Positions 1 through 62,908 of a DNA stretch of 62,908 nt are shown here, piece after piece. The notes below the pieces were generated by a model, which was not told the DNA's origin, did no database searches, and worked only from the letters and a program-made list of their open reading frames with translations. The DNA comes from Bacillota bacterium (GTDB lineage: Bacteria; Bacillota; Clostridia; Oscillospirales; Oscillospiraceae), in NCBI GenBank assembly GCA_030535235.1, contig JAUNCL010000014.1, positions 1-62,908 of the forward strand, written 5' to 3'. Both the position numbers and the translations under genes were made by a program. Position 1 is the first letter of the stretch. Each line of letters opens with the position of its first letter.

Positions 1-918
1 TGATATGAAGATCATCTGCGTCCGAATGGTGGCGTTCATCATATCCATGGTGCTGACTGCCACAGAGTCCGCGGGGATCAGAAGCATCAGCGTCATATCA
101 TAGCTATCCAGCGTAGTCAGGCAATAGTAATACTCCGTCTGGTTCAGCAGGATATTCGCGGCGGCGATCCCATCCCTGTCCAGCTGCTCTTTGACTGTGT
201 CAAAGCTCTGTTCCTGAACATACTCCGCTTCTCTCAGTGCCTTGAAAATATTCCGGGCGCCAATCACATCGTCATCGTCTGCATCAAAATAGGCCAGGGT
301 TCCGTTGTCTTTGATAATATAGGTTGCCGCACTGCCGCCGTAGGTCGTAGTGGTATAATACTGTTTCACCGTTTGGATATCCTTCAGAAGCACGACATGG
401 GTAAAGCGGGCATGATCCTCCCCCATCGTGATGGGGGAATCCAATTCCTGCGAAAACACCAGAAAGCATCCATCAATATTGTCGGTTTCGGAAACAAAGG
501 TATGCTGATTGTTCCCGTCTATCAGATGGCTGACATCGAGCCAGATGCCGACAGGGCCATCGCGCAGATACCCTGTGCCCTGTGCATCCAGAAGCATCAC
601 CCGGCTTCCATACATATCCGTGCAGAACATCTTTTCCAGACGAGCGATGCCATCGCACAATTCCTGGGTATTCTCAAAGTGCATTCCCTGGGCAGCGTTA
701 TTCAGTCCTGTCACCAGATTCCAATGGGTCTGAAGGCCGCTGTCCAGGTTTGCCTGAATTTGAGTGACCATTTCCTCCAGCTGGTTGGAGCGCTCCTCCA
801 TCGTCAGCTTCATCAGGGAATTGCGCATGACGAATACGCCCACCACGATGGAAACGACCAGAATTATCGCAAACGCAACGGGCAAAAGATATTTCGTTGT
901 CTGCTTTTTCTCTTGCAT
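1..918 (-). CDS. Membrane-anchored sensor protein, N-terminal part (cut by window edge)
   Basis: This open frame starts at ATG 918-916 and runs off the window after 306 codons. A GAGGTG ribosome site lies about 10 bases upstream of the ATG. The protein starts with a short basic stretch and one hydrophobic segment (about residues 9-30), followed by a coiled stretch and a long extracytoplasmic region resembling a Cache-type sensor domain. It is the last visible gene of the minus-strand operon with the hybrid kinase and the binding-protein fusion, 59 bases after the latter. By context it is probably a sensor kinase or cyclase whose catalytic part lies outside the window. No catalytic motif is visible, so the output domain is unknown. 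Confidence 0.7.
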   Translation of the reverse strand, partial: MQEKKQTTKYLLPVAFAIILVVSIVVGVFVMRNSLMKLTMEERSNQLEEMVTQIQANLDSGLQTHWNLVTGLNNAAQGMHFENTQELCDGIARLEKMFCTDMYGSRVMLLDAQGTGYLRDGPVGIWLDVSHLIDGNNQHTFVSETDNIDGCFLVFSQELDSPITMGEDHARFTHVVLLKDIQTVKQYYTTTTYGGSAATYIIKDNGTLAYFDADDDDVIGARNIFKALREAEYVQEQSFDTVKEQLDRDGIAAANILLNQTEYYYCLTTLDSYDMTLMLLIPADSVAVSTMDMMNATIRTQMIFIS

Positions 919-977
919 ATTGGGTGTTCACCTCATCGTTCTTTTGTCCGTCAGCGTGTCGGTAATCTGAGAATCCA

Positions 978-2846
978 TCACCGCAGGATCATGTAATCCG
1001 TAGGCGCTTCCAACTGTCCGCCCTGTTCCACCAGGCGCTGCATCAGGTATTCCTCTGCTTTGGGGCCGGTCGTATCGACTTCAGAAACGCCCATCTCCTC
1101 CATGACGGTGGACATATACCAGTCACGGTCGCCGAAGATCAGGAAGGAATAGGTTGCGCTGCGATCCAGCTCCTTGCCATCCATGGTCAGGGCGTTGAGG
1201 GTATAACCGCTGTCGGTCTTTGTGATGTCCATCTCAAAGCCGCTGGAAACATACAGGGTGCTGTCATTGCAGACCGCACCGCGGTTGCCGGTCATGGAAA
1301 GGGTCATTTCCACAAGGGTATAGATCTGGTCGCCGGTCAGTTCCATCAGACCGGGCCAGCCGCCGTCATTCTTTGCGATATAGGCGAGATCCTTCTGAGA
1401 ATAGTCGCCGGCATAGATGTCGCTGGCAACATAGCAGGCCTGCATAAACACCAGATCCACACCGGACAGTGCGCGCATGGTATTGGCAAGGCTTGATGCC
1501 GCCTGATTGCCGTGTTCCGGCGTGAAATCGTTGGAGTAACCGGTGTCGATGTGGGCAACGATCTCGGTGCCGGGTTCTTCTCCCGCCAGCTCCTTGTTGA
1601 ATGCGGCCAACGCTTCCTGCGCTGTCTGCACTTCGCCGTTCAGAATCATCTGCACCACATCTTTGGAGATCCGGAACATCTCATTGGAGGCCAGACGGAT
1701 GTACAGCTTGTTCTCCTCAACATAGGGCTTCAGGTTATCCATCTCGGGCATCAGTTCCAGCGTAACATCCTTCTTGTAGGGCACCATGTTCTTGCCGTAG
1801 GAGATGTGATCCTGCCCCTGCTGATTGACCATGGCAGTCATGATGTCCAGGATCAGCTTTTCACGCTCGGGGTCATCCATACCCTTGTTGGAGGCCGCGA
1901 TCTGGAAGGTGGGATAGGTCAGATACCAGTTGTCCTCCTCTGTCTGGCCGAAATAGGGCACCAGCAGCACCTCGTCCTGCCCACGTCCGGGGAAGGTGAT
2001 GACATCCGCGCCGGTGCCGCGGAACATGGCAGCCTTGCCTTCGATGAACATATCCTTGGGGGTTCTGTTGGGATAGGTGGCGTCCTCCGCACCCAGTCCG
2101 ACCTTCTCTTTGAAATCGAAGAAGTTCTCAAAAACAGGCAGCCACACTTCTTCAGAAAGCTCGTGGGTCGCGCCGCTCTCATACTGCTGACGCCATTTGC
2201 GCCCCTCTATACTCTGGAGCATAGGGATCGAAGCGCCCTGCAAAACCTCCATGCAGGTGTAGTCCGCAGCAAAGTCGGACACGAAGCTGCGAATCCCCAC
2301 TGCTTCAAAGGCCTCACAGGCGGCGACAAAGCTGGCGTAGTCTGTGGGAACAGGCACATTGTACTCGTCGAACAGGGTTTTGTTGATGATGATGCCATCC
2401 ACCTCTGCACAGGTGGGCAGCCAGTTCACAGTGCCGTCATCATAGGTATAGCTGTCCAGATAGGAACCATAATAGGTGGCGGCCAGCTCGGTATTGCTCA
2501 GGTCGTACAGGTAGTCCTTCAGCAGCACCGCATCCTTCAGGGCGAAGCGGCGCACCGTCAGAATGTCGGGCATATCGTCGTGATCCTGACGGAAGCGGTA
2601 GTAATCTGTGGAGTTGGTGGCCAGAACAAACTCAAACTCCACCTCCGGGAACAGGTCACAGAGATACTGGGTATAGGTGTCCAGCATCTGATTGCCCCAA
2701 CAGGCGACAACGACCTTTTCCTTTTCATCTGTCTGGGGTGTGCTGTTTTCCCCAGCGGTTCCGTCGTTGGTGCTCTGGCCTCCGCAGCCGGCCAGCATTG
2801 TTGCCGCCATGACCATGGCCAGCAGCAGGGAAAGTAATTTTTTCAT
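978..2846 (-). CDS. Lipoprotein: ABC-type solute-binding protein fused to a 5'-nucleotidase C-terminal domain
   Basis: 622 residues. It starts with a lipoprotein signal (lipobox LAGC, cysteine near residue 21), so it should be anchored outside the membrane. Residues about 45-430 read as a type I extracellular sugar-type solute-binding protein. Residues about 455-610 resemble the substrate-binding C-terminal domain of UshA-type 5'-nucleotidases (an Asn-Gln-Ala-Ala-Ser-Ser-Leu-Ala-Asn stretch, the segment GDYSQKDL, then LTGDQIYTLVE). The metallophosphatase catalytic domain is absent, so hydrolysis is not expected. No ABC permease or ATPase lies nearby. The gene sits between a hybrid histidine kinase and a second sensor, which suggests ligand sensing rather than transport. 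The fusion is unusual; the domain calls come from reading motifs. Confidence 0.75.
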   Translation of the reverse strand: MKKLLSLLLAMVMAATMLAGCGGQSTNDGTAGENSTPQTDEKEKVVVACWGNQMLDTYTQYLCDLFPEVEFEFVLATNSTDYYRFRQDHDDMPDILTVRRFALKDAVLLKDYLYDLSNTELAATYYGSYLDSYTYDDGTVNWLPTCAEVDGIIINKTLFDEYNVPVPTDYASFVAACEAFEAVGIRSFVSDFAADYTCMEVLQGASIPMLQSIEGRKWRQQYESGATHELSEEVWLPVFENFFDFKEKVGLGAEDATYPNRTPKDMFIEGKAAMFRGTGADVITFPGRGQDEVLLVPYFGQTEEDNWYLTYPTFQIAASNKGMDDPEREKLILDIMTAMVNQQGQDHISYGKNMVPYKKDVTLELMPEMDNLKPYVEENKLYIRLASNEMFRISKDVVQMILNGEVQTAQEALAAFNKELAGEEPGTEIVAHIDTGYSNDFTPEHGNQAASSLANTMRALSGVDLVFMQACYVASDIYAGDYSQKDLAYIAKNDGGWPGLMELTGDQIYTLVEMTLSMTGNRGAVCNDSTLYVSSGFEMDITKTDSGYTLNALTMDGKELDRSATYSFLIFGDRDWYMSTVMEEMGVSEVDTTGPKAEEYLMQRLVEQGGQLEAPTDYMILR

Positions 2847-2890
2847 AGATAATCTCCTTTTCTTTCTCCGTTAAAAAATAATACGTACAT

Positions 2891-3151
2891 TCAATGGGTG
2901 AGATTTATGGAAATGGTCTTTATGACCTCATCCATCACAATGGGCTTGGACAGATGGCCGTTCATTCCCGCATTCAGAGACGCCTGCACATCCTCGGCAA
3001 AGGCGATGGCGGGGATCGTGCGCCCGTCAGGACGGTCATCCAGCCTGCGGATCGCCCTGGTGGCTTCGTATCCATTCATCTTCGGGAAACATACTGGTGC
3101 CCCATACCGCGATCACATCCAGACAACGGTCCGGAAAGGGAGGTTCTCTTG
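2891..3151 (-). pseudogene. Decayed response-regulator receiver domain remnant
   Basis: Between the hybrid kinase and the binding-protein gene, the frame from ATG 3079 encodes 62 residues that match the second half of a CheY-like receiver (NGYEATRAIRRLDDRP, then a Lys-Pro near KPIVMDE). The phosphoacceptor aspartate half is missing. Upstream of the ATG the sequence resembles the preceding receiver region only if read in another frame, with a stop in the kinase-proximal frame, so the domain is frameshifted and eroded. A few residues also seem deleted around IAFAEDV. It is probably the leftover of a third receiver of the upstream hybrid kinase or of a duplicated regulator. Confidence 0.6.
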
Positions 3152-6100
3152 TCAGTGCAAGTATTTTTCCATCACTGCTTCCAACTTGTCCCGGTTGAAG
3201 GGCTTCGCGATATGTTCGTTCATCCCGACCTCTTTGGATCTCACGATATCCTCTTCAAAGGCATTGGCGCTGACCGCGATGATGGGAAGGGTACTGGCAT
3301 CCGGCCTGTCCAATGCGCGGATCGCGCGGGTCGCCTCGTAACCATCCATAACCGGCATCTGGATATCCATCAGCACCATCCCGTAGTATCCGGGTACAGA
3401 AGATCGAACCATTTCAACGGCGACCTTGCCGTTTTCCGCTTCCTCCACCTGAACATCCATTTCGGACAAAATGGCCGCTGCGATCTCCCGGTTCAGATCA
3501 TTATCCTCCACCAGAAGGATTCTGCTTCCTTTGAGATGCATATTGCGCTCTGTCTCGGCTGGATATATTGGTTCCGCTTCCACAGAAGCGTTCAGGACTT
3601 CATACAGGTCAGACAGGAACAGCGGCTTCGCGCAGAAAGCTGTCACACCGGCTTTCCGTGCTTCCTCTTCAATTTCCGTCCAATCGTAGGCAGTGAGAAT
3701 GATGATGGGCGTATCGTCTCCGATGACGGAGCGGATCTGGCGGACAACTTCCACGCCGTTGAGATCCGGCATCAGCCAGTCGATGATAAAGGCCTTGTAG
3801 GGCTTGCCGCCTTCGTAGGCGAACTTTGCCTTGTAAACCGCTTCTTTTCCGGACATGGTCCACTCCGGATTCATGCCGATGACTTCCAGCATCCGGGTCA
3901 CGCTGGCGCAGGTATCCATGTTGTCATCCGCCACAAGGGCCCGCAACCCTTCCAGATTCTTGATGGTCGTAACCTTGTGGGAGTTCTCCCCGACCCGGAA
4001 CCGGAAGGAAATTGTAATTTCCGTTCCCGAACCTTTCTTGCTTTTGACGGAAATACTTCCGCCCATCATGTCTACGATATTCTTGGTAATGGCCATCCCC
4101 AGGCCAGTCCCCGGGATTCCGCTCACGGTGCTGGATTCCTCCCGGGTAAAGGGTTCAAAGATGTGTTTTGCGAATTCCTCGCTCATGCCAATTCCGGTGT
4201 CGCTGAGCACGAACGCATACCGCACAAAACCATCCTGGCCCGGAGCGCCCTTCTGAATGATCCGGATGCCAACAGTTCCTCCCGGCATGGTGAACTTGAT
4301 GGCATTGCTCATGCAGTTGAGGAGCACCTGATTCAGCCGCAGCTTGTCGCATACGATATCCTCATTGACGACCTCCACTGTGTCGATCAGGAAGTTCAGG
4401 CGCTTGGCATTGACATCGGCCTGTAGGATATTCCTTAAATCGTGCATCACCGTGGGGAGATGGCATTCCTGCTCCTCGATCTTGATCCTTCCGCTTTCAA
4501 TTCTGCTCATGTCCAACACATCGTTGATGAGCGAAAGCAGATGGTTGCTGGAGGTCATGATCTTTTTCAGATAATCCTCCAGTAGCTTTTTGTTGTCCAG
4601 ATGAGTAGCGGCCAGAGAGGTGAAGCCGATAATGGCGTTCATGGGGGTCCGAATGTCGTGGGACATATTGTTCAGGAAGTTCGTCTTGGCCTGATTGGCG
4701 TGCTCTGCCAGAATGAGAGCTTCCTTGACCTCTCTGGACGCTTTGCGGGTGTTCCTGACATATACAATACCGATGACGACGACGAAGGCGGCCAGAAGGA
4801 GAATGACTGCCAGCACCGCAAACGCATTGTCCTTTACAAAATCCGCAAAGGTCATGCTTTTCGGGGCTGTGGCGTAATAGGTAAGGGCCCCGTTGATGGC
4901 GGAATAGGGGACAGCGTCGATCACCTGATTCAAAATATGTAAAAGGTGCATATTATCGCGGTGCACGGCGAAGGACACAGAGATGTCATTCGACAGCGTA
5001 ACGCACATCAATCCATCATAATGGTTGGTCTGGATGATATGATCCACCCGGTTTGCACTGAAAACGGTGCAGTCAGCTTCGCCCTTGCGGACCAGGTTGA
5101 TACAGTCCTGCTCAGAGGCCGCATCAACGACCGTCCAGGAAGGATAATTGTTCTCCACATACAAATGTGTTTCCGTACTGCTTTCAAGAACCGCAACAAC
5201 ATTTTCGGCATTTTCATTGAACCTGCCGTTATCCACCAGGGCGATCATGCTTGTCCCTATACTGTTTTTCACCACATACATCTGTGACTGCTCCGCATAA
5301 TAACGGTCAAAATAGGCCGGGAAAATGCAGTCCACCGTTCCCGCCTGAAGTGCAGCTCTCATCTCAACTGCATTTGAGAATGCAATCGGTTCAAATTCAA
5401 GTGCGGCATTATACAGGCAGTTTTCTGAAATGCTGAGGAAATCGTACAGGGCACCGGTCAGTTCCCCGGTAGTATCGTCCTTGTCGCAATAGGCCAGATA
5501 ATCATCCAGATAGCCGACCCGAATCGTTCCATGCTCCTGTAACCAGTTCAAATCCTCGGCCGGAAGGCTTTTGCTGGCATTGTTGTTCAGATACTTCTGA
5601 TACAATCCCTCATTATAATACCGGTTTGCGTTCAACAGCAGATGCATGGCTTCATCCAGCTCCGCTTTCAGATCCGGACGGGCAGAATTGATCGCGAAAT
5701 AGAAATCCGAGCCGCCGATCCGAACCATGGGGACCGTATTCTCAAAGGCGTAGGAATCTACGGCGACCACTGCGTCAAGCTCACCGTTTTCCAACATTTC
5801 CACCATGGCATCATCACCATTGCAGGGAATGGTGTCCACCTCGACTGCGTGTTTCTGGGCCCATTCATGGAACTGGTCAGCCTGAACACTCCCTGCGTTG
5901 ACGCCGATCCGTTTTCCCGCAAGGGTGGAATAATCGGTCTCGTCGATCCCTGTGTCCCTGTTGCTGACATACAGAAAGTAGCTCTCCGTGCCCATGGGAT
6001 AAGAGGAAAACAGCAGTTCTGTTTCCCGCTCCGGGGTATAGGACACATCGCTCAGCAGGTCGATCTCACCGTCTTTGAGCATTTGCAGCAGCTCCGGCCA

Positions 6101-6361
6101 GGAGGCCTCCACATATTCATAGTTCCAGCCGGTGTAAGCTGCAAGATCCTGCTGATAATCGTAGGCATAGCCGCTCATGTGCCCATTTTCATCCTTGATA
6201 TTGAACGGACAGGAGTAGAAGCCCACCCGAACCGTTTTTTGCTCCGTCTCCGCTGCCATTGCTGTAATGGGGCAGAATGACACAAAAATGAGACAAAAAC
6301 AGAGAAGCCCTGCCGTAATTTTATGTATTATCTGTGCGATATGTCGTTTACCAATATCCAT
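3152..6361 (-). CDS. Hybrid sensor histidine kinase with two SBP_bac_3 domains and two receivers
   Basis: 1069 residues. A signal peptide (1 to about 37) is followed by two tandem family-3 solute-binding domains (about 42-265 and 270-505) that would face outside. One membrane segment follows (about 515-537), then HisKA with the motif MSHDIRTPMNA (phosphoacceptor His568), and a HATPase with DTGIGM and GTGLGMA boxes. Two receivers follow: the first with candidate Asp861 in IDWLMP, the second with Asp999 in MDIQMP. Such kinases sense amino-acid-like or other small ligands and phosphorylate their own receivers. No DNA-binding regulator is adjacent, so the output target is not visible. The start is chosen because an AGAAGGGA element lies just upstream. 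It is the first gene of the operon. Confidence 0.9.
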   Translation of the reverse strand: MDIGKRHIAQIIHKITAGLLCFCLIFVSFCPITAMAAETEQKTVRVGFYSCPFNIKDENGHMSGYAYDYQQDLAAYTGWNYEYVEASWPELLQMLKDGEIDLLSDVSYTPERETELLFSSYPMGTESYFLYVSNRDTGIDETDYSTLAGKRIGVNAGSVQADQFHEWAQKHAVEVDTIPCNGDDAMVEMLENGELDAVVAVDSYAFENTVPMVRIGGSDFYFAINSARPDLKAELDEAMHLLLNANRYYNEGLYQKYLNNNASKSLPAEDLNWLQEHGTIRVGYLDDYLAYCDKDDTTGELTGALYDFLSISENCLYNAALEFEPIAFSNAVEMRAALQAGTVDCIFPAYFDRYYAEQSQMYVVKNSIGTSMIALVDNGRFNENAENVVAVLESSTETHLYVENNYPSWTVVDAASEQDCINLVRKGEADCTVFSANRVDHIIQTNHYDGLMCVTLSNDISVSFAVHRDNMHLLHILNQVIDAVPYSAINGALTYYATAPKSMTFADFVKDNAFAVLAVILLLAAFVVVIGIVYVRNTRKASREVKEALILAEHANQAKTNFLNNMSHDIRTPMNAIIGFTSLAATHLDNKKLLEDYLKKIMTSSNHLLSLINDVLDMSRIESGRIKIEEQECHLPTVMHDLRNILQADVNAKRLNFLIDTVEVVNEDIVCDKLRLNQVLLNCMSNAIKFTMPGGTVGIRIIQKGAPGQDGFVRYAFVLSDTGIGMSEEFAKHIFEPFTREESSTVSGIPGTGLGMAITKNIVDMMGGSISVKSKKGSGTEITISFRFRVGENSHKVTTIKNLEGLRALVADDNMDTCASVTRMLEVIGMNPEWTMSGKEAVYKAKFAYEGGKPYKAFIIDWLMPDLNGVEVVRQIRSVIGDDTPIIILTAYDWTEIEEEARKAGVTAFCAKPLFLSDLYEVLNASVEAEPIYPAETERNMHLKGSRILLVEDNDLNREIAAAILSEMDVQVEEAENGKVAVEMVRSSVPGYYGMVLMDIQMPVMDGYEATRAIRALDRPDASTLPIIAVSANAFEEDIVRSKEVGMNEHIAKPFNRDKLEAVMEKYLH

Positions 6362-6484
6362 ATATTTCTTTCCCTTCTACGAGCAGGTTTCAAAAATTTG
6401 TTCTCATTTCAATGAATAGTACATCCCTTTTCGTTTTAGTTTTACAATAATTCATCCCATTGATATATATAAATAGTCAATTTT

Positions 6485-6513
6485 ATTATAGCAACTCTTC
6501 TGTAATAAATCAA
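6485..6513 (-). promoter_or_regulatory. Sigma-A-type promoter of the sensory operon
   Basis: On the minus strand TTGATT and TATAAT are separated by 17 bases, about 125 bases upstream of the hybrid kinase start. The surrounding stretch 6362-6600 is AT-rich compared with the rest of the window. I see no gene between 6362 and 6792. Confidence 0.55.
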
Positions 6514-6792
6514 GATTGCAACTTGCTATTGTACTTTGCGTTTTAGTGATATATAAGGGAAACCAGAATTCTTTCCAGCATTGGTGACGTATTTCGTGGG
6601 TCGGGAGGCGGTCATCCGAGCGGTTTCCTCTTTTTCCGAATTTTACACCGGGGCGGCCGGAATATCTCTGCGGGAATGGGCAAACATAAGGCCGGAACGA
6701 CGAAACCGTCGTTTTCCTTCGCCCCCGAGACCGGCGGGCGGATGCTATCACATGACATGAAGTTTCTATCTCAAGAAAAGGAGAACAACGAT

Positions 6793-7020
6793 ATGGCAAG
6801 CAATCAGTCTTCCTCCGGCAGCAAGAAGATCCTGGTCCCCGAGGCCCGCGCCGCTATGGATCAGTTCAAGATGGAAGCCGCCAACGAAGTGGGCGTGAAC
6901 CTGAAGAAGGGCTACAACGGCTCTCTGACCACCCGGGAAGCCGGCTCCATCGGCGGCCAGATGGTCAAGAAGATGATCCAGTCCTACGAGAACAAGCTCA
7001 GCGGCTCCGGCGAGGAGTAA
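6793..7020 (+). CDS. Alpha/beta-type small acid-soluble spore protein
   Basis: 75 residues. The sequence contains the family signature around EVGVNLKKGYNGSLTTREAG and the downstream GGQMVKKMI. These proteins coat DNA in the dormant spore core and protect it from UV and chemical damage; the Glu in the EVG region is where the germination protease cuts. The ATG at 6793 is preferred over an upstream in-frame ATG at 6676 because an AAAAGGAGA ribosome site directly precedes it and homologues start with the short Ser-rich lead. Expression in the forespore under sigma G is expected for the family, but I could not identify a clear sigma G promoter. Confidence 0.93.
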   Translation: MASNQSSSGSKKILVPEARAAMDQFKMEAANEVGVNLKKGYNGSLTTREAGSIGGQMVKKMIQSYENKLSGSGEE

Positions 7021-7065
7021 TTCGGAATCCTGTCATAGGATGTCCAACCTGACGGAAAAATAGTC

Positions 7066-7105
7066 AAAAAAGGAAGGGGCCGCGGCTGCGGTCCCTTCCT
7101 TTTTT
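7066..7105. terminator. Bidirectional intrinsic terminator between spore protein gene and RNase J gene
   Basis: A long stem (AAAAAAGGAAGGGGCC paired with GGTCCCTTCCTTTTTT) with a short GC-rich loop. It has A and T runs on both sides and lies between convergent genes, so it can serve both strands. A second hairpin of TTCTTTTTCTT and AAGAAAAAGAA follows at about 7126-7149, next to the RNase J stop codon. Confidence 0.85.
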
Positions 7106-7148
7106 CAATTAAAGTTCTTTTTGGTTCTTTTTCTTTCAAGAAAAAGAA

Positions 7149-8807
7149 TCAGACTTCCATGATGACGGGCAGGATCATGGGGTTGCGCTTGGTCTTCCGG
7201 TAGAGATACCGGGACATCTCGCCCTTCATAGCGGACTTGATGGTGGCCCAGTCGCTGATGCCCCGGACCTGACAGTCCTCCAGGGCCTCCAGCGCCACGT
7301 CCCGCAGCTCCTCCATGAGGCTCTCGGACTCCTTGACGTACACAAAGCCCCGGGTGATGATATCCGGGCCGGAGACCAGCTCGCCGTTCTCTCCGGACAG
7401 AGAGACCACCACCACGATCATGCCGTCCTGGGCCAGGTGACGGCGGTCCCGCAGGACCACGCTGCCCACGTCGCCCACGCCGTAGCCGTCCACAAAGACC
7501 CGGCCCGAGGGAACCGTGCCCGCCAGCTGGGCGGAGTTGGGGGTCAGCTCGATGATCCGGCCCACGTCGCCGATGAGGATGTTGCTCTCAGGGGTGCCCA
7601 TCTCGGCGGCCACCCGGGCGTGGGTTTTCAGCTGCCGCTGTTCCCCGTGGACAGGGAGGAAGAACTTGGGCCGCACCAGGGCGTGGACGATCTTCAACTC
7701 GTCCTGGCAGGCGTGGCCGGACACGTGGAGGGGGCCGGCGAACTCGTTGACCACCTCGGCGTTCTTCCGATAGAGTTCGTTGACGATGTTGTTCACCGCC
7801 GTCTCGTTGCCGGGGATAGCCGAGGCCGACAGGATGACCCGGTCCCCGGGCTGAATCTCCACCTGCTTGTGGGTGGAGAAGGCAATGCGGAACAGGGCGG
7901 ACATGGCCTCGCCCTGGCTGCCGGTGGTGATGATGCAGATCTTGTCCTTGGGCAGGGACTTGATGTGGTTGATGTCCACCAGGACCCCCTCGGGGATCTC
8001 GGTGTAGCCCAGCTCCACCGCCACCCGGATGGAATTTTCCATGCTGCGGCCGGTGATGGCCACCTTTCGCCCGTAGCGGGCGGCCACCTGGATGATCTGC
8101 TGGATGCGGTCCACGTTGGAGGCGAAGGTGGTGACGATGATGCGCTCGCTGCAGCTCTTGAAGAGGCCGTCGAAGCTGGCGCCCACCGCCCGCTCCGACC
8201 GGGTGTGGCCGGGGCGCTCCACGTTGGTGGAGTCGGCCAGCATGGCCAGCACGCCCTCCTTGCCCAGCTCACCCAGGCGGGTCAGGTCCATGATCTTGCC
8301 CTTGATGGGGGTGGGGTCGATCTTGAAGTCGCCGGTGTGGACCACCGTGCCCACGGGGCACTTGATGGCGAAGCTCACCGCGTCGGCAATGGAGTGGTTG
8401 GCGTGGATGAACTCCACGGAGAACTTGCCGGCCCGGATCACATCTCCCGCCTCGCAGGTGACCAGCTTCGCCACGTCCATGAGCTTGTGCTCCTCCAGCT
8501 TCAGCTTCACCAGCCCCAGGGTCATGGGGGTGGCATAGATGGGCGCATTGAAAGAACGCAGCACGTAGGGCAGCGCGCCGATGTGGTCCTCGTGGCCGTG
8601 GGTGAGGAAGATGCCCCGGATCTTATCCTGGTGCTTGATGAGGTAGCTCACGTCGGGGATGACTACGTCGATGCCGTACATGTCCACGTCGGGGAAGCCC
8701 ATGCCCACGTCCACCACGATGATGTCGCCGCCGTACTCATAGACGGTGAGGTTCTTGCCGATCTCGTTCAGGCCGCCCAGAGGGATGATTTTCAGTTTTT
8801 CTGCCAT
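7149..8807 (-). CDS. rnj: Ribonuclease J (metallo-beta-lactamase/beta-CASP)
   Basis: 552 residues, the normal family length. The zinc-binding HGHEDH motif lies at residues 70-75, within a metallo-beta-lactamase fold interrupted by a beta-CASP domain. The C-terminal part carries the conserved HVSGHACQDEL region and ends in the RNase J C-terminal domain. RNase J has 5'-3' exonuclease and endonuclease activity and acts in mRNA decay and rRNA maturation in Firmicutes. The gene stands alone and converges on the spore protein gene. Whether it corresponds to RNase J1 or J2 cannot be decided from one copy. Confidence 0.93.
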   Translation of the reverse strand: MAEKLKIIPLGGLNEIGKNLTVYEYGGDIIVVDVGMGFPDVDMYGIDVVIPDVSYLIKHQDKIRGIFLTHGHEDHIGALPYVLRSFNAPIYATPMTLGLVKLKLEEHKLMDVAKLVTCEAGDVIRAGKFSVEFIHANHSIADAVSFAIKCPVGTVVHTGDFKIDPTPIKGKIMDLTRLGELGKEGVLAMLADSTNVERPGHTRSERAVGASFDGLFKSCSERIIVTTFASNVDRIQQIIQVAARYGRKVAITGRSMENSIRVAVELGYTEIPEGVLVDINHIKSLPKDKICIITTGSQGEAMSALFRIAFSTHKQVEIQPGDRVILSASAIPGNETAVNNIVNELYRKNAEVVNEFAGPLHVSGHACQDELKIVHALVRPKFFLPVHGEQRQLKTHARVAAEMGTPESNILIGDVGRIIELTPNSAQLAGTVPSGRVFVDGYGVGDVGSVVLRDRRHLAQDGMIVVVVSLSGENGELVSGPDIITRGFVYVKESESLMEELRDVALEALEDCQVRGISDWATIKSAMKGEMSRYLYRKTKRNPMILPVIMEV

Positions 8808-9145
8808 GATTACTCCTTTTCACAAAGTTCCAGGGCCGGAGCCGCCGCGAAAGGGGCCAGGATGGTAGCAGAAGACAGAGGGAGCCGCGGCGTACCCGAC
8901 CGCCCTGTCCCGCGGCGGGTCTGCCTGACGCTCCCCCAGCCAAGACCGCTCTGCGGGCGGGTCCGTGCCTGTGGGTATCTCAGATTTTATACAAATAGGG
9001 GCGCACCGAAAAAAAGGCCGCCCAAACATTATCCACTATAGTATAGCACCAATTGCGGAAAAAGTATACATATTTTTCCCGCCCTCTGGGCTTTTGCGGC
9101 CGAATGTGGTAAGCTGGGAAAAAAGCTGAGAAAGGCGGGAGAACC
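8808..9145. other. Divergent intergenic region without a supported gene
   Basis: 338 bases between the RNase J and ArsC/Spx-like genes. Around 9035-9085 there are TATACT-like boxes on the minus strand that may belong to the RNase J promoter, but no convincing -35 box pairs with them. Short frames here have no ribosome site and no recognisable product. Confidence 0.4.
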
Positions 9146-9478
9146 ATGAACATCCAGATCTTTGGCAAACCCAAGTGCTTCGACACCAAAAAGGCTGAGC
9201 GCTACTTCAAAGAGCGGCGGATCAAGTATCAATACATTGACCTGAAGAAGTACGGCATCAGCAGGGGAGAGCTGACCTCCGTCCTCCGGTCGGTGAAGCT
9301 GGAGGACCTCATCGACGAGAAGCACCCCGACGCCCCCCTCCTCCGGTACCTGGCCCACAACGAGGCCAAGGTGGAAAAACTCCTGGAGGACCCCACCCTG
9401 ATCAAGACCCCCATCGTCCGCAACGGCAAGCAGGCCACCGTGGGCAGCCAGCCCGAGGTTTGGAAGACCTGGGAGTGA
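9146..9478 (+). CDS. ArsC/Spx-family thioredoxin-fold protein
   Basis: 110 residues, with the ArsC/Spx start (IQIFGKPKCFDTKKAERYF) and a later conserved TPIVRNG segment holding the cis-proline. A single active-site cysteine is present (PKC), not the CXXC of Spx. Arsenate reductases of this family use a Cys-Xaa5-Arg context that I do not see intact, so arsenate reduction is uncertain; it may be a YffB-like redox or regulatory protein. The AAAGGCGGGAG sequence before ATG 9146 supports the start. It is monocistronic, followed by a strong terminator. Confidence 0.8.
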   Translation: MNIQIFGKPKCFDTKKAERYFKERRIKYQYIDLKKYGISRGELTSVLRSVKLEDLIDEKHPDAPLLRYLAHNEAKVEKLLEDPTLIKTPIVRNGKQATVGSQPEVWKTWE

Positions 9479-9513
9479 GGAATTAGGAATTGGCCCCCTT
9501 TCGGCCAACCTTG

Positions 9514-9559
9514 TCACCCCCGGCGCAGGAGAAGCTGCGCCGGGGGTGACCTCTTTTTT
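9514..9559 (+). terminator. Intrinsic terminator after the ArsC/Spx-like gene
   Basis: A 14-base-pair GC-rich stem (TCACCCCCGGCGCA paired with TGCGCCGGGGGTGA) is followed closely by CTCTTTTTTG. Confidence 0.85.
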
Positions 9560-9583
9560 GTACTCCTGCAGGAAATCTCCCTC

Positions 9584-9612
9584 TTGCAAAAATAGAACAG
9601 ATGTTCTATAAT
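9584..9612 (+). promoter_or_regulatory. Promoter of the WYL regulator with an embedded palindromic operator
   Basis: TTGCAA and TATAAT are separated by exactly 17 bases. The spacer and the first -10 bases form an 18-base palindrome, ATAGAACA-GA-TGTTCTAT, at 9592-9609. A repressor bound there would block RNA polymerase. The regulator encoded next is the obvious candidate, which would mean autorepression; this is inference. Confidence 0.75.
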
Positions 9613-9643
9613 GGCGATAATAAAACAAAGGAGGGAACGCCCT

Positions 9644-10630
9644 ATGGGAAAGCATACCGACCAGAGAGACCGGACCCTGCTGCTGGCCCGCATCCTGCAG
9701 GAGGAGACCGACGAAAAGCACCCGATGCCCATGGCCGCCCTGTCAGCCCGGATGGCCCGCCACGGGGTCAGCGCCGAGCGCAAGAGCATTTACCGGGATG
9801 TGGCCGCCCTGCGGAAGCACGGGATGGACGTGATCTTCCGGGCAGGGAGTGAGGGGGGCTGGTACGTGGGCCGCCGGACCTTCTCCCAGAGCGAGCTGCG
9901 CACCATCATCGACGCCGTATCCGTCTACCGCTGGATGCCCGACGAGCAGAAGGATGCCCTGCTGGACAAGCTGGCCGCCATGGCCCCGCTGCCCCAGCGG
10001 AAGAGCCTGCGGCGGCCCGTGACGGTTCGCCGCCGGTCCGCCGCCCATCCCGACGAGGTCCGGGCGGCCCTGGACCGCATCCATACGGCCATCCAGAACC
10101 GGAAGGCCCTGAGCTTCCTCCCGGTGGTCTACGACAAGGGCAAGACCAGAGTGGCCGACGTCAGCCGCCGGACGGTCTCCCCCAAGGGACTGTTGTGGTT
10201 TGAGGAGAACTACTACCTGCTGGCCTGGGACCACAAGGACCGGGCCATGCACCTCTGCCGGCCCGACCGCATGAGCGAGGTGCTGGTCACCGGGATGCCC
10301 GCCCAAGGTCCGGCGGCCGACCCCGGGCGGTGGAGCAACGCCCCCTTCGGCCTGAACCCGGCCCGGCGGGAGCGGGTCCGGCTGCGCTGCCGCCAGGAGC
10401 TGGCCGGGGAGATCCTGGACCGGTTCGGTTCCGACGTGACCCTGGTCTCCGAGGGGGAGAACTTCATCGTCACTGCCGACGTGGTGGTGAGCCCCCGCTT
10501 CTGGGGGTGGCTGGCGGCCCAGGGGGACCGGGCCGCCCTGGTGGCGCCGCCCTGGGCCGCGAAGCTGTGGAAGGATCGCTATCAGACCGGGGAGGAGGTC
10601 CTCCCCGCCCGCCGCCCCCAGGCGGTATGA
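9644..10630 (+). CDS. HTH-WYL domain transcriptional regulator
   Basis: 328 residues. The N-terminal 70 residues form an HTH of the DeoR/HTH_11 kind (around SARMARHGVSAERKSIYRDV) and are followed by a WYL domain (about 130-240, with the segment GLLWFEENYYLLAWD) and a WYL C-terminal extension. WYL proteins bind nucleotide or nucleic-acid-like ligands and act as repressors or activators of defence, DNA-damage or metabolic genes. The ATG at 9644 is chosen over 9611 because AAGGAGGG lies at the right distance and 9611 would fall inside the -10 box. It probably forms a transcription unit with the following phage-like gene, 37 bases downstream. Confidence 0.9.
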   Translation: MGKHTDQRDRTLLLARILQEETDEKHPMPMAALSARMARHGVSAERKSIYRDVAALRKHGMDVIFRAGSEGGWYVGRRTFSQSELRTIIDAVSVYRWMPDEQKDALLDKLAAMAPLPQRKSLRRPVTVRRRSAAHPDEVRAALDRIHTAIQNRKALSFLPVVYDKGKTRVADVSRRTVSPKGLLWFEENYYLLAWDHKDRAMHLCRPDRMSEVLVTGMPAQGPAADPGRWSNAPFGLNPARRERVRLRCRQELAGEILDRFGSDVTLVSEGENFIVTADVVVSPRFWGWLAAQGDRAALVAPPWAAKLWKDRYQTGEEVLPARRPQAV

Positions 10631-10667
10631 ACGATGAAAAAGCCAGAGAAGAGAAAGGAGATTGCCT

Positions 10668-11189
10668 ATGGCAAGTACCAACAAAACCGCCCACCTGCGT
10701 CTGAACCAGTGGATCAGCACGGACCCCATCCTGCGCACCGACTTCAACCTGGACAACAGCAAGATCGACACGGCGGTGAACGCCCGGGCCCTGCTCCGGC
10801 TGACCGGGACCACCCTCACCGCCGGGGCCTCCACCATTGCTCTGGACCTGCTGGACTACGACCTGACCCAGTATGCCGCCCTCCAGCTCTGTCTGAACCC
10901 GGTGACCTCTGGGGAGGCGGCAGTCACCCTGCAGATCAACGACACCACCGCCGTGCAGTTGGCGGCCATGGCCGCCGACGGCACCCGGGGCCTGGTGGTC
11001 CATCTGAGTCTCCTGCCCGGCGGGGTCGGCGGCTGGTGGTTTGCCCCCGGGGCCACGGGGACTGCCAGCGGCTCCTTCCGGGTGGCCGGGGCGACGGCGG
11101 CCGCCCTGGAAACCCTGACCCTGGGCTGTGCCGGCTCAGTTACCTTCCAGAGCGGCACCACCTGCATCCTCTACGGGATCAAAAAATAA
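10668..11189 (+). CDS. Orphan phage tail/structural-type protein
   Basis: 173 residues. The first 35 residues (MASTNKTAHLRLNQW, then a stretch with DFNLDNSKIDTAV) match the N-terminal pattern shared by many tail-fibre or collar-like proteins of Firmicutes prophages. The rest is Ala, Thr and Gly rich with repeated beta-strand-like segments, as in fibre or carbohydrate-binding modules. GAAAGGAG precedes the ATG at 10668. No other phage gene is nearby, so this is either a domesticated remnant or a secreted/structural protein of unknown role. The end is marked by a strong terminator. Confidence 0.6.
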   Translation: MASTNKTAHLRLNQWISTDPILRTDFNLDNSKIDTAVNARALLRLTGTTLTAGASTIALDLLDYDLTQYAALQLCLNPVTSGEAAVTLQINDTTAVQLAAMAADGTRGLVVHLSLLPGGVGGWWFAPGATGTASGSFRVAGATAAALETLTLGCAGSVTFQSGTTCILYGIKK

Positions 11190-11200
11190 AAATTGCCGCA

Positions 11201-11231
11201 AAAAAGCGCCCGGGTTGTTCGGGCGCTTTTT
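11201..11231. terminator. Intrinsic terminator between convergent genes
   Basis: Stem AAAAAGCGCCCG with CGGGCGCTTTTT around a short loop. It can act on both strands, for the phage-like gene and for the lipoprotein gene at 11237. Confidence 0.85.
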
Positions 11232-11236
11232 GCTGC

Positions 11237-12226
11237 TTAATAGGGGGAATAGGTGATGGTCTTTCCATCGTAGCCGTAGAACAGCGGATCGCCGCTGACA
11301 TGGGTGACCACCAGGTCCTTCCCCTGGATCTCCAGGGTAAAGACGCCCCAGAAGTCGGGGGTCTGGGGGTCCATAGTGGAGCGGAGCTCAAAGAGGACCG
11401 AACCGGCAGGGTACTGACTGCTCTGGCCGATGACGTACCAGGTGCCCTCCAGATTGTCAATCCACTCGGACTCGGGGGAACCCACCCGGTAGGTCATGGT
11501 CCCGTCGGCCTGGAAATCCAGTTCTCCAAGGACTTTCTCTCCCTCCAGGGTCTCGGTGGCCCGCCAGGTCCCCAGGAAGTCGGCCTCGGTGGGGGTGGCG
11601 GGGAGGGTCTCATAGAGACTGAAATCGTAGATGGCGGCGTCCGACGGCAGGGCCACAGAGCCGTCGCACAGGCTCAGGCACGGGGCATAGGTCGCTGGAC
11701 TGCCCCCGGGCGGGGTCACGGTCACCATCACGTTGGGGATGATGTCGCTGACGTTGCACACCAGGATGACCGGCTGTCCGGTCCCCTGATAGAGGGTATC
11801 CTGGGGGATGGGCTGGCCGTCATCGCCGCAGAGACAGGTCTGGACGGTGAGGGCGGTCTCCTGGTCCCGGGGGACCACACAGTAGACTTCCGTCCCCTCG
11901 TAGGTCACCACCTGGTCGGCGGGGATGTCTGCCAGGAAGGGATGGATTTCCAGATAGCCGGTCTCCGCCAGCAGGTCCTTCCAATCACCGCCCTGGGAGA
12001 GATTGCCCAGGAAGGCGATGCCAAAGGGGGCGTTCTTCCCGGAAAGGGTGGTCTGCAGCTGGGTGAGGGAGGGATCGGCGGCAGGGGAGTTGTCGGGTTG
12101 GGTATCTGCCGGCTGGGCGGCGCTGTCGGTGTCAGCCGGCTCCGGCTGCTGGGTCGGTCCGCAGGCGGTCAGGCCCAGGGCGAGAGCCAAAGAGAGGACC
12201 AGAGCGGTCCAGGGACTCCGTTTCAT
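11237..12226 (-). CDS. Lipoprotein of unknown function with lipocalin-like C-terminal region
   Basis: 329 residues. Signal peptide and lipobox LTAC place it on the outer face of the membrane. A Pro/Ala/Asp-rich linker (about 24-55) leads to a folded region. The last 110 residues, beginning GTWRATETLEG and ending FYGYDGKTI, have the look of small beta-barrel lipocalin-like domains common in gut Firmicutes lipoproteins. Substrate and role are unknown. GGAGGTATCCC upstream of the ATG supports the start. It follows the two paralogous lipoprotein genes in the same direction, 17 bases after the nearer one, so they are probably cotranscribed. Confidence 0.7.
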   Translation of the reverse strand: MKRSPWTALVLSLALALGLTACGPTQQPEPADTDSAAQPADTQPDNSPAADPSLTQLQTTLSGKNAPFGIAFLGNLSQGGDWKDLLAETGYLEIHPFLADIPADQVVTYEGTEVYCVVPRDQETALTVQTCLCGDDGQPIPQDTLYQGTGQPVILVCNVSDIIPNVMVTVTPPGGSPATYAPCLSLCDGSVALPSDAAIYDFSLYETLPATPTEADFLGTWRATETLEGEKVLGELDFQADGTMTYRVGSPESEWIDNLEGTWYVIGQSSQYPAGSVLFELRSTMDPQTPDFWGVFTLEIQGKDLVVTHVSGDPLFYGYDGKTITYSPY

Positions 12227-12243
12227 TGGGATACCTCCTTAGA

Positions 12244-13140
12244 TTAGATCAGTTCCAGGCTGGCGGCGATGGACTGGATGTCCTCGCTCCAGACGGCCTC
12301 CCGGCTGTCGCCGGAGAAGGAGAGGCAGGCGGCGAACATGGGATAGGTCTTGCTGCCCCGGTTCCGGCCAAAGTCCACCACCACGGCGCTGTGCCAGCCC
12401 TTGTCATCCTGGTAGACTGCCCCCTGGGCGGGGGAGCCGGCCACGGTGAGGGAGAGGGGCTGGCAGGAGAGGACCTCCGGGCTGTCGGCCTTGGCGGCCA
12501 GACCGGCCAGCCACTGGTCCACCGCCTCCCGGGTGTCCAGCCGGGCCAGCCAGCCCTGGGTCCCATCCCGGCCCACCAGGTCGGTAAGGCCATCAGAGGA
12601 GGGCTGGAAGCGGGCGGTGGGATAGGTCACCCGGTAGAGGTCGCCGCTGCAGGCCAGATAGGCGTGGCCGGCAGGAGGCAGGTCGGCCTCCTCGGTCTTG
12701 TCTTTGGCGGGGGCGGTATTGGCGGCGGCGGGGGGTTCCTTCGGGGCTTCGGCGCCGTCCTTGAGAAAGACGCACTGGGTCCCCATCAGGTCCAGGGTCA
12801 GGACCCCGTTTTTCAGGGTGCCGGTGCCGACTTTCTCCCCGGTTATGGTCAGGGTGAAGTTGGTGCCGTTCAGAGACCACTGGCAGGGGTCGGGCTGCTG
12901 GTTGAGAAAGATGCGGGCCTGGCCCCGGGGACTCAGCTGAAGCCACTGGCCCTCGGCCCCGATGTCCATGTCGTTCATCTTCACGGAGACGCAGGTGTAA
13001 AGACCCTGGTTGGCGTCCCCGGCGGCGGTGGGGGCGGCGGTCTCCCCGGGGACCTCGGCGGTCTCGCCGCAGGCTCCCAGGCCCAGGAGGCACGCCAGAA
13101 CCAGGGCCAGAGCCGGAAGAAGGAGAAGTTTTTTACACAT
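12244..13140 (-). CDS. Lipoprotein of unknown function, paralogue of the 13170-13520 product
   Basis: 298 residues from the preferred ATG at 13140; an upstream in-frame ATG at 13173 would overlap the preceding gene and spoil the signal peptide. Lipobox LGAC near residue 20. Residues about 48-130 are clearly similar to the whole mature part of the neighbouring 116-residue lipoprotein (shared GTLKNGVLTLDLMG versus GTLDNGVLTLDILG). A Pro/Ala linker then leads to a second domain of about 135 residues resembling photosystem-like or anchor lipoprotein domains with no assigned function. The gene pair looks like a duplication followed by domain addition. Confidence 0.7.
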   Translation of the reverse strand: MCKKLLLLPALALVLACLLGLGACGETAEVPGETAAPTAAGDANQGLYTCVSVKMNDMDIGAEGQWLQLSPRGQARIFLNQQPDPCQWSLNGTNFTLTITGEKVGTGTLKNGVLTLDLMGTQCVFLKDGAEAPKEPPAAANTAPAKDKTEEADLPPAGHAYLACSGDLYRVTYPTARFQPSSDGLTDLVGRDGTQGWLARLDTREAVDQWLAGLAAKADSPEVLSCQPLSLTVAGSPAQGAVYQDDKGWHSAVVVDFGRNRGSKTYPMFAACLSFSGDSREAVWSEDIQSIAASLELI

Positions 13141-13169
13141 GGAGATGCCTCTTTTCTGGGGAGAGAAGA

Positions 13170-13520
13170 TCATTCCGCGGCGGTTTCCTGCTCAAAAACG
13201 CAGGTGGCGCCCAGGATATCCAGGGTGAGCACGCCATTGTCCAGGGTGCCGACGCCCACCTGCTGGCCGTCGATGGTTATGGTGAGGGTGGATTCCTCCA
13301 GGGTATACTCGGCGCTGCGGGTCTCACCGCTCGTGCAGAGGGAGGCTTTCCCATCCTCCTTCAGCTCCAGCCATTCGCCGCTGCCCTCTATGTTGATGTC
13401 GTTCATGGAGATGGAGGTGCAGTGGTACTTGCCCAGGGCGGCGCTATCCTGGCTCCCGCCGCAGGCACACAGGGAGAGGGCCATCAGAAGGGCCAGAAAG
13501 AGTGCGGATAATCGTTTCAT
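13170..13520 (-). CDS. Small lipoprotein of unknown function
   Basis: 116 residues from ATG 13520, preceded by AAAGGAGA; an ATG further upstream (13604) gives an implausible tail before the signal peptide. Lipobox LCAC. The mature part is a single small beta-rich domain with the segment YTLEESTLTITIDG and the GTLDNGVLTLDILG motif also found in its downstream paralogue. The head of a three-lipoprotein cluster; function not recognised. Confidence 0.7.
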   Translation of the reverse strand: MKRLSALFLALLMALSLCACGGSQDSAALGKYHCTSISMNDINIEGSGEWLELKEDGKASLCTSGETRSAEYTLEESTLTITIDGQQVGVGTLDNGVLTLDILGATCVFEQETAAE

Positions 13521-13631
13521 GGTGACGTCTCCTTTGCTTAGGTGATTGTTGTAGTTGTAGAATAAAATCATATTCTTTCTCTTATTATACCGCCGAAACC
13601 CCACTGCCGCAAGCAGGGAAGGCGGGGAGGG

Positions 13632-14534
13632 TCAATTATTTACAAAAAGTTTTCCGTCCGGCAGCTCGCTGACCAGGGTGGACCCCAGCACCAGGACCGC
13701 GCCGATGGCCCCCAACAGGCCCATGGGCTCCCCCAGGAAGAAGGCGGACAGCAGGATGGCCACCACCGGGTCGATGTAGCTGAAGAGGGCGGCGGTCTGG
13801 GCGGGCAGGTGGGACAGGGAGGCGAAGTAGAGGGTGTAGCACACGCCGGTGTGGACCACGCCCACCACCACCAGCAGGAAAATGGCCAGGGGAGTGGGGG
13901 AGAGGACGCTGTAGTCCTCGGTGGCCAGGGTGTAGGGCAGCAGGACCAGGGCGGCGGCGGCCAGCTGGACCATGGTTTTGTCAAAGGCCCCGATGCCGGT
14001 GATCTTTTTGTTCATCAGGACCACGCTGGCGTAGAGGACGGCGGCGCCGAAGCCAAAGAGGATGCCCTTGGCCTCCGACAGAGAGGGGAGCCCCGCCTGG
14101 GGCAGGCCGGAGACCAGAACCATCCCGCCCAGGGCTGCCAGCACGCAGAGGGCCTTTCGCGGGGTCAGCCCTTCTCCCAGCAGGAGGGGGGAGAGGAGGG
14201 TGACGAAGATGGGGGCGAAGTAGTAGCACAGGGTGGCGGTGGCCACGGTGGTATAGCGGTAGGCCTCAAAGAGGAGGATCCAGTTGAAGCCAATGGCCGC
14301 TCCGGACAGGCACAGGAGCAGGCCGTTTTTGCGGATGGCGGCCCCGTCGGGGCGGGTCCGCCGCAGCCCCAGGACCAGCAGAAGAAAGGCCGCGCCGATG
14401 ATCCCCCGGACCAGGGCAATGATGCTGGAGGGCAGGTCGATCGAGCGGACAAAGACGCCGATGGTGCCGAAGGCCGTCATGGCGGTGATGATCTGGACCC
14501 GGGCCATGGCCGGGGCAGAGAGGTTTGATTTCAT
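13632..14534 (-). CDS. EamA-family (drug/metabolite transporter) permease
   Basis: 300 residues with ten predicted membrane segments in two EamA repeats (about 10-140 and 150-290). The family exports amino acids, nucleotides or other metabolites, but the substrate cannot be read from sequence. ATG 14534 is preferred to 14603 because GGGAGA precedes it and the first membrane helix then follows a short basic start. Separate from the lipoprotein cluster downstream (gap of 111 bases). The 5' side borders the repeat element at 14616. Confidence 0.85.
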   Translation of the reverse strand: MKSNLSAPAMARVQIITAMTAFGTIGVFVRSIDLPSSIIALVRGIIGAAFLLLVLGLRRTRPDGAAIRKNGLLLCLSGAAIGFNWILLFEAYRYTTVATATLCYYFAPIFVTLLSPLLLGEGLTPRKALCVLAALGGMVLVSGLPQAGLPSLSEAKGILFGFGAAVLYASVVLMNKKITGIGAFDKTMVQLAAAALVLLPYTLATEDYSVLSPTPLAIFLLVVVGVVHTGVCYTLYFASLSHLPAQTAALFSYIDPVVAILLSAFFLGEPMGLLGAIGAVLVLGSTLVSELPDGKLFVNN

Positions 14535-14615
14535 GGGTGACGATCTCCCAACATAAGGATAGTGTGATAGGGAAATGATACGGGAAACCGGGAAAAAAGT
14601 CAACTTTTACATAGC

Positions 14616-14961
14616 AAAAAAGACCTCCGGCCGAAGCCGGAGGTTTCAGCCCTATGTAGGGAACGGGCATGCCCGTTCCGTTTGAAAGACTGCGGATACC
14701 CTCTGCGTGGGTATTCGCCTCCGGCGGGGTCCCCATTTCTTTCAAGAAATGGGGGAAAGAAGACCAGGGGAAACCCCTGGACCCCTTTGAGGTGGGTAGT
14801 AATTTGCCGGATTTTGGGTTTTGTTTTTACCTGGCCTGTGGCCCTTTGTCGGTGCGCCGTCCACGGCGCACCCACCGGCTGGGTGCGCGGGGGCGTGGTT
14901 TCTGACCTTTGGGCGACGGTGGGAGAGAGCTGAAAAAAGACCTCCGGCCGAAGCCGGAGGT
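14616..14961. repeat. Dispersed structured repeat, copy 1, flanked by duplicated terminator hairpins
   Basis: The 29-base sequence at 14616-14644 (six A then GACCTCCGGC-CGAA-GCCGGAGGT) recurs exactly at 14933-14961. Between them lie 288 bases without a gene, rich in inverted repeats: ACGGGCATGCCCGT, ATTTCTTTCAAGAAAT, CCAGGGG-AAA-CCCCTGG, GGTGCGCCGT-CCACGGCGCACC. The same core, in the same order, is found at about 58380-58650. The duplicated outer sequence is the terminator of the minus-strand gene at 14988. TTTCAGC and GCTGAAA at the two inner ends form a weak terminal inverted repeat. Confidence 0.85.
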
Positions 14962-14962
14962 C
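14933..14962 (-). terminator. Intrinsic terminator of the crotonase-fold gene
   Basis: On the minus strand GACCTCCGGC-TTCG-GCCGGAGGTC is followed by TTTTTT. It lies 26 bases after the stop codon and is probably the original copy; the second copy is at 14616-14644. Confidence 0.85.
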
Positions 14963-14987
14963 TGAAAATCAAGCAAAAAAGCTTAGA

Positions 14988-15854
14988 TTAGTTGGCACCC
15001 TTGGGGTTCATGGGATCGGTACGATCCTCGATCCAGTACTTGCCGATGGGATCCTGAGAAGCGTCCTTGTTCATGTTGTGGGCGATCATCAGGGTCTGGT
15101 TGCGGTTCTCAACATGCAGTGCGTTCTCGAAGCCGGAAGCGTCGACGTTGCAGCGCATAGCTTCCTTGGTCAGGCGGACAGCCATGGGGTCCTTGGAAGC
15201 GATAACGCGAGCCAGTTCCAGACCAGCGGGAACCAGAGCGGGACGATCCTCGACAACCTTGGTCACCAGGCCCAGGTTCCAAGCTTCGTCAGCGTTGATG
15301 AAGTTGCCGGTCAGCATCATCTCGTAAGCACGGCCGGTGCCGATCAGACGAGGCAGCTGATAGGAGGAGCACATGTCGCAGCCACCGATGCCGACGTTAG
15401 CATAGAAGCAGGAGAAACGAGCGGTCTTGGTGCAGATGCGGATGTCGGAAGCCATAGCCAGGGAGAAGCCGCCGCCAGCGGAAACGTTGTCGACCAGAGC
15501 GATCCAGGGCTGAGGAGTCTGGGTCATCTTCAGCTCCAGCTCGCCCAGCTTGATCTGATAAGCATAGAAGCCGGGAACGGTCTTCTCATACTCGTTCAGG
15601 CCCTGCTTGACGTCCAGGCCAGCGCAGAAGCCCTTGCCCTCGTCGCCGCCGTACAGCAGGACGCAGCGGACATTGTAGAAGTCGTCCTTCAGACGCTCGC
15701 ACAGGTCGGTCAGTTCCTCGACCAGGGTGTGGGACAGAGCGTTGTAAGCCTTGGGACGGTTCAGGGTGACCTTCATGATGTTGGGCTCGACCATCTCGGT
15801 CAGCAGGGTCTCATAGGTAGGATAGGTAACGACCTGAGGGTATTCGATCTTCAT
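14988..15854 (-). CDS. Enoyl-CoA hydratase/isomerase (crotonase) superfamily protein lacking both catalytic glutamates
   Basis: 288 residues from ATG 15854 (GGAGG eight bases upstream). The crotonase fold is clear: the oxyanion-hole stretches GKGFCAGLD and VSAGGGFSLAMASDI are intact. The two acid/base glutamates of classical enoyl-CoA hydratase (Glu144 and Glu164 in rat numbering) align with Ser (GGGFSLAM) and Tyr (FSCFYANVG). Plain hydration of crotonyl-CoA is therefore unlikely; the family also contains isomerases, hydrolases and decarboxylases. It lies downstream of an acyl-CoA dehydrogenase, from which it is separated by a hairpin, suggesting a shared acyl-CoA pathway. Substrate unknown. 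Confidence 0.85.
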   Translation of the reverse strand: MKIEYPQVVTYPTYETLLTEMVEPNIMKVTLNRPKAYNALSHTLVEELTDLCERLKDDFYNVRCVLLYGGDEGKGFCAGLDVKQGLNEYEKTVPGFYAYQIKLGELELKMTQTPQPWIALVDNVSAGGGFSLAMASDIRICTKTARFSCFYANVGIGGCDMCSSYQLPRLIGTGRAYEMMLTGNFINADEAWNLGLVTKVVEDRPALVPAGLELARVIASKDPMAVRLTKEAMRCNVDASGFENALHVENRNQTLMIAHNMNKDASQDPIGKYWIEDRTDPMNPKGAN

Positions 15855-15912
15855 GGTAATCAATCCTCCATAATAATTTTGCTTAGTTTCCTAAGCTTTT
15901 TTTATTTCCTGT

Positions 15913-15944
15913 TGTTGACCGGCCCCGCGAGAGGCCGGTCAACA
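15913..15944. other. Intercistronic hairpin
   Basis: A perfect 12-base-pair stem (TGTTGACCGGCC and GGCCGGTCAACA) with an 8-base loop lies between the acyl-CoA dehydrogenase and crotonase-fold genes. No T run follows on either strand, so it is more likely an mRNA processing or stability element than a terminator. Confidence 0.6.
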
Positions 15945-15988
15945 TTAGAAATACGAGTTAAGTATTTGCCAGAGGCAGGGGAACCAAA

Positions 15989-17206
15989 TTAGTTGGTGTT
16001 GCCGTTGGCAGCGACATACATGCCGTGGATCAGGTACTGGATGTCGCCGGAGCCCTCGATGTTGGGAGCGATAGCGGCGTCGCGCAGGAAGCGCTCAACC
16101 TTGTACTCGTCGCAGACACCGTAAGCGCCCATAGCGTTGACAGCCATGGTAGCAACCTTGGTAGCGGTCTCAGCAGCGTAGCCCTTGGCCTGAGCGGTAC
16201 GAGCCTGGACAGCACGCATGGTAGCGATGTCGTCGTTGGCGAAGTGGTTGTGGTCGCAGTAGTCAGCAGCTTCCAGGCAGAGCAGCTCAGCGGTGTGAGC
16301 ATAGGTCAGCATGGTGGACAGACGCAGCTGAGTGGTGGGGAACTTGGTGATGGACTTGCCGCGGTGCAGCTTCTCCTGGCAGTACTGCAGAGCCAGGTCA
16401 GCAGCGCCCAGAGCGGTACCAACGAAGACGGAGGTGAAGCCCAGCTTACCATAAGCGGTGGTGCCCAGCAGCTGAGTGAAGCCGTCGCCGTGCTTGCCCA
16501 GGATCTGGTCCTCGGTCACGACGATGTCGTCCATGAAGATGTCATAGACGTGGGAGCCCTTGTAGCCGACCTTCTCCCAGGGGGAGGAGATGGAGTAACC
16601 CTTGCAGAACTTGTCGATGACCAGGCCGGTGACGATGTCCTTGCCCTCTTCGGTAGCTTCCAGAGCGAACAGGACGCAGGGGCCGTCGTAAGCAGCGTTG
16701 GAGATGAAGCGCTTCACGCCGTTCAGCAGGTAGGTGCCGTCAGCCTGCTTGGTCAGGCGGGTCTTCAGCATCTTGGGGTCGGAACCGGTCTCGGGCTCGG
16801 TGAATGCGAAGGAGACGGTCTGCTCACCGGAGCAGCAGGGAGCCAGATACTTTTCCTTCTGCTCGGGGGAAGCATACAGGTCCAGAGCTTCCAGGCCCAG
16901 GATGTACACGTCCAGGCACTTACCGACGGAGGGGGAGACGCGGGACAGTTCCTTCAGGATGATGGCCTGCTCCAGGTGACCCATGCCCATGCCGTTGTAC
17001 TCTTCGGGGAAGCTGATGCCGATGAAGCCGCACTCGGCCAGCTGCATGTGGATGTCGTGGGGCAGCTGGGGCAGCTTTTCGCCGGTGCTCACCTCAACCA
17101 GCTCGCCAGCCTCGATCTCGTCGATGCGGGGCAGCAGAACGGTCTGTGCGAAGTCGGCTGCGAGGTCGTGAATCATCTGCTGGTCTTCATTCAGTTTGAA
17201 TTCCAT
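15989..17206 (-). CDS. Acyl-CoA dehydrogenase
   Basis: 405 residues, a slightly long member of the family. The FAD/substrate signature AFTEPETGSD (about 133-142) and the C-terminal NIEGSGDIQYL with the catalytic-base glutamate position are present. It oxidises an acyl-CoA to the enoyl-CoA, passing electrons to an electron-transfer flavoprotein. An insert near residues 33-50 (EAGELVEVSTGEKLP) is unusual next to short-chain butyryl-CoA dehydrogenases. No etfAB is in the window. The start has GGAGGA nine bases upstream. Transcribed divergently from hbd and followed by the crotonase-fold gene, which suggests one beta-oxidation or fermentative acyl-CoA route; chain specificity cannot be read. Confidence 0.9.
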   Translation of the reverse strand: MEFKLNEDQQMIHDLAADFAQTVLLPRIDEIEAGELVEVSTGEKLPQLPHDIHMQLAECGFIGISFPEEYNGMGMGHLEQAIILKELSRVSPSVGKCLDVYILGLEALDLYASPEQKEKYLAPCCSGEQTVSFAFTEPETGSDPKMLKTRLTKQADGTYLLNGVKRFISNAAYDGPCVLFALEATEEGKDIVTGLVIDKFCKGYSISSPWEKVGYKGSHVYDIFMDDIVVTEDQILGKHGDGFTQLLGTTAYGKLGFTSVFVGTALGAADLALQYCQEKLHRGKSITKFPTTQLRLSTMLTYAHTAELLCLEAADYCDHNHFANDDIATMRAVQARTAQAKGYAAETATKVATMAVNAMGAYGVCDEYKVERFLRDAAIAPNIEGSGDIQYLIHGMYVAANGNTN

Positions 17207-17680
17207 GATAGTATTCCTCCTGTGATTTGATTTCTATAAGGCATAATTGATATTGCCTGGGGGCATGAGAAGAATGCCCACGGCAATAACTCCTTACGGG
17301 GCAACTTCTACAAATGTATTATAACATAAGAAAACAGAGGGCACATGCCACACATTGATTATTTTTGGGATAAAAGATACTCAATTGACACTAATATTTG
17401 GGTGGGGATTCCCCGGAACTGCCCTCCCATAGCTTTCTGGTGAAAATACCATGAAATGCCAATGAAAGGGAGAGAAAATTGTCGAAATGTCAAAATCACC
17501 CTTGACGAAACCGGCTTCTTCCTGTAAGATAAGGCGAACAGTGAAAATGGCAGGGTATGCGGCTGCGCAGCCTGCCCCATGGAATCTAATAAAACTTTCC
17601 CGGAGGGATCCGGCAAAGCTGATGATATCAGTTCCCCAGAAGGGAACCGAATGACTACTATATTTTAAGGAGTGCTAATC
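17207..17680. other. Divergent control region between acyl-CoA dehydrogenase and hbd
   Basis: 474 bases with no supported gene. It holds the hbd promoter (17502-17530), a hairpin in the hbd leader at about 17551-17578 (core palindrome GGCTGCGCAGCC), and on the minus strand a TATAAT box near 17318 without a good -35 partner that may belong to the acyl-CoA dehydrogenase promoter. Confidence 0.5.
17502..17530 (+). promoter_or_regulatory. Sigma-A-type promoter of hbd
   Basis: TTGACG and TAAGAT with a 17-base spacer, about 150 bases upstream of the hbd start. Confidence 0.65.
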
Positions 17681-18535
17681 ATGGAAGTTAAGATTGTTGG
17701 CGTGTACGGCGCAGGCAGCATGGGCAGAGGCATCGCCCAGGTGGCCCTGGAGGGCGGCTATGACGTGGTTCTCTACAACCACAGAACCCCCACCCTGGAA
17801 AAGGGCGTGGCCGGCATCAAGAAGAATTTTGATAAGAAGATCGCCAAGGGCAAGATCACCCAGGAGCAGGCTGACGCCTGGCTGGGCAAGCTGAAGGCCA
17901 CCACCGACCTGAACGACCTGGCCAACGTGGACATCGTCTTCGAGGCCATGGTGGAGAACATGGAGCTGAAGAAGGAGGCCTTTGCCAAGATGGCTCCCGT
18001 CATCAAGCCCGAGGCCATTTTCGTCTCCAACACCTCCTCCCTGTCCATTACCGAGCTGGCCGCTGCCTCTCAGCGTCCCGAGAAGTTCCTGGGCATGCAT
18101 TTCTTCAGCCCCGTCCCCGCTATGAAGCTGGTGGAGATCATCAACGCCTACGACACCTCCGAGGACACCATCGAGACCGGTAAGGCCTGCGCCAAGGGCT
18201 TCGGCAAGGAGTTCGTTACCGTCACCGACGTGCCCATGTTCATCGCAAACCGCGTCATGTGCCCCATGATGAACGAGGCCGCCATCCTGGCCGGCGAGAA
18301 CGTCTGCTCCTACGAGGACATCGACAAGGCCTGCGAGCTGGGATACAACCTGCCCATGGGTCCCCTGAAGCTGGCTGATGCCATCGGCATCGACGTCATG
18401 ATCAACGTCATGGAGTCCCTGTATCAGGAGACCGCCGACTCCAAGTATCGTCCCGCTCACCTGTACAAGGTCCTGTACCGGGCAGGCCGTCTGGGCCGCA
18501 AGTCCGGCAAGGGCTTCTACGACTACACCAAGTAA
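17681..18535 (+). CDS. hbd: 3-hydroxybutyryl-CoA dehydrogenase
   Basis: 284 residues. The N-terminal Rossmann motif GVYGAGSMGRGIAQ binds NAD(P); the catalytic histidine lies in GMHFFSPVP, and the C-terminal dimerisation domain ends with GRKSGKGFYDY. It interconverts acetoacetyl-CoA and 3-hydroxybutyryl-CoA, a central step of butyrate formation in Clostridia. AAGGAG precedes ATG 17681; the upstream frame adds only three residues. Monocistronic with its own promoter and terminator, divergent from the acyl-CoA dehydrogenase gene, so the two may be co-regulated. Thiolase and Crt/Etf genes are not in the window. Confidence 0.95.
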   Translation: MEVKIVGVYGAGSMGRGIAQVALEGGYDVVLYNHRTPTLEKGVAGIKKNFDKKIAKGKITQEQADAWLGKLKATTDLNDLANVDIVFEAMVENMELKKEAFAKMAPVIKPEAIFVSNTSSLSITELAAASQRPEKFLGMHFFSPVPAMKLVEIINAYDTSEDTIETGKACAKGFGKEFVTVTDVPMFIANRVMCPMMNEAAILAGENVCSYEDIDKACELGYNLPMGPLKLADAIGIDVMINVMESLYQETADSKYRPAHLYKVLYRAGRLGRKSGKGFYDYTK

Positions 18536-18558
18536 GTCACCCCCATACATAGCCTGGA

Positions 18559-18593
18559 CCCCGCTGTCTCCTTTCCGGGACAGCGGGGTTTTT
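18559..18593 (+). terminator. Intrinsic terminator of hbd
   Basis: Stem CCCCGCTGTC with GACAGCGGGG, followed by TTTTTG. Confidence 0.9.
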
Positions 18594-18678
18594 GCACCCT
18601 GATTCTATTGCGTTTTTTCATGGTGTTATGGTATGATAAGTTACTATGATATTGTGTATTCTAAAGGAGGGCGCGGTC

Positions 18679-19206
18679 ATGCGTATCGCCAACACCGTCA
18701 ACGACTCCATAGTGGACGGACCCGGGCTGCGGTTCACCGTCTTCACCCAGGGCTGCCCCCATCACTGTCCCGGCTGCCACAACCCGGAGACCCACGACCC
18801 AGAGGGAGGAACCGAGGTCCCCGTGGAGGAGCTCGTGGAGAACATGGGCAAAAATCCCCTCATCCAGGGGCTGACCCTCTCCGGGGGCGAGCCCTTCGCC
18901 CAGGCAGCGGACTGCGCCCGGCTGGCCAGAGCCGCCCATGCCGTGGGCTGGACGGTGTGGACCTACACAGGCTACCTCTTTGAGACCATTCTGGCCAAGG
19001 GAGACCCCGCCTGGCTGGCCCTGCTGGAGGAGACCGATGTGCTGGTGGACGGCCCCTTCCTGGAGAAGGAGAAATCCTACGAGCTCCGTTTCCGGGGCAG
19101 CCGGAACCAGCGCCTCATCCGGGTAAAGGAGAGTCTGGCCCAGGGGAAAGCAGTCCTTTGGACCCAGCCGGATCCCCTGGCCAAGTTTACCATTCCTGAA
19201 TCGTAA
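18679..19206 (+). CDS. nrdG: Anaerobic ribonucleoside-triphosphate reductase activating protein
   Basis: 175 residues. Radical-SAM cysteine motif CPHHCPGC (CX3CX2C) near residue 27 and the SAM-contacting GGEP (LTLSGGEPF). NrdG installs the glycyl radical on NrdD for anaerobic dNTP synthesis. ATG 18679 has AAAGGAGG upstream; a start at 18646 has none. nrdD is not adjacent, which is less usual. It heads a compact run with the nudix, methyltransferase and rsmI genes. Confidence 0.92.
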   Translation: MRIANTVNDSIVDGPGLRFTVFTQGCPHHCPGCHNPETHDPEGGTEVPVEELVENMGKNPLIQGLTLSGGEPFAQAADCARLARAAHAVGWTVWTYTGYLFETILAKGDPAWLALLEETDVLVDGPFLEKEKSYELRFRGSRNQRLIRVKESLAQGKAVLWTQPDPLAKFTIPES

Positions 19207-19217
19207 GGAGCTTCGTC

Positions 19218-19862
19218 ATGACAGTGGATCGAATGAAACAGTATTTCCGGAACCGGGAGCTGGGACTCCAGTGTACGGCCAGCGAATACGCCGTCCTGCT
19301 GCCCCTGGTGGAGCGGGACGGCAAGCTCTGCCTGCTCTACGAGACCCGGGCGGAGACCCTGGTGGGCCACCAGCCCGGAGAGGTCTGCTTCCCCGGCGGC
19401 CGCCGGGAGAAGGGGGAGCGGCCTGTGGACACCGCCCTCCGGGAGACCTGGGAGGAGCTGGGCATCCCCGCCGGGGACATTGAGGTCTTAGCCCCCCTGG
19501 ATGTGGTCCAGGACATCAGCGACCGGGTGATCTACCCCTTCCTGGCCGCTATCACCCCGGAGGGGGCAGAAAAGCTCCGGGCCAGCGAGGCTGAGGTGAA
19601 AAACACCTTCCTGGTCCCCCTGGACTACCTGCTGGACTACGAGGAGGAGGTCTACCGTTACCCCGTTCGATTCGAGGCCGACGACAGCTTCCCCTTCGAG
19701 CGGATGGGCTTTCCCAAAAACTACCCCTGGCGCAGCGGCTGGATGGACGTACCCATCTATGAGTATGAGGGCCACTTCATCTGGGGCCTCACCGGCCGGA
19801 TGACCCGCTGGCTCCTGGACCACCTGCGGACCATGGCGGAGACCGGGGAGGAAAAACCATGA
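19218..19862 (+). CDS. NUDIX hydrolase, CoA-pyrophosphatase type
   Basis: 214 residues. Full nudix box (GX5EX7REUXEEXGU) in the segment GERPVDTALRETWEELGIP, preceded by the GEVCFPGGRREKG stretch characteristic of NudL/YeaB CoA diphosphatases. It probably hydrolyses CoA or related nucleoside diphosphate derivatives. Starts 11 bases after nrdG with AAGGAG upstream and overlaps the next gene by four bases (ATGA), indicating translational coupling. Confidence 0.88.
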   Translation: MTVDRMKQYFRNRELGLQCTASEYAVLLPLVERDGKLCLLYETRAETLVGHQPGEVCFPGGRREKGERPVDTALRETWEELGIPAGDIEVLAPLDVVQDISDRVIYPFLAAITPEGAEKLRASEAEVKNTFLVPLDYLLDYEEEVYRYPVRFEADDSFPFERMGFPKNYPWRSGWMDVPIYEYEGHFIWGLTGRMTRWLLDHLRTMAETGEEKP

Positions 19863-20503
19863 CCTCGGTGGAATACCTGGGCAGCTACCGGCTGACCCAG
19901 TCAGATACTTGCTTCAAACTGGGGCGGGACAGCGTTCTGCTCTCAAAATTCTGCACCTTAAAACCCCGGTGGTCGGTGTGCGACCTGGGGACAGGCATCG
20001 GCTCTCTGCTGCTCCTCCTGTCCCAGCGGGAGGAACGGCTGGACCGCACGGGCATCGAGCTGGACCCGGTGGCCGCTGAGCTGGCCCGGCAGAATCTGGC
20101 GGACAACAACCTGTCCGGAGAGATCATCACCGGGGACCTGCGGGATAAGTCTTTGCTCCCGGGAGACCGGTTCCATCTGGTGGTCTCCAACCCGCCCTAC
20201 TTCCGGGCCGGGTCGGGGAAATCCGGGGGAACCGCCCGGATGGACGACACCTGCTCCGTGGAGGACCTGTGCCGACGGGCGGGACAGCTCACCCGCACCG
20301 GGGGCCGGTTCGCCCTGGTCTACCGGCCGGAGCGGCTGGCCGAGCTCTTCGCCGCCCTCCAGGCGGCCCGGCTGGAGCCCAAGCGGATGCAGCTGCTGGC
20401 TTACGACCGGGAGAAGCCCCCCTTCGCCGTCCTGGTGGAGTCCGTAAAGGACGGCGGCCCGGGTCTGGACATTTTACCCGTACAGTATCAGGAGACAAAA
20501 TAG
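19859..20503 (+). CDS. Class I SAM-dependent methyltransferase, TrmN6 (tRNA1-Val m6A37) type
   Basis: 214 residues. SAM-binding motif DLGTGIGSLLLLLSQ and the N6-adenine signature NPPYF (about residue 107). The family methylates A37 of tRNA1-Val in enterobacteria; in Firmicutes the target is assumed by homology. Coupled to the upstream nudix gene by a 4-base overlap and followed 51 bases later by rsmI, another translation-related methyltransferase. Confidence 0.85.
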   Translation: MTSVEYLGSYRLTQSDTCFKLGRDSVLLSKFCTLKPRWSVCDLGTGIGSLLLLLSQREERLDRTGIELDPVAAELARQNLADNNLSGEIITGDLRDKSLLPGDRFHLVVSNPPYFRAGSGKSGGTARMDDTCSVEDLCRRAGQLTRTGGRFALVYRPERLAELFAALQAARLEPKRMQLLAYDREKPPFAVLVESVKDGGPGLDILPVQYQETK

Positions 20504-20554
20504 GGCGGAAAGACGCCACCCAAACGAAAACCAAACGAGAAGGAGAACACTGCC

Positions 20555-21385
20555 ATGGCAGGAACGCTGTATCTGGTCGCCACCCCCATCGGGAACCTGG
20601 GCGACATTTCCCTCCGGGCGGAGGAGACCCTGCGGGAGGCCGACTTCATCGCCGCCGAGGACACCCGGGTGACGGTGAAGCTCTTGAACCACCTGGACAT
20701 CAAAAAGCCCATGGTGAGTTACCACCGCCATAACTCTGATACCCGGGGGGACGCGCTGATCGCCCGTCTGCTGGCCGGGGAGAGCTGCGCCCTGGTCACC
20801 GACGCCGGGACCCCCGCCATCAGCGACCCCGGCGAGGAGCTGGTGGCCCAGTGCGCCGCCCAGGACATCCCGGTGGTCCCCATTCCCGGGGCCTGCGCCT
20901 TCGTCAACGCCCTGGCGGTCTCCGGCCTGCCCACCGGCCGGTTCACCTTCGAGGGCTTCCTGCCCATGAACAAGAAGAACCGCCGGGCCCACCTGGAGAG
21001 CCTGCTGAGGGAGGAGCGCACCATGGTCTTCCATGAGGCCCCCCACAAGCTTCTGTCTACCCTCGCCGATCTGCGGGATGCCTTTGGCCCGGACCGGCGG
21101 ATCAGCCTCTGCCGGGAGTTGACCAAGCTCCACGAGGAGGTGGTCCGCACCACCCTGGGCCAGGCGGTGGAGCGCTACAGAGCCAATCCCCCCAAGGGGG
21201 AGTTCGTCCTGGTCATCGAGGGGGCCGCCCCCGTCCAGTCAGAGGAGGCCACCCTGGAGGATGGTCTGGCCATGGTGGATCGGCTGCTGGAGGAGGGGCT
21301 TTCCACCCGGGACGCGGTGAAGCAGGCCGCGGCGGCCTGCAAGCTCTCCCGGAAGGCCCTCTATGACCTGGCTGTCTCCCGGTGA
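20555..21385 (+). CDS. rsmI: 16S rRNA (cytidine1402-2'-O)-methyltransferase
   Basis: 276 residues of the tetrapyrrole methylase fold. The start GTLYLVATPIGNLGD and AAEDTRVTVKLLNHL, and the motif VTDAGTPAISDPG, are diagnostic of RsmI. It methylates C1402 in the decoding centre of 16S rRNA. The C-terminal HTH-like segment (STRDAVKQAAAACKLSRKAL) is intact. GAGAAGGAG precedes the ATG. Last gene of the nrdG run. Confidence 0.95.
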   Translation: MAGTLYLVATPIGNLGDISLRAEETLREADFIAAEDTRVTVKLLNHLDIKKPMVSYHRHNSDTRGDALIARLLAGESCALVTDAGTPAISDPGEELVAQCAAQDIPVVPIPGACAFVNALAVSGLPTGRFTFEGFLPMNKKNRRAHLESLLREERTMVFHEAPHKLLSTLADLRDAFGPDRRISLCRELTKLHEEVVRTTLGQAVERYRANPPKGEFVLVIEGAAPVQSEEATLEDGLAMVDRLLEEGLSTRDAVKQAAAACKLSRKALYDLAVSR

Positions 21386-21442
21386 CATCCAGGAGTTCCT
21401 TTTCTGAAAAATTTTGGAATATACTTATCGTATAGAGTTATG

Positions 21443-21486
21443 AAGAAAACAGCGGCGCATTCCCTTCACGGGGAATGCGCCGCTGT
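21443..21486 (-). terminator. Terminator of the AbrB-family gene
   Basis: A perfect 16-base-pair stem (ACAGCGGCGCATTCCC and GGGAATGCGCCGCTGT); on the minus strand it is followed by TTTTCTT. It may also stop transcription from rsmI. Confidence 0.85.
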
Positions 21487-21511
21487 CCTGTGCGGGGAGA
21501 GCATGTGTGGA

Positions 21512-21754
21512 TTACTTGTGCAGCAGCTCCTTCAGGCAGTGAGAACAGATGTTCTTGCCCTTGAAGACCGTGATCTCCTTGGCGCTGTCACAGAAAATGC
21601 AGGCGGGCTGATATTTTTTCAGCATAATGGAGGACCCGTCCACATAAATTTCCAAGGAATCCTTTTCTGCGATGTTCAGGGTGCGTCTGAGCTCGATGGG
21701 GAGAACGATCCGCCCCAGTTCGTCCACCCGGCGGACAATTCCAGTGGATTTCAT
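21512..21754 (-). CDS. AbrB-family transition-state regulator with C-terminal cysteine pairs
   Basis: 80 residues. The first 50 form the AbrB swapped-hairpin DNA-binding domain (MKSTGIVRRVDELGRIVLP, then ELRRTLNI). The tail carries CIFC and CSHC pairs, a possible zinc or redox site, as in many clostridial AbrB proteins. AbrB proteins repress post-exponential and sporulation genes. The gene has its own promoter and terminator. It lies divergent from spmAB, which fits a sporulation context but does not prove regulation of it. Confidence 0.92.
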   Translation of the reverse strand: MKSTGIVRRVDELGRIVLPIELRRTLNIAEKDSLEIYVDGSSIMLKKYQPACIFCDSAKEITVFKGKNICSHCLKELLHK

Positions 21755-21877
21755 GTGTGAAGCACTTCCTTTCCCGAATTGGCTGTTTTGCTCTCTTTCT
21801 TACCCTGGGTCCAGACTCGACCGCCTGCTCAGGGCATAAACAGCCAAACGACACGAAAAACTCGTGGAAACATCTTG

Positions 21878-21905
21878 ATTATAACAAAATGTATTCAGAA
21901 GTCAA
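21878..21905 (-). promoter_or_regulatory. Promoter of the AbrB-family gene
   Basis: On the minus strand TTGACT and TATAAT are separated by 16 bases. An inverted repeat AATCGA-N7-TCGATT overlaps its upstream edge (about 21904-21922) and could be a regulator site. For spmA, a CATAGGAT box with GGTAT 16 bases upstream (about 21950-21978) resembles a sigma E promoter, but weakly. Confidence 0.6.
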
Positions 21906-22016
21906 TCGAAAAAAGTCGATTATCCCCAGAATCAGGAAAAGAGTGGCAGGTATCTTTTCCAGTTTTTCACATAGGATTCAGGGAGAATCCTTACGACAGG
22001 AACAGGAGGACAGACC

Positions 22017-22595
22017 ATGGCAATGACAGTGATCTGGACAGGGATGACGGCCCTCTCCCTGGTGTGCGCCCTGGCTCTGGGCAACCAGGGCCTGCTGGCC
22101 CCGGCGGCCCTGGAGGGGGCAGCCAAAGCCATCGAACTGGGCATTTCGATGGCAGGAGTCCTCTGCCTTTGGATGGGGGTCATGGAGGTCATGCAGCGGG
22201 CAGGGCTGGCGGAAAAGCTGGCCCGGCTCCTCCATCCGGTCCTCCGGCGTCTCTTTCCCGACTTCTCCGGGGACCGGGGGGTCATGGACACCATTGCCGC
22301 CAATGTGTCGGCCAATCTGCTGGGGTTGGGCAACGCCGCCACCCCCCTGGGTCTGGAGGCCGCCCGGCGGATGAGCCGCCGGACCCCCGGGGTGGCCGGG
22401 GACAGCCTGTGCATGCTGGTGGTGTGCAACACTGCCTCCATCCAGCTCATCCCCACCACCGTGGCTGCCGTGCGGATGGCTGCCGGGTGCCAGACCCCCT
22501 TTGACATTCTGCCGGCGGTGTGGATCACCTCGCTGCTGTCGGTGCTGACGGGGATCACGGTGGCCAAACTCTGTTCCAAGTTCTGGAAGGACTGA
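22017..22595 (+). CDS. spmA: Spore maturation protein A
   Basis: 192 residues, several membrane segments, and the nucleoside-recognition (Gate) domain pattern with GLGNAATPLGLEAARRM. SpmA and SpmB are needed for proper spore core dehydration and heat resistance in Bacillus and Clostridium. CAGGAGG lies before ATG 22017. It is followed by spmB after 14 bases, as in other spore formers. Confidence 0.9.
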   Translation: MAMTVIWTGMTALSLVCALALGNQGLLAPAALEGAAKAIELGISMAGVLCLWMGVMEVMQRAGLAEKLARLLHPVLRRLFPDFSGDRGVMDTIAANVSANLLGLGNAATPLGLEAARRMSRRTPGVAGDSLCMLVVCNTASIQLIPTTVAAVRMAAGCQTPFDILPAVWITSLLSVLTGITVAKLCSKFWKD

Positions 22596-22609
22596 GAGGG
22601 GGGAGCGAA

Positions 22610-23131
22610 ATGGGTACAGCCCTGGACCTGCTGGTGCCCGGCATCATCGCCGGGGTGTCCTGCTACGGCATGGCGAAAAAAGTGGACGTGTACGACGCCC
22701 TCCTCCAGGGGGCGGCCAAGGGATTAGAGATCCTGTGGCGCATCCTGCCCGCCCTGGTGACCCTTCTGACGGTGGTGGCCATGCTCCGGGCCTCGGGGGC
22801 CCTGGAGCTGGCCGCCCAGGCCCTGGGACCGGTGCTGGGGTTTCTGGGCATCCCGCCGGAGACCGTGGGCCTCATGCTGGTGCGGCCCATCAGCGGCAGC
22901 GCCGCCCTGGGGGTGGGGTCGGAGCTCATCACCACCTACGGCCCGGACTCCACCATCGGCCGCACCGCCGCGGTGATGCTGGGGTCCACGGAGACCACCT
23001 TCTATACCATCGCCGTCTACTTCGGCGCGGCGGGCATCAAGAAGACCCGCTACGCCGTCCCCGCCGCCCTGTGCGCCGACCTGGCCGGGTTCTTTTTTGC
23101 GGCCCTGACCGTGGGGCTTCTCATGGGCTGA
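22610..23131 (+). CDS. spmB: Spore maturation protein B
   Basis: 173 residues, integral membrane, with the conserved RPISGSAALG and MLGSTETTFYTIAVYFG segments of SpmB. ATG 22610 is used because GAGGGGGGAG precedes it; a longer frame from 22520 lies within spmA. Forms an operon with spmA. No terminator separates it from the recG promoter region. Confidence 0.9.
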   Translation: MGTALDLLVPGIIAGVSCYGMAKKVDVYDALLQGAAKGLEILWRILPALVTLLTVVAMLRASGALELAAQALGPVLGFLGIPPETVGLMLVRPISGSAALGVGSELITTYGPDSTIGRTAAVMLGSTETTFYTIAVYFGAAGIKKTRYAVPAALCADLAGFFFAALTVGLLMG

Positions 23132-23133
23132 CG

Positions 23134-23162
23134 TTGAGAACCGGCGGGATTTGTGGTATACT
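23134..23162 (+). promoter_or_regulatory. Promoter of recG, separated from it by an inserted repeat
   Basis: TTGAGA and TATACT with a 17-base spacer directly after the spmB stop. The expected start point is about 23169, so the repeat at 23181-23333 lies within a roughly 208-base recG leader. Confidence 0.6.
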
Positions 23163-23180
23163 TTACCTTACGATTCCGTT

Positions 23181-23333
23181 CTCTCTTGCCTCTCCCAGAG
23201 GGAGAGGTGGCTTCGGCCATCAGGCCGAAGACGGAGAGGGCGCTCCCGCCTGACATACTGCGTTATTCTGTCCGACAGGGCATTGCCCTCTCAGTCAGCG
23301 CTTCGCGCTGCCAGCTCCCCCAGAGGGGGAGCC
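23181..23333. repeat. Dispersed 150-base hairpin repeat, family B, copy 1
   Basis: Starts with CTCTCCC-AGA-GGGAGAG, continues with GGCTTCGGCC and a GCCGAAG hairpin, and ends with GCTGCCAGCTCCCC and GGGGGAGCC. The same order and length (about 155 bases) recurs at 27431-27585. The 10-base sequence CTTACGATTC occurs on both sides (23167-23176 and 23348-23357), which looks like a target duplication. Confidence 0.7.
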
Positions 23334-23376
23334 AGGAAGATGAAATACTTACGATTCGCCTGAAAGGAGGCCCGTT

Positions 23377-25437
23377 ATGGCCGAACTCACCCTGCACACC
23401 CCGCTGACCGCCCTCAAGGGGGTGGGGCCCGCCAAGGAAAAGGCCCTGGCCAAGCTGGGCCTTACCGCCGTGGCCGACCTGCTGGCCTACTTTCCCCGGG
23501 ACTACGAGGACCGCACCCTCCGGGGGGACATCCAAACCCTTCCCCTGGAGGAGCCGGTGTGCTTTGCCGCCATGGTGGCCGCCCCCTTCCACACCACCTT
23601 TCTCCGAAAAGGCATGGACCTGACCAAGGGCCGGGTGGTGGACGCTGCCGCCCAGGTGGAGGTGACCTTCTTCAACCAGCCCTACGTCCGCAGTGCCCTG
23701 ACGCCGGGGGAGACCTATTATTTCTACGGCAAGCTCACCGGCACCGGCCGGCGGCGGCAGATGGTCAACCCATACTTCGAGCGGGCGGGCCAGAACACCT
23801 TCACCGGGGGCATCATGCCCGTGTACCCCCTGACGGCGGGGATCACTGCGAAATTTATGGGGAACCTCCAAAAAGCCGCCGCCCAGTGCGTGCCCCAGAT
23901 CCAAGAGACCCTGTCCGACGACCTCCGGGCGGCCTACGACCTGGCCCCGGCGGACTTCTCCTACCGGGCCATCCACTTTCCCCAGTCCTGGGAGGAGCTG
24001 GAACGGGCCCGGCGTCGGCTGATGTTCGAGGAGCTCTTCTGCCTGAACTTAGGGCTGACCCTCATCCGGGGCCGGCGCAGCCAGCAGGCGGCGATCCCCT
24101 TTGCAAAGCAAGACCTGGAGGCCTTTACCGCCGGCCTGCCCTTCACCCTCACCGACGCCCAGCTCCGCTCCGCCCGGGAAGCGGCGGCGGACCTGAAACA
24201 GCCCGTCCCCATGAACCGGCTTCTCCAGGGAGATGTGGGCTCGGGCAAGACGGTGGTGGCCGCCGCCTGCGCCTTCCTGGCCTGGGAGAACGGCTGTCAG
24301 TCCGCCCTCATGGCCCCCACGGAGCTGCTGGCCCAGCAGCATTTGAAGACCATGGAGACCCTGCTGGGGAAGATGGGCATGAAGGTTGCTCTTCTCACCG
24401 GCTCCATGACCGCCGCCCAGAAGCGCCAGTGCCGGGAGGCCCTGGAATCCGGGGAGATCGACCTCATCGTGGGGACCCACGCCCTCCTCAGCGAGGGGGT
24501 GGAATTCCGCCGTCTGGGGCTGGTCATCACCGACGAGCAGCACCGGTTCGGCGTGGACCAGCGGGCGGCCCTCTCGGCCAAGAGCGGCGGGGCCCAGCGG
24601 CCCCACGTGCTGGTCATGTCGGCCACCCCCATCCCCCGGACCCTGGCCCTGATGATCTACGGGGACCTGGATTTGTCGGTCATCGACCAGCTTCCCCCCG
24701 GCCGCACCCCCGTGGACACCATGCTCATCGGGGAGGACAAGCGCCAGCGGCTGTACGGCTTCGTCCGCAAGCAGGTGGGCCTGGGTCGGCAGGTGTACAT
24801 CGTCTGCCCGGCGGTGGACCAGGAGGATACCGAGGGCATGAAGGCCGCCGAGCAGTTCGGCCAGTCCCTCCAGGGGCAGGTTTTCCCGGATTTGAAGGTG
24901 GCCATCGTCCACGGCAGGATGAAGGCCAGGGACAAGCAGGCGGTCATGGAGGACTTCGCCGCCGGCCGGACCGACGTGCTGGTGTCCACCACGGTCATCG
25001 AGGTAGGGGTGGACGTGCCCAACGCCTCCCTGATGATTATCGAGAATGCCGACCGGTTCGGTCTCAGCCAGCTCCACCAGCTCCGGGGCCGGGTGGGCCG
25101 GGGACAGCACCAGTCCTACTGTGTGCTCATTTCCAATAATCGGAACGAGCTGACCCGGAAGCGGCTGAAAACCCTGTGCGCCACCACCGACGGCTTTGTC
25201 ATCGCTGAGGAGGACCTGAAGCTGCGGGGGCCCGGCGACTTCTTCGGCGCCCGCCAGCACGGCCTGCCCCAGCTGAAGCTGGCCAGCCTGGAGGGGGACA
25301 TGCGTCTGCTGCACCAGGCCCAGGACGCCGCCCGAGGGGTTTTGGCTGATGACCCGGACCTGTCCCGCCCCGACCACGCCCCCCTCCGCCTGCGGGTGGA
25401 GCAGCTCTTCCGGGAGAACGGGGATATTTTTAATTGA
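23377..25437 (+). CDS. recG: ATP-dependent DNA helicase RecG
   Basis: 686 residues, full length. An N-terminal wedge/OB domain is followed by the helicase core: Walker A GDVGSGKTVVA, a DEQH-type box (ITDEQHRFGV), and the C-terminal motifs with STTVIEVGVDVPNA and QLRGRVGRG. RecG remodels stalled replication forks and Holliday junctions. AAAGGAGG precedes ATG 23377. Expressed from its own promoter with the repeat element in the leader. Confidence 0.97.
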   Translation: MAELTLHTPLTALKGVGPAKEKALAKLGLTAVADLLAYFPRDYEDRTLRGDIQTLPLEEPVCFAAMVAAPFHTTFLRKGMDLTKGRVVDAAAQVEVTFFNQPYVRSALTPGETYYFYGKLTGTGRRRQMVNPYFERAGQNTFTGGIMPVYPLTAGITAKFMGNLQKAAAQCVPQIQETLSDDLRAAYDLAPADFSYRAIHFPQSWEELERARRRLMFEELFCLNLGLTLIRGRRSQQAAIPFAKQDLEAFTAGLPFTLTDAQLRSAREAAADLKQPVPMNRLLQGDVGSGKTVVAAACAFLAWENGCQSALMAPTELLAQQHLKTMETLLGKMGMKVALLTGSMTAAQKRQCREALESGEIDLIVGTHALLSEGVEFRRLGLVITDEQHRFGVDQRAALSAKSGGAQRPHVLVMSATPIPRTLALMIYGDLDLSVIDQLPPGRTPVDTMLIGEDKRQRLYGFVRKQVGLGRQVYIVCPAVDQEDTEGMKAAEQFGQSLQGQVFPDLKVAIVHGRMKARDKQAVMEDFAAGRTDVLVSTTVIEVGVDVPNASLMIIENADRFGLSQLHQLRGRVGRGQHQSYCVLISNNRNELTRKRLKTLCATTDGFVIAEEDLKLRGPGDFFGARQHGLPQLKLASLEGDMRLLHQAQDAARGVLADDPDLSRPDHAPLRLRVEQLFRENGDIFN

Positions 25438-25457
25438 AGCCAACGGGCAAAAGACAT

Positions 25458-25493
25458 CCCCGGCCTTCTGTCACGAAGGCCGGGGGCGTTTTG
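25458..25493 (+). terminator. Terminator of recG
   Basis: Stem CCCCGGCCTTC with GAAGGCCGGGG, then GCGTTTTG. It lies directly before the end of the convergent gene at 25496. Confidence 0.8.
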
Positions 25494-25495
25494 GT

Positions 25496-26089
25496 TCAGG
25501 GGCTTTTTTCCTGGAAGGACGGATGGATAAAAAGGGTGGTTTTTGTGTCCTTTACCCGTTTCGACTTTTTCAGAACGGTCCATCTGGTTTGATTGCGCCG
25601 GTAGTTGTTTCCGTGTTCTTTAAAAATGGATTTACAATAGCAGAGCGCCTCCTCCTGATCGACGAACAGGAAAATGCCCTCCTGCTTTTGCTCGGAATAT
25701 AAGAAGTACGCGGCGGTGATGGCGGAGTGAAAGGGGAGTTTGCGTGGGTTGAACTGATACACGGAAAAGTCGGAGGCGAGAATTTCCTCGATGACTATAA
25801 TCGAGGATAATCTTTCTGATATTTTGCTCCAGTTTACGCTTTTTTCGATCCGTGTATCCTCCAGTTTTTGCGAAATGAGGGCTTGTACCAGCTTTTTGCC
25901 GCGGTATTCCCGTCTATGTAATCCGAAATCAATATCCTTTGCGTAGTGGATTCCGGAAAGGTGATCGAAGTCAATGGGGCGAAAGACGATGTGAAGGGTT
26001 TTGGAGACATGGCGATGCCCAATCGTAATATCATAGGACGTATCCGAAAGCTGATCCCACTTGATTGCCGCATCCAAAAACAGACCCAT
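25496..26089 (-). CDS. PBECR4-like putative nuclease/toxin domain protein
   Basis: 197 residues, no signal peptide or membrane segment. The layout (an N-terminal half with FDHLSGIHYAKDIDF, a middle with NWSKISERL, a C-terminal part with FFL-type strands and NNYRRNQTRWTVLKK) matches my memory of the PBECR4 family, phage-borne relatives of barnase/EndoU/colicin-type nucleases. Catalytic residues are not established. Base composition is lower in GC than its neighbours, consistent with transfer. There is no antitoxin-like gene next to it. The start has only a weak GGCGGGG element and a hairpin terminator immediately upstream. Confidence 0.5.
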   Translation of the reverse strand: MGLFLDAAIKWDQLSDTSYDITIGHRHVSKTLHIVFRPIDFDHLSGIHYAKDIDFGLHRREYRGKKLVQALISQKLEDTRIEKSVNWSKISERLSSIIVIEEILASDFSVYQFNPRKLPFHSAITAAYFLYSEQKQEGIFLFVDQEEALCYCKSIFKEHGNNYRRNQTRWTVLKKSKRVKDTKTTLFIHPSFQEKSP

Positions 26090-26106
26090 TTCGACACCCC
26101 GCCTAC

Positions 26107-26139
26107 AAAAAAGAAGCCCCGCCGAAACGGGGCTTCCTT
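26107..26139 (-). terminator. Terminator-like hairpin directly upstream of the PBECR4-like gene
   Basis: On the minus strand GAAGCCCCGTTTCGGCGGGGCTTC is followed by TTTTTT, ending about 18 bases before the ATG at 26089. It either terminates an unrecognised upstream transcript or acts as an attenuator of the toxin-like gene. Confidence 0.65.
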
Positions 26140-26450
26140 GACGTTTTCGTTCAGTTTCAAAACCTATTCAGCCTGCGGTAACGTCATACCCAAAACGACA
26201 CTCCACAATTTAACCGATGCTGACCCGGCTAAATGTTTCTACGTGACGATGGACAGTCAAGCTGCCATCTCTGTGTTCATTATAGGGCAGAGGATTCTGT
26301 TTTGTCAACAGGAAATGCGTCCTCTGAGAGCAAACTGGTTTGCCCGGTCCTATTATATGAACAATCGGAAGTTTTGTTTCCTTGAAAACTTTCTGTCCCT
26401 GAAATTCCGGCACAAAACCCAGGAGCATCCCGACGAAAAAAACAAAAGTC
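26140..26450. other. AT-richer intergenic stretch, no gene supported
   Basis: About 310 bases between the hairpin and the next promoter. Short frames on both strands have no ribosome sites and no recognisable product. Lower GC than the surroundings; it may be part of the same transferred segment as the PBECR4-like gene. Confidence 0.4.
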
Positions 26451-26479
26451 TTGCATTTTTAAGGCCCTCAGTGCATAAT
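26451..26479 (+). promoter_or_regulatory. Promoter of the small membrane protein gene
   Basis: TTGCAT and CATAAT with a 17-base spacer. The boxes and the T-rich start of the spacer are nearly the same as in the htpG promoter at 28474-28502. Confidence 0.6.
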
Positions 26480-26516
26480 GGACGTTAAGACAAAAGAAAG
26501 GTAGGGGGTCACTCCC

Positions 26517-26909
26517 ATGAAATCGAACGGAACAAAATTTACCGCCCGCAAGCTGGCCTTTGTGTCCGACATTCTGGGCTCAGTCGCGTGGATCGTGGGC
26601 TTCTTTACGTATTTCGGGTTCGGCCAGTACAGAGGACTGTACGTTTTCTTTGCCCTGGTGAGCATCGCGCTGTTGGTTATGGACATCGAAATGGCAGGCA
26701 TCAGCAGCCGGGCGGAGGGCAACCCCATGAAGCGGAGTGTCTACGGCAGCGCGGTGTGCTTCGTTTTGCAGATTCTCTTCTTCGGCGCTCTGGCCCTGCT
26801 GGGTCCGGCCGCCCTTCCCTGGGCCGGGTCCCTGTTCTTCTGTGTCACGGCCCTGTATATGATCTGCCCCGTTCTGGTGTTCTCCTCCGCCAAAAAGCAC
26901 GGCCTGTAA
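26517..26909 (+). CDS. Four-helix membrane protein of unknown function
   Basis: 130 residues with four hydrophobic segments (about 13-35, 42-60, 75-98, 102-123) and a basic N-terminus. No motif recognised. GGTAGGGGG lies upstream of the ATG. Own promoter and terminator. Confidence 0.7.
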   Translation: MKSNGTKFTARKLAFVSDILGSVAWIVGFFTYFGFGQYRGLYVFFALVSIALLVMDIEMAGISSRAEGNPMKRSVYGSAVCFVLQILFFGALALLGPAALPWAGSLFFCVTALYMICPVLVFSSAKKHGL

Positions 26910-26934
26910 CCGGTCGCACCATCCTGTGGAACCA

Positions 26935-26964
26935 CCCCCTTGGCGTTCTCGCCAAGGGGGTTTT
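26935..26964 (+). terminator. Terminator of the four-helix membrane protein gene
   Basis: Stem CCCCCTTGGCG with CGCCAAGGGGG, then TTTTG. Confidence 0.85.
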
Positions 26965-27055
26965 GTCAGAATATTGTAATAAACAAGAGATGCATTGGCA
27001 AGAAAAATGTGGTATAGTAAACAAAAAGAAACCCCTGGACGAGAGGAGGACGGTT

Positions 27056-27421
27056 ATGAAGAAGCTTGGAAAACCCATTCTGCTGATCGCCCTGGTGTTG
27101 GTGGTGGGCCTGGGGGCGCTGTTTGGGTACAGCGGGCTCCTCCAGCCCTACCGGGACCGACAGGCGGCGGAGACCATGGAGGAATACGTGGACGGCGGCG
27201 CCTATGACACGCCCCAGGGCTACGAGGGCTGCTGCACGGCGGTGGACCGGGACGGGAAGGAGGTCACTCTCACGGCGACGGTGGATTTGTCCGGCCAGCC
27301 GGACCGCTCCTTCGACGACGTCAAGGAGGGCCTGCTGAGGGACCTCCAGCGCCAGGCCCAGGAGGAGAGGCTGACCCTCCCGGAAAATTGGGAGGAAGGG
27401 GTGTTCATTTCGCCCCTGTGA
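27056..27421 (+). CDS. Small membrane-anchored extracellular protein of unknown function
   Basis: 121 residues. One N-terminal membrane segment (about 7-27) and an acidic extracellular part of about 90 residues containing a Cys-Cys pair (EGCCTAVDRDG). GAGGAGGA precedes ATG 27056. A TATAGT box at about 27013 may be the -10 element, with a poor -35. Not recognised; resembles small DUF-type lipoprotein-like domains. Confidence 0.6.
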   Translation: MKKLGKPILLIALVLVVGLGALFGYSGLLQPYRDRQAAETMEEYVDGGAYDTPQGYEGCCTAVDRDGKEVTLTATVDLSGQPDRSFDDVKEGLLRDLQRQAQEERLTLPENWEEGVFISPL

Positions 27422-27430
27422 GAACCCTTC

Positions 27431-27585
27431 CCTCTGCCTCCCCTGCAAGGGGAGGGGGACCGCCGAAAGGCGGTGGAGGGGTGCTATCCTGCCCTTTGTG
27501 CGTCGTATCGATACGACGAAATATCCCGCCGGTATCACCCCTCAATCAGCCTGTCGGCTGCCAGCTCCCCTCACAGGGGAGCCTT
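27431..27585. repeat. Dispersed 150-base hairpin repeat, family B, copy 2
   Basis: Starts with a GCCTCCCC/GGGGAGGGG hairpin, contains GACCGCCGAAAGGCGG, a perfect 18-base palindrome CGTCGTATCGATACGACG (27501-27518), and ends with GCTGCCAGCTCCCC and GGGGAGCC, as in the copy at 23181. It fills the gap between two small-protein genes. Confidence 0.7.
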
Positions 27586-27659
27586 TGGGCGGATCTGCAA
27601 GAGAAATTTGAATGCGTATCTTGTTCCTGTTTTGCCACCGAGAAGAAAGGATGATTGTT

Positions 27660-28091
27660 ATGGATCATGGGAGAAAAAGGAAGCATCGTATCCTCATCTC
27701 CTTATGCCTTTTGGTCAGTTTACTGGTTCTTCTGGTCAGCTGTACCTACACCTCCCCGCCCCCGTCAGGAACGATTTGCGGGACATATGTATCCGGCGAA
27801 GGAGTTTATGAAAAGATTTTTTCTGTCGATCAGCCCTCTGCCGATCAGTCCCATGCGTTTTACTACGCCGACCAACACAATGACTGCTATATTCTCGGCC
27901 AGATCAAACCCCAAGGGGAGGACTCTTACTTGCTTTCCTGTCAGGACCCCAACAAGGCGGATATCATCCCCGATCAGGCGTTCACCTATGACGGAAAAGG
28001 CTTTTCTATCACCATTCAGGGTCAACCGTTTTCCTTCCAGAAAAACGGTGATACACCATGTATCATCGGTGATATCGCGCGCTATTCTTAA
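27660..28091 (+). CDS. Small lipoprotein of unknown function
   Basis: 143 residues from ATG 27660; the closer ATG at 27651 sits on top of the AGAAAGGA element. A basic start, hydrophobic helix and lipobox (LLVSC) are followed by a Pro-rich segment and a small domain with two cysteines later (DCYIL and PCIIGD). Function not recognised. Confidence 0.65.
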   Translation: MDHGRKRKHRILISLCLLVSLLVLLVSCTYTSPPPSGTICGTYVSGEGVYEKIFSVDQPSADQSHAFYYADQHNDCYILGQIKPQGEDSYLLSCQDPNKADIIPDQAFTYDGKGFSITIQGQPFSFQKNGDTPCIIGDIARYS

Positions 28092-28200
28092 CGCAACGGA
28101 ACGGCAGCATCCTGAAAACAGGAACACCTCGTTTGCAACGCATCTCTACACCGCCGTGTTCGGTCAGAATACTGTTGAAATTGGTAGTTGGGAGGTAACT

Positions 28201-28413
28201 ATGTCAAAGTTTAGGAAAGCCATTCTGTTGCTGCTGCTTGCAGACGCGCTGCTCTGGGTCCTGCTGATCCTCGATCTGTGTGGAATCCGATTTCCGTGGA
28301 TCACAGCCAGCGTCACGACGCCCATGCGGGTCGTTTCCGCCGTTCTCTTTACCATTGTATTGGTCGGTTTGCTTCTCCAGGATATCAAACAGGAAAGAGA
28401 AGCCGATTCGTGA
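28201..28413 (+). CDS. Small two-helix membrane protein
   Basis: 70 residues with two hydrophobic helices (about 6-28 and 41-61) and a charged C-terminus (DIKQEREADS). GTTGGGAGGTAACT precedes the ATG, a good ribosome site. Same direction as the lipoprotein gene 110 bases upstream, perhaps cotranscribed. No family recognised. Confidence 0.6.
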   Translation: MSKFRKAILLLLLADALLWVLLILDLCGIRFPWITASVTTPMRVVSAVLFTIVLVGLLLQDIKQEREADS

Positions 28414-28473
28414 CCCACATTTTAAGGTTTTTAGCACTTCCTCCCGAAAAGTGAAAAAATTTTAAAAAAGGTC

Positions 28474-28532
28474 TTGCATTTTTTTGCGGACAGTAGCATA
28501 ATAGGTTAGCACTCTTGAAGAAGGAGTGCTAA
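28474..28532 (+). promoter_or_regulatory. htpG promoter with CIRCE operator
   Basis: TTGCAT and CATAAT with a 17-base spacer (28474-28502) are followed at 28506-28532 by TTAGCACTC-N9-GAGTGCTAA, a perfect CIRCE element. The inverted repeat extends outwards by six more bases each side. CIRCE is the binding site of the heat-shock repressor HrcA, so htpG is predicted to be HrcA-controlled. Confidence 0.95.
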
Positions 28533-28563
28533 CCTATTACCCTTTTTGGAGGCAACATAAAAA

Positions 28564-30471
28564 ATGGAAAAGAAACAATTTAAGGCCGAATCCCAGCGGC
28601 TCATGGATCTGATGATCAATTCCATTTATACCCATAAGGAGATCTTTCTGCGGGAAATTATCTCCAACGCAAGCGACGCCATCGACAAGCTGGCCTACAA
28701 GGCCCTCACCGACGAGAAGGTGGGCTTGAACCGGGAGGACTTCAAGATCGTGGTCACCCCCGACAAGGACGCCCAGACCCTCACCGTGTCCGACAACGGC
28801 ATCGGCATGACCCAGGAGGAGATGGAGAACAACCTGGGCACCATCGCCAAGAGCGGCTCCCTCCAGTTCAAGAAGGAGACCGAGAACGCCGACGAGGCAG
28901 AGCTGGACATCATCGGCCAGTTCGGCGTGGGCTTCTACTCCGCCTTCATGGTGGCCGACAAGGTTACCGTCATCTCCAAGGCCTACGGCTCCGACACCGC
29001 CTACAAGTGGGAGTCCGAGGGCGTGGAGGGCTACACCATCGAGCCCTGGGAGAAGGACGCCGTGGGTACCGACGTGATCATGCACATCAAGGACAACACC
29101 GAGGAGGAGGAGTACAGCGAGTACCTGCGCCCCTACTTCATCTCCACCCTGATTCAGAAGTACTCCGACTACATCCGCTACCCCATCCGCATGGAGATGG
29201 AGCGCAGCCGCCAGAAGCCCAAGCCCGAGGACGCCGGCGACGACTACAAGCCCGAGTACGAGATGGTCAAGGAGTGGGAGACCGTCAACTCCATGGTCCC
29301 CATCTGGCAGCGGCCCAAGGCCCAGGTCACCGAGGAGGAGCAGAACCAGTTCTACAAGACCAAGTTCGGCGACTGGCAGGACCCCCTGATGACCATCCAG
29401 GTGGCCGCCGAGGGCAACTTTGAGTACAAGGCTCTGCTGTATATCCCCAGCCAGGTGCCCATGAACTTCTTCACCACCGAGTTTAAGAAGGGCCTGCAGC
29501 TCTACTCCTCCGGGGTCATGATCATGGACCGCTGCCCCGACCTGCTGCCCGACCACTTCAGCTTCGTCCAGGGCATCGTGGACACCCCCGATGTCTCCCT
29601 GAATATCTCCCGTGAGATGCTCCAGCACGACCGCCAGCTGAAGGTCATCGCCAACAACATCGAGAAGAAGATCAAGAACGAGCTGACCAAGCTCATGCAG
29701 AACGACCGGGAGAAGTATGAAAAGTTCTGGGCCTCCTTCGGGATGCAGTTCAAGTACTCCCTGATGAACTCCTATGGCCAGAACCGTGACGTGGTCCGGG
29801 ACCTGCTCCTCTTCTGGTCCTCCAGGGAGAACAAGCTGACCTCTCTGAAGGAGTACACCGAGCGGATGCCTGAGTCCCAGGACAAGATCTACTATGTCTG
29901 CGCCGACAGCGTGGAGAACGCCGCCAAGATGCCCCAGGCCGAGCGCGTCCTGAAGGCCGGCTATGAGGTCCTGTATCTCATCAACTCCGAGGACGAGATC
30001 GTGTTGCAGATGCTGGAGAACTACGCAGACAAGCCCTTTGTCTCCGTGGCCAGCGAGGACGCCCTGCCCGTCACCGACGCCGAGAAGGCCAACGCCGAGC
30101 AGGCCGAGAAGGACCACAAGGAGGTCCTGGAGTTCGCCCAGGAGACCCTGAAGGATCAGGTCTCCAAGGTCCGCATCTCCACCATCCTCCAGAGCGGCTC
30201 TGTCTGCCTCACCGCCGAAGGCCCCATCTCCCTGGAGATGGAGAAGTACTTCCACAAGATGCGGGGCGACTACCCCATGAAGGCCCAGCGGGTCCTGGAG
30301 CTGAACCCCGAGTCCTCTGCCTTCCAGGCCCTGTGCGCCGCCTACGAGACCGACAAGGAGAAGGCCGCCACCTATGTGGAGGTCCTGTACAACCAGGCCC
30401 TCATCATCGCCGACCTCCCCGTTCCCGACCCCGCCCGCTACGCCGAGCTGGTCTGCAGCCTGATGCAGTAA
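28564..30471 (+). CDS. htpG: Molecular chaperone HtpG (Hsp90)
   Basis: 635 residues, typical bacterial Hsp90. GHKL ATPase motifs are intact: REIISNASDAIDK, DNGIGM and GQFGVGFYSAFMVADKV. Middle and C-terminal dimerisation domains complete. ATP-dependent chaperone in stress protection. The leader is short and holds the CIRCE element; GGAGGC precedes the ATG. Monocistronic with a terminator. Confidence 0.97.
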   Translation: MEKKQFKAESQRLMDLMINSIYTHKEIFLREIISNASDAIDKLAYKALTDEKVGLNREDFKIVVTPDKDAQTLTVSDNGIGMTQEEMENNLGTIAKSGSLQFKKETENADEAELDIIGQFGVGFYSAFMVADKVTVISKAYGSDTAYKWESEGVEGYTIEPWEKDAVGTDVIMHIKDNTEEEEYSEYLRPYFISTLIQKYSDYIRYPIRMEMERSRQKPKPEDAGDDYKPEYEMVKEWETVNSMVPIWQRPKAQVTEEEQNQFYKTKFGDWQDPLMTIQVAAEGNFEYKALLYIPSQVPMNFFTTEFKKGLQLYSSGVMIMDRCPDLLPDHFSFVQGIVDTPDVSLNISREMLQHDRQLKVIANNIEKKIKNELTKLMQNDREKYEKFWASFGMQFKYSLMNSYGQNRDVVRDLLLFWSSRENKLTSLKEYTERMPESQDKIYYVCADSVENAAKMPQAERVLKAGYEVLYLINSEDEIVLQMLENYADKPFVSVASEDALPVTDAEKANAEQAEKDHKEVLEFAQETLKDQVSKVRISTILQSGSVCLTAEGPISLEMEKYFHKMRGDYPMKAQRVLELNPESSAFQALCAAYETDKEKAATYVEVLYNQALIIADLPVPDPARYAELVCSLMQ

Positions 30472-30485
30472 AACCAAACCATAAC

Positions 30486-30519
30486 ATCCCGCCCGCTGCA
30501 GGTCAACGGGCGGGATTTG
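30486..30519 (+). terminator. Terminator of htpG
   Basis: Stem ATCCCGCCCG with CGGGCGGGAT, followed by TTGTCTG; the T run is weak. Confidence 0.7.
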
Positions 30520-30619
30520 TCTGCCTTTCCTGCGATGATTTTGTGAGAATGACCGATGATTTCCCGCTTTCTCTGTGGTAAGATGGTGTCGCAAAACCAT
30601 GAAAGCAAGGAGGAGACCT

Positions 30620-31492
30620 ATGGAAAGCAAGAAAGGCCTCGTCATGATTTTTATCGCCTCGGCCCTGTTCAGCCTGGGCGGTCTGCTGATCAAAATGATC
30701 CCCTGGCAGGCTCTGACCATCAACGCCTGGCGGTGCGGGATCTCCGTCTGCATCCTGCTGTGCTTTGCCAAAGCCACCCACCACAAGCTGACCATGACCC
30801 CCGGCGTCTGGGCCGGTGCGGCGGCCATGTGCCTGACCGTCAGCTGCTACGCCGTGGCCAACAAGCTGACCACCGCCGCCAACACCATCCTCATTCAGTT
30901 CACCGCCCCGGCCTTTGTCATCCTGTTTCTGTGGCTGATTTTTCAGGAGAGGCCCAAAAAGCTGGACATCATCACCTGTCTTCTGGTCTTTGCAGGGATC
31001 GCCTGCTTCTTCCTGGACGGTCTGAGTGCAGGAAACCTCCTGGGCAACGGGATCGCTTTGATCTCCGGCATCGGCTACGCCTGGGTCTTTCTGCTCAACC
31101 GGATCCCCGGCGGCGACCCCCTGTACTCCACCATCCTGGGCCACGCCCTGTGCTTTGTGATCGGCCTGCCCTCGGTGGTCCGGGAGACCGAATACAGCCC
31201 CAGAATTGTCCTGTGCGCCGTGCTGCTGGGCGTGTTCCAGCTGGGGCTGGCCTATGTGTTCTTCACCACCGGCATCCGCACTGCTCCTCCGGTGTCGGCC
31301 TCGCTGGTGGCGGGGATCGAGCCCATTCTGAACCCCGTTCTGGTGGCTCTGGTCCTCCACGAGAAGCTCTCCGGCCTGGCTCTCTTAGGCGGCGCCGTTG
31401 TGTTCCTCAGCATCATGGTCTATAACGTGCTGCGGGCCAGGGCAGAGGCAGCGGAGCAGCCCCTTCCGGAGACCGAAACGGTCAGCAGCTGA
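30620..31492 (+). CDS. EamA-family (DMT) permease
   Basis: 290 residues, ten hydrophobic segments in two EamA repeats. The start at 30620 follows AAGGAGGAG and leaves a short basic lead before helix 1; an ATG at 30575 has no ribosome site. Substrate unknown. Ends at a strong terminator shared with the convergent transporter operon. Only distantly similar to the EamA protein at 13632. Confidence 0.88.
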   Translation: MESKKGLVMIFIASALFSLGGLLIKMIPWQALTINAWRCGISVCILLCFAKATHHKLTMTPGVWAGAAAMCLTVSCYAVANKLTTAANTILIQFTAPAFVILFLWLIFQERPKKLDIITCLLVFAGIACFFLDGLSAGNLLGNGIALISGIGYAWVFLLNRIPGGDPLYSTILGHALCFVIGLPSVVRETEYSPRIVLCAVLLGVFQLGLAYVFFTTGIRTAPPVSASLVAGIEPILNPVLVALVLHEKLSGLALLGGAVVFLSIMVYNVLRARAEAAEQPLPETETVSS

Positions 31493-31510
31493 CAACCTTT
31501 TTGCATAAGA

Positions 31511-31559
31511 ACAAGCCCACCCGAAGTGTTTAATTTTTCTTCGGGTGGGCTTGTTTTTT
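31511..31559. terminator. Bidirectional terminator between EamA gene and BceB-type gene
   Basis: A 16-base-pair stem (ACAAGCCCACCCGAAG and CTTCGGGTGGGCTTGT) followed by TTTTTC on the plus strand. Confidence 0.9.
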
Positions 31560-31568
31560 CTGTCCCGG

Positions 31569-33578
31569 TCAGTTGCTGACGATGGCGCAGTAGGCGTTGG
31601 AGGTCAGGCGGTAAACCAGGATGTAGAAGACTGCGAAGATCAGAACACTGATCCCGGCGGTCTGGAGGAGCAGGGGCAGATTGGTCAGGTTGAAGAGCAT
31701 CAGCAGCTTCCGGACCATGGGGAAGGCGAAGGCCAGATGGACCACCGCCGTGACCAGAGGCAGCAGAAAGACCAGCAGCATCTGGGCGTTGATGCTCCGC
31801 CGGATATCCTCCCTGGTCATGCCCACCTTCTGCATGATCCCAAAGCGGGCCTGGTCCTCAAAGCCCTCGGAGATCTGCTTGTAGTAGATAATGAGGACGG
31901 TGGCGAAGAGAAAGACGATGCTCAGCAGGATGCCCAGGAAGAACACGCTGCCAAAGGTGCCGAAAAAGTCGCTCCGGTTGGCCGCCAGGGAGTCCACGCT
32001 GCCGGACCCTTCTCCAAGGGATTCCCAGAGCTGTTCCGCCACCGCCACCTGAACACTCTCTTCTGCGTTGGTGTCGAAGGCGTAGTACCAGTGGAGGCGG
32101 AGCATGGGAGCGCCGGTGCTGTCGGTCATGGCCATTAGGGGAGCCGCCGCCGCATCCAGGTCGGGCACGATGATCACAATGGCGGAGACAACATCGCTGA
32201 TGACGGCTCCGCCCAGCGCGGGAAAGTCGGTCAGCTCTCCCACGATCCGGTAGGCAGGCCCGCCCCGGAAGGACAGGATATCCCCGGGAAAGGACTCCGT
32301 ATCCCCATAGACCAGGGCTTCGTCCCCGGCCAGGGTCCTGTGATCCCCCGTCATGGCGTTGTAATCCTCCAGGGGCACGAAGAAGAACTGGTGCAGGTCG
32401 TCATAAGCGGTCAGGGCGTTCCCGGCTCTCTGGGGGTCCGTCTCCACCTGTCCCTCCGCCAGGAGGCCGGAGACCTGCCCGTAGCGGAGGTCCACCAGGC
32501 TGCTGGGGTCCACTCCCTGGGCATTCAGGATCCCCTCTGCCCGGTCCCGCAACGCGTCCACGGTTTCGTTCTCTGTCCCTTGGGCAGAGGTCAGGTCGAT
32601 CTCACAGACGATATCCCGGGGATAGCGGGTCCGCAGGGCGTCCTCGCTGCCGAAGTAGAGGCAGGCCGACCCAGTGAGCATCACCAGGACCATGGTGGCC
32701 AGGATGCAGATGGAGGCCAGCCCCGCCCCGTTGCGCTTCATCCGGTAGGCCATGGAGGAGACGGAGACGAAGTGGGCGGGTTTGTAATAAAATCCCTTGT
32801 TCTTCTGGAGGATCCGGCACAGCAGCACCGAGCCGGAGATGAAGAGGAGGTAGGTCCCCACAATGACCATCCCCACCGCCACGAAGAACCAGACCAGGGC
32901 ACTGATGGGGTTCTGGATGGATACCGCCAGGTAGTAGGCCCCGGCCAGGAGGATCAGCCCGCCCAGACCCAGAAGCCAGTTGGCCTTGGGGGGCTTTTCC
33001 CCTACGTTTTCACTGCGGAGGAGGGCGGCGGGGTTGGTGGTCCGGACCCGGCGAATGCCGTTGAGGAGGATCAGCCCGAAGATCACCACGAAGAGGATCA
33101 CTGTTTGGAGAATGGCCTGGGGGGAGACCGACAGGGTGTAGGCGACCTCCCCCTGCATGATGTTGACCATGGCCAGCTCGGCCAGCTTGGAGAAGGCAAT
33201 ACCGGCGGCCAGACCGATCCCCAGGGCCAGAGCCGCCAGGATCAGGGTCTCCCAGAGGATGATCCGGGCGATGTTCCCCTTGCCCATGCCCAGGATGTTA
33301 TAGAGCCCTAACTCCTTGTTCCGCCGTCGGATGAGGAAGGAGTTGGTGTAGAACAGGAAGATCAGGGCAAAGACCGCCAGGACCCCGCTGCCGAACCGCA
33401 GCATTCCCTGCATCACGTCCCCTCCTTTGATGTGGAGGAGGCCCTCATACCGGGAGAGAAAGCCGATGATGTAGTGCATCATCACCATGCCCACGCAGGT
33501 GAGAAGATAGGGGAGGTACAGCCGGCCGTTTTTCCGGATGCCGGTGATTGCCAGCCTGGGATAGAAGCCCGCTCTCAT
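31569..33578 (-). CDS. BceB-type ABC transporter permease
   Basis: 669 residues. The FtsX-like layout with ten membrane segments and a large extracellular domain of about 200 residues between helices 7 and 8 is typical of BceB/VraG/PsdB permeases that sense and remove cell-wall-active peptides such as bacitracin. Overlaps the ATPase gene by four bases. Last gene of the BceRSAB module. Confidence 0.9.
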   Translation of the reverse strand: MRAGFYPRLAITGIRKNGRLYLPYLLTCVGMVMMHYIIGFLSRYEGLLHIKGGDVMQGMLRFGSGVLAVFALIFLFYTNSFLIRRRNKELGLYNILGMGKGNIARIILWETLILAALALGIGLAAGIAFSKLAELAMVNIMQGEVAYTLSVSPQAILQTVILFVVIFGLILLNGIRRVRTTNPAALLRSENVGEKPPKANWLLGLGGLILLAGAYYLAVSIQNPISALVWFFVAVGMVIVGTYLLFISGSVLLCRILQKNKGFYYKPAHFVSVSSMAYRMKRNGAGLASICILATMVLVMLTGSACLYFGSEDALRTRYPRDIVCEIDLTSAQGTENETVDALRDRAEGILNAQGVDPSSLVDLRYGQVSGLLAEGQVETDPQRAGNALTAYDDLHQFFFVPLEDYNAMTGDHRTLAGDEALVYGDTESFPGDILSFRGGPAYRIVGELTDFPALGGAVISDVVSAIVIIVPDLDAAAAPLMAMTDSTGAPMLRLHWYYAFDTNAEESVQVAVAEQLWESLGEGSGSVDSLAANRSDFFGTFGSVFFLGILLSIVFLFATVLIIYYKQISEGFEDQARFGIMQKVGMTREDIRRSINAQMLLVFLLPLVTAVVHLAFAFPMVRKLLMLFNLTNLPLLLQTAGISVLIFAVFYILVYRLTSNAYCAIVSN

Positions 33579-34339
33579 GCCCGCTCACCTCCCGTGGTCA
33601 GCAGCGTCAGGGTGTCGGAAATTTTTTGATAGAACTGCTGCTCGGTGCTCTCCCCCCGGTAGAGCTGGTGAAAGACCACGCCATCCTTGATAAACAGCAC
33701 CCGGCTGCCGTGGCTGGCGGCTTTCACCGAGTGGGTCACCATCAGGATGGTCTGGCCTGCCCGGTTGATCTCCCCGAAGAGCCCCAGCAGCTCGTCGGTG
33801 GCCTTGGAGTCCAGGGCGCCGGTGGGCTCGTCGGCCAGGAGGATCTTGGGGGCCGTAATCAACGCCCGGGCCACCGCCGTCCGCTGCTTCTGGCCCCCGG
33901 ACACCTCATAGGGGTACTTCTTCAGCAGGGTGTCGATTCCCAACTGCTCGGCCAGGGGCCGGAGCCGCCGGGCCATCTCGCTGTAGGGCTTTCCCGCCAG
34001 CACCAGGGGCAGATAGATGTTGTCCTCAATGGAGAAGGTGTCCAGAAGGTTGAACTCCTGGAACACGAAGCCCAGGTTGTCCCGGCGGAAGGCCGCCATG
34101 GCGCTCTCCGGGATGGCCGACAGGTCCTTTCCGTCCAGGAGGACGGTGCCGGCGGTGGGCTTGTCCAGGGCGGCCAGGATGTTCAGAAGGGTGGTCTTTC
34201 CGGAGCCGGACTCCCCCATGATGGCCACATACTCCCCCTGCTCCACCTGAAAGGAGACGCTGCGCAGGGCCTCCACCTGGTTTCCGTCAAAGCGGGTCTT
34301 GTAGATCTTTTTCAGCCCGCTCACTTCCAACATGCTCAT
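33575..34339 (-). CDS. BceA-type ABC transporter ATP-binding protein
   Basis: 254 residues. Walker A GESGSGKTTL, signature VSGGQKQRTAVARAL and Walker B ILLADEPTGALD are intact. MacB/LolD-like small ATPase of the peptide-7 exporter family. AAGGAGG lies seven bases before ATG 34339. Paired with the downstream permease; a control region with a BceR-type box separates it from the kinase gene. Confidence 0.93.
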   Translation of the reverse strand: MSMLEVSGLKKIYKTRFDGNQVEALRSVSFQVEQGEYVAIMGESGSGKTTLLNILAALDKPTAGTVLLDGKDLSAIPESAMAAFRRDNLGFVFQEFNLLDTFSIEDNIYLPLVLAGKPYSEMARRLRPLAEQLGIDTLLKKYPYEVSGGQKQRTAVARALITAPKILLADEPTGALDSKATDELLGLFGEINRAGQTILMVTHSVKAASHGSRVLFIKDGVVFHQLYRGESTEQQFYQKISDTLTLLTTGGERA

Positions 34340-34368
34340 GGCAAAACCTCCTTGTGTGTTCTGCCTGT

Positions 34369-34442
34369 AGTATAACAGGGGGAAGCTGCCGAGGCCATCG
34401 AACCTCCTAACAGTTTCCCCCTGACTTCTTACAATGCTGTCA
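34369..34442 (-). promoter_or_regulatory. BceR-type operator and bceAB promoter
   Basis: The minus strand carries TGACA-GCAT-TGTAA (34429-34442), matching the TNACA-N4-TGTAA box bound by BceR-like regulators. About 55 bases downstream there is a TATACT -10 box (34369-34374) with a poor -35, as expected for an activator-dependent promoter. This places the transporter genes under the control of the adjacent two-component system. Confidence 0.75.
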
Positions 34443-34445
34443 TAT

Positions 34446-35435
34446 TTATTCCAGCCGCAGTTCCCGGCGGCTCAGGTCGATGCGGATGACCGTCCCCTCA
34501 TCGGGGACCGACCGGGCGGTGATGGTGTGGCCCAGGTTCTGGCAGATCCGCCGGCAGAGGTAGAGCCCCAGGCCGCTGGCCCTCTTGTCCCGCCGGCCGT
34601 TGCCCCCGGTGTAGCCCTTCTCAAAGATCCGGGGCAGGTCCTCCGGGGCGATGCCCATGCCGGTGTCCCGGACGCAGAGGGTCTTGGGCTCCTCCAGGTA
34701 GATGGAGATGCCCCCCTGCCGGGTGTATTTCAGGGCGTTGGAGAGGACCTGCTCCACCACGAAGGAGAGCCACTTCTCGTCGGTGAGGACGGTGGTCTCC
34801 AGAGGGGTATAGTCCAGCCGCAGGCGGCGGCCGATGAACTCCCCGGCAAACCGCCGCACCGCTCCCCGGACGATGGCATCCAGGTCGTACGCCCCGATCA
34901 CATAGTCGGTGGATTCCGCGTCCAGCCGCAGATAGACCAGGGCCATCTCCACATACTGCTCGATCCGCCCCAGGTCCCCGGTGAGCTGCCGGGCCAGGGG
35001 AGTGTCCTCGTTTTGCAGATGGAGGCGCATGGAGGCGATGGGAGTCTTGATTTGATGGGCCCAGGCGGTGTAGTAGTTCACCATGTCCTCAAACCGGGCA
35101 GCCAACTGGGTTTCTGTCTCCCGCTGCCGCTGGCACAGGCGGGCAATGAGGGCCTGATAGTCCTCCTGGCCGATCCCGTCGGGTTCCGGCAGGTCCTCCG
35201 TCAGGTTCGGGGGGAGAGGTTGCAGCTCCAGCAGCCGCTGATGGTCCCGACGGACCCGGCGAAAGTCCAGGCCGGTCAGCAGTCCCCCCAGCAGAAGGCA
35301 CAGCCCGGCAGGGTAGAGGACCGCCCCCACCGGCAGATGGTAGAGGAGGAAAGCAATCAGAAAGCACAGGACAAAGAGCCCCCACGCCAGGATCACCCGC
35401 CTGCGGGCCTTGAGATAGCGGAAAAACAGCGCCAT
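34446..35435 (-). CDS. BceS-type intramembrane-sensing histidine kinase
   Basis: 329 residues. Two membrane helices (about 14-31 and 36-55) with almost no extracellular loop, the mark of intramembrane-sensing kinases that read out the state of the BceAB transporter. The phosphoacceptor is His127 in AHQIKTPIASMRL; ATPase boxes DTGMGI and SGLGLYLCRRI follow. Lies 12 bases after the response-regulator gene. Confidence 0.93.
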   Translation of the reverse strand: MALFFRYLKARRRVILAWGLFVLCFLIAFLLYHLPVGAVLYPAGLCLLLGGLLTGLDFRRVRRDHQRLLELQPLPPNLTEDLPEPDGIGQEDYQALIARLCQRQRETETQLAARFEDMVNYYTAWAHQIKTPIASMRLHLQNEDTPLARQLTGDLGRIEQYVEMALVYLRLDAESTDYVIGAYDLDAIVRGAVRRFAGEFIGRRLRLDYTPLETTVLTDEKWLSFVVEQVLSNALKYTRQGGISIYLEEPKTLCVRDTGMGIAPEDLPRIFEKGYTGGNGRRDKRASGLGLYLCRRICQNLGHTITARSVPDEGTVIRIDLSRRELRLE

Positions 35436-35447
35436 GCCCCCACCCCC

Positions 35448-36122
35448 TTACCCGCCGATGAGATAGCCCACGCCGAACTTGGTGGTGATGAAGTCGGTGA
35501 GCCCAGCGGCGTCCAGCTTTTTCCGCAGGCGGCCCACATTGACGGTAAGGGTGTTTTCATCCACAAAGCTGTCTGACTCCCAGAGAAGCTCCATGAGCTT
35601 CTCCCGGCTGACCACGGTCCCCTTGCTCCGCATGAGGGCCAGGAGAATCCGGTACTCGTTTCTGGACAGCTCAATACGCCGGTCCCCATAGGTCAGGGTG
35701 TTGTCCCCGGTGTTCAGCAGAGCCCCCCGGTGCTCCAGAACGGGGACCCCGGCAGCGAAGTCGTAGGTTCGGCGGAGAATGGCCTGAATCTTGGCCATGA
35801 GGACGCTCTGGTCGAAGGGCTTGACGATGAAGTCATCGGCCCCCATGTTCATAGCCATGATGATATTCATGTTGTCCCCGGCGGAGGAGATCACCAGAAT
35901 GGGCACCTGGGAGACCTTGCGGATCTCCCCGCACCAGTGGTAGCCGTTAAAAAGGGGCAGGCCCAGGTCCAGCAGGACCAGGTGGGGGTCAAAGGCGGCG
36001 AACTCCGCCGTCACCGCCCGGAAGTTCTCCACGCAGCGGACCTGCAGGTCCCACTGCTCGGCCTGCTCCCGGATGGCCCCGGCGATCCCTCTGTCATCCT
36101 CCACGATCAGGATACGATACAT
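35448..36122 (-). CDS. BceR-type OmpR-family response regulator
   Basis: 224 residues: receiver with Asp52 (VLLDLGLP) and Lys in FIVKPF, then a winged-helix domain (ELSRNEYRILLAL, VDENTLTVNVGRLRKKL). ATG 36122 follows AAAGGGG; the longer frame upstream has no ribosome site. First gene of the module; it should bind the box at 34429-34442. Confidence 0.95.
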   Translation of the reverse strand: MYRILIVEDDRGIAGAIREQAEQWDLQVRCVENFRAVTAEFAAFDPHLVLLDLGLPLFNGYHWCGEIRKVSQVPILVISSAGDNMNIIMAMNMGADDFIVKPFDQSVLMAKIQAILRRTYDFAAGVPVLEHRGALLNTGDNTLTYGDRRIELSRNEYRILLALMRSKGTVVSREKLMELLWESDSFVDENTLTVNVGRLRKKLDAAGLTDFITTKFGVGYLIGG

Positions 36123-36154
36123 GCGGACACCCCTTTCCCTTGGGTTTTGTGCCC

Positions 36155-36183
36155 ATTTTAGCACACATCCCCGTCCCTGTCGA
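36155..36183 (-). promoter_or_regulatory. Promoter of the two-component genes
   Basis: On the minus strand TCGACA and TAAAAT with a 17-base spacer, 33 bases upstream of the response-regulator start. Confidence 0.55.
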
Positions 36184-36207
36184 GGGAGAGGGGGAGAGTA
36201 GCGACGG

Positions 36208-36729
36208 TCATTCGTTGATCTCCAGCTTTTGCCGGATGTAGGCCCCCACCTGGTCGTCGGGGACCTGGAGGACGAAGGACAGCTCGTTCTGGATGATGCC
36301 TTCGGCCCGCCGGAGAGCGGCCTCATCGGAGGCGGCCAGTTTCCTGCCCCGGGCGGCCAGGGCCTGCTTCTGCCCGTAGATGCAGCCCACCAGCCGGAGA
36401 AGCTCCCGCAGGTCGCAGACCTTGAGAAGAGCCTGGAAGCTGGCCGCCCGAGCCTTTCGGTCGTCGATCCAGGCCAGGGTTTCCTCCCGGGTGGAGAGGA
36501 TGAGCCGGTCGACCTCCTCCCGGGTGGGCAGGGGCTGCATTTTGGCCAGCAGGGTCTGGCTGGTGGTGGGGACGAAGATGGTGGAGCCGGGGTCGGCCAC
36601 GGGCTTCAGGATATAAAAGGTCTTGGGGGCTTCCCTGGCTTTGGGCGGGTCCGAGCGGATGTCCGCCACGCGGCACACGCCGCTGCAGGCATAGTTGACA
36701 TGGTCGCCGATGCGGTATGGTTCTGCCAT
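36208..36729 (-). CDS. CarD/CdnL-family transcription regulator
   Basis: 173 residues. The N-terminal RNA-polymerase-interacting domain (YRIGDHVNYACSGVCRVADI, then ILKPVADPGSTIFVPT) and the helical C-terminal domain are both present. CarD proteins bind the beta subunit of RNA polymerase and stabilise open complexes at many promoters; in Firmicutes they often respond to stress. Has its own promoter and a leader with an attenuator-like hairpin. Confidence 0.92.
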   Translation of the reverse strand: MAEPYRIGDHVNYACSGVCRVADIRSDPPKAREAPKTFYILKPVADPGSTIFVPTTSQTLLAKMQPLPTREEVDRLILSTREETLAWIDDRKARAASFQALLKVCDLRELLRLVGCIYGQKQALAARGRKLAASDEAALRRAEGIIQNELSFVLQVPDDQVGAYIRQKLEINE

Positions 36730-36756
36730 GATAGGGCCTCCTTCCGGTTTCTATGG

Positions 36757-36800
36757 CAAAAAGAGGGTGGCCCGGCAGGCGGAGATTGCTGTCGGGCCAC
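36757..36800 (-). terminator. Attenuator-like terminator in the carD leader
   Basis: On the minus strand GTGGCCCGACAG pairs with CTGCCGGGCCAC and is followed by CCTCTTTTTG. It lies between the promoter (36813-36842) and the start at 36729, so most transcripts could end here unless read-through is allowed. No alternative antiterminator was worked out. Confidence 0.6.
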
Positions 36801-36812
36801 AGGTTCTTGTTT

Positions 36813-36842
36813 ATTATATCAAAAATCTGGCGGGAATTCCAA
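36813..36842 (-). promoter_or_regulatory. Promoter of the CarD-family gene
   Basis: On the minus strand TTGGAA and TATAAT with an 18-base spacer. Confidence 0.55.
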
Positions 36843-36907
36843 GGCGAAATTAAACAAAGGACACAAAGACCTTTTCGGCAGAACCGCCAAAAGGGATGGG
36901 TTTTCTG

Positions 36908-37576
36908 TCACGCCTGCCAGTGGAGCAGGGTGAAGGTGCGTTTGTCAAAGTCGATGAGCCCCTCCTCCCGCATGTGGGAGAGCTCCCGGGTCATGGCCGA
37001 GCGGTCGGCGCAGAGGTACTCGGCCAGCTCGGTCCGGCCCAGGGGAATCGTGAAGGTCAGGCTCCCGGCCCGCTCCGCCTGGCGGGTGAGGTAGGTCAGC
37101 AGCTTCTCCCGGATGCTGGTCCGGGAAGTGACCTCCAGCTTTTCGATGAGCTCCAGGTTCTTTTCCGCGATGAGTTCCACCATGTTCTCGATCATCCGGT
37201 GGTGGAACCGGCAGACCAGCTTGCAGGCGTGGAGGATGCGGTCGTAGTCCAGCAGCATCACCCGGCACTTCCCGCTGGCCTGGTAGGCGATGGTCCGGTT
37301 CCGGGCCTTCACGCAGGAGTAGCTCTCCCCAAAGACATTGCCCACCGTCAGCACCGTCAGCAGGGATTTTTTGCCAAAGCAGTCCTCGCTGATCATCTCC
37401 ACCTCCCCCTCCAGCACCACGCCCATGAGGGGGGCTGTGCCGGGGCTGGCCATGATGAACTCTCCCCGGTTGGGCGTTACCTCCCGGGCGGACAGGCACT
37501 TGAGCATGGCCCCCAACTCCTCCGGGTCGATGGCCCGGAACAGGGGACAGGTTTTTACCAGTTCTTTCGGGTCCAT
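36908..37576 (-). CDS. Crp/Fnr-family transcriptional regulator
   Basis: 222 residues. An N-terminal cyclic-nucleotide-binding-like beta-barrel (about 10-125) and a C-terminal Crp-type winged helix (LGRTELAEYLCADRSAMTREL). Several cysteines occur, but no Fnr-like N-terminal cluster motif. Divergent from the flavin-binding protein at 37707, a common arrangement in which this type of regulator controls the neighbour. GGGAGGTGA precedes the ATG. Confidence 0.92.
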   Translation of the reverse strand: MDPKELVKTCPLFRAIDPEELGAMLKCLSAREVTPNRGEFIMASPGTAPLMGVVLEGEVEMISEDCFGKKSLLTVLTVGNVFGESYSCVKARNRTIAYQASGKCRVMLLDYDRILHACKLVCRFHHRMIENMVELIAEKNLELIEKLEVTSRTSIREKLLTYLTRQAERAGSLTFTIPLGRTELAEYLCADRSAMTRELSHMREEGLIDFDKRTFTLLHWQA

Positions 37577-37601
37577 ATTCCGTCACCTCCCATGTCCTTT
37601 C

Positions 37602-37681
37602 AGTGTAAATTATTTTTGCAGATGATGCAACTGCAACAGAAAAATTTCTCTTGTTTCTGCTATCCTGAAATCAGCAGAAAC
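37602..37681. promoter_or_regulatory. Divergent control region of the Crp-family gene and the flavoprotein gene
   Basis: The minus-strand promoter TTGCAT-N17-TACACT (37602-37630) drives the regulator. Its -35 overlaps the inverted repeat TTGCA-GATGA-TGCAA (37616-37630). A second inverted repeat, GTTTCTGC-N13-GCAGAAAC, lies at 37653-37681, just before the flavoprotein gene. Either could be the regulator's binding site. Confidence 0.55.
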
Positions 37682-37706
37682 GGAAAAAACAACAGGAGGT
37701 ATCCTT

Positions 37707-38186
37707 ATGGAACGCAAAATGCACAAGATCAAGCGCCAGCTTCCCGACAGCGAGGCCAAGGCTCTCTTTGAAAAGGGCCACCACGGGATTCTGGCCGTAA
37801 ACGGCGACGACGGCTATCCCTACGCCGTCCCTGTGAACTACATCTACCTGAACGAGAAGATCTACATCCACTCCGCCAAGGTGGGCTACAAGATCGACGC
37901 CATCAACCGGGACAGCAAGGTGTGCTTCTCCGCCATCCTCAGCTCCGAGATCCTGCCCCAGGAGGTCACTGCCGCCTTTGAGAGCGTCATCGCCACCGGC
38001 AAGATTACCATGGTGGAGGACGAGACCGAGCGCCGCCAGGTGATGGAGACCTTCATCTATCGCTTCTGCGAGGGGGCCATCGACACCGGCCTGGCCTTCG
38101 TGGACAAGACCCTGGACAAGACTGCCGTCCTCCGCATCGACGTGGAGCAGCTCACCGGCAAGGCTTACCGGGGCGGGGCATACTGA
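37707..38186 (+). CDS. Pyridoxamine 5'-phosphate oxidase-like flavin-binding protein (NimA-type)
   Basis: 159 residues. The split-barrel FMN-binding fold is indicated by GHHGILAVNGDDGYPYAVPVN and the strand IYIHSAKVGYKIDAI. Related proteins reduce nitroimidazoles or bind FMN or F420; the true substrate is unknown. ACAGGAGG precedes ATG 37707. Likely the target of the divergent Crp-family regulator. Confidence 0.85.
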   Translation: MERKMHKIKRQLPDSEAKALFEKGHHGILAVNGDDGYPYAVPVNYIYLNEKIYIHSAKVGYKIDAINRDSKVCFSAILSSEILPQEVTAAFESVIATGKITMVEDETERRQVMETFIYRFCEGAIDTGLAFVDKTLDKTAVLRIDVEQLTGKAYRGGAY

Positions 38187-38211
38187 GACAAAAGCCTGTC
38201 GAGCAAAGAAA

Positions 38212-38258
38212 AATCCGGCCCAGGGTGAGGGGTTCCTCGCCCTGGGCCGGATTTTTTG
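38212..38258. terminator. Bidirectional terminator between flavoprotein gene and mgtE
   Basis: A very stable stem (AATCCGGCCCAGGGTGAGG paired with CCTCGCCCTGGGCCGGATT), T run on the plus strand; serves convergent genes. Confidence 0.9.
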
Positions 38259-38263
38259 ATTTT

Positions 38264-39643
38264 TCAGATATGCAGGATGGCCTTTGCCACCTGGAAGTAG
38301 ATGAGCAGGGTGGTCACGTCCACCACGGTGGAGATGAAGGGGCTGGCCATGACGGCCGGGTCCAGGTGGATCTTCTCCGCTAGCAGGGGGAGCACGCAGC
38401 CCACGGTCTTGGCGCACAGCACCGTGATGACCATGGTCACGCAGATCACCGCCGCCACGGGGACGGTCACACCGGCGTTGCCCAGGAGGGTCTTGTCCAC
38501 CACCAGCAGCTTGACGAAGTTGCAGGCCGCCAGGGTCAGGCCGCACAGCACGCCCACCCGGATCTCCTTCCAGATGACCCGGATGGTGTCCACGAACTCC
38601 ACCTCACCCAGGGAGAGGGCGCGGATGACCGCCACGGAGGACTGGGTGCCGCTGTTGCCGCCGGTGCCGGTCAGCATGGGGATGAAGGCGATGAGGGCCG
38701 AGCAGGCCGCCAGGGAGGTCTCGAACCCGGTGAGGACCATGCTGGTGAGGGTGGCTGAGAGCATCAGCACCAGCAGCCAGGGGATCCGGGACTTCCAAGT
38801 CTCCAGCACGCCGGTGCGGAGGTAGGGCTTGTCCGTAGGGGTCATACCGGCCAGCTTTTCAAAGTCCTCGGTGGTCTCTTCCTGGAGGACGTCGATGGCG
38901 TCGTCCACGGTGACGATGCCCACCAGCCGGTTTTCCTGGTCCACCACAGGCATGGCGGCCCAGTCGTACTTGGCCATCATCTGAGCCACGCTCTCCTGGT
39001 CCTCCAGGGTGTTCACGGAGATCACGTTGGGCTCCATGACCTCCTCCAGCACATCGTCGTCCTCGCAGAGGAGGAGGGTACGCAGGGAGATCATACCGAT
39101 GAGCTTCCGGTTCTTGTCGGTGACGTAGCAGGTGTAGATGGTCTCCTTGTCCACGCCGGTGCGGCGGATGCGCTTGATGGCCTCCTCGGCGGTCATGTCC
39201 GGCCGGAGGCTTACGTACTCCGTGGTCATGATGGAGCCGGCGCTGTCATCGGGGTATTTCAGAATTTCGTTGATCATCTTGCGCATTTCCGGGTCGGCCT
39301 GTTTCAGAATGCGCTTGACCACGTTGGCGGGCATCTCTTCCACGATGTCCACCGCGTCGTCCACGTAGAGTTCGTCGACGACTTCTTTCAGTTCGTTGTC
39401 GGAAAAGCCCTGGATCAAAAGCTCCTGGGCCTCCGGTTCCATTTCCACAAAGGTCTCCGCCGCCAGCTCCTTGGGCAGGAGCCGGAACAGCAGGGGCAGC
39501 TTTGTTTCGGGCACATCCTCGAAGAGCGCGGCGATGTCCGACGCGTTCATGGTGACCAGAATGTCCCGAAGGGTAGTGTACTTTTTCGCCTCGATCAAGG
39601 CTTCCAGGGTCACCCCCAGGGTGACCACGTTTCTCTCTGCCAT
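38264..39643 (-). CDS. mgtE: Magnesium transporter MgtE
   Basis: 459 residues: N-terminal superhelical domain (about 1-130), a CBS pair (about 135-255, with DWAAMPVVDQENRLVGIV), and five membrane helices with the conserved FIPMLTGTGGNSGTQS pore motif. Mg2+ channel gated by cytosolic Mg2+. ATG 39643 is preferred over 39649 because AGGAGG then lies at the right distance. Preceded by a promoter and a long structured leader. Confidence 0.95.
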   Translation of the reverse strand: MAERNVVTLGVTLEALIEAKKYTTLRDILVTMNASDIAALFEDVPETKLPLLFRLLPKELAAETFVEMEPEAQELLIQGFSDNELKEVVDELYVDDAVDIVEEMPANVVKRILKQADPEMRKMINEILKYPDDSAGSIMTTEYVSLRPDMTAEEAIKRIRRTGVDKETIYTCYVTDKNRKLIGMISLRTLLLCEDDDVLEEVMEPNVISVNTLEDQESVAQMMAKYDWAAMPVVDQENRLVGIVTVDDAIDVLQEETTEDFEKLAGMTPTDKPYLRTGVLETWKSRIPWLLVLMLSATLTSMVLTGFETSLAACSALIAFIPMLTGTGGNSGTQSSVAVIRALSLGEVEFVDTIRVIWKEIRVGVLCGLTLAACNFVKLLVVDKTLLGNAGVTVPVAAVICVTMVITVLCAKTVGCVLPLLAEKIHLDPAVMASPFISTVVDVTTLLIYFQVAKAILHI

Positions 39644-39882
39644 TGGCATCTCCTCCCGGCTGTTTTCGTTTCAAGGCGCGGTCCGCGCCCAGTTTCGGAG
39701 CAAGAAGTAAGACACACGGTTGGCCGATCTATCGGTTTTCAGATGGTACGAATGGACGCCCGTATGGGCGGCTCTTCCATTCGTGGGGAAGGTCGGCCTG
39801 CCAAAGTGCCGTTACTACCGCCTGCGTCCATGGTTTCCACCTCGCTTTTGTCAAAATAGGCTCCCCGCAAAGAACCAGCTTA
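39644..39882 (-). ncRNA. Structured mgtE leader RNA, candidate cis-regulatory element
   Basis: About 230 bases between the start point and the mgtE ATG. It begins with GCGGGGAG, has a later CTTCCCC that can pair with it, then a long hairpin (ACGAATGGA pairing with TCCATTCGT around CCGCCC-ATAC-GGGCG), and near the gene GGCGCGG-ACCGCGCC. It does not show the conserved M-box (ykoK) core that I know. A metal-responsive role is inferred only from position. Confidence 0.5.
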
Positions 39883-39911
39883 ATTATATGTGTCTGAAAA
39901 AAGTTTGTCAA
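39883..39911 (-). promoter_or_regulatory. Strong promoter of the mgtE transcript
   Basis: On the minus strand consensus TTGACA and TATAAT with a 17-base spacer. Confidence 0.85.
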
Positions 39912-39924
39912 CCGGTTTCCGTTC

Positions 39925-40509
39925 TCAGGCCTGGGTAAAGGTGACCTTCTGCAGCTCCGGGAAGATCAGGCAGACCTCCGCCGGGGCCTCCTGGTGGTCC
40001 TCAGCCTGGTCCCGGAAGACGGTAACGGCAAACTGGTTGCCCCGCTCTCCCAGGTCGCCGTCGTAGTTGGAGAGATAGGCGTGGTAGGGAATCTGGGGCT
40101 CTGTCAGGAGGGAACTGAGGAGGGGAGCGGCCTGGGATTCCCCCCACTGAGGCAGGCAGGCGGAGACCAGGGTCCCGCCGCCACGGCCCAGGCTGCCGTC
40201 AGCCCGGAACCAGATCCGGCAGGTGGTGTCGGTGATGTTGTCCACCCGGGTGACGATGATGGAGCCGCCGGAGCCCCGGTAGAGGGATCTGCCTTCCAGG
40301 GTTTTCGGGTCAGAGAAGGGAAAGGTGAGGGTGTGAGGCCCCGGCTCGGTCTCGTAGAGGGCCTGGAAGCCGGCCTCCTGGGTGAAGGCCTGAAACCCCG
40401 CCTGGGTGGGGAAGTTCCACAGGCCCATGGACAGATACCAGCCGAAGCCGAGGATAAAGAGAAGCAGGGACCCGAAGAGGGCGCCTGCCCGGGTCAGATC
40501 GTCATGCAT
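39925..40509 (-). CDS. Membrane-anchored protein of unknown function
   Basis: 194 residues. One N-terminal membrane segment (about 10-30) and an extracellular domain of about 160 residues rich in beta strands. No motif recognised. Lies 19 bases after the small membrane protein gene at 40529 in the same direction, so probably an operon. Confidence 0.65.
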   Translation of the reverse strand: MHDDLTRAGALFGSLLLFILGFGWYLSMGLWNFPTQAGFQAFTQEAGFQALYETEPGPHTLTFPFSDPKTLEGRSLYRGSGGSIIVTRVDNITDTTCRIWFRADGSLGRGGGTLVSACLPQWGESQAAPLLSSLLTEPQIPYHAYLSNYDGDLGERGNQFAVTVFRDQAEDHQEAPAEVCLIFPELQKVTFTQA

Positions 40510-40528
40510 GAGGACACGCTCCTTTTTT

Positions 40529-40768
40529 TCAGAACAGCAGAGCCCCCAGGGCGGACAGCAGGGAGGTCAGGTTCAGGATGGCGAAGAGGACACAGGCCAC
40601 GCCGGCGGCGTAGCAGGCGAAGAGAAGGAGCCCGGGGAGGTCCGGTTTCCACTTGGACATCCTTCGGCCGGCTATCATCAGCAGAATGCCGGCGGCGATG
40701 TAGAGCAGGACGCCCAGCCCGCAGGAGAGCAGGCTGGACAGGCCGTATATTGCGACGGTTTCGGACAT
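40529..40768 (-). CDS. Small membrane protein of unknown function
   Basis: 79 residues with two or three hydrophobic helices (about 10-33, 45-75) joined by a basic loop (GRRMSKWKPD). AGGAGCC precedes the ATG. Family not recognised. Confidence 0.65.
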   Translation of the reverse strand: MSETVAIYGLSSLLSCGLGVLLYIAAGILLMIAGRRMSKWKPDLPGLLLFACYAAGVACVLFAILNLTSLLSALGALLF

Positions 40769-40878
40769 GGCAAGGGCTCCTCTCGGATCTCGGGCAGAGT
40801 TATTCTATGCATGTAGTATACCAGATAGCCAGGCCGGGGGCAAGAAAAGAGGGAAGGTTTGTCGGGTTGCCCCTCATG

Positions 40879-41631
40879 TTACGCACGCACCTCCTCCGTG
40901 GGCGGGCGGCGTTTCAGTTCGCGCGGCGCCCAGTTGGTCAGGGGGAGCCGCTGCATGGAGGAGAAGACGTACTCCTTCAGCTTGGGATACTGGCCCTCCA
41001 GACCGGCGATGAGGTCCTTGACCTCCTGGCGTTTCGTGTTGCCGTCGGCGGGACAGGGGTTGTGGACCACGGGCATGTGGAGCCGCTGGGCGGCCTCCCG
41101 GACCATGGACTCGCTGACGTAGAGCAGGGGACGGATCTGGGTCACGTCCGAGCGGTCCAGGTAGGTGACCGGGTGGAAGCAGGAGATCCGCCCCTCGTAG
41201 AACAGGGACAGGAAGAAGGTCTCCACCGCGTCGTCGTAGTGGTGGCCCAGGGCGACCTTGTGGATGCCGTGGGCCAGAATCCCCTCGTGGAGGGAGCCCT
41301 TCCGCATCTTGGCGCAGAGGGCGCAGGGGTTCTTCTCCTTCCGGGTCTCAAAGATGACCTTGTTGATCTGGGTGGGGAGGATGTGGTAGGGGACCCCCAG
41401 GTCGTCGCAGAACCGGGCCACCCCCGAGAAGTCCATGCCTTGGATGCCCATATCCACGGTGAAGGCCTCCACGGTGAATTTCTGCGGGTAGAATTGGGAC
41501 AGCCGGGCCAGGGAGGCCAGCAATACCAGGGAGTCCTTCCCCCCGGAGACCCCCACGGCCACCCGGTCGCCGGCCTGGATCATATCGTAGTCCTCCACGC
41601 AGCGGCGGAGCAAGCTGAGGATCTTTTTCAT
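40879..41631 (-). CDS. ttcA: tRNA 2-thiocytidine(32) synthetase TtcA-type PP-loop ATPase
   Basis: 250 residues. PP-loop SGGKDS near residue 30, CXXC pair in CALCAKMRKG and a third cysteine in NPCPADGNTKRQEV, the set used by TtcA to hold an iron-sulfur cluster for thiolation of C32. ATG 41631 is chosen because AGGAGGGG precedes it; the longer frame upstream is AT-rich and implausible. Some close relatives have other PP-loop roles, so the target tRNA base is inferred. Confidence 0.85.
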   Translation of the reverse strand: MKKILSLLRRCVEDYDMIQAGDRVAVGVSGGKDSLVLLASLARLSQFYPQKFTVEAFTVDMGIQGMDFSGVARFCDDLGVPYHILPTQINKVIFETRKEKNPCALCAKMRKGSLHEGILAHGIHKVALGHHYDDAVETFFLSLFYEGRISCFHPVTYLDRSDVTQIRPLLYVSESMVREAAQRLHMPVVHNPCPADGNTKRQEVKDLIAGLEGQYPKLKEYVFSSMQRLPLTNWAPRELKRRPPTEEVRA

Positions 41632-41753
41632 GGGACGTCCCCTCCTGAGAAACAAAAAATGAAAATTGAAACTGAGATTTTGAGAGATAAAGAGAGCATA
41701 CAAGAGAAAAACGGAGATTTCATCGTGGTAAATTAAAATTTTGAGAAAAATCG

Positions 41754-41782
41754 TTGACAGGGACAAGGTCCTGTACTATAAT
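41754..41782 (+). promoter_or_regulatory. Promoter of the rplM-rpsI operon
   Basis: Consensus TTGACA and TATAAT with a 17-base spacer. Confidence 0.9.
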
Positions 41783-41788
41783 AAGGTC

Positions 41789-41912
41789 CGCTGAAAAAAC
41801 GGCTCTCTTTTGTGCGGCTTTCCTCTGCATTATAAGGGTAACTCGCCCGTTTTGTAAAGCCGGCAAGATCCGTTCACTTTTATACGATATTTTGATTTGG
41901 AGGTTCGACCCT
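41789..41912 (+). ncRNA. rplM leader, candidate L13 autoregulatory region
   Basis: About 124 untranslated bases between the start point and rplM. L13-S9 operons in Firmicutes often carry a short L13-binding leader. Position fits, but I could not match a conserved structure. Confidence 0.35.
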
Positions 41913-42344
41913 ATGTCCACTTTCATGGCTAACAAGGGCAACATCGAGCGCAAGTGGTATATCCTTGACGCCGCTGGCAAGCCCCTTGGTAAGACCGCAG
42001 CCGTGGCAGCCACCCTGCTGCGCGGCAAGCATAAGCCCGAGTATACGCCCCACGCTGACTGCGGCGACTTTGTCATCGTCATCAACGCTGAGAAGGCAGT
42101 CCTGACCGGCAAGAAGCTGGAGCAGAAGTACTATCGCACCCATTCCGGCTACGTTGGCGGCCTGAAGGAGACCAAGTACAGCAAGCTGATGAAGGAAAAG
42201 CCCGAGCTGGCAATGAAGGTCGCTGTCCGCGGCATGATGCCCCGCAACATCATCACCAAGGACTCCCTGACCCGCCTGAAGATTTTCCGTGGCCCCGAGC
42301 ACATCCACGCAGCACAGAAGCCCGAACTGTGGGCCGCAGAATAA
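41913..42344 (+). CDS. rplM: 50S ribosomal protein L13
   Basis: 143 residues, normal length. Conserved [21 protein letters not shown], the HADCGDFV segment and [12 protein letters not shown] near the end. Binds 23S rRNA early in assembly. TTGGAGG lies upstream of ATG 41913; 14 bases separate it from rpsI. Confidence 0.98.
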
Positions 42345-42358
42345 GGAGGAACAAGAAC

Positions 42359-42763
42359 ATGTATAAGAGCAAGAAGCCTTACCATTACGGTACCGGCCGC
42401 CGGAAGTCTTCCGTGGCCCGCGTCCGCGTGTTCCCCAACGGCACCGGTTCCATCACCATCAACGGCCGTGACATCGACGATTACTTTGGCCTGGACACCC
42501 TGAAGCTGGTGGTCCGTCAGCCCCTGGAAGCCACTGAGCTCACCGGCAAGGTGGACATCGTGGCCACCGTCACCGGCGGCGGCGTTGCCGGCCAGGCCGG
42601 CGCCATCCGCCACGGCGTGAGCCGCGCCCTGCTGGAGATGAACGCTGAGTATCGTCCCACCCTGAAGGCCGCCGGTTTCCTGACCCGCGACCCCAGAATG
42701 AAGGAGAGAAAGAAGTACGGTCTGAAGGCAGCCCGTCGTGCTCCCCAGTTCTCCAAGCGCTGA
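42359..42763 (+). CDS. rpsI: 30S ribosomal protein S9
   Basis: 134 residues. [20 protein letters not shown]-like start and the conserved end APQFSKR that reaches the P-site tRNA. AAGGAGGAAC precedes ATG 42359. Cotranscribed with rplM, as in nearly all bacteria. Confidence 0.98.
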
Positions 42764-42779
42764 TTCTTTCATCGCTTAT

Positions 42780-42813
42780 CAAAACACCTCCGATTTTTTC
42801 GGAGGTGTTTTTT
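42780..42813 (+). terminator. Terminator of rplM-rpsI
   Basis: Stem AAAACACCTCCGA with TCGGAGGTGTTTTTT. Confidence 0.92.
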
Positions 42814-42838
42814 GTAAAGATACCAAGGAGGAACCATA

Positions 42839-43684
42839 ATGCAAACCTTGACTGATTCCTATCCCCTGTCCAACGGCGTGACCATCCCCTGCCTGGGCTT
42901 CGGCACCTACAAGACCCCGGAAGGGGAGGTGGGGGTGGCCTCTGTCAAAACCGCCCTGGAGACAGGCTACCGCCACATCGACACCGCCGCCTTCTACGGC
43001 AACGAGCCCACCGTGGGCCGGGCCATCCGGGCCGCCGGCCTCCCCCGGGAGGAGATTTTCATCACCACCAAGGTGTGGAACACCGAGCGGGGCTATGAGA
43101 AGGCCAGGGCCTCCATCCTGGCCAGCCTGGAGCGGATGGGCCTGGACTATCTGGACCTGGTCCTCATCCACTGGCCGGCCACCCCCAGGCAGTACGAGAA
43201 CTGGGAGGAGCTGAACCGGGACACCTGGCGGGCCTTTGAGGCCCTCTACCGGGAGGGGAAGGTCCGGGCCATCGGCGTGTCCAACTTCAAGCCCCACCAC
43301 TTAAAAGCCCTGCTGGAGGCCGATGTTCCGCCTATGGTGAACCAGATCGAGGTCCACCCCGGCCAGGCCCAGGAGGAGACCGTTACCTTCTGTCAGGCCC
43401 ACGGCATCCTGGTGGAGGCCTGGTCCCCCATGGGCCGGGGTCAGATCCTGGACCACCCCCTCATCGCCGAAACAGCCGCCCGTTACGGCCGGACCCCGGC
43501 CCAGCTCTGCATCCGTTGGTGCCTGCAAAAGGGGCTTCTCCCCCTGCCCAAGTCGGTCACTCCCGCTCGAATTCGGGAGAATGCCCAGGTCTTCGACTTT
43601 GCCATCTCCCCCGAGGATATGGCCCGCCTGGACGCCATGCCCACCACTGCCGCCTCCCACGACCCCGACGAGATTGATTTCTGA
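42839..43684 (+). CDS. Aldo/keto reductase
   Basis: 281 residues, AKR5-like. Catalytic tetrad visible: Asp and Tyr in HIDTAAFYGNEPTVG, Lys in TTKVWN, His in LVLIHWP; the NADPH-binding end PKSVTPARIRENAQVFDF is intact. Reduces aldehydes or ketones with NADPH; the physiological substrate is unknown. AAGGAGGAACC precedes the ATG. No promoter found between the rpsI terminator and the start. Confidence 0.93.
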   Translation: MQTLTDSYPLSNGVTIPCLGFGTYKTPEGEVGVASVKTALETGYRHIDTAAFYGNEPTVGRAIRAAGLPREEIFITTKVWNTERGYEKARASILASLERMGLDYLDLVLIHWPATPRQYENWEELNRDTWRAFEALYREGKVRAIGVSNFKPHHLKALLEADVPPMVNQIEVHPGQAQEETVTFCQAHGILVEAWSPMGRGQILDHPLIAETAARYGRTPAQLCIRWCLQKGLLPLPKSVTPARIRENAQVFDFAISPEDMARLDAMPTTAASHDPDEIDF

Positions 43685-43786
43685 AAGAAGGATGTCAAGT
43701 TCTTGCAATTTTCCGCCGGAGGGTCTATACTGTAGTATCAGAAAACCGGAGCGGAAATTCGACCCGATGGGATGGAGGCGCTGACC

Positions 43787-44317
43787 ATGTTTGGACGCAA
43801 ACGAAAGAAAAAGAAGGAAGAGCAGATCCAGAAGATTCGCAAGGGGATGATCTTCTGGCTCCCCGGCGGGTCCTCCCGGCTGGATGTGTATCTGGATTAC
43901 TGTGTCATCCGCTGCATAGGCAAGACCCGGATGAAGGAGAAGGAGCGGGTCATCCCCTTCACCTCCATCAAGGATGTGGTCTACACCCCGCCCACCGCCA
44001 TGCGCCACGGGTGCCTGCAGCTCATCACCAAGGAGATGCCCGACGTGAAGCGGAGTTACTGGTACGCCTATGAGAACAACCTGGTGGTGGTCCACCCCTC
44101 CACCGAGGAGCTGGCCCACACCATCCAGGCCTATATCCGCAACCCCAACGGCTCCAATGTGGTGCCGCCGGAGTACCTGTCGGAGCTGAAAAAGGAAGTG
44201 AAGCAGGCCCGCCGGGAGGAGAAGGAGGCCCAGGAGGCTGCCGCCCGGGAAGAAAAGGCCCAGGCCCGCGCCGCCAAAGAGGCCGAAAAAGAAGCCGCCC
44301 AGCCAACTGAAGAGTGA
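43787..44317 (+). CDS. PH-like domain protein with charged C-terminal tail, function unknown
   Basis: 176 residues. A Lys/Arg-rich start (FGRKRKKKKEE), a beta-rich core of about 100 residues that looks like a bacterial PH domain (VIPFTSIKDVVYTPP), and a long charged coiled coil (about 130-176, alternating Glu, Lys, Ala). No membrane segment. ATG 43787 has GGAGG eight bases upstream; an earlier ATG at 43772 overlaps that element. Confidence 0.6.
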   Translation: MFGRKRKKKKEEQIQKIRKGMIFWLPGGSSRLDVYLDYCVIRCIGKTRMKEKERVIPFTSIKDVVYTPPTAMRHGCLQLITKEMPDVKRSYWYAYENNLVVVHPSTEELAHTIQAYIRNPNGSNVVPPEYLSELKKEVKQARREEKEAQEAAAREEKAQARAAKEAEKEAAQPTEE

Positions 44318-44319
44318 CC

Positions 44320-44355
44320 AACGCCCCCCTTGGAAAAGGGGGGCGTTGCTTTTTG
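44320..44355 (+). terminator. Terminator of the PH-like protein gene
   Basis: Stem AACGCCCCCCTT with AAGGGGGGCGTT, then GCTTTTTG. Confidence 0.9.
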
Positions 44356-44412
44356 CCCCAAAACCCGATAGAATGGAACCAAGAAACCAGTCGAGAAAGG
44401 GGAACCTTTGCT

Positions 44413-46353
44413 ATGTACGAACACCTTGCCGCGCCGGGGCGGATCGGCGCCCTGACCATCAGGAACCGGGTGGTTATGACGGCGGCGTCGGCATCTCTGT
44501 CCCAGCCGGACGGGACCATGACCGAGGACATGCTGGCCTACTACGAGGCCCGGGCCAAGGGGGGCGTGGGCCTCATCATCACGGAGATGGTCTGTGTGGA
44601 CGAGGACCGCGGCGTCCTCTTTCCCCGGGAGCTCAACGCCGCCCGGGAGGAGAACATCCCCTCCTTCCGGCTGCTGGCCGACCGGGTCCACCCCTATGGG
44701 ACCAAGATTTTCGCCCAGCTCTTCCACCCCGGGGCCAATGCGGACCCCCAGTTGAACCAGGAGGTGATCTCGGCCAGCGCCGCCAAGGGCAAAAAGCAGG
44801 GGGGCGCCCGGGAGATCACCGGGGAGGAGATTCGGGATATCGTCCAAAAGTTCGGCCAGGCCGCCCGGCGGGTGAAGGAGGCGGGCTTTGACGGGGTGGA
44901 GATCCACGCCGCCCACCACTACCTCCTCCACAGCTTCCTGAGCCCCGTCACCAACCGGCGGACCGACGAATACGGCGGCAGTCTGGAAAACCGCACCCGC
45001 ATCCTGCGGGAGATCGTGGAGGCCATCCGGGCCACCTGCGGCCGGGACTTCCCCCTCATGTTCCGGGTGTCCATTGAGGAGTACATCGGGGTGAACGGCT
45101 ACCACGCCGACACCGGCGTGAAGATCTGCCAGATGCTGGAGAGCTGGGGGGTGGATGCCATCAACGCCAGCGCCTCGGGGACCTCCAGCAAGCTCAGCCA
45201 GAGCATGGAGCCCATGCATTACCGCCAGGGCTGGCGGAAGCACCTGGCCAAGGCGGTGAAGGGGGCGGTGTCCATTCCCGTCCTGGCGGTGGCCATGATC
45301 CGGGAGCCCGCCTTTGGAGAGCGGCTTCTGGCGGAGGGTGTTCTGGACTTCGTGGGCTCGGTCCGCTGTCATCTGGCCGACCCTCAGTGGGCCGACAAGG
45401 CATTCCGGGGCAGGGAGGAGGACATCCTGCCCTGCATCGCCTGCATGGCCTGCCTGGGGAAGTACTACGACGAGGGCCACATCACCTGCGCCGTGAACCC
45501 GGAGACCGGGTACGAGGCCCAGCTTCCTCCCTTGCAGGAGGACGGAGACAGTCGTCTGGTGGTGGTCCTGGGGGGCGGCCCCGGGGGCATGGAGGCCGCC
45601 TGGACGGCAGCCCGGAGGGGCTTCCGGGTGATCCTCTTTGAGAAGAGCGATGCCCTGGGCGGTCAGCTGAAGCTGGCAGGGAAGCCCCCCCGGAAGGAGC
45701 GCATCGGGGACCTGTTACAGAGCCTGCTCCGCCGCTGCACCCAGGCCGGGGTGGAGGTCCGGCTGAACTGCGCCCCCACGTTGGAGGCGCTGAAGGCGTT
45801 GCAGCCCTATGCCATTTTGGACGCCACCGGCGGCACGCCGGCCATTCCCGCCTCCATCCAGGGGACCGACAGCCCCATGGTGTGTACTGCCCCGGAGATC
45901 ATCAGCGGCCGGATCACTCCGGTGGAGGAGAGCATCGTGGTGGTGGGCTCCGGCATGACCGGCCTGGAGACCGCCGAGATCCTCTCCCAGCGGGAGAAGG
46001 ACAACGCCGTTCTGGTGCTGGAGGCGGCCCACCGACTGTCCCCCGGGGTTCTCGGCTCCAACCGAAACGCCATGACGGCAGTGCTGGAGCCCAACAACGT
46101 GGTCTTTCTGTGTAACCGCACCCTGACCAGGATCGGCGCGGACCGCATCTGGTTCCGGGACAGCCAGACAGGGGAGGAGTACGTCTACCCCTGCGACCGG
46201 GTGGTCCTGGCCCTGGGGACCCGTCCCGCCGACCCCTACGGCGAATCCCTGAACCAAGCCTGTGACAAGGTCCTTCCCATCGGCGACCGCATCTACGGCG
46301 GCCAGATCTGGGACGCCATCCACACCGCCTATCGGGCAGCTCTGATGCTGTAA
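44413..46353 (+). CDS. Old-yellow-enzyme-type NADH:flavin oxidoreductase / 2,4-dienoyl-CoA reductase family
   Basis: 646 residues. An FMN-binding TIM barrel (about 1-340, with GFDGVEIHAAHHYLLHSFLS and TNRRTDEYGGS), a cysteine cluster for a 4Fe-4S centre, then FAD and NAD(P)-binding domains (VVVLGGGPGGMEAAW and VVVGSGMTGLETAE). Family members reduce enoyl-CoA esters, bile-acid intermediates or enoates. The cysteine spacing is C-X2-C-X2-C-X11-C rather than the usual C-X2-C-X3-C-X11-C. Start at 44413 after AAAGGGG. Substrate unknown. Confidence 0.88.
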   Translation: MYEHLAAPGRIGALTIRNRVVMTAASASLSQPDGTMTEDMLAYYEARAKGGVGLIITEMVCVDEDRGVLFPRELNAAREENIPSFRLLADRVHPYGTKIFAQLFHPGANADPQLNQEVISASAAKGKKQGGAREITGEEIRDIVQKFGQAARRVKEAGFDGVEIHAAHHYLLHSFLSPVTNRRTDEYGGSLENRTRILREIVEAIRATCGRDFPLMFRVSIEEYIGVNGYHADTGVKICQMLESWGVDAINASASGTSSKLSQSMEPMHYRQGWRKHLAKAVKGAVSIPVLAVAMIREPAFGERLLAEGVLDFVGSVRCHLADPQWADKAFRGREEDILPCIACMACLGKYYDEGHITCAVNPETGYEAQLPPLQEDGDSRLVVVLGGGPGGMEAAWTAARRGFRVILFEKSDALGGQLKLAGKPPRKERIGDLLQSLLRRCTQAGVEVRLNCAPTLEALKALQPYAILDATGGTPAIPASIQGTDSPMVCTAPEIISGRITPVEESIVVVGSGMTGLETAEILSQREKDNAVLVLEAAHRLSPGVLGSNRNAMTAVLEPNNVVFLCNRTLTRIGADRIWFRDSQTGEEYVYPCDRVVLALGTRPADPYGESLNQACDKVLPIGDRIYGGQIWDAIHTAYRAALML

Positions 46354-46374
46354 CAAACTGCCCGGAAGAATTGA

Positions 46375-46426
46375 AAAACACCCAGAGAACGCGGTTTTTG
46401 TACCGGCGGTCTCTGGGTGTTTTTTG
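46375..46426. terminator. Bidirectional terminator between the OYE-type and U32 peptidase genes
   Basis: Stem AAAACACCCAGAGA with TCTCTGGGTGTTTT around a loop of about 21 bases that can form its own small stem; T and A runs on both sides. Confidence 0.85.
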
Positions 46427-46434
46427 CGCAGGAT

Positions 46435-47649
46435 TCAGGAGTTCTCCCGGCAGGCCCGCAGGAAGGACAGGGGAGGGGCATAGCAGGGAAGCTGGATCTT
46501 GAACTTCATCTGGGGGTGGCGGGGCTCCCGGAGGGGATATCCCTCCATGTCCTCCATCACCGGGGCCTGGAAGGCCACCGGGCGGGTGTCGGGCCCTACC
46601 AGCTCGATCTCGTCCCCGGCGGCGAACTTGTTCCGCAGGGAGGCCACGGCAAGACCGTTTTCATCGCAGGACTCCACCACGGCCACCACTTGCCAGTCCC
46701 GGATGTACCGGGCGTCGGAGGTGAACTGGCCGGGCTGGCCGTAGAAGAAACCGGTGGAGTAGTGCCGGTGGCTGACCTTCTCCACCTCGTCCCGCCAGAC
46801 CAGGTCCAGGGGCTGGCCGGCCAGCACGTTGTCGATGCAGTGGCGATAGGCGCCGGTGACGATGGCGGCGTAGTAGGCAGACTTGGCCCGGCCCTCGATC
46901 TTCAGGGAGTCCACCCCGGCCTCCATCAGGTCGGGGATGTGGTCGATCATGCACATGTCCCGGGAGTTCATGATATAGGTGCCTTTCTCGTCCTCATAGA
47001 CGTCGAAGTACTCGCCGGGCCGCTTCTCCTCCACCAGGGAGTATTGATACCGGCAGGGTTGAGCGCAGGCCCCCCGGTTGGAATCCCGGCCGGTCATGTA
47101 GTTGGACAGCAGGCACCGGCCGGAGTAAGACACGCACATGGCCCCGTGGGCGAAGGTCTCGATCTCCAGTTCCCTGGGAGTCTTGGCCCGGATCTCGGCG
47201 ATCTCGGGCAGGCTCAGCTCCCGGGCCAGGATGACCCGGTCAGCCCCCAGGTCGTGCCAGGCCCGGGCGGCCTGATAGTTCACGATGCTGGCCTGGGTGC
47301 TGATGTGGATCTTCACCGAAGGGGCGTACTTCTTGGCCAGGGCCAACACCCCCACGTCGGCCAGGATGGCGGCGGTGACCCCCGCCTCCTCCAGCAGCTC
47401 TAACCACTGGGGCAGGCGGGCCACCTCGTCGTTCCGGGGCATGGTGTTGCAGGTCACGTGGGCGTCCACCCCGTGGGCCTTGCAGAAGGCCACCGCTTTC
47501 TTCAATTCCTCCGGGGAGAAGTTTCCGGCGAAGGAGCGCATGCCGAAGGTGGTGCCGGCCAGGTAGACGGCGTCGGCCCCGTAGGCCACCGCCATCTCCA
47601 GCCGCTCCCAGTCCCCTGCCGGGGCCAGCAGTTCTAATTTCTTCTTCAT
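46435..47649 (-). CDS. Peptidase U32 family protein (TrhP/RlhA-like)
   Basis: 404 residues. U32 signature region with ETFAHGAMCVSYSGRCLLSN and cysteines in RGACAQPCRY; start ELLAPAGDWERLEMAVAYGA is typical. Members thought to be peptidases are now linked to prephenate-dependent tRNA hydroxylation (TrhP) or rRNA hydroxylation; which applies here is not decidable. AGGGAGGGG precedes the ATG. Last gene of the tagA/tmk/mltG operon, 10 bases after mltG. Confidence 0.92.
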   Translation of the reverse strand: MKKKLELLAPAGDWERLEMAVAYGADAVYLAGTTFGMRSFAGNFSPEELKKAVAFCKAHGVDAHVTCNTMPRNDEVARLPQWLELLEEAGVTAAILADVGVLALAKKYAPSVKIHISTQASIVNYQAARAWHDLGADRVILARELSLPEIAEIRAKTPRELEIETFAHGAMCVSYSGRCLLSNYMTGRDSNRGACAQPCRYQYSLVEEKRPGEYFDVYEDEKGTYIMNSRDMCMIDHIPDLMEAGVDSLKIEGRAKSAYYAAIVTGAYRHCIDNVLAGQPLDLVWRDEVEKVSHRHYSTGFFYGQPGQFTSDARYIRDWQVVAVVESCDENGLAVASLRNKFAAGDEIELVGPDTRPVAFQAPVMEDMEGYPLREPRHPQMKFKIQLPCYAPPLSFLRACRENS

Positions 47650-47659
47650 GGCCCCTCCC

Positions 47660-48832
47660 TTAGCTGTTCAGGAATGCCTGATGCTCAGAGTAGCTGGAGA
47701 AGAAGTGGTGGAGCTTATCATCGCCCAGGGCATAGTAATAGTAGTTGGTGCTCTCGGGGTTGATGGCCGCCATGATGGACTCCATACCGGGGTTGGAGAT
47801 GGGTCCCGGGGGCAGCCCCTTGTTCAGGTAGGTGTTGTAGGGGCTCTGGACGGTCTGGTAGTCCTCCTCAGACACGATCTCGCCCTCGGGCAGCACATAT
47901 TGGATGGTGGCGTCGATCTGCAGGTAGCCCTGGGTGCCGCCGCTGGGGTTGTTTAGACGGTTGTAGATGACCGAGGCGATGGTGGCCCGGTCGGTGCCGT
48001 CGGTCTCCTTCTCGATCATGGAGGCCACGTTGAGGATCTCGCCGATGGACTTGCCCTGATCCCAGATCTGCTGCCGGATGGCGTCGGTGACCTTGGCGTC
48101 GAAGTTCACCAGCATCTTATTGAGGACGTACTTGGGATCCTCACCCAGATAGAAGGTGTAGGTATCGGGGAAGAGGTAGCCCTCCAGCCGGGTGGCGTCC
48201 CCCAGGGGGATATCCTGGAGGAAGGAGAAGGCGTAGTCGTGGGTGGCCGCCATGTCCTCCAGCTTCTCCACGGTGGAGACCCCCTTGTCCTCCAGAAGCT
48301 GGAAGATCTGGGCCATGGTGTAGCCTTCCGGTATGGTCACCGTGGTGGTCATGCGGCTGGACGAGGAGGAGCTCAGGTTGTTCAGGATGGCGCTGTAGTC
48401 CATGTTGGTGTCCAGCTTATACTGGCCGGCGGCGATGTTGTCGGCCTTGCCGGAGAAGGTGGCGAAGAGCCGGAAGAGGAATTTGTAGTTGATGATGTCG
48501 TTGTCCTTCAGCTGGTCGGCCACCTTGCCGAAGTTTTTCTCGTCCTGGATGGTGATGACGGCCTCCACCTCGTCCTTGTTCAGGGCCAGCATGTCGTTGG
48601 CCATGGTCCAGCCCAGGGTGGCCAGGATGGCGGACACGCCGCAGACCATCAGGATATAGATCATGGAGCTGGAAAGGGCGGAGCGCTTCTTCTTTCTCTT
48701 TTTCCGGGGAGGCGGCGCGGCGCGGCGGCGCTCATACTCCCGCTCTCGATCCCGATCCCAGTCCCGGTCTCTGCCGCGATCCCGGCTCCGGTTCCGGTCG
48801 TAGTCGTCGTAGTATCTTCTGTCCCGTTCCAT
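47660..48832 (-). CDS. mltG: Endolytic murein transglycosylase MltG-like protein
   Basis: 390 residues. An unusual cytoplasmic N-terminus of about 50 residues made almost only of Arg, Asp, Glu and Tyr, then a poly-basic stretch, one membrane helix (about 54-76), a LysM-like domain and the YceG catalytic domain with the glutamate in ASMIEKET. MltG cleaves nascent glycan strands and sets their length. Followed by the U32 gene. Confidence 0.92.
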   Translation of the reverse strand: MERDRRYYDDYDRNRSRDRGRDRDWDRDREREYERRRAAPPPRKKRKKKRSALSSSMIYILMVCGVSAILATLGWTMANDMLALNKDEVEAVITIQDEKNFGKVADQLKDNDIINYKFLFRLFATFSGKADNIAAGQYKLDTNMDYSAILNNLSSSSSSRMTTTVTIPEGYTMAQIFQLLEDKGVSTVEKLEDMAATHDYAFSFLQDIPLGDATRLEGYLFPDTYTFYLGEDPKYVLNKMLVNFDAKVTDAIRQQIWDQGKSIGEILNVASMIEKETDGTDRATIASVIYNRLNNPSGGTQGYLQIDATIQYVLPEGEIVSEEDYQTVQSPYNTYLNKGLPPGPISNPGMESIMAAINPESTNYYYYALGDDKLHHFFSSYSEHQAFLNS

Positions 48833-48862
48833 GGGTTCCCTCCTATGTGGTACGGTTTTGGA

Positions 48863-49447
48863 TTATTCCGGCTGGTAGGGCCAGACCTGGCCCTCCTCGG
48901 TGAGGACATATTTGACCCACATGTCCAGGGGCTCCTTGGGCAGGTTGATCTGGAAGAAGTCCTCCCGGCACAGGCCGATGGTCACGCCCTCGTAGTCCTC
49001 CAGGTAGCGGTCGTAGTACCCGGCCCCCTGGCCCAGGCGTCCGCCCCGGCTGTCGAAGCACAGGCCGGGGGTGAGGATCAGGTCGATGTCCTTCCGCTCC
49101 ACCTGGGGGCAGGTGAGCTTGGGGGCGGGGATGTTGTACCGGCCGGGCTCCATGTCCTCCATGCCGGTGATAGCATAGGCCTCCATCTCCGTGTCGGACA
49201 GGCAGCGGGGCATGCAGACCGTCTTGCCCTGCTTCAGCAGCTCCTCCAGGATGGCGTCGGTGCGGATCTCGGTGCCCACCCCGTAGTAGAGGAGGATGGT
49301 GTTGGCCTGCTCCAGGGCGGGGTGCTGGAGGAATTGCCGGCACAGCTCCCGGTCGGACCAGGCCCGCTCCTCCTCGGTCAGCTCCCGCAGGGCGGCGCGG
49401 ATCTGGGCGCGGAGCATCTTTTTTACTTCAGAAATATCGCTTCCCAT
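48863..49447 (-). CDS. 5-formyltetrahydrofolate cyclo-ligase
   Basis: 194 residues. Conserved end GGRLGQGAGYYDRYLE and the substrate-binding middle are present. ATP-dependent conversion of 5-formyl-THF to 5,10-methenyl-THF. Three bases after tmk; GACGTAACC precedes the start, a poor ribosome site that suggests translational coupling. Confidence 0.92.
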   Translation of the reverse strand: MGSDISEVKKMLRAQIRAALRELTEEERAWSDRELCRQFLQHPALEQANTILLYYGVGTEIRTDAILEELLKQGKTVCMPRCLSDTEMEAYAITGMEDMEPGRYNIPAPKLTCPQVERKDIDLILTPGLCFDSRGGRLGQGAGYYDRYLEDYEGVTIGLCREDFFQINLPKEPLDMWVKYVLTEEGQVWPYQPE

Positions 49448-49450
49448 AGG

Positions 49451-50134
49451 TTACGTCTCCTTTTTCGTCAGCAGGGGGAATACCGCCTGCCAGATTTCTT
49501 GGTGTATGTCGTCGATCCTTCTCAGGTCCCCCTGGGGGTCCAGGCAGGAGATCCGCTTCCAGCCGTAGACCTCCGCCGCTTCCAGGGCGGCGGAACGGCA
49601 GGCTGCCAGATAGGCGGTGTCGGTCTCGTGGATATCCCCCTTGGTGTGGGTGTCGGCCTCTCGCTGCCGGAGCATCTCCACGGATTTCTCTGTGGGCAGG
49701 TCCAGGTAGAGGACCAGGTCAGGGGCCGGGAGCCCTAAACGGTCATATTCAAAGTCGGACAGCCACCGGAAGTATTCTCTCCGCTCCGCCCCGGCCAGCT
49801 TGCTGGCCTGGTGGACGGCGTTGGAGGTGGTGTAGCGGTCGGCCAGGATCAGGCCGCCGTTCTTATAGTGGGCCTGCCAGACCTTTTTCCAGGAGGCGTA
49901 GCGGTCCACCGCGTAAAAGGCTGAGGCGGCGTAGGCGTTCACATCCCCCGGTTTTTCCCCGAACTCTCCGTTCAGATACATCCGGATGAGGGCGGAGGAG
50001 GGTTCCGAATACTGCGGGAAGACCAGCCGCTGGAAGGGAAAGCCCTCCTGCTCAGCCCGCTGGCACAGCCGGGCGAACTGGGTGGACTTGCCGGAGCCGT
50101 CGGTGCCCTCGATGACGATGAGTGTTCCCTTCAT
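49451..50134 (-). CDS. tmk: Thymidylate kinase-like dTMP kinase
   Basis: 227 residues. P-loop EGTDGSGKSTQ at the start and the DR motif in ILADRYTTSNAVHQ. Phosphorylates dTMP to dTDP. ATG 50134 follows AAAGGGGAAG; the longer frame overlaps the upstream gene. Its ATG overlaps the upstream stop codon by four bases (coupling). The sequence is of the divergent clostridial branch, somewhat longer than E. coli Tmk. Confidence 0.9.
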   Translation of the reverse strand: MKGTLIVIEGTDGSGKSTQFARLCQRAEQEGFPFQRLVFPQYSEPSSALIRMYLNGEFGEKPGDVNAYAASAFYAVDRYASWKKVWQAHYKNGGLILADRYTTSNAVHQASKLAGAERREYFRWLSDFEYDRLGLPAPDLVLYLDLPTEKSVEMLRQREADTHTKGDIHETDTAYLAACRSAALEAAEVYGWKRISCLDPQGDLRRIDDIHQEIWQAVFPLLTKKET

Positions 50135-50865
50135 GACTTCCCCTTTCTGCTGGCCTTCTTGGCGTCCACCAGGAAGAGGGGGAGCTTTGCCATGCGGCCG
50201 ATGCGGCTGGGCTGGTGGAGGAGGCGGTAGAGCCACTCCATACCCAGCTTCTGCCAAACCTCCGGGGCTCGCTTCACGTTGCCGGCGTAGACGTCCAGCA
50301 CGCCTCCCAGCCCCACCATCAGGTGGGCGCCGGTTTGGGGGCCGTATTGGGCCATCCACTTCTCCTGTTTTGGGGCCCCTAGACAGACAAAGACCACGTC
50401 GGCCTGGGCCGCTTTGATCTTCTCCACCACGGGGGCGGCGTCTTTGAAATACCCGTCGTTGACGCCGCAGATGGTCAGGTTGGGGTAGCGCGCGTTCAGG
50501 TTGGCAGCTGCCTGCTCCGCCACCCCGGGCTTGGCCCCCAGGAGGAAGAGCCGACCGCCGCTGACCTCCAGCCGGTCCAGCAGGCCGGAGGCAAAGTCGA
50601 TGCCCGGGACCCGCTCCTTCAGGGGGCAGCCCAGGATCTTGGCGGCGTAGACCACCCCGATCCCGTCGGGCAGGACCAGGCCGGCGGCATTCAGAATGTC
50701 CTCGTAGGCCTTGGACTGGCGGGCCATGTTCACGATTTCAGGGTTGGGGGTCACCACATAGGAAAAGCCCGGCCCCTGGGCCAGGGCGGCGCCCCGGTCG
50801 ATGGCCTCGTCCAGGGTGAGGTTGTCAAAGGACACCCCCATAATTTCATTTCGCAAGGTTCGCAT
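50131..50865 (-). CDS. WecB/TagA/CpsF-family glycosyltransferase
   Basis: 244 residues from ATG 50865 (GGGGGAG 11 bases upstream; a little far). The family core is clear: VVTPNPEIVNMA, LPDGIGVVYAAK and the C-terminal end with LGAPKQEKWM. TagA-like enzymes add ManNAc to a lipid-linked GlcNAc in wall teichoic acid synthesis. It lacks teichoic acid neighbours here but leads an envelope-related operon with mltG. Confidence 0.9.
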   Translation of the reverse strand: MRTLRNEIMGVSFDNLTLDEAIDRGAALAQGPGFSYVVTPNPEIVNMARQSKAYEDILNAAGLVLPDGIGVVYAAKILGCPLKERVPGIDFASGLLDRLEVSGGRLFLLGAKPGVAEQAAANLNARYPNLTICGVNDGYFKDAAPVVEKIKAAQADVVFVCLGAPKQEKWMAQYGPQTGAHLMVGLGGVLDVYAGNVKRAPEVWQKLGMEWLYRLLHQPSRIGRMAKLPLFLVDAKKASRKGKS

Positions 50866-50928
50866 CTCCAATGTACTCCCCCAAGCCAAATGGGCGCAAG
50901 GACGGAGTATAAAAGTATATTCTGTTAT

Positions 50929-50957
50929 ATTGTACCACGGATCAGAGAATTTGTCCA
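50929..50957 (-). promoter_or_regulatory. Promoter of the tagA-like/tmk/mltG operon
   Basis: On the minus strand TGGACA and TACAAT with a 17-base spacer. Confidence 0.7.
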
Positions 50958-50973
50958 TTCCCAGTCAAATTCT

Positions 50974-51007
50974 AAAAAAATAAGGACACGACTGTGTCGT
51001 GTCCTTT
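50974..51007 (-). terminator. Terminator of tRNA-Val
   Basis: On the minus strand AAGGACACGAC pairs with GTCGTGTCCTT, followed by ATTTTTTTAG. Confidence 0.9.
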
Positions 51008-51009
51008 GT

Positions 51010-51086
51010 TGGTGGACGATACAGGACTTGAACCTGTGACCTCCCGCACGTCAAGCGGATGCTCATACCAGCTGAGCTAATCGTCC
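51010..51086 (-). tRNA. tRNA-Val (anticodon GAC)
   Basis: The 77-base cloverleaf is complete. Acceptor GGACGAT pairs with ATCGTCC, the anticodon stem TCCGC encloses the loop TTGACGT, and the T arm contains GTTCAAGTC. CCA is encoded. It has its own promoter and terminator. Confidence 0.95.
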
Positions 51087-51119
51087 GTGTGTTGTTTTGT
51101 TCCCTGCGGAACGATGTTT

Positions 51120-51148
51120 ATCATACACGAAATCCTGCCATTTGTCAA
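51120..51148 (-). promoter_or_regulatory. Promoter of tRNA-Val
   Basis: On the minus strand TTGACA and TATGAT with a 17-base spacer, about 34 bases before the tRNA. Confidence 0.8.
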
Positions 51149-51202
51149 CAACTTTTTCACAAAAATTTATTTTTTCTCCCCGCCGGGGCGGTCGCCGGAA
51201 AA

Positions 51203-51231
51203 TTGACAAGGCCGTTGCCGCCTTTTATAAT
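51203..51231 (+). promoter_or_regulatory. Promoter of the AlbA-domain gene
   Basis: Consensus TTGACA and TATAAT with a 17-base spacer, 33 bases before the start codon. Confidence 0.9.
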
Positions 51232-51264
51232 GGAGACAACAACGATCCGGCAGGAGGGTTTCCC

Positions 51265-52650
51265 ATGATCGACCTGAACAACATCATGCGTTATCACGAA
51301 AACAATCGCATTGAGGCCAAGAAGGCTGCCGGCGGCTTCCCCCACAGCCTGTGGGAGACCTACTCCGCCTTTGCCAACACCATCGGCGGTCTGATCCTGC
51401 TGGGGGTGGAGGAGTCCCGGGACAAGGAGCTGCGGGTCACCGGGGTCCCCGACGCCCAGGGGTATATAGATATTATCTGGCAGACGGTGAACGACCCGGC
51501 CAGGGTCAGCGTCAACATCCTCGCCCCGGAGGATGTGGCCGTCCACAGCATCGACGGCAAGGAGGTCCTGGTGATCTCCGTCCCCCGGGCGGGCCGACGC
51601 CAGCGGCCGGTGTACATTGGGGACAGTCCTTTTACCGGCTCCTACCGGCGGGACGGGGAAGGGGACTACCACTGCTCTGCCGAGGAGGTTCGGGCCATGC
51701 TCCGGGACCGGGACGACGCCCCGGCGGACCTGGCGGTGCTGGAGGCCCGGTCCCCGGCGGATCTCTCCGCCGCCACCCTCCGGCAGTTCCGGCTCCTGAT
51801 GGCCATGCGCCGGCCCGATCACCCCTGGAACTACCTGCCCGACGGGGAATTCCTCCCCAATGCCGGTATTTTGGGCTATGGGAAGGACGAGACCTCCCTC
51901 TATCCCACCCTGGCGGGTCTGCTCCTGCTGGGCCGCCGGGGGCCCTTGAAGGAGGTCTTTCCCCAGTTCCGGCTGACCTACCAGGAGACCGACACCGGGT
52001 TCTCCCTGGCCACCAACCGCCCCGGCTGCCCGGAGAACCTTTTTGAGTTCTACACCGCTGTCTCCCGGCGTCTCACAGCCGTTTCGGCCCTGCTGGCGGA
52101 GGGGTCCGCCCCCCGGGAGGAGCTGGCGGCCGCCATGCGGGAGGCGGTGCTCAACGCCATCCTCCACGCCGACTACTTCGGCGGCGGCGGGCTGACCATC
52201 CAGCGGACGGACACCGAGCTGCAGGTCACCAACGGGGGCCTGCTCCGGGTCCCGCCGGACCGGGCCAAGGCGGGCGGGGCTGCCGACCCCCGCAACGTGG
52301 TCCTGACCCGGCTCTTCTCCCTTGTAAAACTGGGCTCCGGCGCCGGCAAGGGCCTGAAAGGGATCTATCACCTGTGGGCCCAGCAGGGGTGGAGCGCCCC
52401 GGTGCTGTCCGAGACCTTTCAGGCCGGGGTCACCAGCCTGTCCCTGCCCCTGCCCCGGCGGGAGTTCTCCCCGGAGGATCTCACCCGGCAGCTGGTGGCC
52501 GAGTACCTCACGGACGCCGTCTCCGCCACCGCCGACGGGCTGGCGGCGGGGCTGGGCTTGTCCCACCGGGAGGTCCAATCCGCCCTGGACGCCCTGACGG
52601 AGCGCGGCCTGGTGGTGGAAAAGGAGGACGGCTACCACCTGCGGGCATGA
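51265..52650 (+). CDS. AlbA_2 (Schlafen-like) domain protein with GHKL-type ATPase region
   Basis: 461 residues. The N-terminal AlbA_2 domain (about 8-150: ENNRIEAKKAAGGFPHSLWETYSA, split, and FANTIGGLILLGVEE) is followed by an HATPase_c4-like region (MREAVLNAILHADY) and a C-terminal winged helix (LAAGLGLSHREVQSALDALTERGLV). Often annotated as RecG-like or transcription regulator; role unknown, sometimes defence-associated. CAGGAGGG precedes ATG 51265. Monocistronic. Confidence 0.88.
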   Translation: MIDLNNIMRYHENNRIEAKKAAGGFPHSLWETYSAFANTIGGLILLGVEESRDKELRVTGVPDAQGYIDIIWQTVNDPARVSVNILAPEDVAVHSIDGKEVLVISVPRAGRRQRPVYIGDSPFTGSYRRDGEGDYHCSAEEVRAMLRDRDDAPADLAVLEARSPADLSAATLRQFRLLMAMRRPDHPWNYLPDGEFLPNAGILGYGKDETSLYPTLAGLLLLGRRGPLKEVFPQFRLTYQETDTGFSLATNRPGCPENLFEFYTAVSRRLTAVSALLAEGSAPREELAAAMREAVLNAILHADYFGGGGLTIQRTDTELQVTNGGLLRVPPDRAKAGGAADPRNVVLTRLFSLVKLGSGAGKGLKGIYHLWAQQGWSAPVLSETFQAGVTSLSLPLPRREFSPEDLTRQLVAEYLTDAVSATADGLAAGLGLSHREVQSALDALTERGLVVEKEDGYHLRA

Positions 52651-52741
52651 CAGGGGTGGTCGGTGAATCAACGCCCTCCCATGCCTTTGTCATACAACCC
52701 ACGTTGCGCACCGCACACACGGCGGAATATACCACAAACAC

Positions 52742-52815
52742 CCCCCGGGCAAAGCCCGAGGGGTGAGTTTGTGTTTGGATTGTAAGAGACTTACAATTTG
52801 TTCCGAATCAGGGGT
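52742..52815 (-). repeat. Inverted repeat at the 3' flank of the expressed SLH gene (pair member of 61330-61404)
   Basis: Read on the minus strand, the stop-codon region and the following 70 bases are nearly identical to the 3' flank of the other SLH gene. Shared parts are CCCTGATTC, GAACAAATTG, the palindrome TTGTAAG-TCT-CTTACAA, CAAACACAAA and CACCCCTCGGGCTT. The last part forms a GC-rich hairpin that is probably the terminator. Confidence 0.85.
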
Positions 52816-55540
52816 TCAGGTGAGATTGCTTCTGAATCAGCATAGTGACAGAGCCAGCACCATAGGAAACATCCAGTTCACTGTCATCGGCATCGAAGAT
52901 AACGGCAACGACAACAGTCTTGGAGCCGTCCACATCGGTGACAATGTAGGCATTGGGGATGTAGTAGGTATTTCCGCCATCCACAAACTCGTTTGCCTTA
53001 GTGACAGTATCCTTGGAACCCTCGGCACCCTCGGTCTTGTCATCGTTGACAGCGATAAAGACACAATCCTTATCGAAGTCATAGGTATACTCGGTACCAT
53101 TGCCGGACTTATAGGCAATAGTGTCGCCATTCACGCCAGTGATTGCAACCATACCGGTGGAGCCAGCTGCGCTAGGACCGATCTTACCAACAATAGCAAC
53201 TTCATCGATGTACTTGCCATCCTCAGAATAGGAAATCACGTTACCAGCAACAGCGCCAGTGCTATCGTTGGAGGCATCGACATACACGGTCTTCACATCA
53301 CCGGAGCCAGTCCAGATATCATAAGCAGCCTTCTTTTCGCCGTCAACCTCGCCCTGATAGGGATTAGCAACCAGGTAGCCATACAGCTTGTCGTTGGAAG
53401 CGCCGGGAACCTTGGTGCCCGCAGTGCCAGTGTACAGAACGGCAAACTTGACATAATCAATGCCGTTAGAAGACTTAGTCAGAATCTGAGTATCGCCAGC
53501 AGCAAATGCAATTGCAGGCTCATCAGCCCAATTCTTGACCTGCTTACCGGTCAGAACCTTGGTGGAGTCAGCAGTCTGGACGAACACAACAGCGTCATCA
53601 GCGATAGACTTCTTACCAATTTTCTGATCCTGGTAAGTGGTTGTATAGCTGGTGCTGCTCTTGCTATAGGTAGTAGTTGCGGGAGTTACGATCCAGTCCA
53701 TACCGACCTTATTATTTGCGCTGACAGCCTTAATGTCATAAGTGCCGTCAGACAGCTTGGAATAAGTGACCATCTTGTGAGCAAGAGCCAGAACGGCGGA
53801 CAGGTCATAACCAGTCTTACCAGTTTTCAGCTTCTCACCATTCAGCTTAGAAACCTTTACTTCGCCGTTGGTGTCATCCTGGAAGTACATACGAACCTTG
53901 ACGGTAATTTCGCTATCACCGACCAGATTATCAGCAACAGTATCCACAGCGCTGATGTAAGCAACGTTGGTTGCCGCAGCAGCGGTCTCCTCAGCATTGA
54001 CAACAACGTTGCCAACCATGATGAAATCATAGGTGTTGCCGGTAGTAACGGAGATCACATTACCCTCGTTCTTAGCCAGCTTATACCAGTTGCCGGAAAC
54101 CTTCACTTCGTTGGTGCGGGTAGCATCAGCCTTAGCGGAGGTAACGGTCAGCTTGGAGATCAGGTCATTGTCGGAAGAACGGTTAGCGTCGTCAATGACG
54201 GTAACATAGTCATCCTTAGCAATGCCGGTGTAAACATCGGCATCCTCGAACTTGATGGTGGCATTGGCCTCACCAGCAGTCAGGTAGTCCAGGGTCACGG
54301 AAGTCTTAGAGACAGCAGTAACCTTAGCAACCTGAGCGGGGGTCAGGACAGCTACGTCCACCTTGCCGTTACCATCGTTGTCAATCAGCTTGATGCTGGA
54401 AGCGGCGGTGGTGGGGGTGATGGTGCCCTTGACAGCATCATTTGCCAGGTCAGTGTAAGACTTAGTAGCAGTCAGCTGCTGAGCGACATAAACCACGTTA
54501 GTGGTCTGGGAGGTGGTGCCCTCAATCTTGTAGGAAGTGCCGTCCAGCTTCACCTTGTCGGTGCCGTCCAGCTGGAAATCACCGAGAAGTCCAGTAGCGA
54601 CTACCTTGGAATCCTCGTCAGCATAGACGCCATAAACGGTGTCTTCGGTAGCGGTCTGCTTGTGCAGGAGCTGAATCTCCTGGCCCAGCAGATCAGAGAC
54701 ATCCGCAGAAATCTTGTTGTAGGTGATATTCTTCTGATTGGTGTCCTTCAGGCTAGTGGTGATGGTGTAGTAATCCTTGCCATCGACCTTGGTGCAGGAC
54801 AGCAGGATTCCAGCATCTTCCTTGTCGGCCTCGTACTTGTCCTTCAGAAGAGTGATCTTCTTGAAGTTACCGTCAACCTTGTCCTGGAGGACCAGCTTGG
54901 AAGTCAGCTGGCCGTTCTCGGTGACCAGGTTGTACTTGTACTCCACCTCGTAAGCGTTCAGAGCGTTCCAGACCATCTGAGCGGCGTTGTCACGGGACAG
55001 AGCCTGGGAGGGATCCATACCAGCCAGGTCGGCATACAGGCCCTTAGAAGAAGCGTCCACGTTGACGTTCACTTCCCAAGCAGCGCCGGTATAGCCCTGG
55101 TTATCGGAATTGTAGCCCAGAGCGATCAGCAGCATCTTGGCGAACTGAGTGCCGGTGACGTTGCCGTTGGGGTTGAACTTGCCGCCGCCGACGCCGGCCA
55201 CGATACCCTGTGCCACGCAGGACTCAATGTAGCCCTCGGCCCAGTGGCCCTTGGTGTCGGTGAAGGAAGCGGTGGCGCTGGTGCCCAGAGTGGGCTCTTC
55301 GCCGCCGTTCAGTGCCACGCAGATCATCTTGCAAGCTTCTGCGCGGGTGATGGTGCCTTCGGGCTTGAAGGAACCGTCGGTGTAGCCGTTGATGATGTTC
55401 AGTGCTGCACAAGCATCAACTGCCTCGGTGTTCTTGATCTTGGACTGATCAGAGAACGCTGCGCCTGCGCCCACGACCATGACGGACAGCATCACGGCCA
55501 TGCAGAGCACCAGGCTCAGAACCTTTTTCAGGTTTCTCAT
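52808..55540 (-). CDS. S-layer homology (SLH) domain surface protein, expressed copy
   Basis: 910 residues. Signal peptide (about 1-28), then SLH repeats within about 29-200 (ALNIINGYTDGSFKPEG, GHWAEGYIESC, GYTG/DNAAQMVWNAL). SLH modules bind pyruvylated wall polymers. The remaining 700 residues are Thr/Lys/Asp/Val-rich beta-type repeats typical of S-layer subunits, with a calcium-loop-like DNDGNGKVD. AAAGGAGG lies before ATG 55540, partly paired with CCTC just before the ATG. Promoter and a 118-base leader lie in the central segment. Homologous over its length to the opposite-facing gene at 58807. Confidence 0.93.
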   Translation of the reverse strand: MRNLKKVLSLVLCMAVMLSVMVVGAGAAFSDQSKIKNTEAVDACAALNIINGYTDGSFKPEGTITRAEACKMICVALNGGEEPTLGTSATASFTDTKGHWAEGYIESCVAQGIVAGVGGGKFNPNGNVTGTQFAKMLLIALGYNSDNQGYTGAAWEVNVNVDASSKGLYADLAGMDPSQALSRDNAAQMVWNALNAYEVEYKYNLVTENGQLTSKLVLQDKVDGNFKKITLLKDKYEADKEDAGILLSCTKVDGKDYYTITTSLKDTNQKNITYNKISADVSDLLGQEIQLLHKQTATEDTVYGVYADEDSKVVATGLLGDFQLDGTDKVKLDGTSYKIEGTTSQTTNVVYVAQQLTATKSYTDLANDAVKGTITPTTAASSIKLIDNDGNGKVDVAVLTPAQVAKVTAVSKTSVTLDYLTAGEANATIKFEDADVYTGIAKDDYVTVIDDANRSSDNDLISKLTVTSAKADATRTNEVKVSGNWYKLAKNEGNVISVTTGNTYDFIMVGNVVVNAEETAAAATNVAYISAVDTVADNLVGDSEITVKVRMYFQDDTNGEVKVSKLNGEKLKTGKTGYDLSAVLALAHKMVTYSKLSDGTYDIKAVSANNKVGMDWIVTPATTTYSKSSTSYTTTYQDQKIGKKSIADDAVVFVQTADSTKVLTGKQVKNWADEPAIAFAAGDTQILTKSSNGIDYVKFAVLYTGTAGTKVPGASNDKLYGYLVANPYQGEVDGEKKAAYDIWTGSGDVKTVYVDASNDSTGAVAGNVISYSEDGKYIDEVAIVGKIGPSAAGSTGMVAITGVNGDTIAYKSGNGTEYTYDFDKDCVFIAVNDDKTEGAEGSKDTVTKANEFVDGGNTYYIPNAYIVTDVDGSKTVVVAVIFDADDSELDVSYGAGSVTMLIQKQSHLNP
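55425..55525 (-). repeat. 101-base perfect inverted repeat, arm 1 (with 58834-58934)
   Basis: From codon 6 of the expressed SLH gene, 101 bases covering the signal peptide and first SLH residues are identical to 58834-58934 on the opposite strand. Similarity continues at lower identity through the SLH region. Identity stops five codons after the ATG, right at the border with the central segment. Confidence 0.9.
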
Positions 55541-55623
55541 AGAGGTTTGCCTCCTTTAAAAATTTTTTGAACAGTTTCCCCTCTCCGCTTTCCGGCACAC
55601 ATACTGTGGCATGCCGTAGCAGT

Positions 55624-55693
55624 ATCTGCGTCGGTGCGCAGATCGGTGAATTTGTTCTATGGCTACTATACGAGAACTTTTGCCATTTGTAAA
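55624..55693 (-). promoter_or_regulatory. Promoter and leader hairpin of the expressed SLH gene
   Basis: On the minus strand TTTACA and TATAGT with a 17-base spacer (55665-55693), giving a leader of about 118 bases. The leader holds the hairpin ATCTGCG-CACCGA-CGCAGAT (55624-55643). Upstream, three TGTAAC/GTTACA half-sites at 55709-55745 could be an operator. Confidence 0.7.
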
Positions 55694-55766
55694 GAGAATT
55701 GGACGCTTTGTAACACAACAGTAATAAAGTTACAAAACGGTTACAAGCAAAAACGCCGCCGCGCAG

Positions 55767-55891
55767 TTGACAAACCGCGCGGCGATGCGTATACTATAGG
55801 CAAGAGGGGTCGGTCAGTGATTGGCCCACTGTTTCGGTTTTATTTCATAGTAACCGCTTGGGTGCCAGCCAGACGGTTACTTCTTTTTTCT
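55767..55891 (+). ncRNA. Candidate small RNA between the SLH gene and gap
   Basis: A consensus plus-strand promoter (TTGACA, 17 bases, TATACT; 55767-55795) has no gene downstream. About 50 bases after the start point a hairpin GTAACCG-N17-CGGTTAC is followed by TTCTTTTTTC. Transcript about 90 bases. On the opposite strand a 13-codon frame ends in Asp-Asp-Arg-Lys-Lys-Lys, like the tail of Fst-type toxins, so this may be the antitoxin RNA of an eroded type I toxin-antitoxin locus. Confidence 0.5.
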
Positions 55892-55902
55892 ATCGTCTAA
55901 GT

Positions 55903-55935
55903 AAGCGGGCTGACCCATATCGGGTCAGCCCGCTT
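55903..55935. terminator. Strong hairpin downstream of gap
   Basis: Stem AAGCGGGCTGACCC with GGGTCAGCCCGCTT. No clear T run on either side; it lies 33 bases after the gap stop codon and may end that transcript or stabilise its 3' end. Confidence 0.55.
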
Positions 55936-55967
55936 GCACACATTATATAATAATATAATATATCCGA

Positions 55968-57174
<1,207 letters not shown>

Positions 57175-57245
57175 TACGCAGTTATGACATGATATTTCCC
57201 GGCTGATCCGGGAATCCTAATCCCATTTTCCAAGGAGTTGACGCT

Positions 57246-58310
57246 ATGGATCCTATCACTTCCCGCCTGGAGCCCATATTTGGCAGCTTTCCCGAGGCTG
57301 TGATCTATCTTTCCGGCGGCCGGGCAGCCTATTCCAACGAACCCGGGTCCCTTCTGCTGCAGAGCTGCCCTTCGGATCTGCTCTTCGCTATGGCAGAGCA
57401 CCCCGGCGGATCCATGGAGATCGCCTTGGGTCAGGACCTGTATCGGGTGACGGTGTCCCCCTTTGACGGCGGCGTGCTGCTGGTGCTGCGCCCGCTGACC
57501 CAGGGGGAGGAGAAACCACATCCCTTCTCCCACGCCGTCTACCGGATGCGGGAGTGCCTGTCCAATTTCAGCGCGGTCCAGTGGCGGATGAAACGGGTCC
57601 TGGAGGAGAAAACGCTGGCCGACGAGTTTGAGCAGGATCTGGCCAACCAGAACCGGCTGATCTACCAGATGCTGCGGCTGACCCGGCAGGCCGAGCTCAC
57701 CCAGGAGCTGAATAATAAGGAATTCCCCCGGGAGGAGGGCTTCGACCTGGCCATGGTCTGCCAGGGCATGGCCGAGGAGGCCGGCTGGATGGCCGACCTG
57801 GCCGGGGTCCGGTTCTCCTATTCTTCCAACGCGGAAAACCTGGCCTTCCAGGGGAGCAAATCCCTGCTGACCCAGATGCTCCTGGCCCTGGTGTCCAACA
57901 GCATCCGGGCCGCCGGCAAGGGGGGCGTGGCCGAGATGCGGTTCCACGCGGAGAACGGCCGGGTCATCATCTCCCTCCGGGACAGCGGCATGGGGATCCC
58001 CGAGGACCGGATGGCTACCCTGTTTTCCGGGGACGCCCCGGAGGATATTCCCCGTCCCGGCGAGGGGGCCGGCCTGGGCCTGTACAACGCCCAGCGGATC
58101 GCGGTCCTCCACGGCGGCGTGCTCATCGCCCAGAGCGGCCAGGAGGGCGGGACCAGTCTGGTGGTCTCTCTGCCCATCGTGACCCCCTCCAGCGTGCCGG
58201 CCAGAAACAACCCCGGGTATGACAACCTGGGGGGCTATTCGCCGGTGCGCATCGAGCTGAGCGACGTGCTGCCCTGGCAGGCCTTTGTCCCTGCCGGCAA
58301 AGAAGAATAA
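57246..58310 (+). CDS. Soluble GHKL-ATPase sensor kinase-like protein
   Basis: 354 residues without membrane segments. The C-terminal third is a histidine-kinase ATPase: N box ALVSNSIRAAG, DSGMGIP and GEGAGLGLYNAQRI. The N-terminal part looks like a PAS-type domain. In the dimerisation region there is no HE/HD-type phosphoacceptor motif; the only candidate His lies in FSHAVYRMRE. AAGGAGTTG precedes the ATG. No partner regulator is adjacent. Ends at the terminator that is duplicated around the repeat element. Confidence 0.8.
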   Translation: MDPITSRLEPIFGSFPEAVIYLSGGRAAYSNEPGSLLLQSCPSDLLFAMAEHPGGSMEIALGQDLYRVTVSPFDGGVLLVLRPLTQGEEKPHPFSHAVYRMRECLSNFSAVQWRMKRVLEEKTLADEFEQDLANQNRLIYQMLRLTRQAELTQELNNKEFPREEGFDLAMVCQGMAEEAGWMADLAGVRFSYSSNAENLAFQGSKSLLTQMLLALVSNSIRAAGKGGVAEMRFHAENGRVIISLRDSGMGIPEDRMATLFSGDAPEDIPRPGEGAGLGLYNAQRIAVLHGGVLIAQSGQEGGTSLVVSLPIVTPSSVPARNNPGYDNLGGYSPVRIELSDVLPWQAFVPAGKEE

Positions 58311-58315
58311 TCGAA

Positions 58316-58342
58316 GAAAAGCGCCCGGTTTCGGGCGCTTTT
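58316..58342 (+). terminator. Terminator of the kinase-like gene (proximal copy)
   Basis: GAAAAGCGCCCG with CGGGCGCTTTTC; six bases after the stop codon. A second identical hairpin at 58710-58736 lies between it and the SLH gene. Confidence 0.88.
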
Positions 58343-58736
58343 CAGTCTGTCGAAAAAGTCATGTAATATACCGAACAACCCCATGTAGGGAACGGGCATG
58401 CCCGTTCCGCTTGCCACGGTTAGGATATCCGTAACGTGGGTTTGCGCCTCCGGCGGGGCCCCATTTCTTTCAAGAAATGGGGAAAAGAAGACCAGGGGTT
58501 CCCCCTGGATCCCGGCGAGGTGGGTGGTGATTTGCCGGGTTTGCGTGCTGATTTTTCCCTGGCCTGCGGCCCTTTGTCGGCAGGTCGACCATAGCGCGCC
58601 CACCGGCTGGGCGCGCAGGGGCGTGGTTTCAGCCCTTCGGGTGTCGGCGGGGGCAAGCCCCCGCCCTACGGCGTGACAGCTAATGTTGCAAGGCTTTTTC
58701 GACAAGCTCAAAAGCGCCCGGTTTCGGGCGCTTTTC
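58317..58736. repeat. Dispersed structured repeat, copy 2, flanked by duplicated terminator hairpins
   Basis: The 27 bases at 58317-58343 (AAAAGCGCCCG-GTTT-CGGGCGCTTTTC) recur exactly at 58710-58736. The left copy keeps the upstream arm CGAAG and the right copy the downstream arm CTTCG of one original terminator. The 366 bases between end in terminal inverted repeats (TGTCGAAAAAG and CTTTTTCGACA). Inside is the core shared with the copy at 14616: CATGTAGGG, ACGGGCATGCCCGT, ATTTCTTTCAAGAAAT, CCCTTTGTCGG, CACCGGCTGGG. No gene inside. Confidence 0.88.
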
Positions 58737-58806
58737 TTCGTCCAGATATTGGAAAGCTTTCGCACGGGTTCTGTGGGAAAAGTGTGGGGCGTGGCGTGAA
58801 AAGGAC

Positions 58807-61326
58807 TTGGATCTCATACGGCGGCGCCTGAAGAAGGTTCTGAGCCTGGTGCTCTGCATGGCCGTGATGCTGTCCGTCATGGTCGTGGGCGCAGGCGCAG
58901 CGTTCTCTGATCAGTCCAAGATCAAGAACACCGAAGCCGTTGATATGTGCTCTGCACTGAACATCATCAACGGTTACGAAGATGGTTCCTTCAAGCCTGA
59001 AGGTAACATCACCCGCGCAGAAGCTTGCAAGATGATTTGCATCGCTCTGAACGGCGGCAAGGAGCCCGTCCTGGGCACCAACGCCACTCCCAGCTTCACT
59101 GACATCAAGGGTCACTGGGCTGAGGGCTACATTGAGTATTGCTACTCCGAAGGCATCGTTGCAGGTGTCGGCGGTGGCAAGTTCGACCCCGCTGGTAACG
59201 TGACCGGCTCCCAGTTTGCAAAGATGCTGTTGATCGCACTGGGCTATCGTGCAGACCACGAGAAGTTCACTGGTGCTGCTTGGGAAGTCAACGTCAACGT
59301 GAAGGCCACCCAGAAGGACCTGTATGATGAGCTGGAGACCATGGATCCCTCTGTGGCTCTGACCCGTGACAATGCCGCTCAGATGGTTTGGAACGCTCTG
59401 AACGCAAATGAGGTTGCGTATGAGTACACTCTGGCTACCGAGAACGGTCAGTTGGTGTCCAAGGTCACTGTAAAAGACGTCACCAATCCTAAGAACCTGA
59501 TGACTGACAAGTATGGTGCAAACACCGACGAACCTGGTGTGCTGACCAAGGTCACCAAGGACGAGAACAAGGATACCTACAACCTGTACATTGGCTTTGG
59601 AGAGAAGCCTTCCTATACCAAGGTTGCTGCTGACTACTCTGACCTGATCGGCCAGAATGTTAAGGTTGTCAACAAGGCTTCCGACAAGGTTCTGGGTGTT
59701 TTCGCTGATGAAGATTGCGCTGTGATCGCTGAAGGCGTTGTTGGTCAGCTGAAGCTGGACAGCAGGGCTACCGACAAGTCCATCAAGCTGGACGGCACTG
59801 CTTATGACCTGGACCAGGCTGCAAATGCTACTGTCTGCTACCTGACCAACGGCATTGCAGCCCAGGGCAAGCTCAGTGACCAGATGATTAATGATCAGGC
59901 TGCTTGGGGTGTCAAACTGATTGACAACGACGGTGACGGCGATGTTAATGTGGCTGTTCTGACCAAGGTTACTGTTGCAAAGATTACCTATGCAAATGCT
60001 ACCGGTATCCGTGTCGACGCCACTGCTTATGATTTCGATGACCACACCATCTATGATGGCGCTGCTAAGGATGACTGGGCTGTGATCGTTGACAAGGCTT
60101 ACACCGCTGACGGCAAGGCTATCATCACCAAGGCTGACACTGTTTCCGGCAAGGTTTCTTCCGTCAAGACTGACAGCCAGGGCAACACCACCGAGGTCCG
60201 TATTGATGGCACTTGGTACAAGGCAGCTATCCCTGACGACACTACTAAGATCAAGGACAAGGTCGATCTGGTCGTCTACGAAGGCCTGTACTTCTACGCT
60301 CCTACCATGACCACCAGCCTGGATATCGCTGTTGTCACTGGTGTTGGCAACTACGACATGATGAACAAGACCGCTTCCTATAAGCTGATGTTTGCTGACG
60401 GCAAGGAAGAAGTGGTTCCCGTTGAGAAGTGGGATAGCTACACAGGCAGTGACCTTTCCAATGGCGCTTGGACCAATTATATGGTCAGCTATGAAATTGA
60501 CGATGGAAACTATACTCTGACTACTGTTCCTAACGGCGAGAAGATCGATACTACCGACTATACTGGTGTTAAGGTCGCTGCTGCTGCTAACGACGGTTAC
60601 ACTAAGAACATTTCTGCCGTTGAGATCGGTGATAAGGACTATGATATCGCCGATAATGCGATGGTCGTCTTCTATGATGGCGATGACTATACCTACATGA
60701 CCGGTGCGGACCTGCTGAAGAAGAACAATATTGCCTTCACTGCTAACAAGACCATCTTCGCTGCTGTTGACGGCAACGAGATCGCTGCACTGTTTGCTCA
60801 GACTGGTACCAGCATCAGCTCTGGCGATGAGCAGTATGGTTACATCGTGGCTGTTGGCGAAGAGCTGAACAAGGACGGCGATACCAAGCTGTACATCGAC
60901 GTTATTGTGAACGGTGAGAAGAAGACTAACGTTGAGACCGATAAGGATTCCGTTGGTTCCTTCGCAAAGGGCGATGTCATCACCTACACCATGGACGGCG
61001 ACGTGATGAACATTACCAAGGTCACTGAAAGCTTCCCCAACAAGGCTGCTATCAAGGAATTCAACAGCACTCGCGTGATTTTCTATAACGCAACCTATAA
61101 TCAGCCTGACTACCGTGTGACTCTGGCAGACGATGTTGTTGTCATCGCAATTGACAGCGACGACGCTGATAATGTCCTCTATGCAGGCAAGGATCTGATG
61201 GAAGCAAATGCTATCTTCAACGATTCCGGTGACCAGACCGGCTGGCAGAAGAATGCAATGTATCATCTGGATGACAACGAGATCGACGTGATCTTTGTTG
61301 AGATCGACGCTGATTCTCACTTCTAA
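58807..61326 (+). CDS. S-layer homology domain surface protein, apparently silent second copy
   Basis: 839 residues if read from a TTG at 58807. Residues from about 8 on match the other SLH protein: identical signal peptide, SLH repeats to about 195, then increasing divergence in the S-layer body (calcium-like DNDGDGDVN retained) and a similar SHF/SHL end. The first codons (DLIRRR) are unrelated to the partner's MRNL start. No ATG occurs before the signal peptide, the AAAAGGA element touches the TTG, no promoter is visible between 58737 and 58806, and two terminators shield it from the upstream gene. Best read as a donor copy that needs inversion or recombination to be expressed. Confidence 0.85.
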   Translation: MDLIRRRLKKVLSLVLCMAVMLSVMVVGAGAAFSDQSKIKNTEAVDMCSALNIINGYEDGSFKPEGNITRAEACKMICIALNGGKEPVLGTNATPSFTDIKGHWAEGYIEYCYSEGIVAGVGGGKFDPAGNVTGSQFAKMLLIALGYRADHEKFTGAAWEVNVNVKATQKDLYDELETMDPSVALTRDNAAQMVWNALNANEVAYEYTLATENGQLVSKVTVKDVTNPKNLMTDKYGANTDEPGVLTKVTKDENKDTYNLYIGFGEKPSYTKVAADYSDLIGQNVKVVNKASDKVLGVFADEDCAVIAEGVVGQLKLDSRATDKSIKLDGTAYDLDQAANATVCYLTNGIAAQGKLSDQMINDQAAWGVKLIDNDGDGDVNVAVLTKVTVAKITYANATGIRVDATAYDFDDHTIYDGAAKDDWAVIVDKAYTADGKAIITKADTVSGKVSSVKTDSQGNTTEVRIDGTWYKAAIPDDTTKIKDKVDLVVYEGLYFYAPTMTTSLDIAVVTGVGNYDMMNKTASYKLMFADGKEEVVPVEKWDSYTGSDLSNGAWTNYMVSYEIDDGNYTLTTVPNGEKIDTTDYTGVKVAAAANDGYTKNISAVEIGDKDYDIADNAMVVFYDGDDYTYMTGADLLKKNNIAFTANKTIFAAVDGNEIAALFAQTGTSISSGDEQYGYIVAVGEELNKDGDTKLYIDVIVNGEKKTNVETDKDSVGSFAKGDVITYTMDGDVMNITKVTESFPNKAAIKEFNSTRVIFYNATYNQPDYRVTLADDVVVIAIDSDDADNVLYAGKDLMEANAIFNDSGDQTGWQKNAMYHLDDNEIDVIFVEIDADSHF
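58834..58934 (+). repeat. 101-base perfect inverted repeat, arm 2 (with 55425-55525)
   Basis: Identical on the opposite strand to 55425-55525; one mismatch borders it upstream (CTGAAG versus CTGAAA) after which homology ends. Confidence 0.9.
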
Positions 61327-61329
61327 TCA

Positions 61330-61404
61330 TCCCTGATTCAGAACAAATTGTAAGTCTCTTACAATTCAAACACAAATCCACCCCTCGGGCTTAGCCGGGT
61401 GGCC
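61330..61404 (+). repeat. Inverted repeat at the 3' flank of the silent SLH gene
   Basis: About 70 bases with only a handful of mismatches to the 3' flank of the other SLH gene (52742-52815), in inverted orientation, including the palindrome TTGTAAG-TCT-CTTACAA and CACCCCTCGGGCTT. Confidence 0.85.
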
Positions 61405-61469
61405 GTAAAACAGTAAAATGAAAAAATGATGAAAACCTTGAGTTTTCAAGGGTTGCGGCGTGACTTCGG

Positions 61470-62908
61470 TCACGCCGTTTCCTCTTTCATCAGTTCATTC
61501 AGCGGGATGAAGCCCAGCCCGTCGTACTTGATGTGGATGTGCTGCACCCGCTTTCCGCTGGATTTGTCCGGTGCGTCCACATAGATAGCGGACACCAGCT
61601 CCCGCAGAGCGTAGCCGTCCAGCTCGTCGATGCCCACATACTTGTGCGCCGTCTGAATGAACTTCTCAATGTTTTCGTTCTGTCGTTCCTGTACTTCAAT
61701 TTCCTGCCGCAAGGTGATGCACTCGGCCTCCAACTGCTTCTGCTCCGTTTCATAGGTCAGACTCAGCATATCGAAGCGGTCATCACTCAGCCGCCCGCTG
61801 GCGTTGTCCTCGTAAATCCTGATGAACAGCCGTTTCAGCTCAGCGATGCGGTTTTCGTTCCGTTCCAACCGTTTCCTGCGGATGCGGATCTGCTCACCGC
61901 TTTCCAACCGGAGCTGTTCTTCCATTACTGTGCGGAAATGTGCCTCATGACGCAGAATATAGCCCGTCACAGCCTGAATGTGTTTCAGAACCACACACTC
62001 CAAAACCTTGACCCGAATGAAGTGTCCCTTGCACTTCTCCTTGTCCTTGCGGTGCAGCGAACAATCAAAGAAGTCCTGTGTGGGATCGCCGTTGTTGGAC
62101 GAGCCATAGTTCATTTTGGAACCGCAGTCGGCGCAGTAGACAAGCCCGGAAAAGATGCTGCTTCGGCCTGTGCGGGTCATTCGGTGCCGCTGCTGCCGGA
62201 TTTCCTGCACCTTCTCAAACACAGCGTCCTCAATGATACGCTCATGGGTGTTTGGAAAGATGGCCTGTTTCTCAATGGGCGTTTCCCGCTGCTTTTTGTC
62301 CCAGATGGAGTTGGTATAGGTCTTGAAGTTCACCGTACAGCCTGTGTACTCCCGCCGCTCCAGAATGTTGACCACACTGCTGTCCTTCCATCCATACGGA
62401 TTTTCCGGTTTCTTATTTGGACACTTTATTCCTTGCAGTGCTTTATATGCGGTGGGGGTCAGCACCTTGTCCGCTTTCAGTTGGTTGGCGATCTGCTTGG
62501 GACCCCGCCCCTCCATGCACATGGAGAAGATGCGCTTCACCACATCAGCGGCCACCGGGTCAACCACCCAGCGGCGGGGATTCTCCGGGTCTTTTACATA
62601 GCCATAGGGCACGTTGGTGGTCAGAGGTATGCCTCGCTCACCCTTGGCTTTCTGGACGGCTCTGATCTTGCGGCTGGTGTCCCGGGCATAGAACTCGTTA
62701 AACCAGTTCTTGATACCCGCAAAATCGTTGTCCACCCGGTTGGGGTCGATGGTGTCGTAGTTGTCATTGATGGCAATGAAGCGGACACCGTTCTGTGGGA
62801 AGGTGAAGTTGGTGTAAAGCCCGGTCAGTGCGGAGTTACGTCCCAACCGTGAGAGGTCTTCTTGTGTCAAGTAGGAACTAAAAAAATTTTGAGAATTTAC
62901 AAGCCGTT
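61470..62908 (-). CDS. Large serine recombinase, 5' part missing or outside the window
   Basis: At least 466 residues. It holds the end of the resolvase catalytic domain (DLSRLGRNSALTG, RFIAINDNYDT, DTSRKIRA), a Recombinase domain (VPYGYVKDPENP), the zinc ribbon (YCADCGSKMNY) and a C-terminal coiled coil. The region with the nucleophile serine should lie about 70 residues upstream. The frame stays open to the window edge, but the last 13 visible codons are AT-rich and do not look like this family, so 5' truncation is possible. Such recombinases drive integrative elements; it ends 66 bases from the SLH 3' repeat. Confidence 0.85.
   Translation of the reverse strand, partial: RLVNSQNFFSSYLTQEDLSRLGRNSALTGLYTNFTFPQNGVRFIAINDNYDTIDPNRVDNDFAGIKNWFNEFYARDTSRKIRAVQKAKGERGIPLTTNVPYGYVKDPENPRRWVVDPVAADVVKRIFSMCMEGRGPKQIANQLKADKVLTPTAYKALQGIKCPNKKPENPYGWKDSSVVNILERREYTGCTVNFKTYTNSIWDKKQRETPIEKQAIFPNTHERIIEDAVFEKVQEIRQQRHRMTRTGRSSIFSGLVYCADCGSKMNYGSSNNGDPTQDFFDCSLHRKDKEKCKGHFIRVKVLECVVLKHIQAVTGYILRHEAHFRTVMEEQLRLESGEQIRIRRKRLERNENRIAELKRLFIRIYEDNASGRLSDDRFDMLSLTYETEQKQLEAECITLRQEIEVQERQNENIEKFIQTAHKYVGIDELDGYALRELVSAIYVDAPDKSSGKRVQHIHIKYDGLGFIPLNELMKEETA

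Follow-up and report, generated by a model that had tools for sequence, protein, structure and literature searches.

The window, a whole contig of 62,908 nt assigned to the genus of Evtepia gabavorous, probably carries the expression site for S-layer variation by means of multiple cassettes (probability roughly 0.8). In the proposed scheme, the promoter, leader, ribosome-binding site, ATG and first codons (MRN) would exist only once, beside gap, and the other SLH genes, which have no start region, would share the first ~100 bp, encoding a signal-peptide-like start. The arm of an inverted silent copy would recombine with that of the expressed gene, and the two genes would thereby swap bodies. 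In the window, 55526-58833 would flip, the promoter would drive the gene at 58.8 kb (MRNLK plus 830 residues), and the formerly expressed gene would be left without a start. Inversion as the form of exchange, its occurrence during growth and its effect on the coat are all inferred. An earlier note on this DNA had proposed a switch between two genes; the promoter-swap anatomy stands, but the description is too narrow, as a single expression site is accompanied by as many as 11 silent cassettes in a genome. The features of the window are as follows.

52742..52813 (+): conserved 3' element, inverted partner of 61331-61402 (90%)
52808..55540 (-): SLH S-layer-like gene (910 aa) that occupies the expression site; promoter, leader, ribosome-binding site and ATG all present
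54896..55532 (-): 637-nt inverted repeat (82%) enclosing the perfect arm, in the SLH anchor coding region; partner 58827..59463 (+)
55425..55525 (-): putative recombination arm, 101-bp perfect inverted repeat, with AAGGTTCTG at its inner edge
55526..58833: 3.3-kb segment predicted to invert, with the promoter, gap and the kinase-like gene on it
55550..55557 (-): ribosome-binding site AAAGGAGG, with the ATG at 55540-55538
55592..55616 (-): conserved part of the leader, CGGCATGCCACAGTATGTGTGCCGG, that may form a hairpin
55665..55693 (-): sigma-70-like promoter TTTACA-17-TATAGT, hexamers kept in five species
55968..56981 (-): gap, glyceraldehyde-3-phosphate dehydrogenase (a longer mechanical ORF reaches 57146)
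57246..58310 (+): orphan gene for a kinase-like protein (HATPase_c), with an orthologue in each of six other species at 64-81%
58773..58779 (+): single GTGGGAA box, 61 nt 5' of the arm
58834..58934 (+): partner arm, 101 bp, perfect
58834..61326 (+): silent SLH cassette, 830-aa open frame, own ribosome-binding site and ATG absent
61331..61402 (+): conserved 3' element of the silent cassette

The two SLH genes around the segment and their perfect 101-base inverted repeat, both described in the earlier note, were recovered. Pfam SLH is matched in the minus-strand frame at 52808-55540 and in the plus-strand frame ending at 61326, and the repeat has exactly the extent given for it, being perfect throughout with one mismatch at either edge. 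Chance falls far short of explaining it. The second gene had been placed at 58807-61326, and its frame is indeed open to 61326, but TTG 58807 is only the mechanical start of the ORF. Homology to the expressed gene begins at ~58830, past the ATG AGA AAC codons of that gene. An inverted repeat of 72 nt follows both stop codons, and this 3' element is common to most copies in the window's genome (G000). Flipping the segment in silico yields an in-frame protein of 835 residues behind the promoter. Further cassettes with the same 5' bases, which had been suggested as something to look for, do exist: a third start-less cassette shares the first ~100 bases on a different contig (G000:C34:23687). Contig C6 carries three more copies, each with its own leader and ATG.

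The start signals are likewise one-sided, as had been claimed. The sigma-70-like site at 55693-55665 is the closest to the minus-strand SLH gene, and the leader, ribosome-binding site and ATG 55540 are confined to the 55.5-kb side of the pair. Promoter-like matches in 55500-58900 number five against 1.3 expected; a second minus-strand match lies at 55981, and those on the plus strand (55767, 56996 and 57140) are all 5' of the kinase gene, with none in the scan of 57168-58900 on that strand. A search of Rfam over 55400-59000 gave zero matches. It is hardly credible that the silent genes are expressed from unrecognised promoters of their own with alternative starts such as TTG 58807. A weak purine tract does accompany the TTG 5' of the 58.8-kb frame, and some silent frames of E. 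gabavorous KLE1738 (G003) open upstream to mechanical starts, but the plus-strand stretch free of promoter-like sites argues against this, as does the similarity between species upstream of silent copies, which consists of GTGGGAA boxes and not of a ribosome-binding site or start.

The presence of gap and an orphan kinase-like gene inside the segment, pointed out in the earlier note, is a conserved feature and not a peculiarity of the contig. The layout SLH (-, with ATG), gap (-), kinase (+), start-less SLH (+) is kept in five of the seven genomes with a kinase orthologue (G000, G002, G003, G010 and G011), and G006 has the kinase and a start-less SLH copy on a contig starting within gap. On the outer side, no close cassette adjoins the tagA/tmk flank in the stretches read from eight relatives, two of the contigs being cut short; a 35% SLH match lies near this flank in G011. 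The right end of the contig truncates a serine recombinase (61470-62870), which was considered as the invertase and rejected, being cut by the contig end and without a match in the sequence covered at the kinase loci of G002, G003, G005, G006, G010 and G011.

In 9 of the 16 genus genomes there are SLH copies that have the core GAAGAAGGTTCTG but no start. Most of these genomes are fragmented, and contig breaks are frequent within arms. The richest set described here is that of KLE1738, with 12 arms and 12 bodies once contig overlaps are merged; one has a ribosome-binding site and ATG and 11 are silent, a count that leaves aside a 58% SLH match on G003:C5. The cassette proteins have SLH domains, are ~830-1010 aa long and have a putative signal peptide, judged by eye, and the KLE1738 bodies are 19-48% identical beyond the conserved SLH anchor. 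An exact DNA pattern was found in 4 of 220 genomes of the family (G000, G004 and single places in G082 and G192) and was absent from G013 and G015, the other two genus genomes in that sample; as an exact match, it is uninformative on analogous systems with other sequences.

Each of the 28 silent copies analysed, from five genomes, stays open throughout the sequence available for it, and 14 reach a stop on their own contig, at 2490-3030 nt; 13 of these complete copies have no evident break and no ribosome-binding site or ATG. Over codons 40-185 of the complete copies dN is 0.18 and dS 0.73, and dN is below dS in all 38 within-genome pairs, 36 of which come from KLE1738. (The start-less copies of G001, G004, G006 and G014 were left out of the open-frame, arm-identity, box and dN/dS counts.) Therefore a fossil locus, in which old SLH duplicates decay around one that is expressed, is very unlikely, the more so as arms are near-identical within genomes. 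In its favour are a late frameshift in one stop-reaching KLE1738 copy (L111+75), a truncated G002 cassette and the scarcity of boxes in the window's genome.

Arm identity over bases 0-66 is 99.7% within genomes (131 pairs) and 85.7% between them (397 pairs), with third positions at 99.1 and 75.2, respectively, and none of 2000 label shuffles matched this contrast. The values derive from 33 of 38 copies in five genomes, two overlapping KLE1738 contig ends and the three C6 copies with their own leaders being omitted. Such a contrast is evidence of continuing exchange. Identity declines from the 5' edge across ~100 bp, and within-genome codon identity again rises above between-genome identity at codons 100-140, so homogenisation extends beyond the arm. 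A site-specific recombinase alone leaves the homogenisation of the ~100-bp arms unexplained.

Arm homogenisation is also what one-way gene conversion would produce, in which silent copies donate sequence to the expression site and nothing inverts; silent copies on other contigs (C34) and the common 3' elements of G000 suit this too. It is nevertheless unlikely. No common 3' end was seen among the complete KLE1738 bodies, so that conversion would have no right boundary, and many neighbouring arms stand head-to-head, as inversion requires. The conserved 3' ends were themselves considered as conversion boundaries and rejected, being present in most G000 copies and not seen in KLE1738. Inversion through the arms, which the earlier note had proposed as the means of bringing the promoter to the other SLH body in the manner of sap, fits the conserved layout, the open start-less cassettes, the homogenised arms and the in-frame product of the flip, and we retain it as the predicted form of exchange.

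What would drive such an inversion is less clear-cut. Homologous recombination of the RecA type through the ~100-bp arms, to which boxes and tyrosine recombinase would be irrelevant, comes close to an even chance of being the whole explanation. The waning of arm identity from the 5' edge speaks for it, as do the ample homology of the 637-nt repeat and the perfect arms of the window's genome, in which the tyrosine recombinase orthologue was not found; G001, too, has boxes and no orthologue. The boxes and the core speak against it. Silent cassettes of G002, G003 and G010 with enough upstream sequence carry one to three GTGGGAA boxes, and phased boxes stand on silent copies in four species and are absent from the expression sites read. 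Of the 28 silent copies, 25 have 80 nt or more of sequence 5' of the arm, and in 22 of these a box lies in the 100 nt before it; none of five expression sites and none of the three C6 copies has one there. Among the three silent copies omitted, L111+75 has a box. A triple-box pattern allowing up to two mismatches has 18 matches, spread over 4 of the 16 genomes, and the core follows every one of them; three of these sites had been missed by protein search, and the reversed pattern, used as a control, gave no match. This fixed phase, almost exclusive to silent copies, counts against homology alone, as do the constancy of the 12-bp core in species with differing signal peptides (G004 and G006 against G003) and the truncated G002 cassette, in which the core is fused straight to a distal body position where a homologue has core-like sequence. 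Repeats of GTGGG at 11-bp phase resemble MraZ operators, but PF02381 was found in none of five genomes, against 7 of 14 control genomes matched, and that identity was rejected.

Of the 16 genomes, 7 have a tyrosine recombinase orthologue (73-90% across six other Evtepia genomes), and in two species the gene lies beside a silent arm, ending 62 nt (G003) and 78 nt (G011) before a silent core. The protein matches PF00589 Phage_integrase (E 5.4e-21), and its best PDB match is 6emy, 'Int protein', which we take to be Tn1549 Int. R188, R306-H307, G328-H329 and Y339 are invariant across the seven orthologues, Y303 being there too; we assign the former to the integrase active-site motifs and assume that Y303 stands where H is usual. 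Judged from its sequence, then, the protein carries a tyrosine integrase catalytic domain with conserved active-site motifs. Its distribution does not follow that of the boxes closely. The orthologue is missing from G001, which has boxes; it is encoded in G004, G006 and G007, which have no triple boxes, and the 14-16 kb of surrounding sequence read there contained no SLH cassette; G014 has start-less copies with neither orthologue nor triple boxes. In G002 and G010 the 400 nt that follow the recombinase gene are free of boxes, two of the three silent copies of G011 have none, and in G000 a lone box stands on the kinase side, with none at C34.

We lean slightly towards a tyrosine recombinase that would cut at the core, guided by GTGGGAA where a species has both, with homologous exchange maintaining the arms. 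For the window's species, homologous recombination alone is just as likely. In a more specific form, which is tentative and somewhat doubtful, a transposon-type tyrosine integrase would have been co-opted as a selector of S-layer cassettes. Silent copies would be attP-like, with GTGGGAA arm boxes phased by one helical turn and the core within signal-peptide codons, and the expression site, with the core only, would be attB-like; every recombination event would therefore join the expression site to one of the silent copies, and the promoter would move together with the housekeeping gap gene and the kinase. The boxes of G001 without the orthologue, and the orthologue and start-less copies of G004 and G006 without triple boxes, make this less likely.

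By analogy, the Evtepia system appears to work like the sap locus of Campylobacter fetus, slp of Lactobacillus acidophilus and vsa of Mycoplasma pulmonis. The interpretation by way of sap, offered in the earlier note, is supported, but the closest two-gene parallel, slpA/slpB, was not named there. The slpA/slpB inversion was reportedly described by Boot et al. in 1996 and the sap locus by Dworkin and Blaser in the same year. In L. acidophilus, two S-layer genes on one chromosomal segment, one of them silent and promoterless, are described as being swapped by inversion (PMC6015585). The pairing on one segment is alike here, where inversion is predicted, but Evtepia has SLH-anchored proteins, gap and a kinase-like gene within the segment, up to 11 silent cassettes on several contigs, and phased boxes. 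In C. fetus, one promoter is described as transcribing only the copy directly downstream (PMC3887049); the locus is reported as hard to assemble, with eight sapA copies predicted in two completed genomes of subsp. testudinum (PMC4943207). Several S-layer homologues with one promoter are common to both, but the phylum is different and the likeness drawn is one of arrangement. The sap copies share a locus with sapCDEF, whereas the 12 Evtepia cassettes are spread over several contigs and accompanied by boxes, and some species have an integrase close by. For M. pulmonis, an expression site is described as giving promoter and amino terminus to promoterless silent genes that carry recombination sites, through site-specific inversion (PMC4534519). 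The expression site and the promoterless silent genes recur here, but vsa is not an S-layer system, and the likeness drawn is again one of arrangement. With conjugative-transposon tyrosine integrases there is homology of the catalytic domain, and in G003 and G011 the gene adjoins repeats and core; unlike them, the Evtepia protein has its orthologues across six other genomes and is missing from the window's own. The titles and opening abstracts of open-licence PMC literature yielded no account of S-layer switching in Evtepia.

The box-plus-core signature found cassettes that a protein search had missed, and metagenomic reads at the arms could report the state of a population. If the proposed system is real, a group of gut commensals would draw on a store of up to twelve bodies to vary the protein coat at their surface, against the eight sapA copies predicted in C. 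fetus subsp. testudinum. KLE1738, which we take to be a cultured and harmless strain, would then be suited to asking why commensals change coats, be it for escape from phage, escape from IgA or fit to a niche.

The genome of this Evtepia strain (G000 of 16 genus genomes compared, G000 to G015) comprises 2.25 Mb in 51 contigs, of which the window is one complete contig, C24 (62,908 bases). Both window genes of the locus, on the - and + strands, carry SLH domains, and a repeat search of the window finds wide inverted arms at their 5' ends. The inner portion of these arms is perfect over exactly 101 bp, as the earlier note had described.

Features of the locus
52808-55540, -, SLH gene beside gap (the expression site)
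55693-55665, -, promoter-like TTTACA-17-TATAGT, from the promoter-pattern scan
ATG at 55540, -, preceded by a leader and then AAAGGAGG, from reading the sequence
54896-55532 and 58827-59463, wide inverted arms, 637 nt at 82%
55425-55525 and 58834-58934, perfect inner arms
57246-58310, +, orphan kinase-like gene
ending at 61326, +, SLH gene without a start (the silent partner)

The same note had placed promoter, leader, ribosome binding site (RBS) and ATG on the 55.5-kb side only, and this is borne out. No comparable RBS or ATG precedes the + strand SLH gene, which becomes homologous to the - strand gene at about 58830, past the first three codons. The scan gave no + strand promoter-like site from 57168 to 58900; the three + strand matches (55767, 56996 and 57140) all precede the kinase gene. 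An additional 72-nt inverted repeat lies past the stop codons of both SLH genes. A scripted flip of 55526-58833, the segment whose inversion had been proposed to give the promoter to the other SLH gene, does so in silico: an in-frame 835-residue protein comes to lie behind the promoter, and the old - strand gene behind the silent leader. Judged from sequence, the locus is probably, at roughly four chances in five, an S-layer switch operating by recombination at the 5' arm.

Several other elements occur in the window. The 3' element of the silent cassette is separated by about 70 nt from a large serine recombinase gene (Recombinase, Zn_ribbon_recom, DUF4368; 61470-62870, -), whose N-terminus is lost to the contig end. 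A SLFN/AlbA_2 domain protein (51097-52650, +) immediately adjoins the locus. A 278-bp interspersed repeat at 81% (58376-58651 and 14647-14923, with partial matches also at L009:8950-9063, a stretch of contig C6) has at 58376-58651 the terminator-like hairpin of the kinase gene on either side (58317-58343 and 58710-58736). About 50 bp at 23283-23336, some 29 kb from the window SLH genes, match, at 88-92%, the sequence that flanks the SLH copies of C6 on their 3' side. The tagA-tmk block also neighbours the locus; in the parts of eight relatives that were read, it did not stand beside a close cassette.

Six close copies of the SLH 5' end, the window pair included, exist in G000. The search for further cassettes sharing the 5' 100 bases yielded one more start-less copy, C34:23687 (+), whose first ~100 bp are the same as those of the window pair and which has neither leader nor RBS nor ATG. 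The three C6 copies have their own leader and ATG, with one or two mismatches within the first 29 bases; these same-strand genes (75.4-90.7 kb; L008, L009) have similar 3' flanks, two of them at 95% over 330 bp.

A kinase-alignment scan of named genomes gave six loci, including Evtepia gabavorous KLE1738 (taken to be G003) and 'Candidatus Evtepia faecigallinarum', the remainder being MAGs with different names. Within the genus the kinase is present at 64% or more in 7 of 16 genomes, and five of these seven (G000, G002, G003, G010, G011) keep the order SLH with leader, gap, kinase, start-less SLH. Of the other two, G006 has kinase and start-less SLH on a contig starting inside gap, and G005 has gap and kinase with no SLH match adjoining. 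The expression-site leader can be aligned in five species, with promoter hexamers, a leader stretch and the RBS all conserved. An N-terminal SLH probe (E 1e-12) matches 13 of 16 genomes. An ATG is present in the single SLH copy read from each of G012 and G013 and in both copies read from the more distant G015, where one adjoins gap. Start-less copies occur in nine genomes.

Start-less SLH copies per genome, by junction reading
G000: 2
G001: 1 (arm at contig end)
G002: 5, plus one truncated
G003: 11
G004: 3
G006: 3
G010: 6
G011: 3
G014: 2

A manual count in G003, after merging contig ends overlapping by 215-216 bp, gave 12 arms and 12 bodies, one body having RBS and ATG. Contigs often end in an arm, and one such end in G003 fits several partners; this is normal assembler behaviour at a shared repeat and so not in itself proof of inversion. 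The G003 segments between head-to-head silent arms (L108, L112, L121, L124) hold ABC transporter genes (ABC_sub_bind, BPD_transp_2, Peripla_BP_6), and contigs with cassettes in G010 and G011 have a permease sequence judged similar by eye.

Frames are open as far as readable in the 28 silent copies analysed from five genomes, and a stop is reached in 14 (2490-3030 nt), one of them with a late frameshift. Mean dN and dS over codons 40-185 are 0.18 and 0.73, with dN below dS in 38/38 within-genome pairs, which are non-independent, 36 coming from G003. The proteins average about 90% identity over the first 60 alignment columns and are 24-32% (G000) or 19-48% (G003) identical past column 180; they consist of a constant anchor and a variable remainder.

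Homogenisation of the arms we take as the strongest sequence evidence that they recombine. Among 33 arms from five genomes, identity over bases 0-66 is 99.7% for the 131 within-genome pairs and 85.7% for the 397 between-genome pairs; at third codon positions it is 99.1% as against 75.2%. This within/between difference was reached by 0 of 2000 label shuffles. Codon identity at shared amino acids, within versus between genomes, is 0.99 versus 0.75 at codons 0-20, 0.68 versus 0.62 at 60-80 and 0.65 versus 0.63 at 80-100; it rises again to 0.79-0.84 versus 0.66-0.72 at 100-140, and over 140-180 the two are level. By this profile exchange is strongest at the 5' edge, and the SLH anchor holds a second signal that is weaker.

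A short conserved core marks the arm edge: 12 bases, AAGAAGGTTCTG, are kept in start-less copies despite signal peptides that differ between G004 and G006 on the one hand and G000, G002, G003, G010, G011 and G014 on the other. Of the 25 silent copies for which 80 nt or more of upstream sequence is available, 22 have GTGGGAA boxes there, at or about 1 base off positions -72, -61 and -50 relative to the arm (background 0.0094 per 100 nt). They are absent at the silent copies on G000:C34, G011:C100 and G011:C102, at all five expression sites and at the three C6 copies. Between G002, G003 and G010, box columns upstream of silent arms are 75% identical and other columns 42%. A pattern of three phased boxes, searched in all 16 genomes, gave 34 rows from six of them, and the reversed pattern gave zero; G004, G006, G011 and G014, where start-less copies are present, gave none. 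The core follows in 18/18 rows with up to two mismatches (G001, G002, G003, G010). Among the 16 three-mismatch rows, cassettes and shifted readings of boxes already counted make up 13, and three are no known cassettes (two in G009, one in G000:C8, which has no core). The protein search had not picked up three of the 18 sites. Two are arms at contig ends, in G001 and G002; the third is a truncated G002 cassette (L191:349-849, G002:C113) in which boxes and core continue directly and in frame into the distal part of a body, its final ~140 residues. A homologous body in G003 has the core-like CAGAAGACCGTACTG at the junction position, a single case that suggests breakage at the core.

A tyrosine recombinase gene of G003 (PF00589) ends 62 nt upstream of a silent core; its best solved relative is 6emy ('Int protein'), which we take to be the Int of Tn1549. 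Orthologues at 73-90% occur in G002, G004, G006, G007, G010 and G011. That of G011 lies between kinase and arm, ending 78 nt ahead of the core, where the window has the interspersed repeat 58376-58651. The gene shares a contig with cassettes in G002 and G010; the 14-16 kb read around it in G004, G006 and G007 gave no SLH match. At E 1e-20 there was no orthologue in G000, G001, G005, G008, G009, G012 or G014, and matches in G013 and G015 are of 27-30% only. G001 has boxes without the orthologue, and none of the ten other PF00589 matches in G000 is on C24 or C34. On this distribution a link between recombinase and switch is suggested, but not as a general one, and it fails for the window genome. 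Site-specific and homologous crossing may both act at the arms: core and boxes favour the former, and the latter is favoured by the gradient in homogenisation and by the absence of the recombinase from G000 and G001. Upstream of the recombinase ATG (L108:1770-1840), pairing within an inverted repeat, CCTCCTGTTGTAGGAT...ACAACAGGAGG, would mask the ribosome site, a possible translational lock; G011 retains the pairing with changed bases, and G002 is less regular.

In the passages cited, the L. acidophilus slp locus has a silent slpB without promoter (PMC6015585), transcription at C. fetus sap is solely of the copy adjoining the promoter (PMC3887049), and at M. pulmonis vsa both promoter and N-terminus come from the expression site (PMC4534519). 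By analogy with these passages the Evtepia locus would work in the same way, and it has three structural features of the invertible-promoter S-layer kind. Within the literature searched, four things are apparently new: the coat genes are of SLH type and belong to a clostridial genus of the gut, as many as 11 silent bodies are archived across several contigs, a housekeeping gene sits within the predicted invertible segment, and phased boxes are found at the silent copies.
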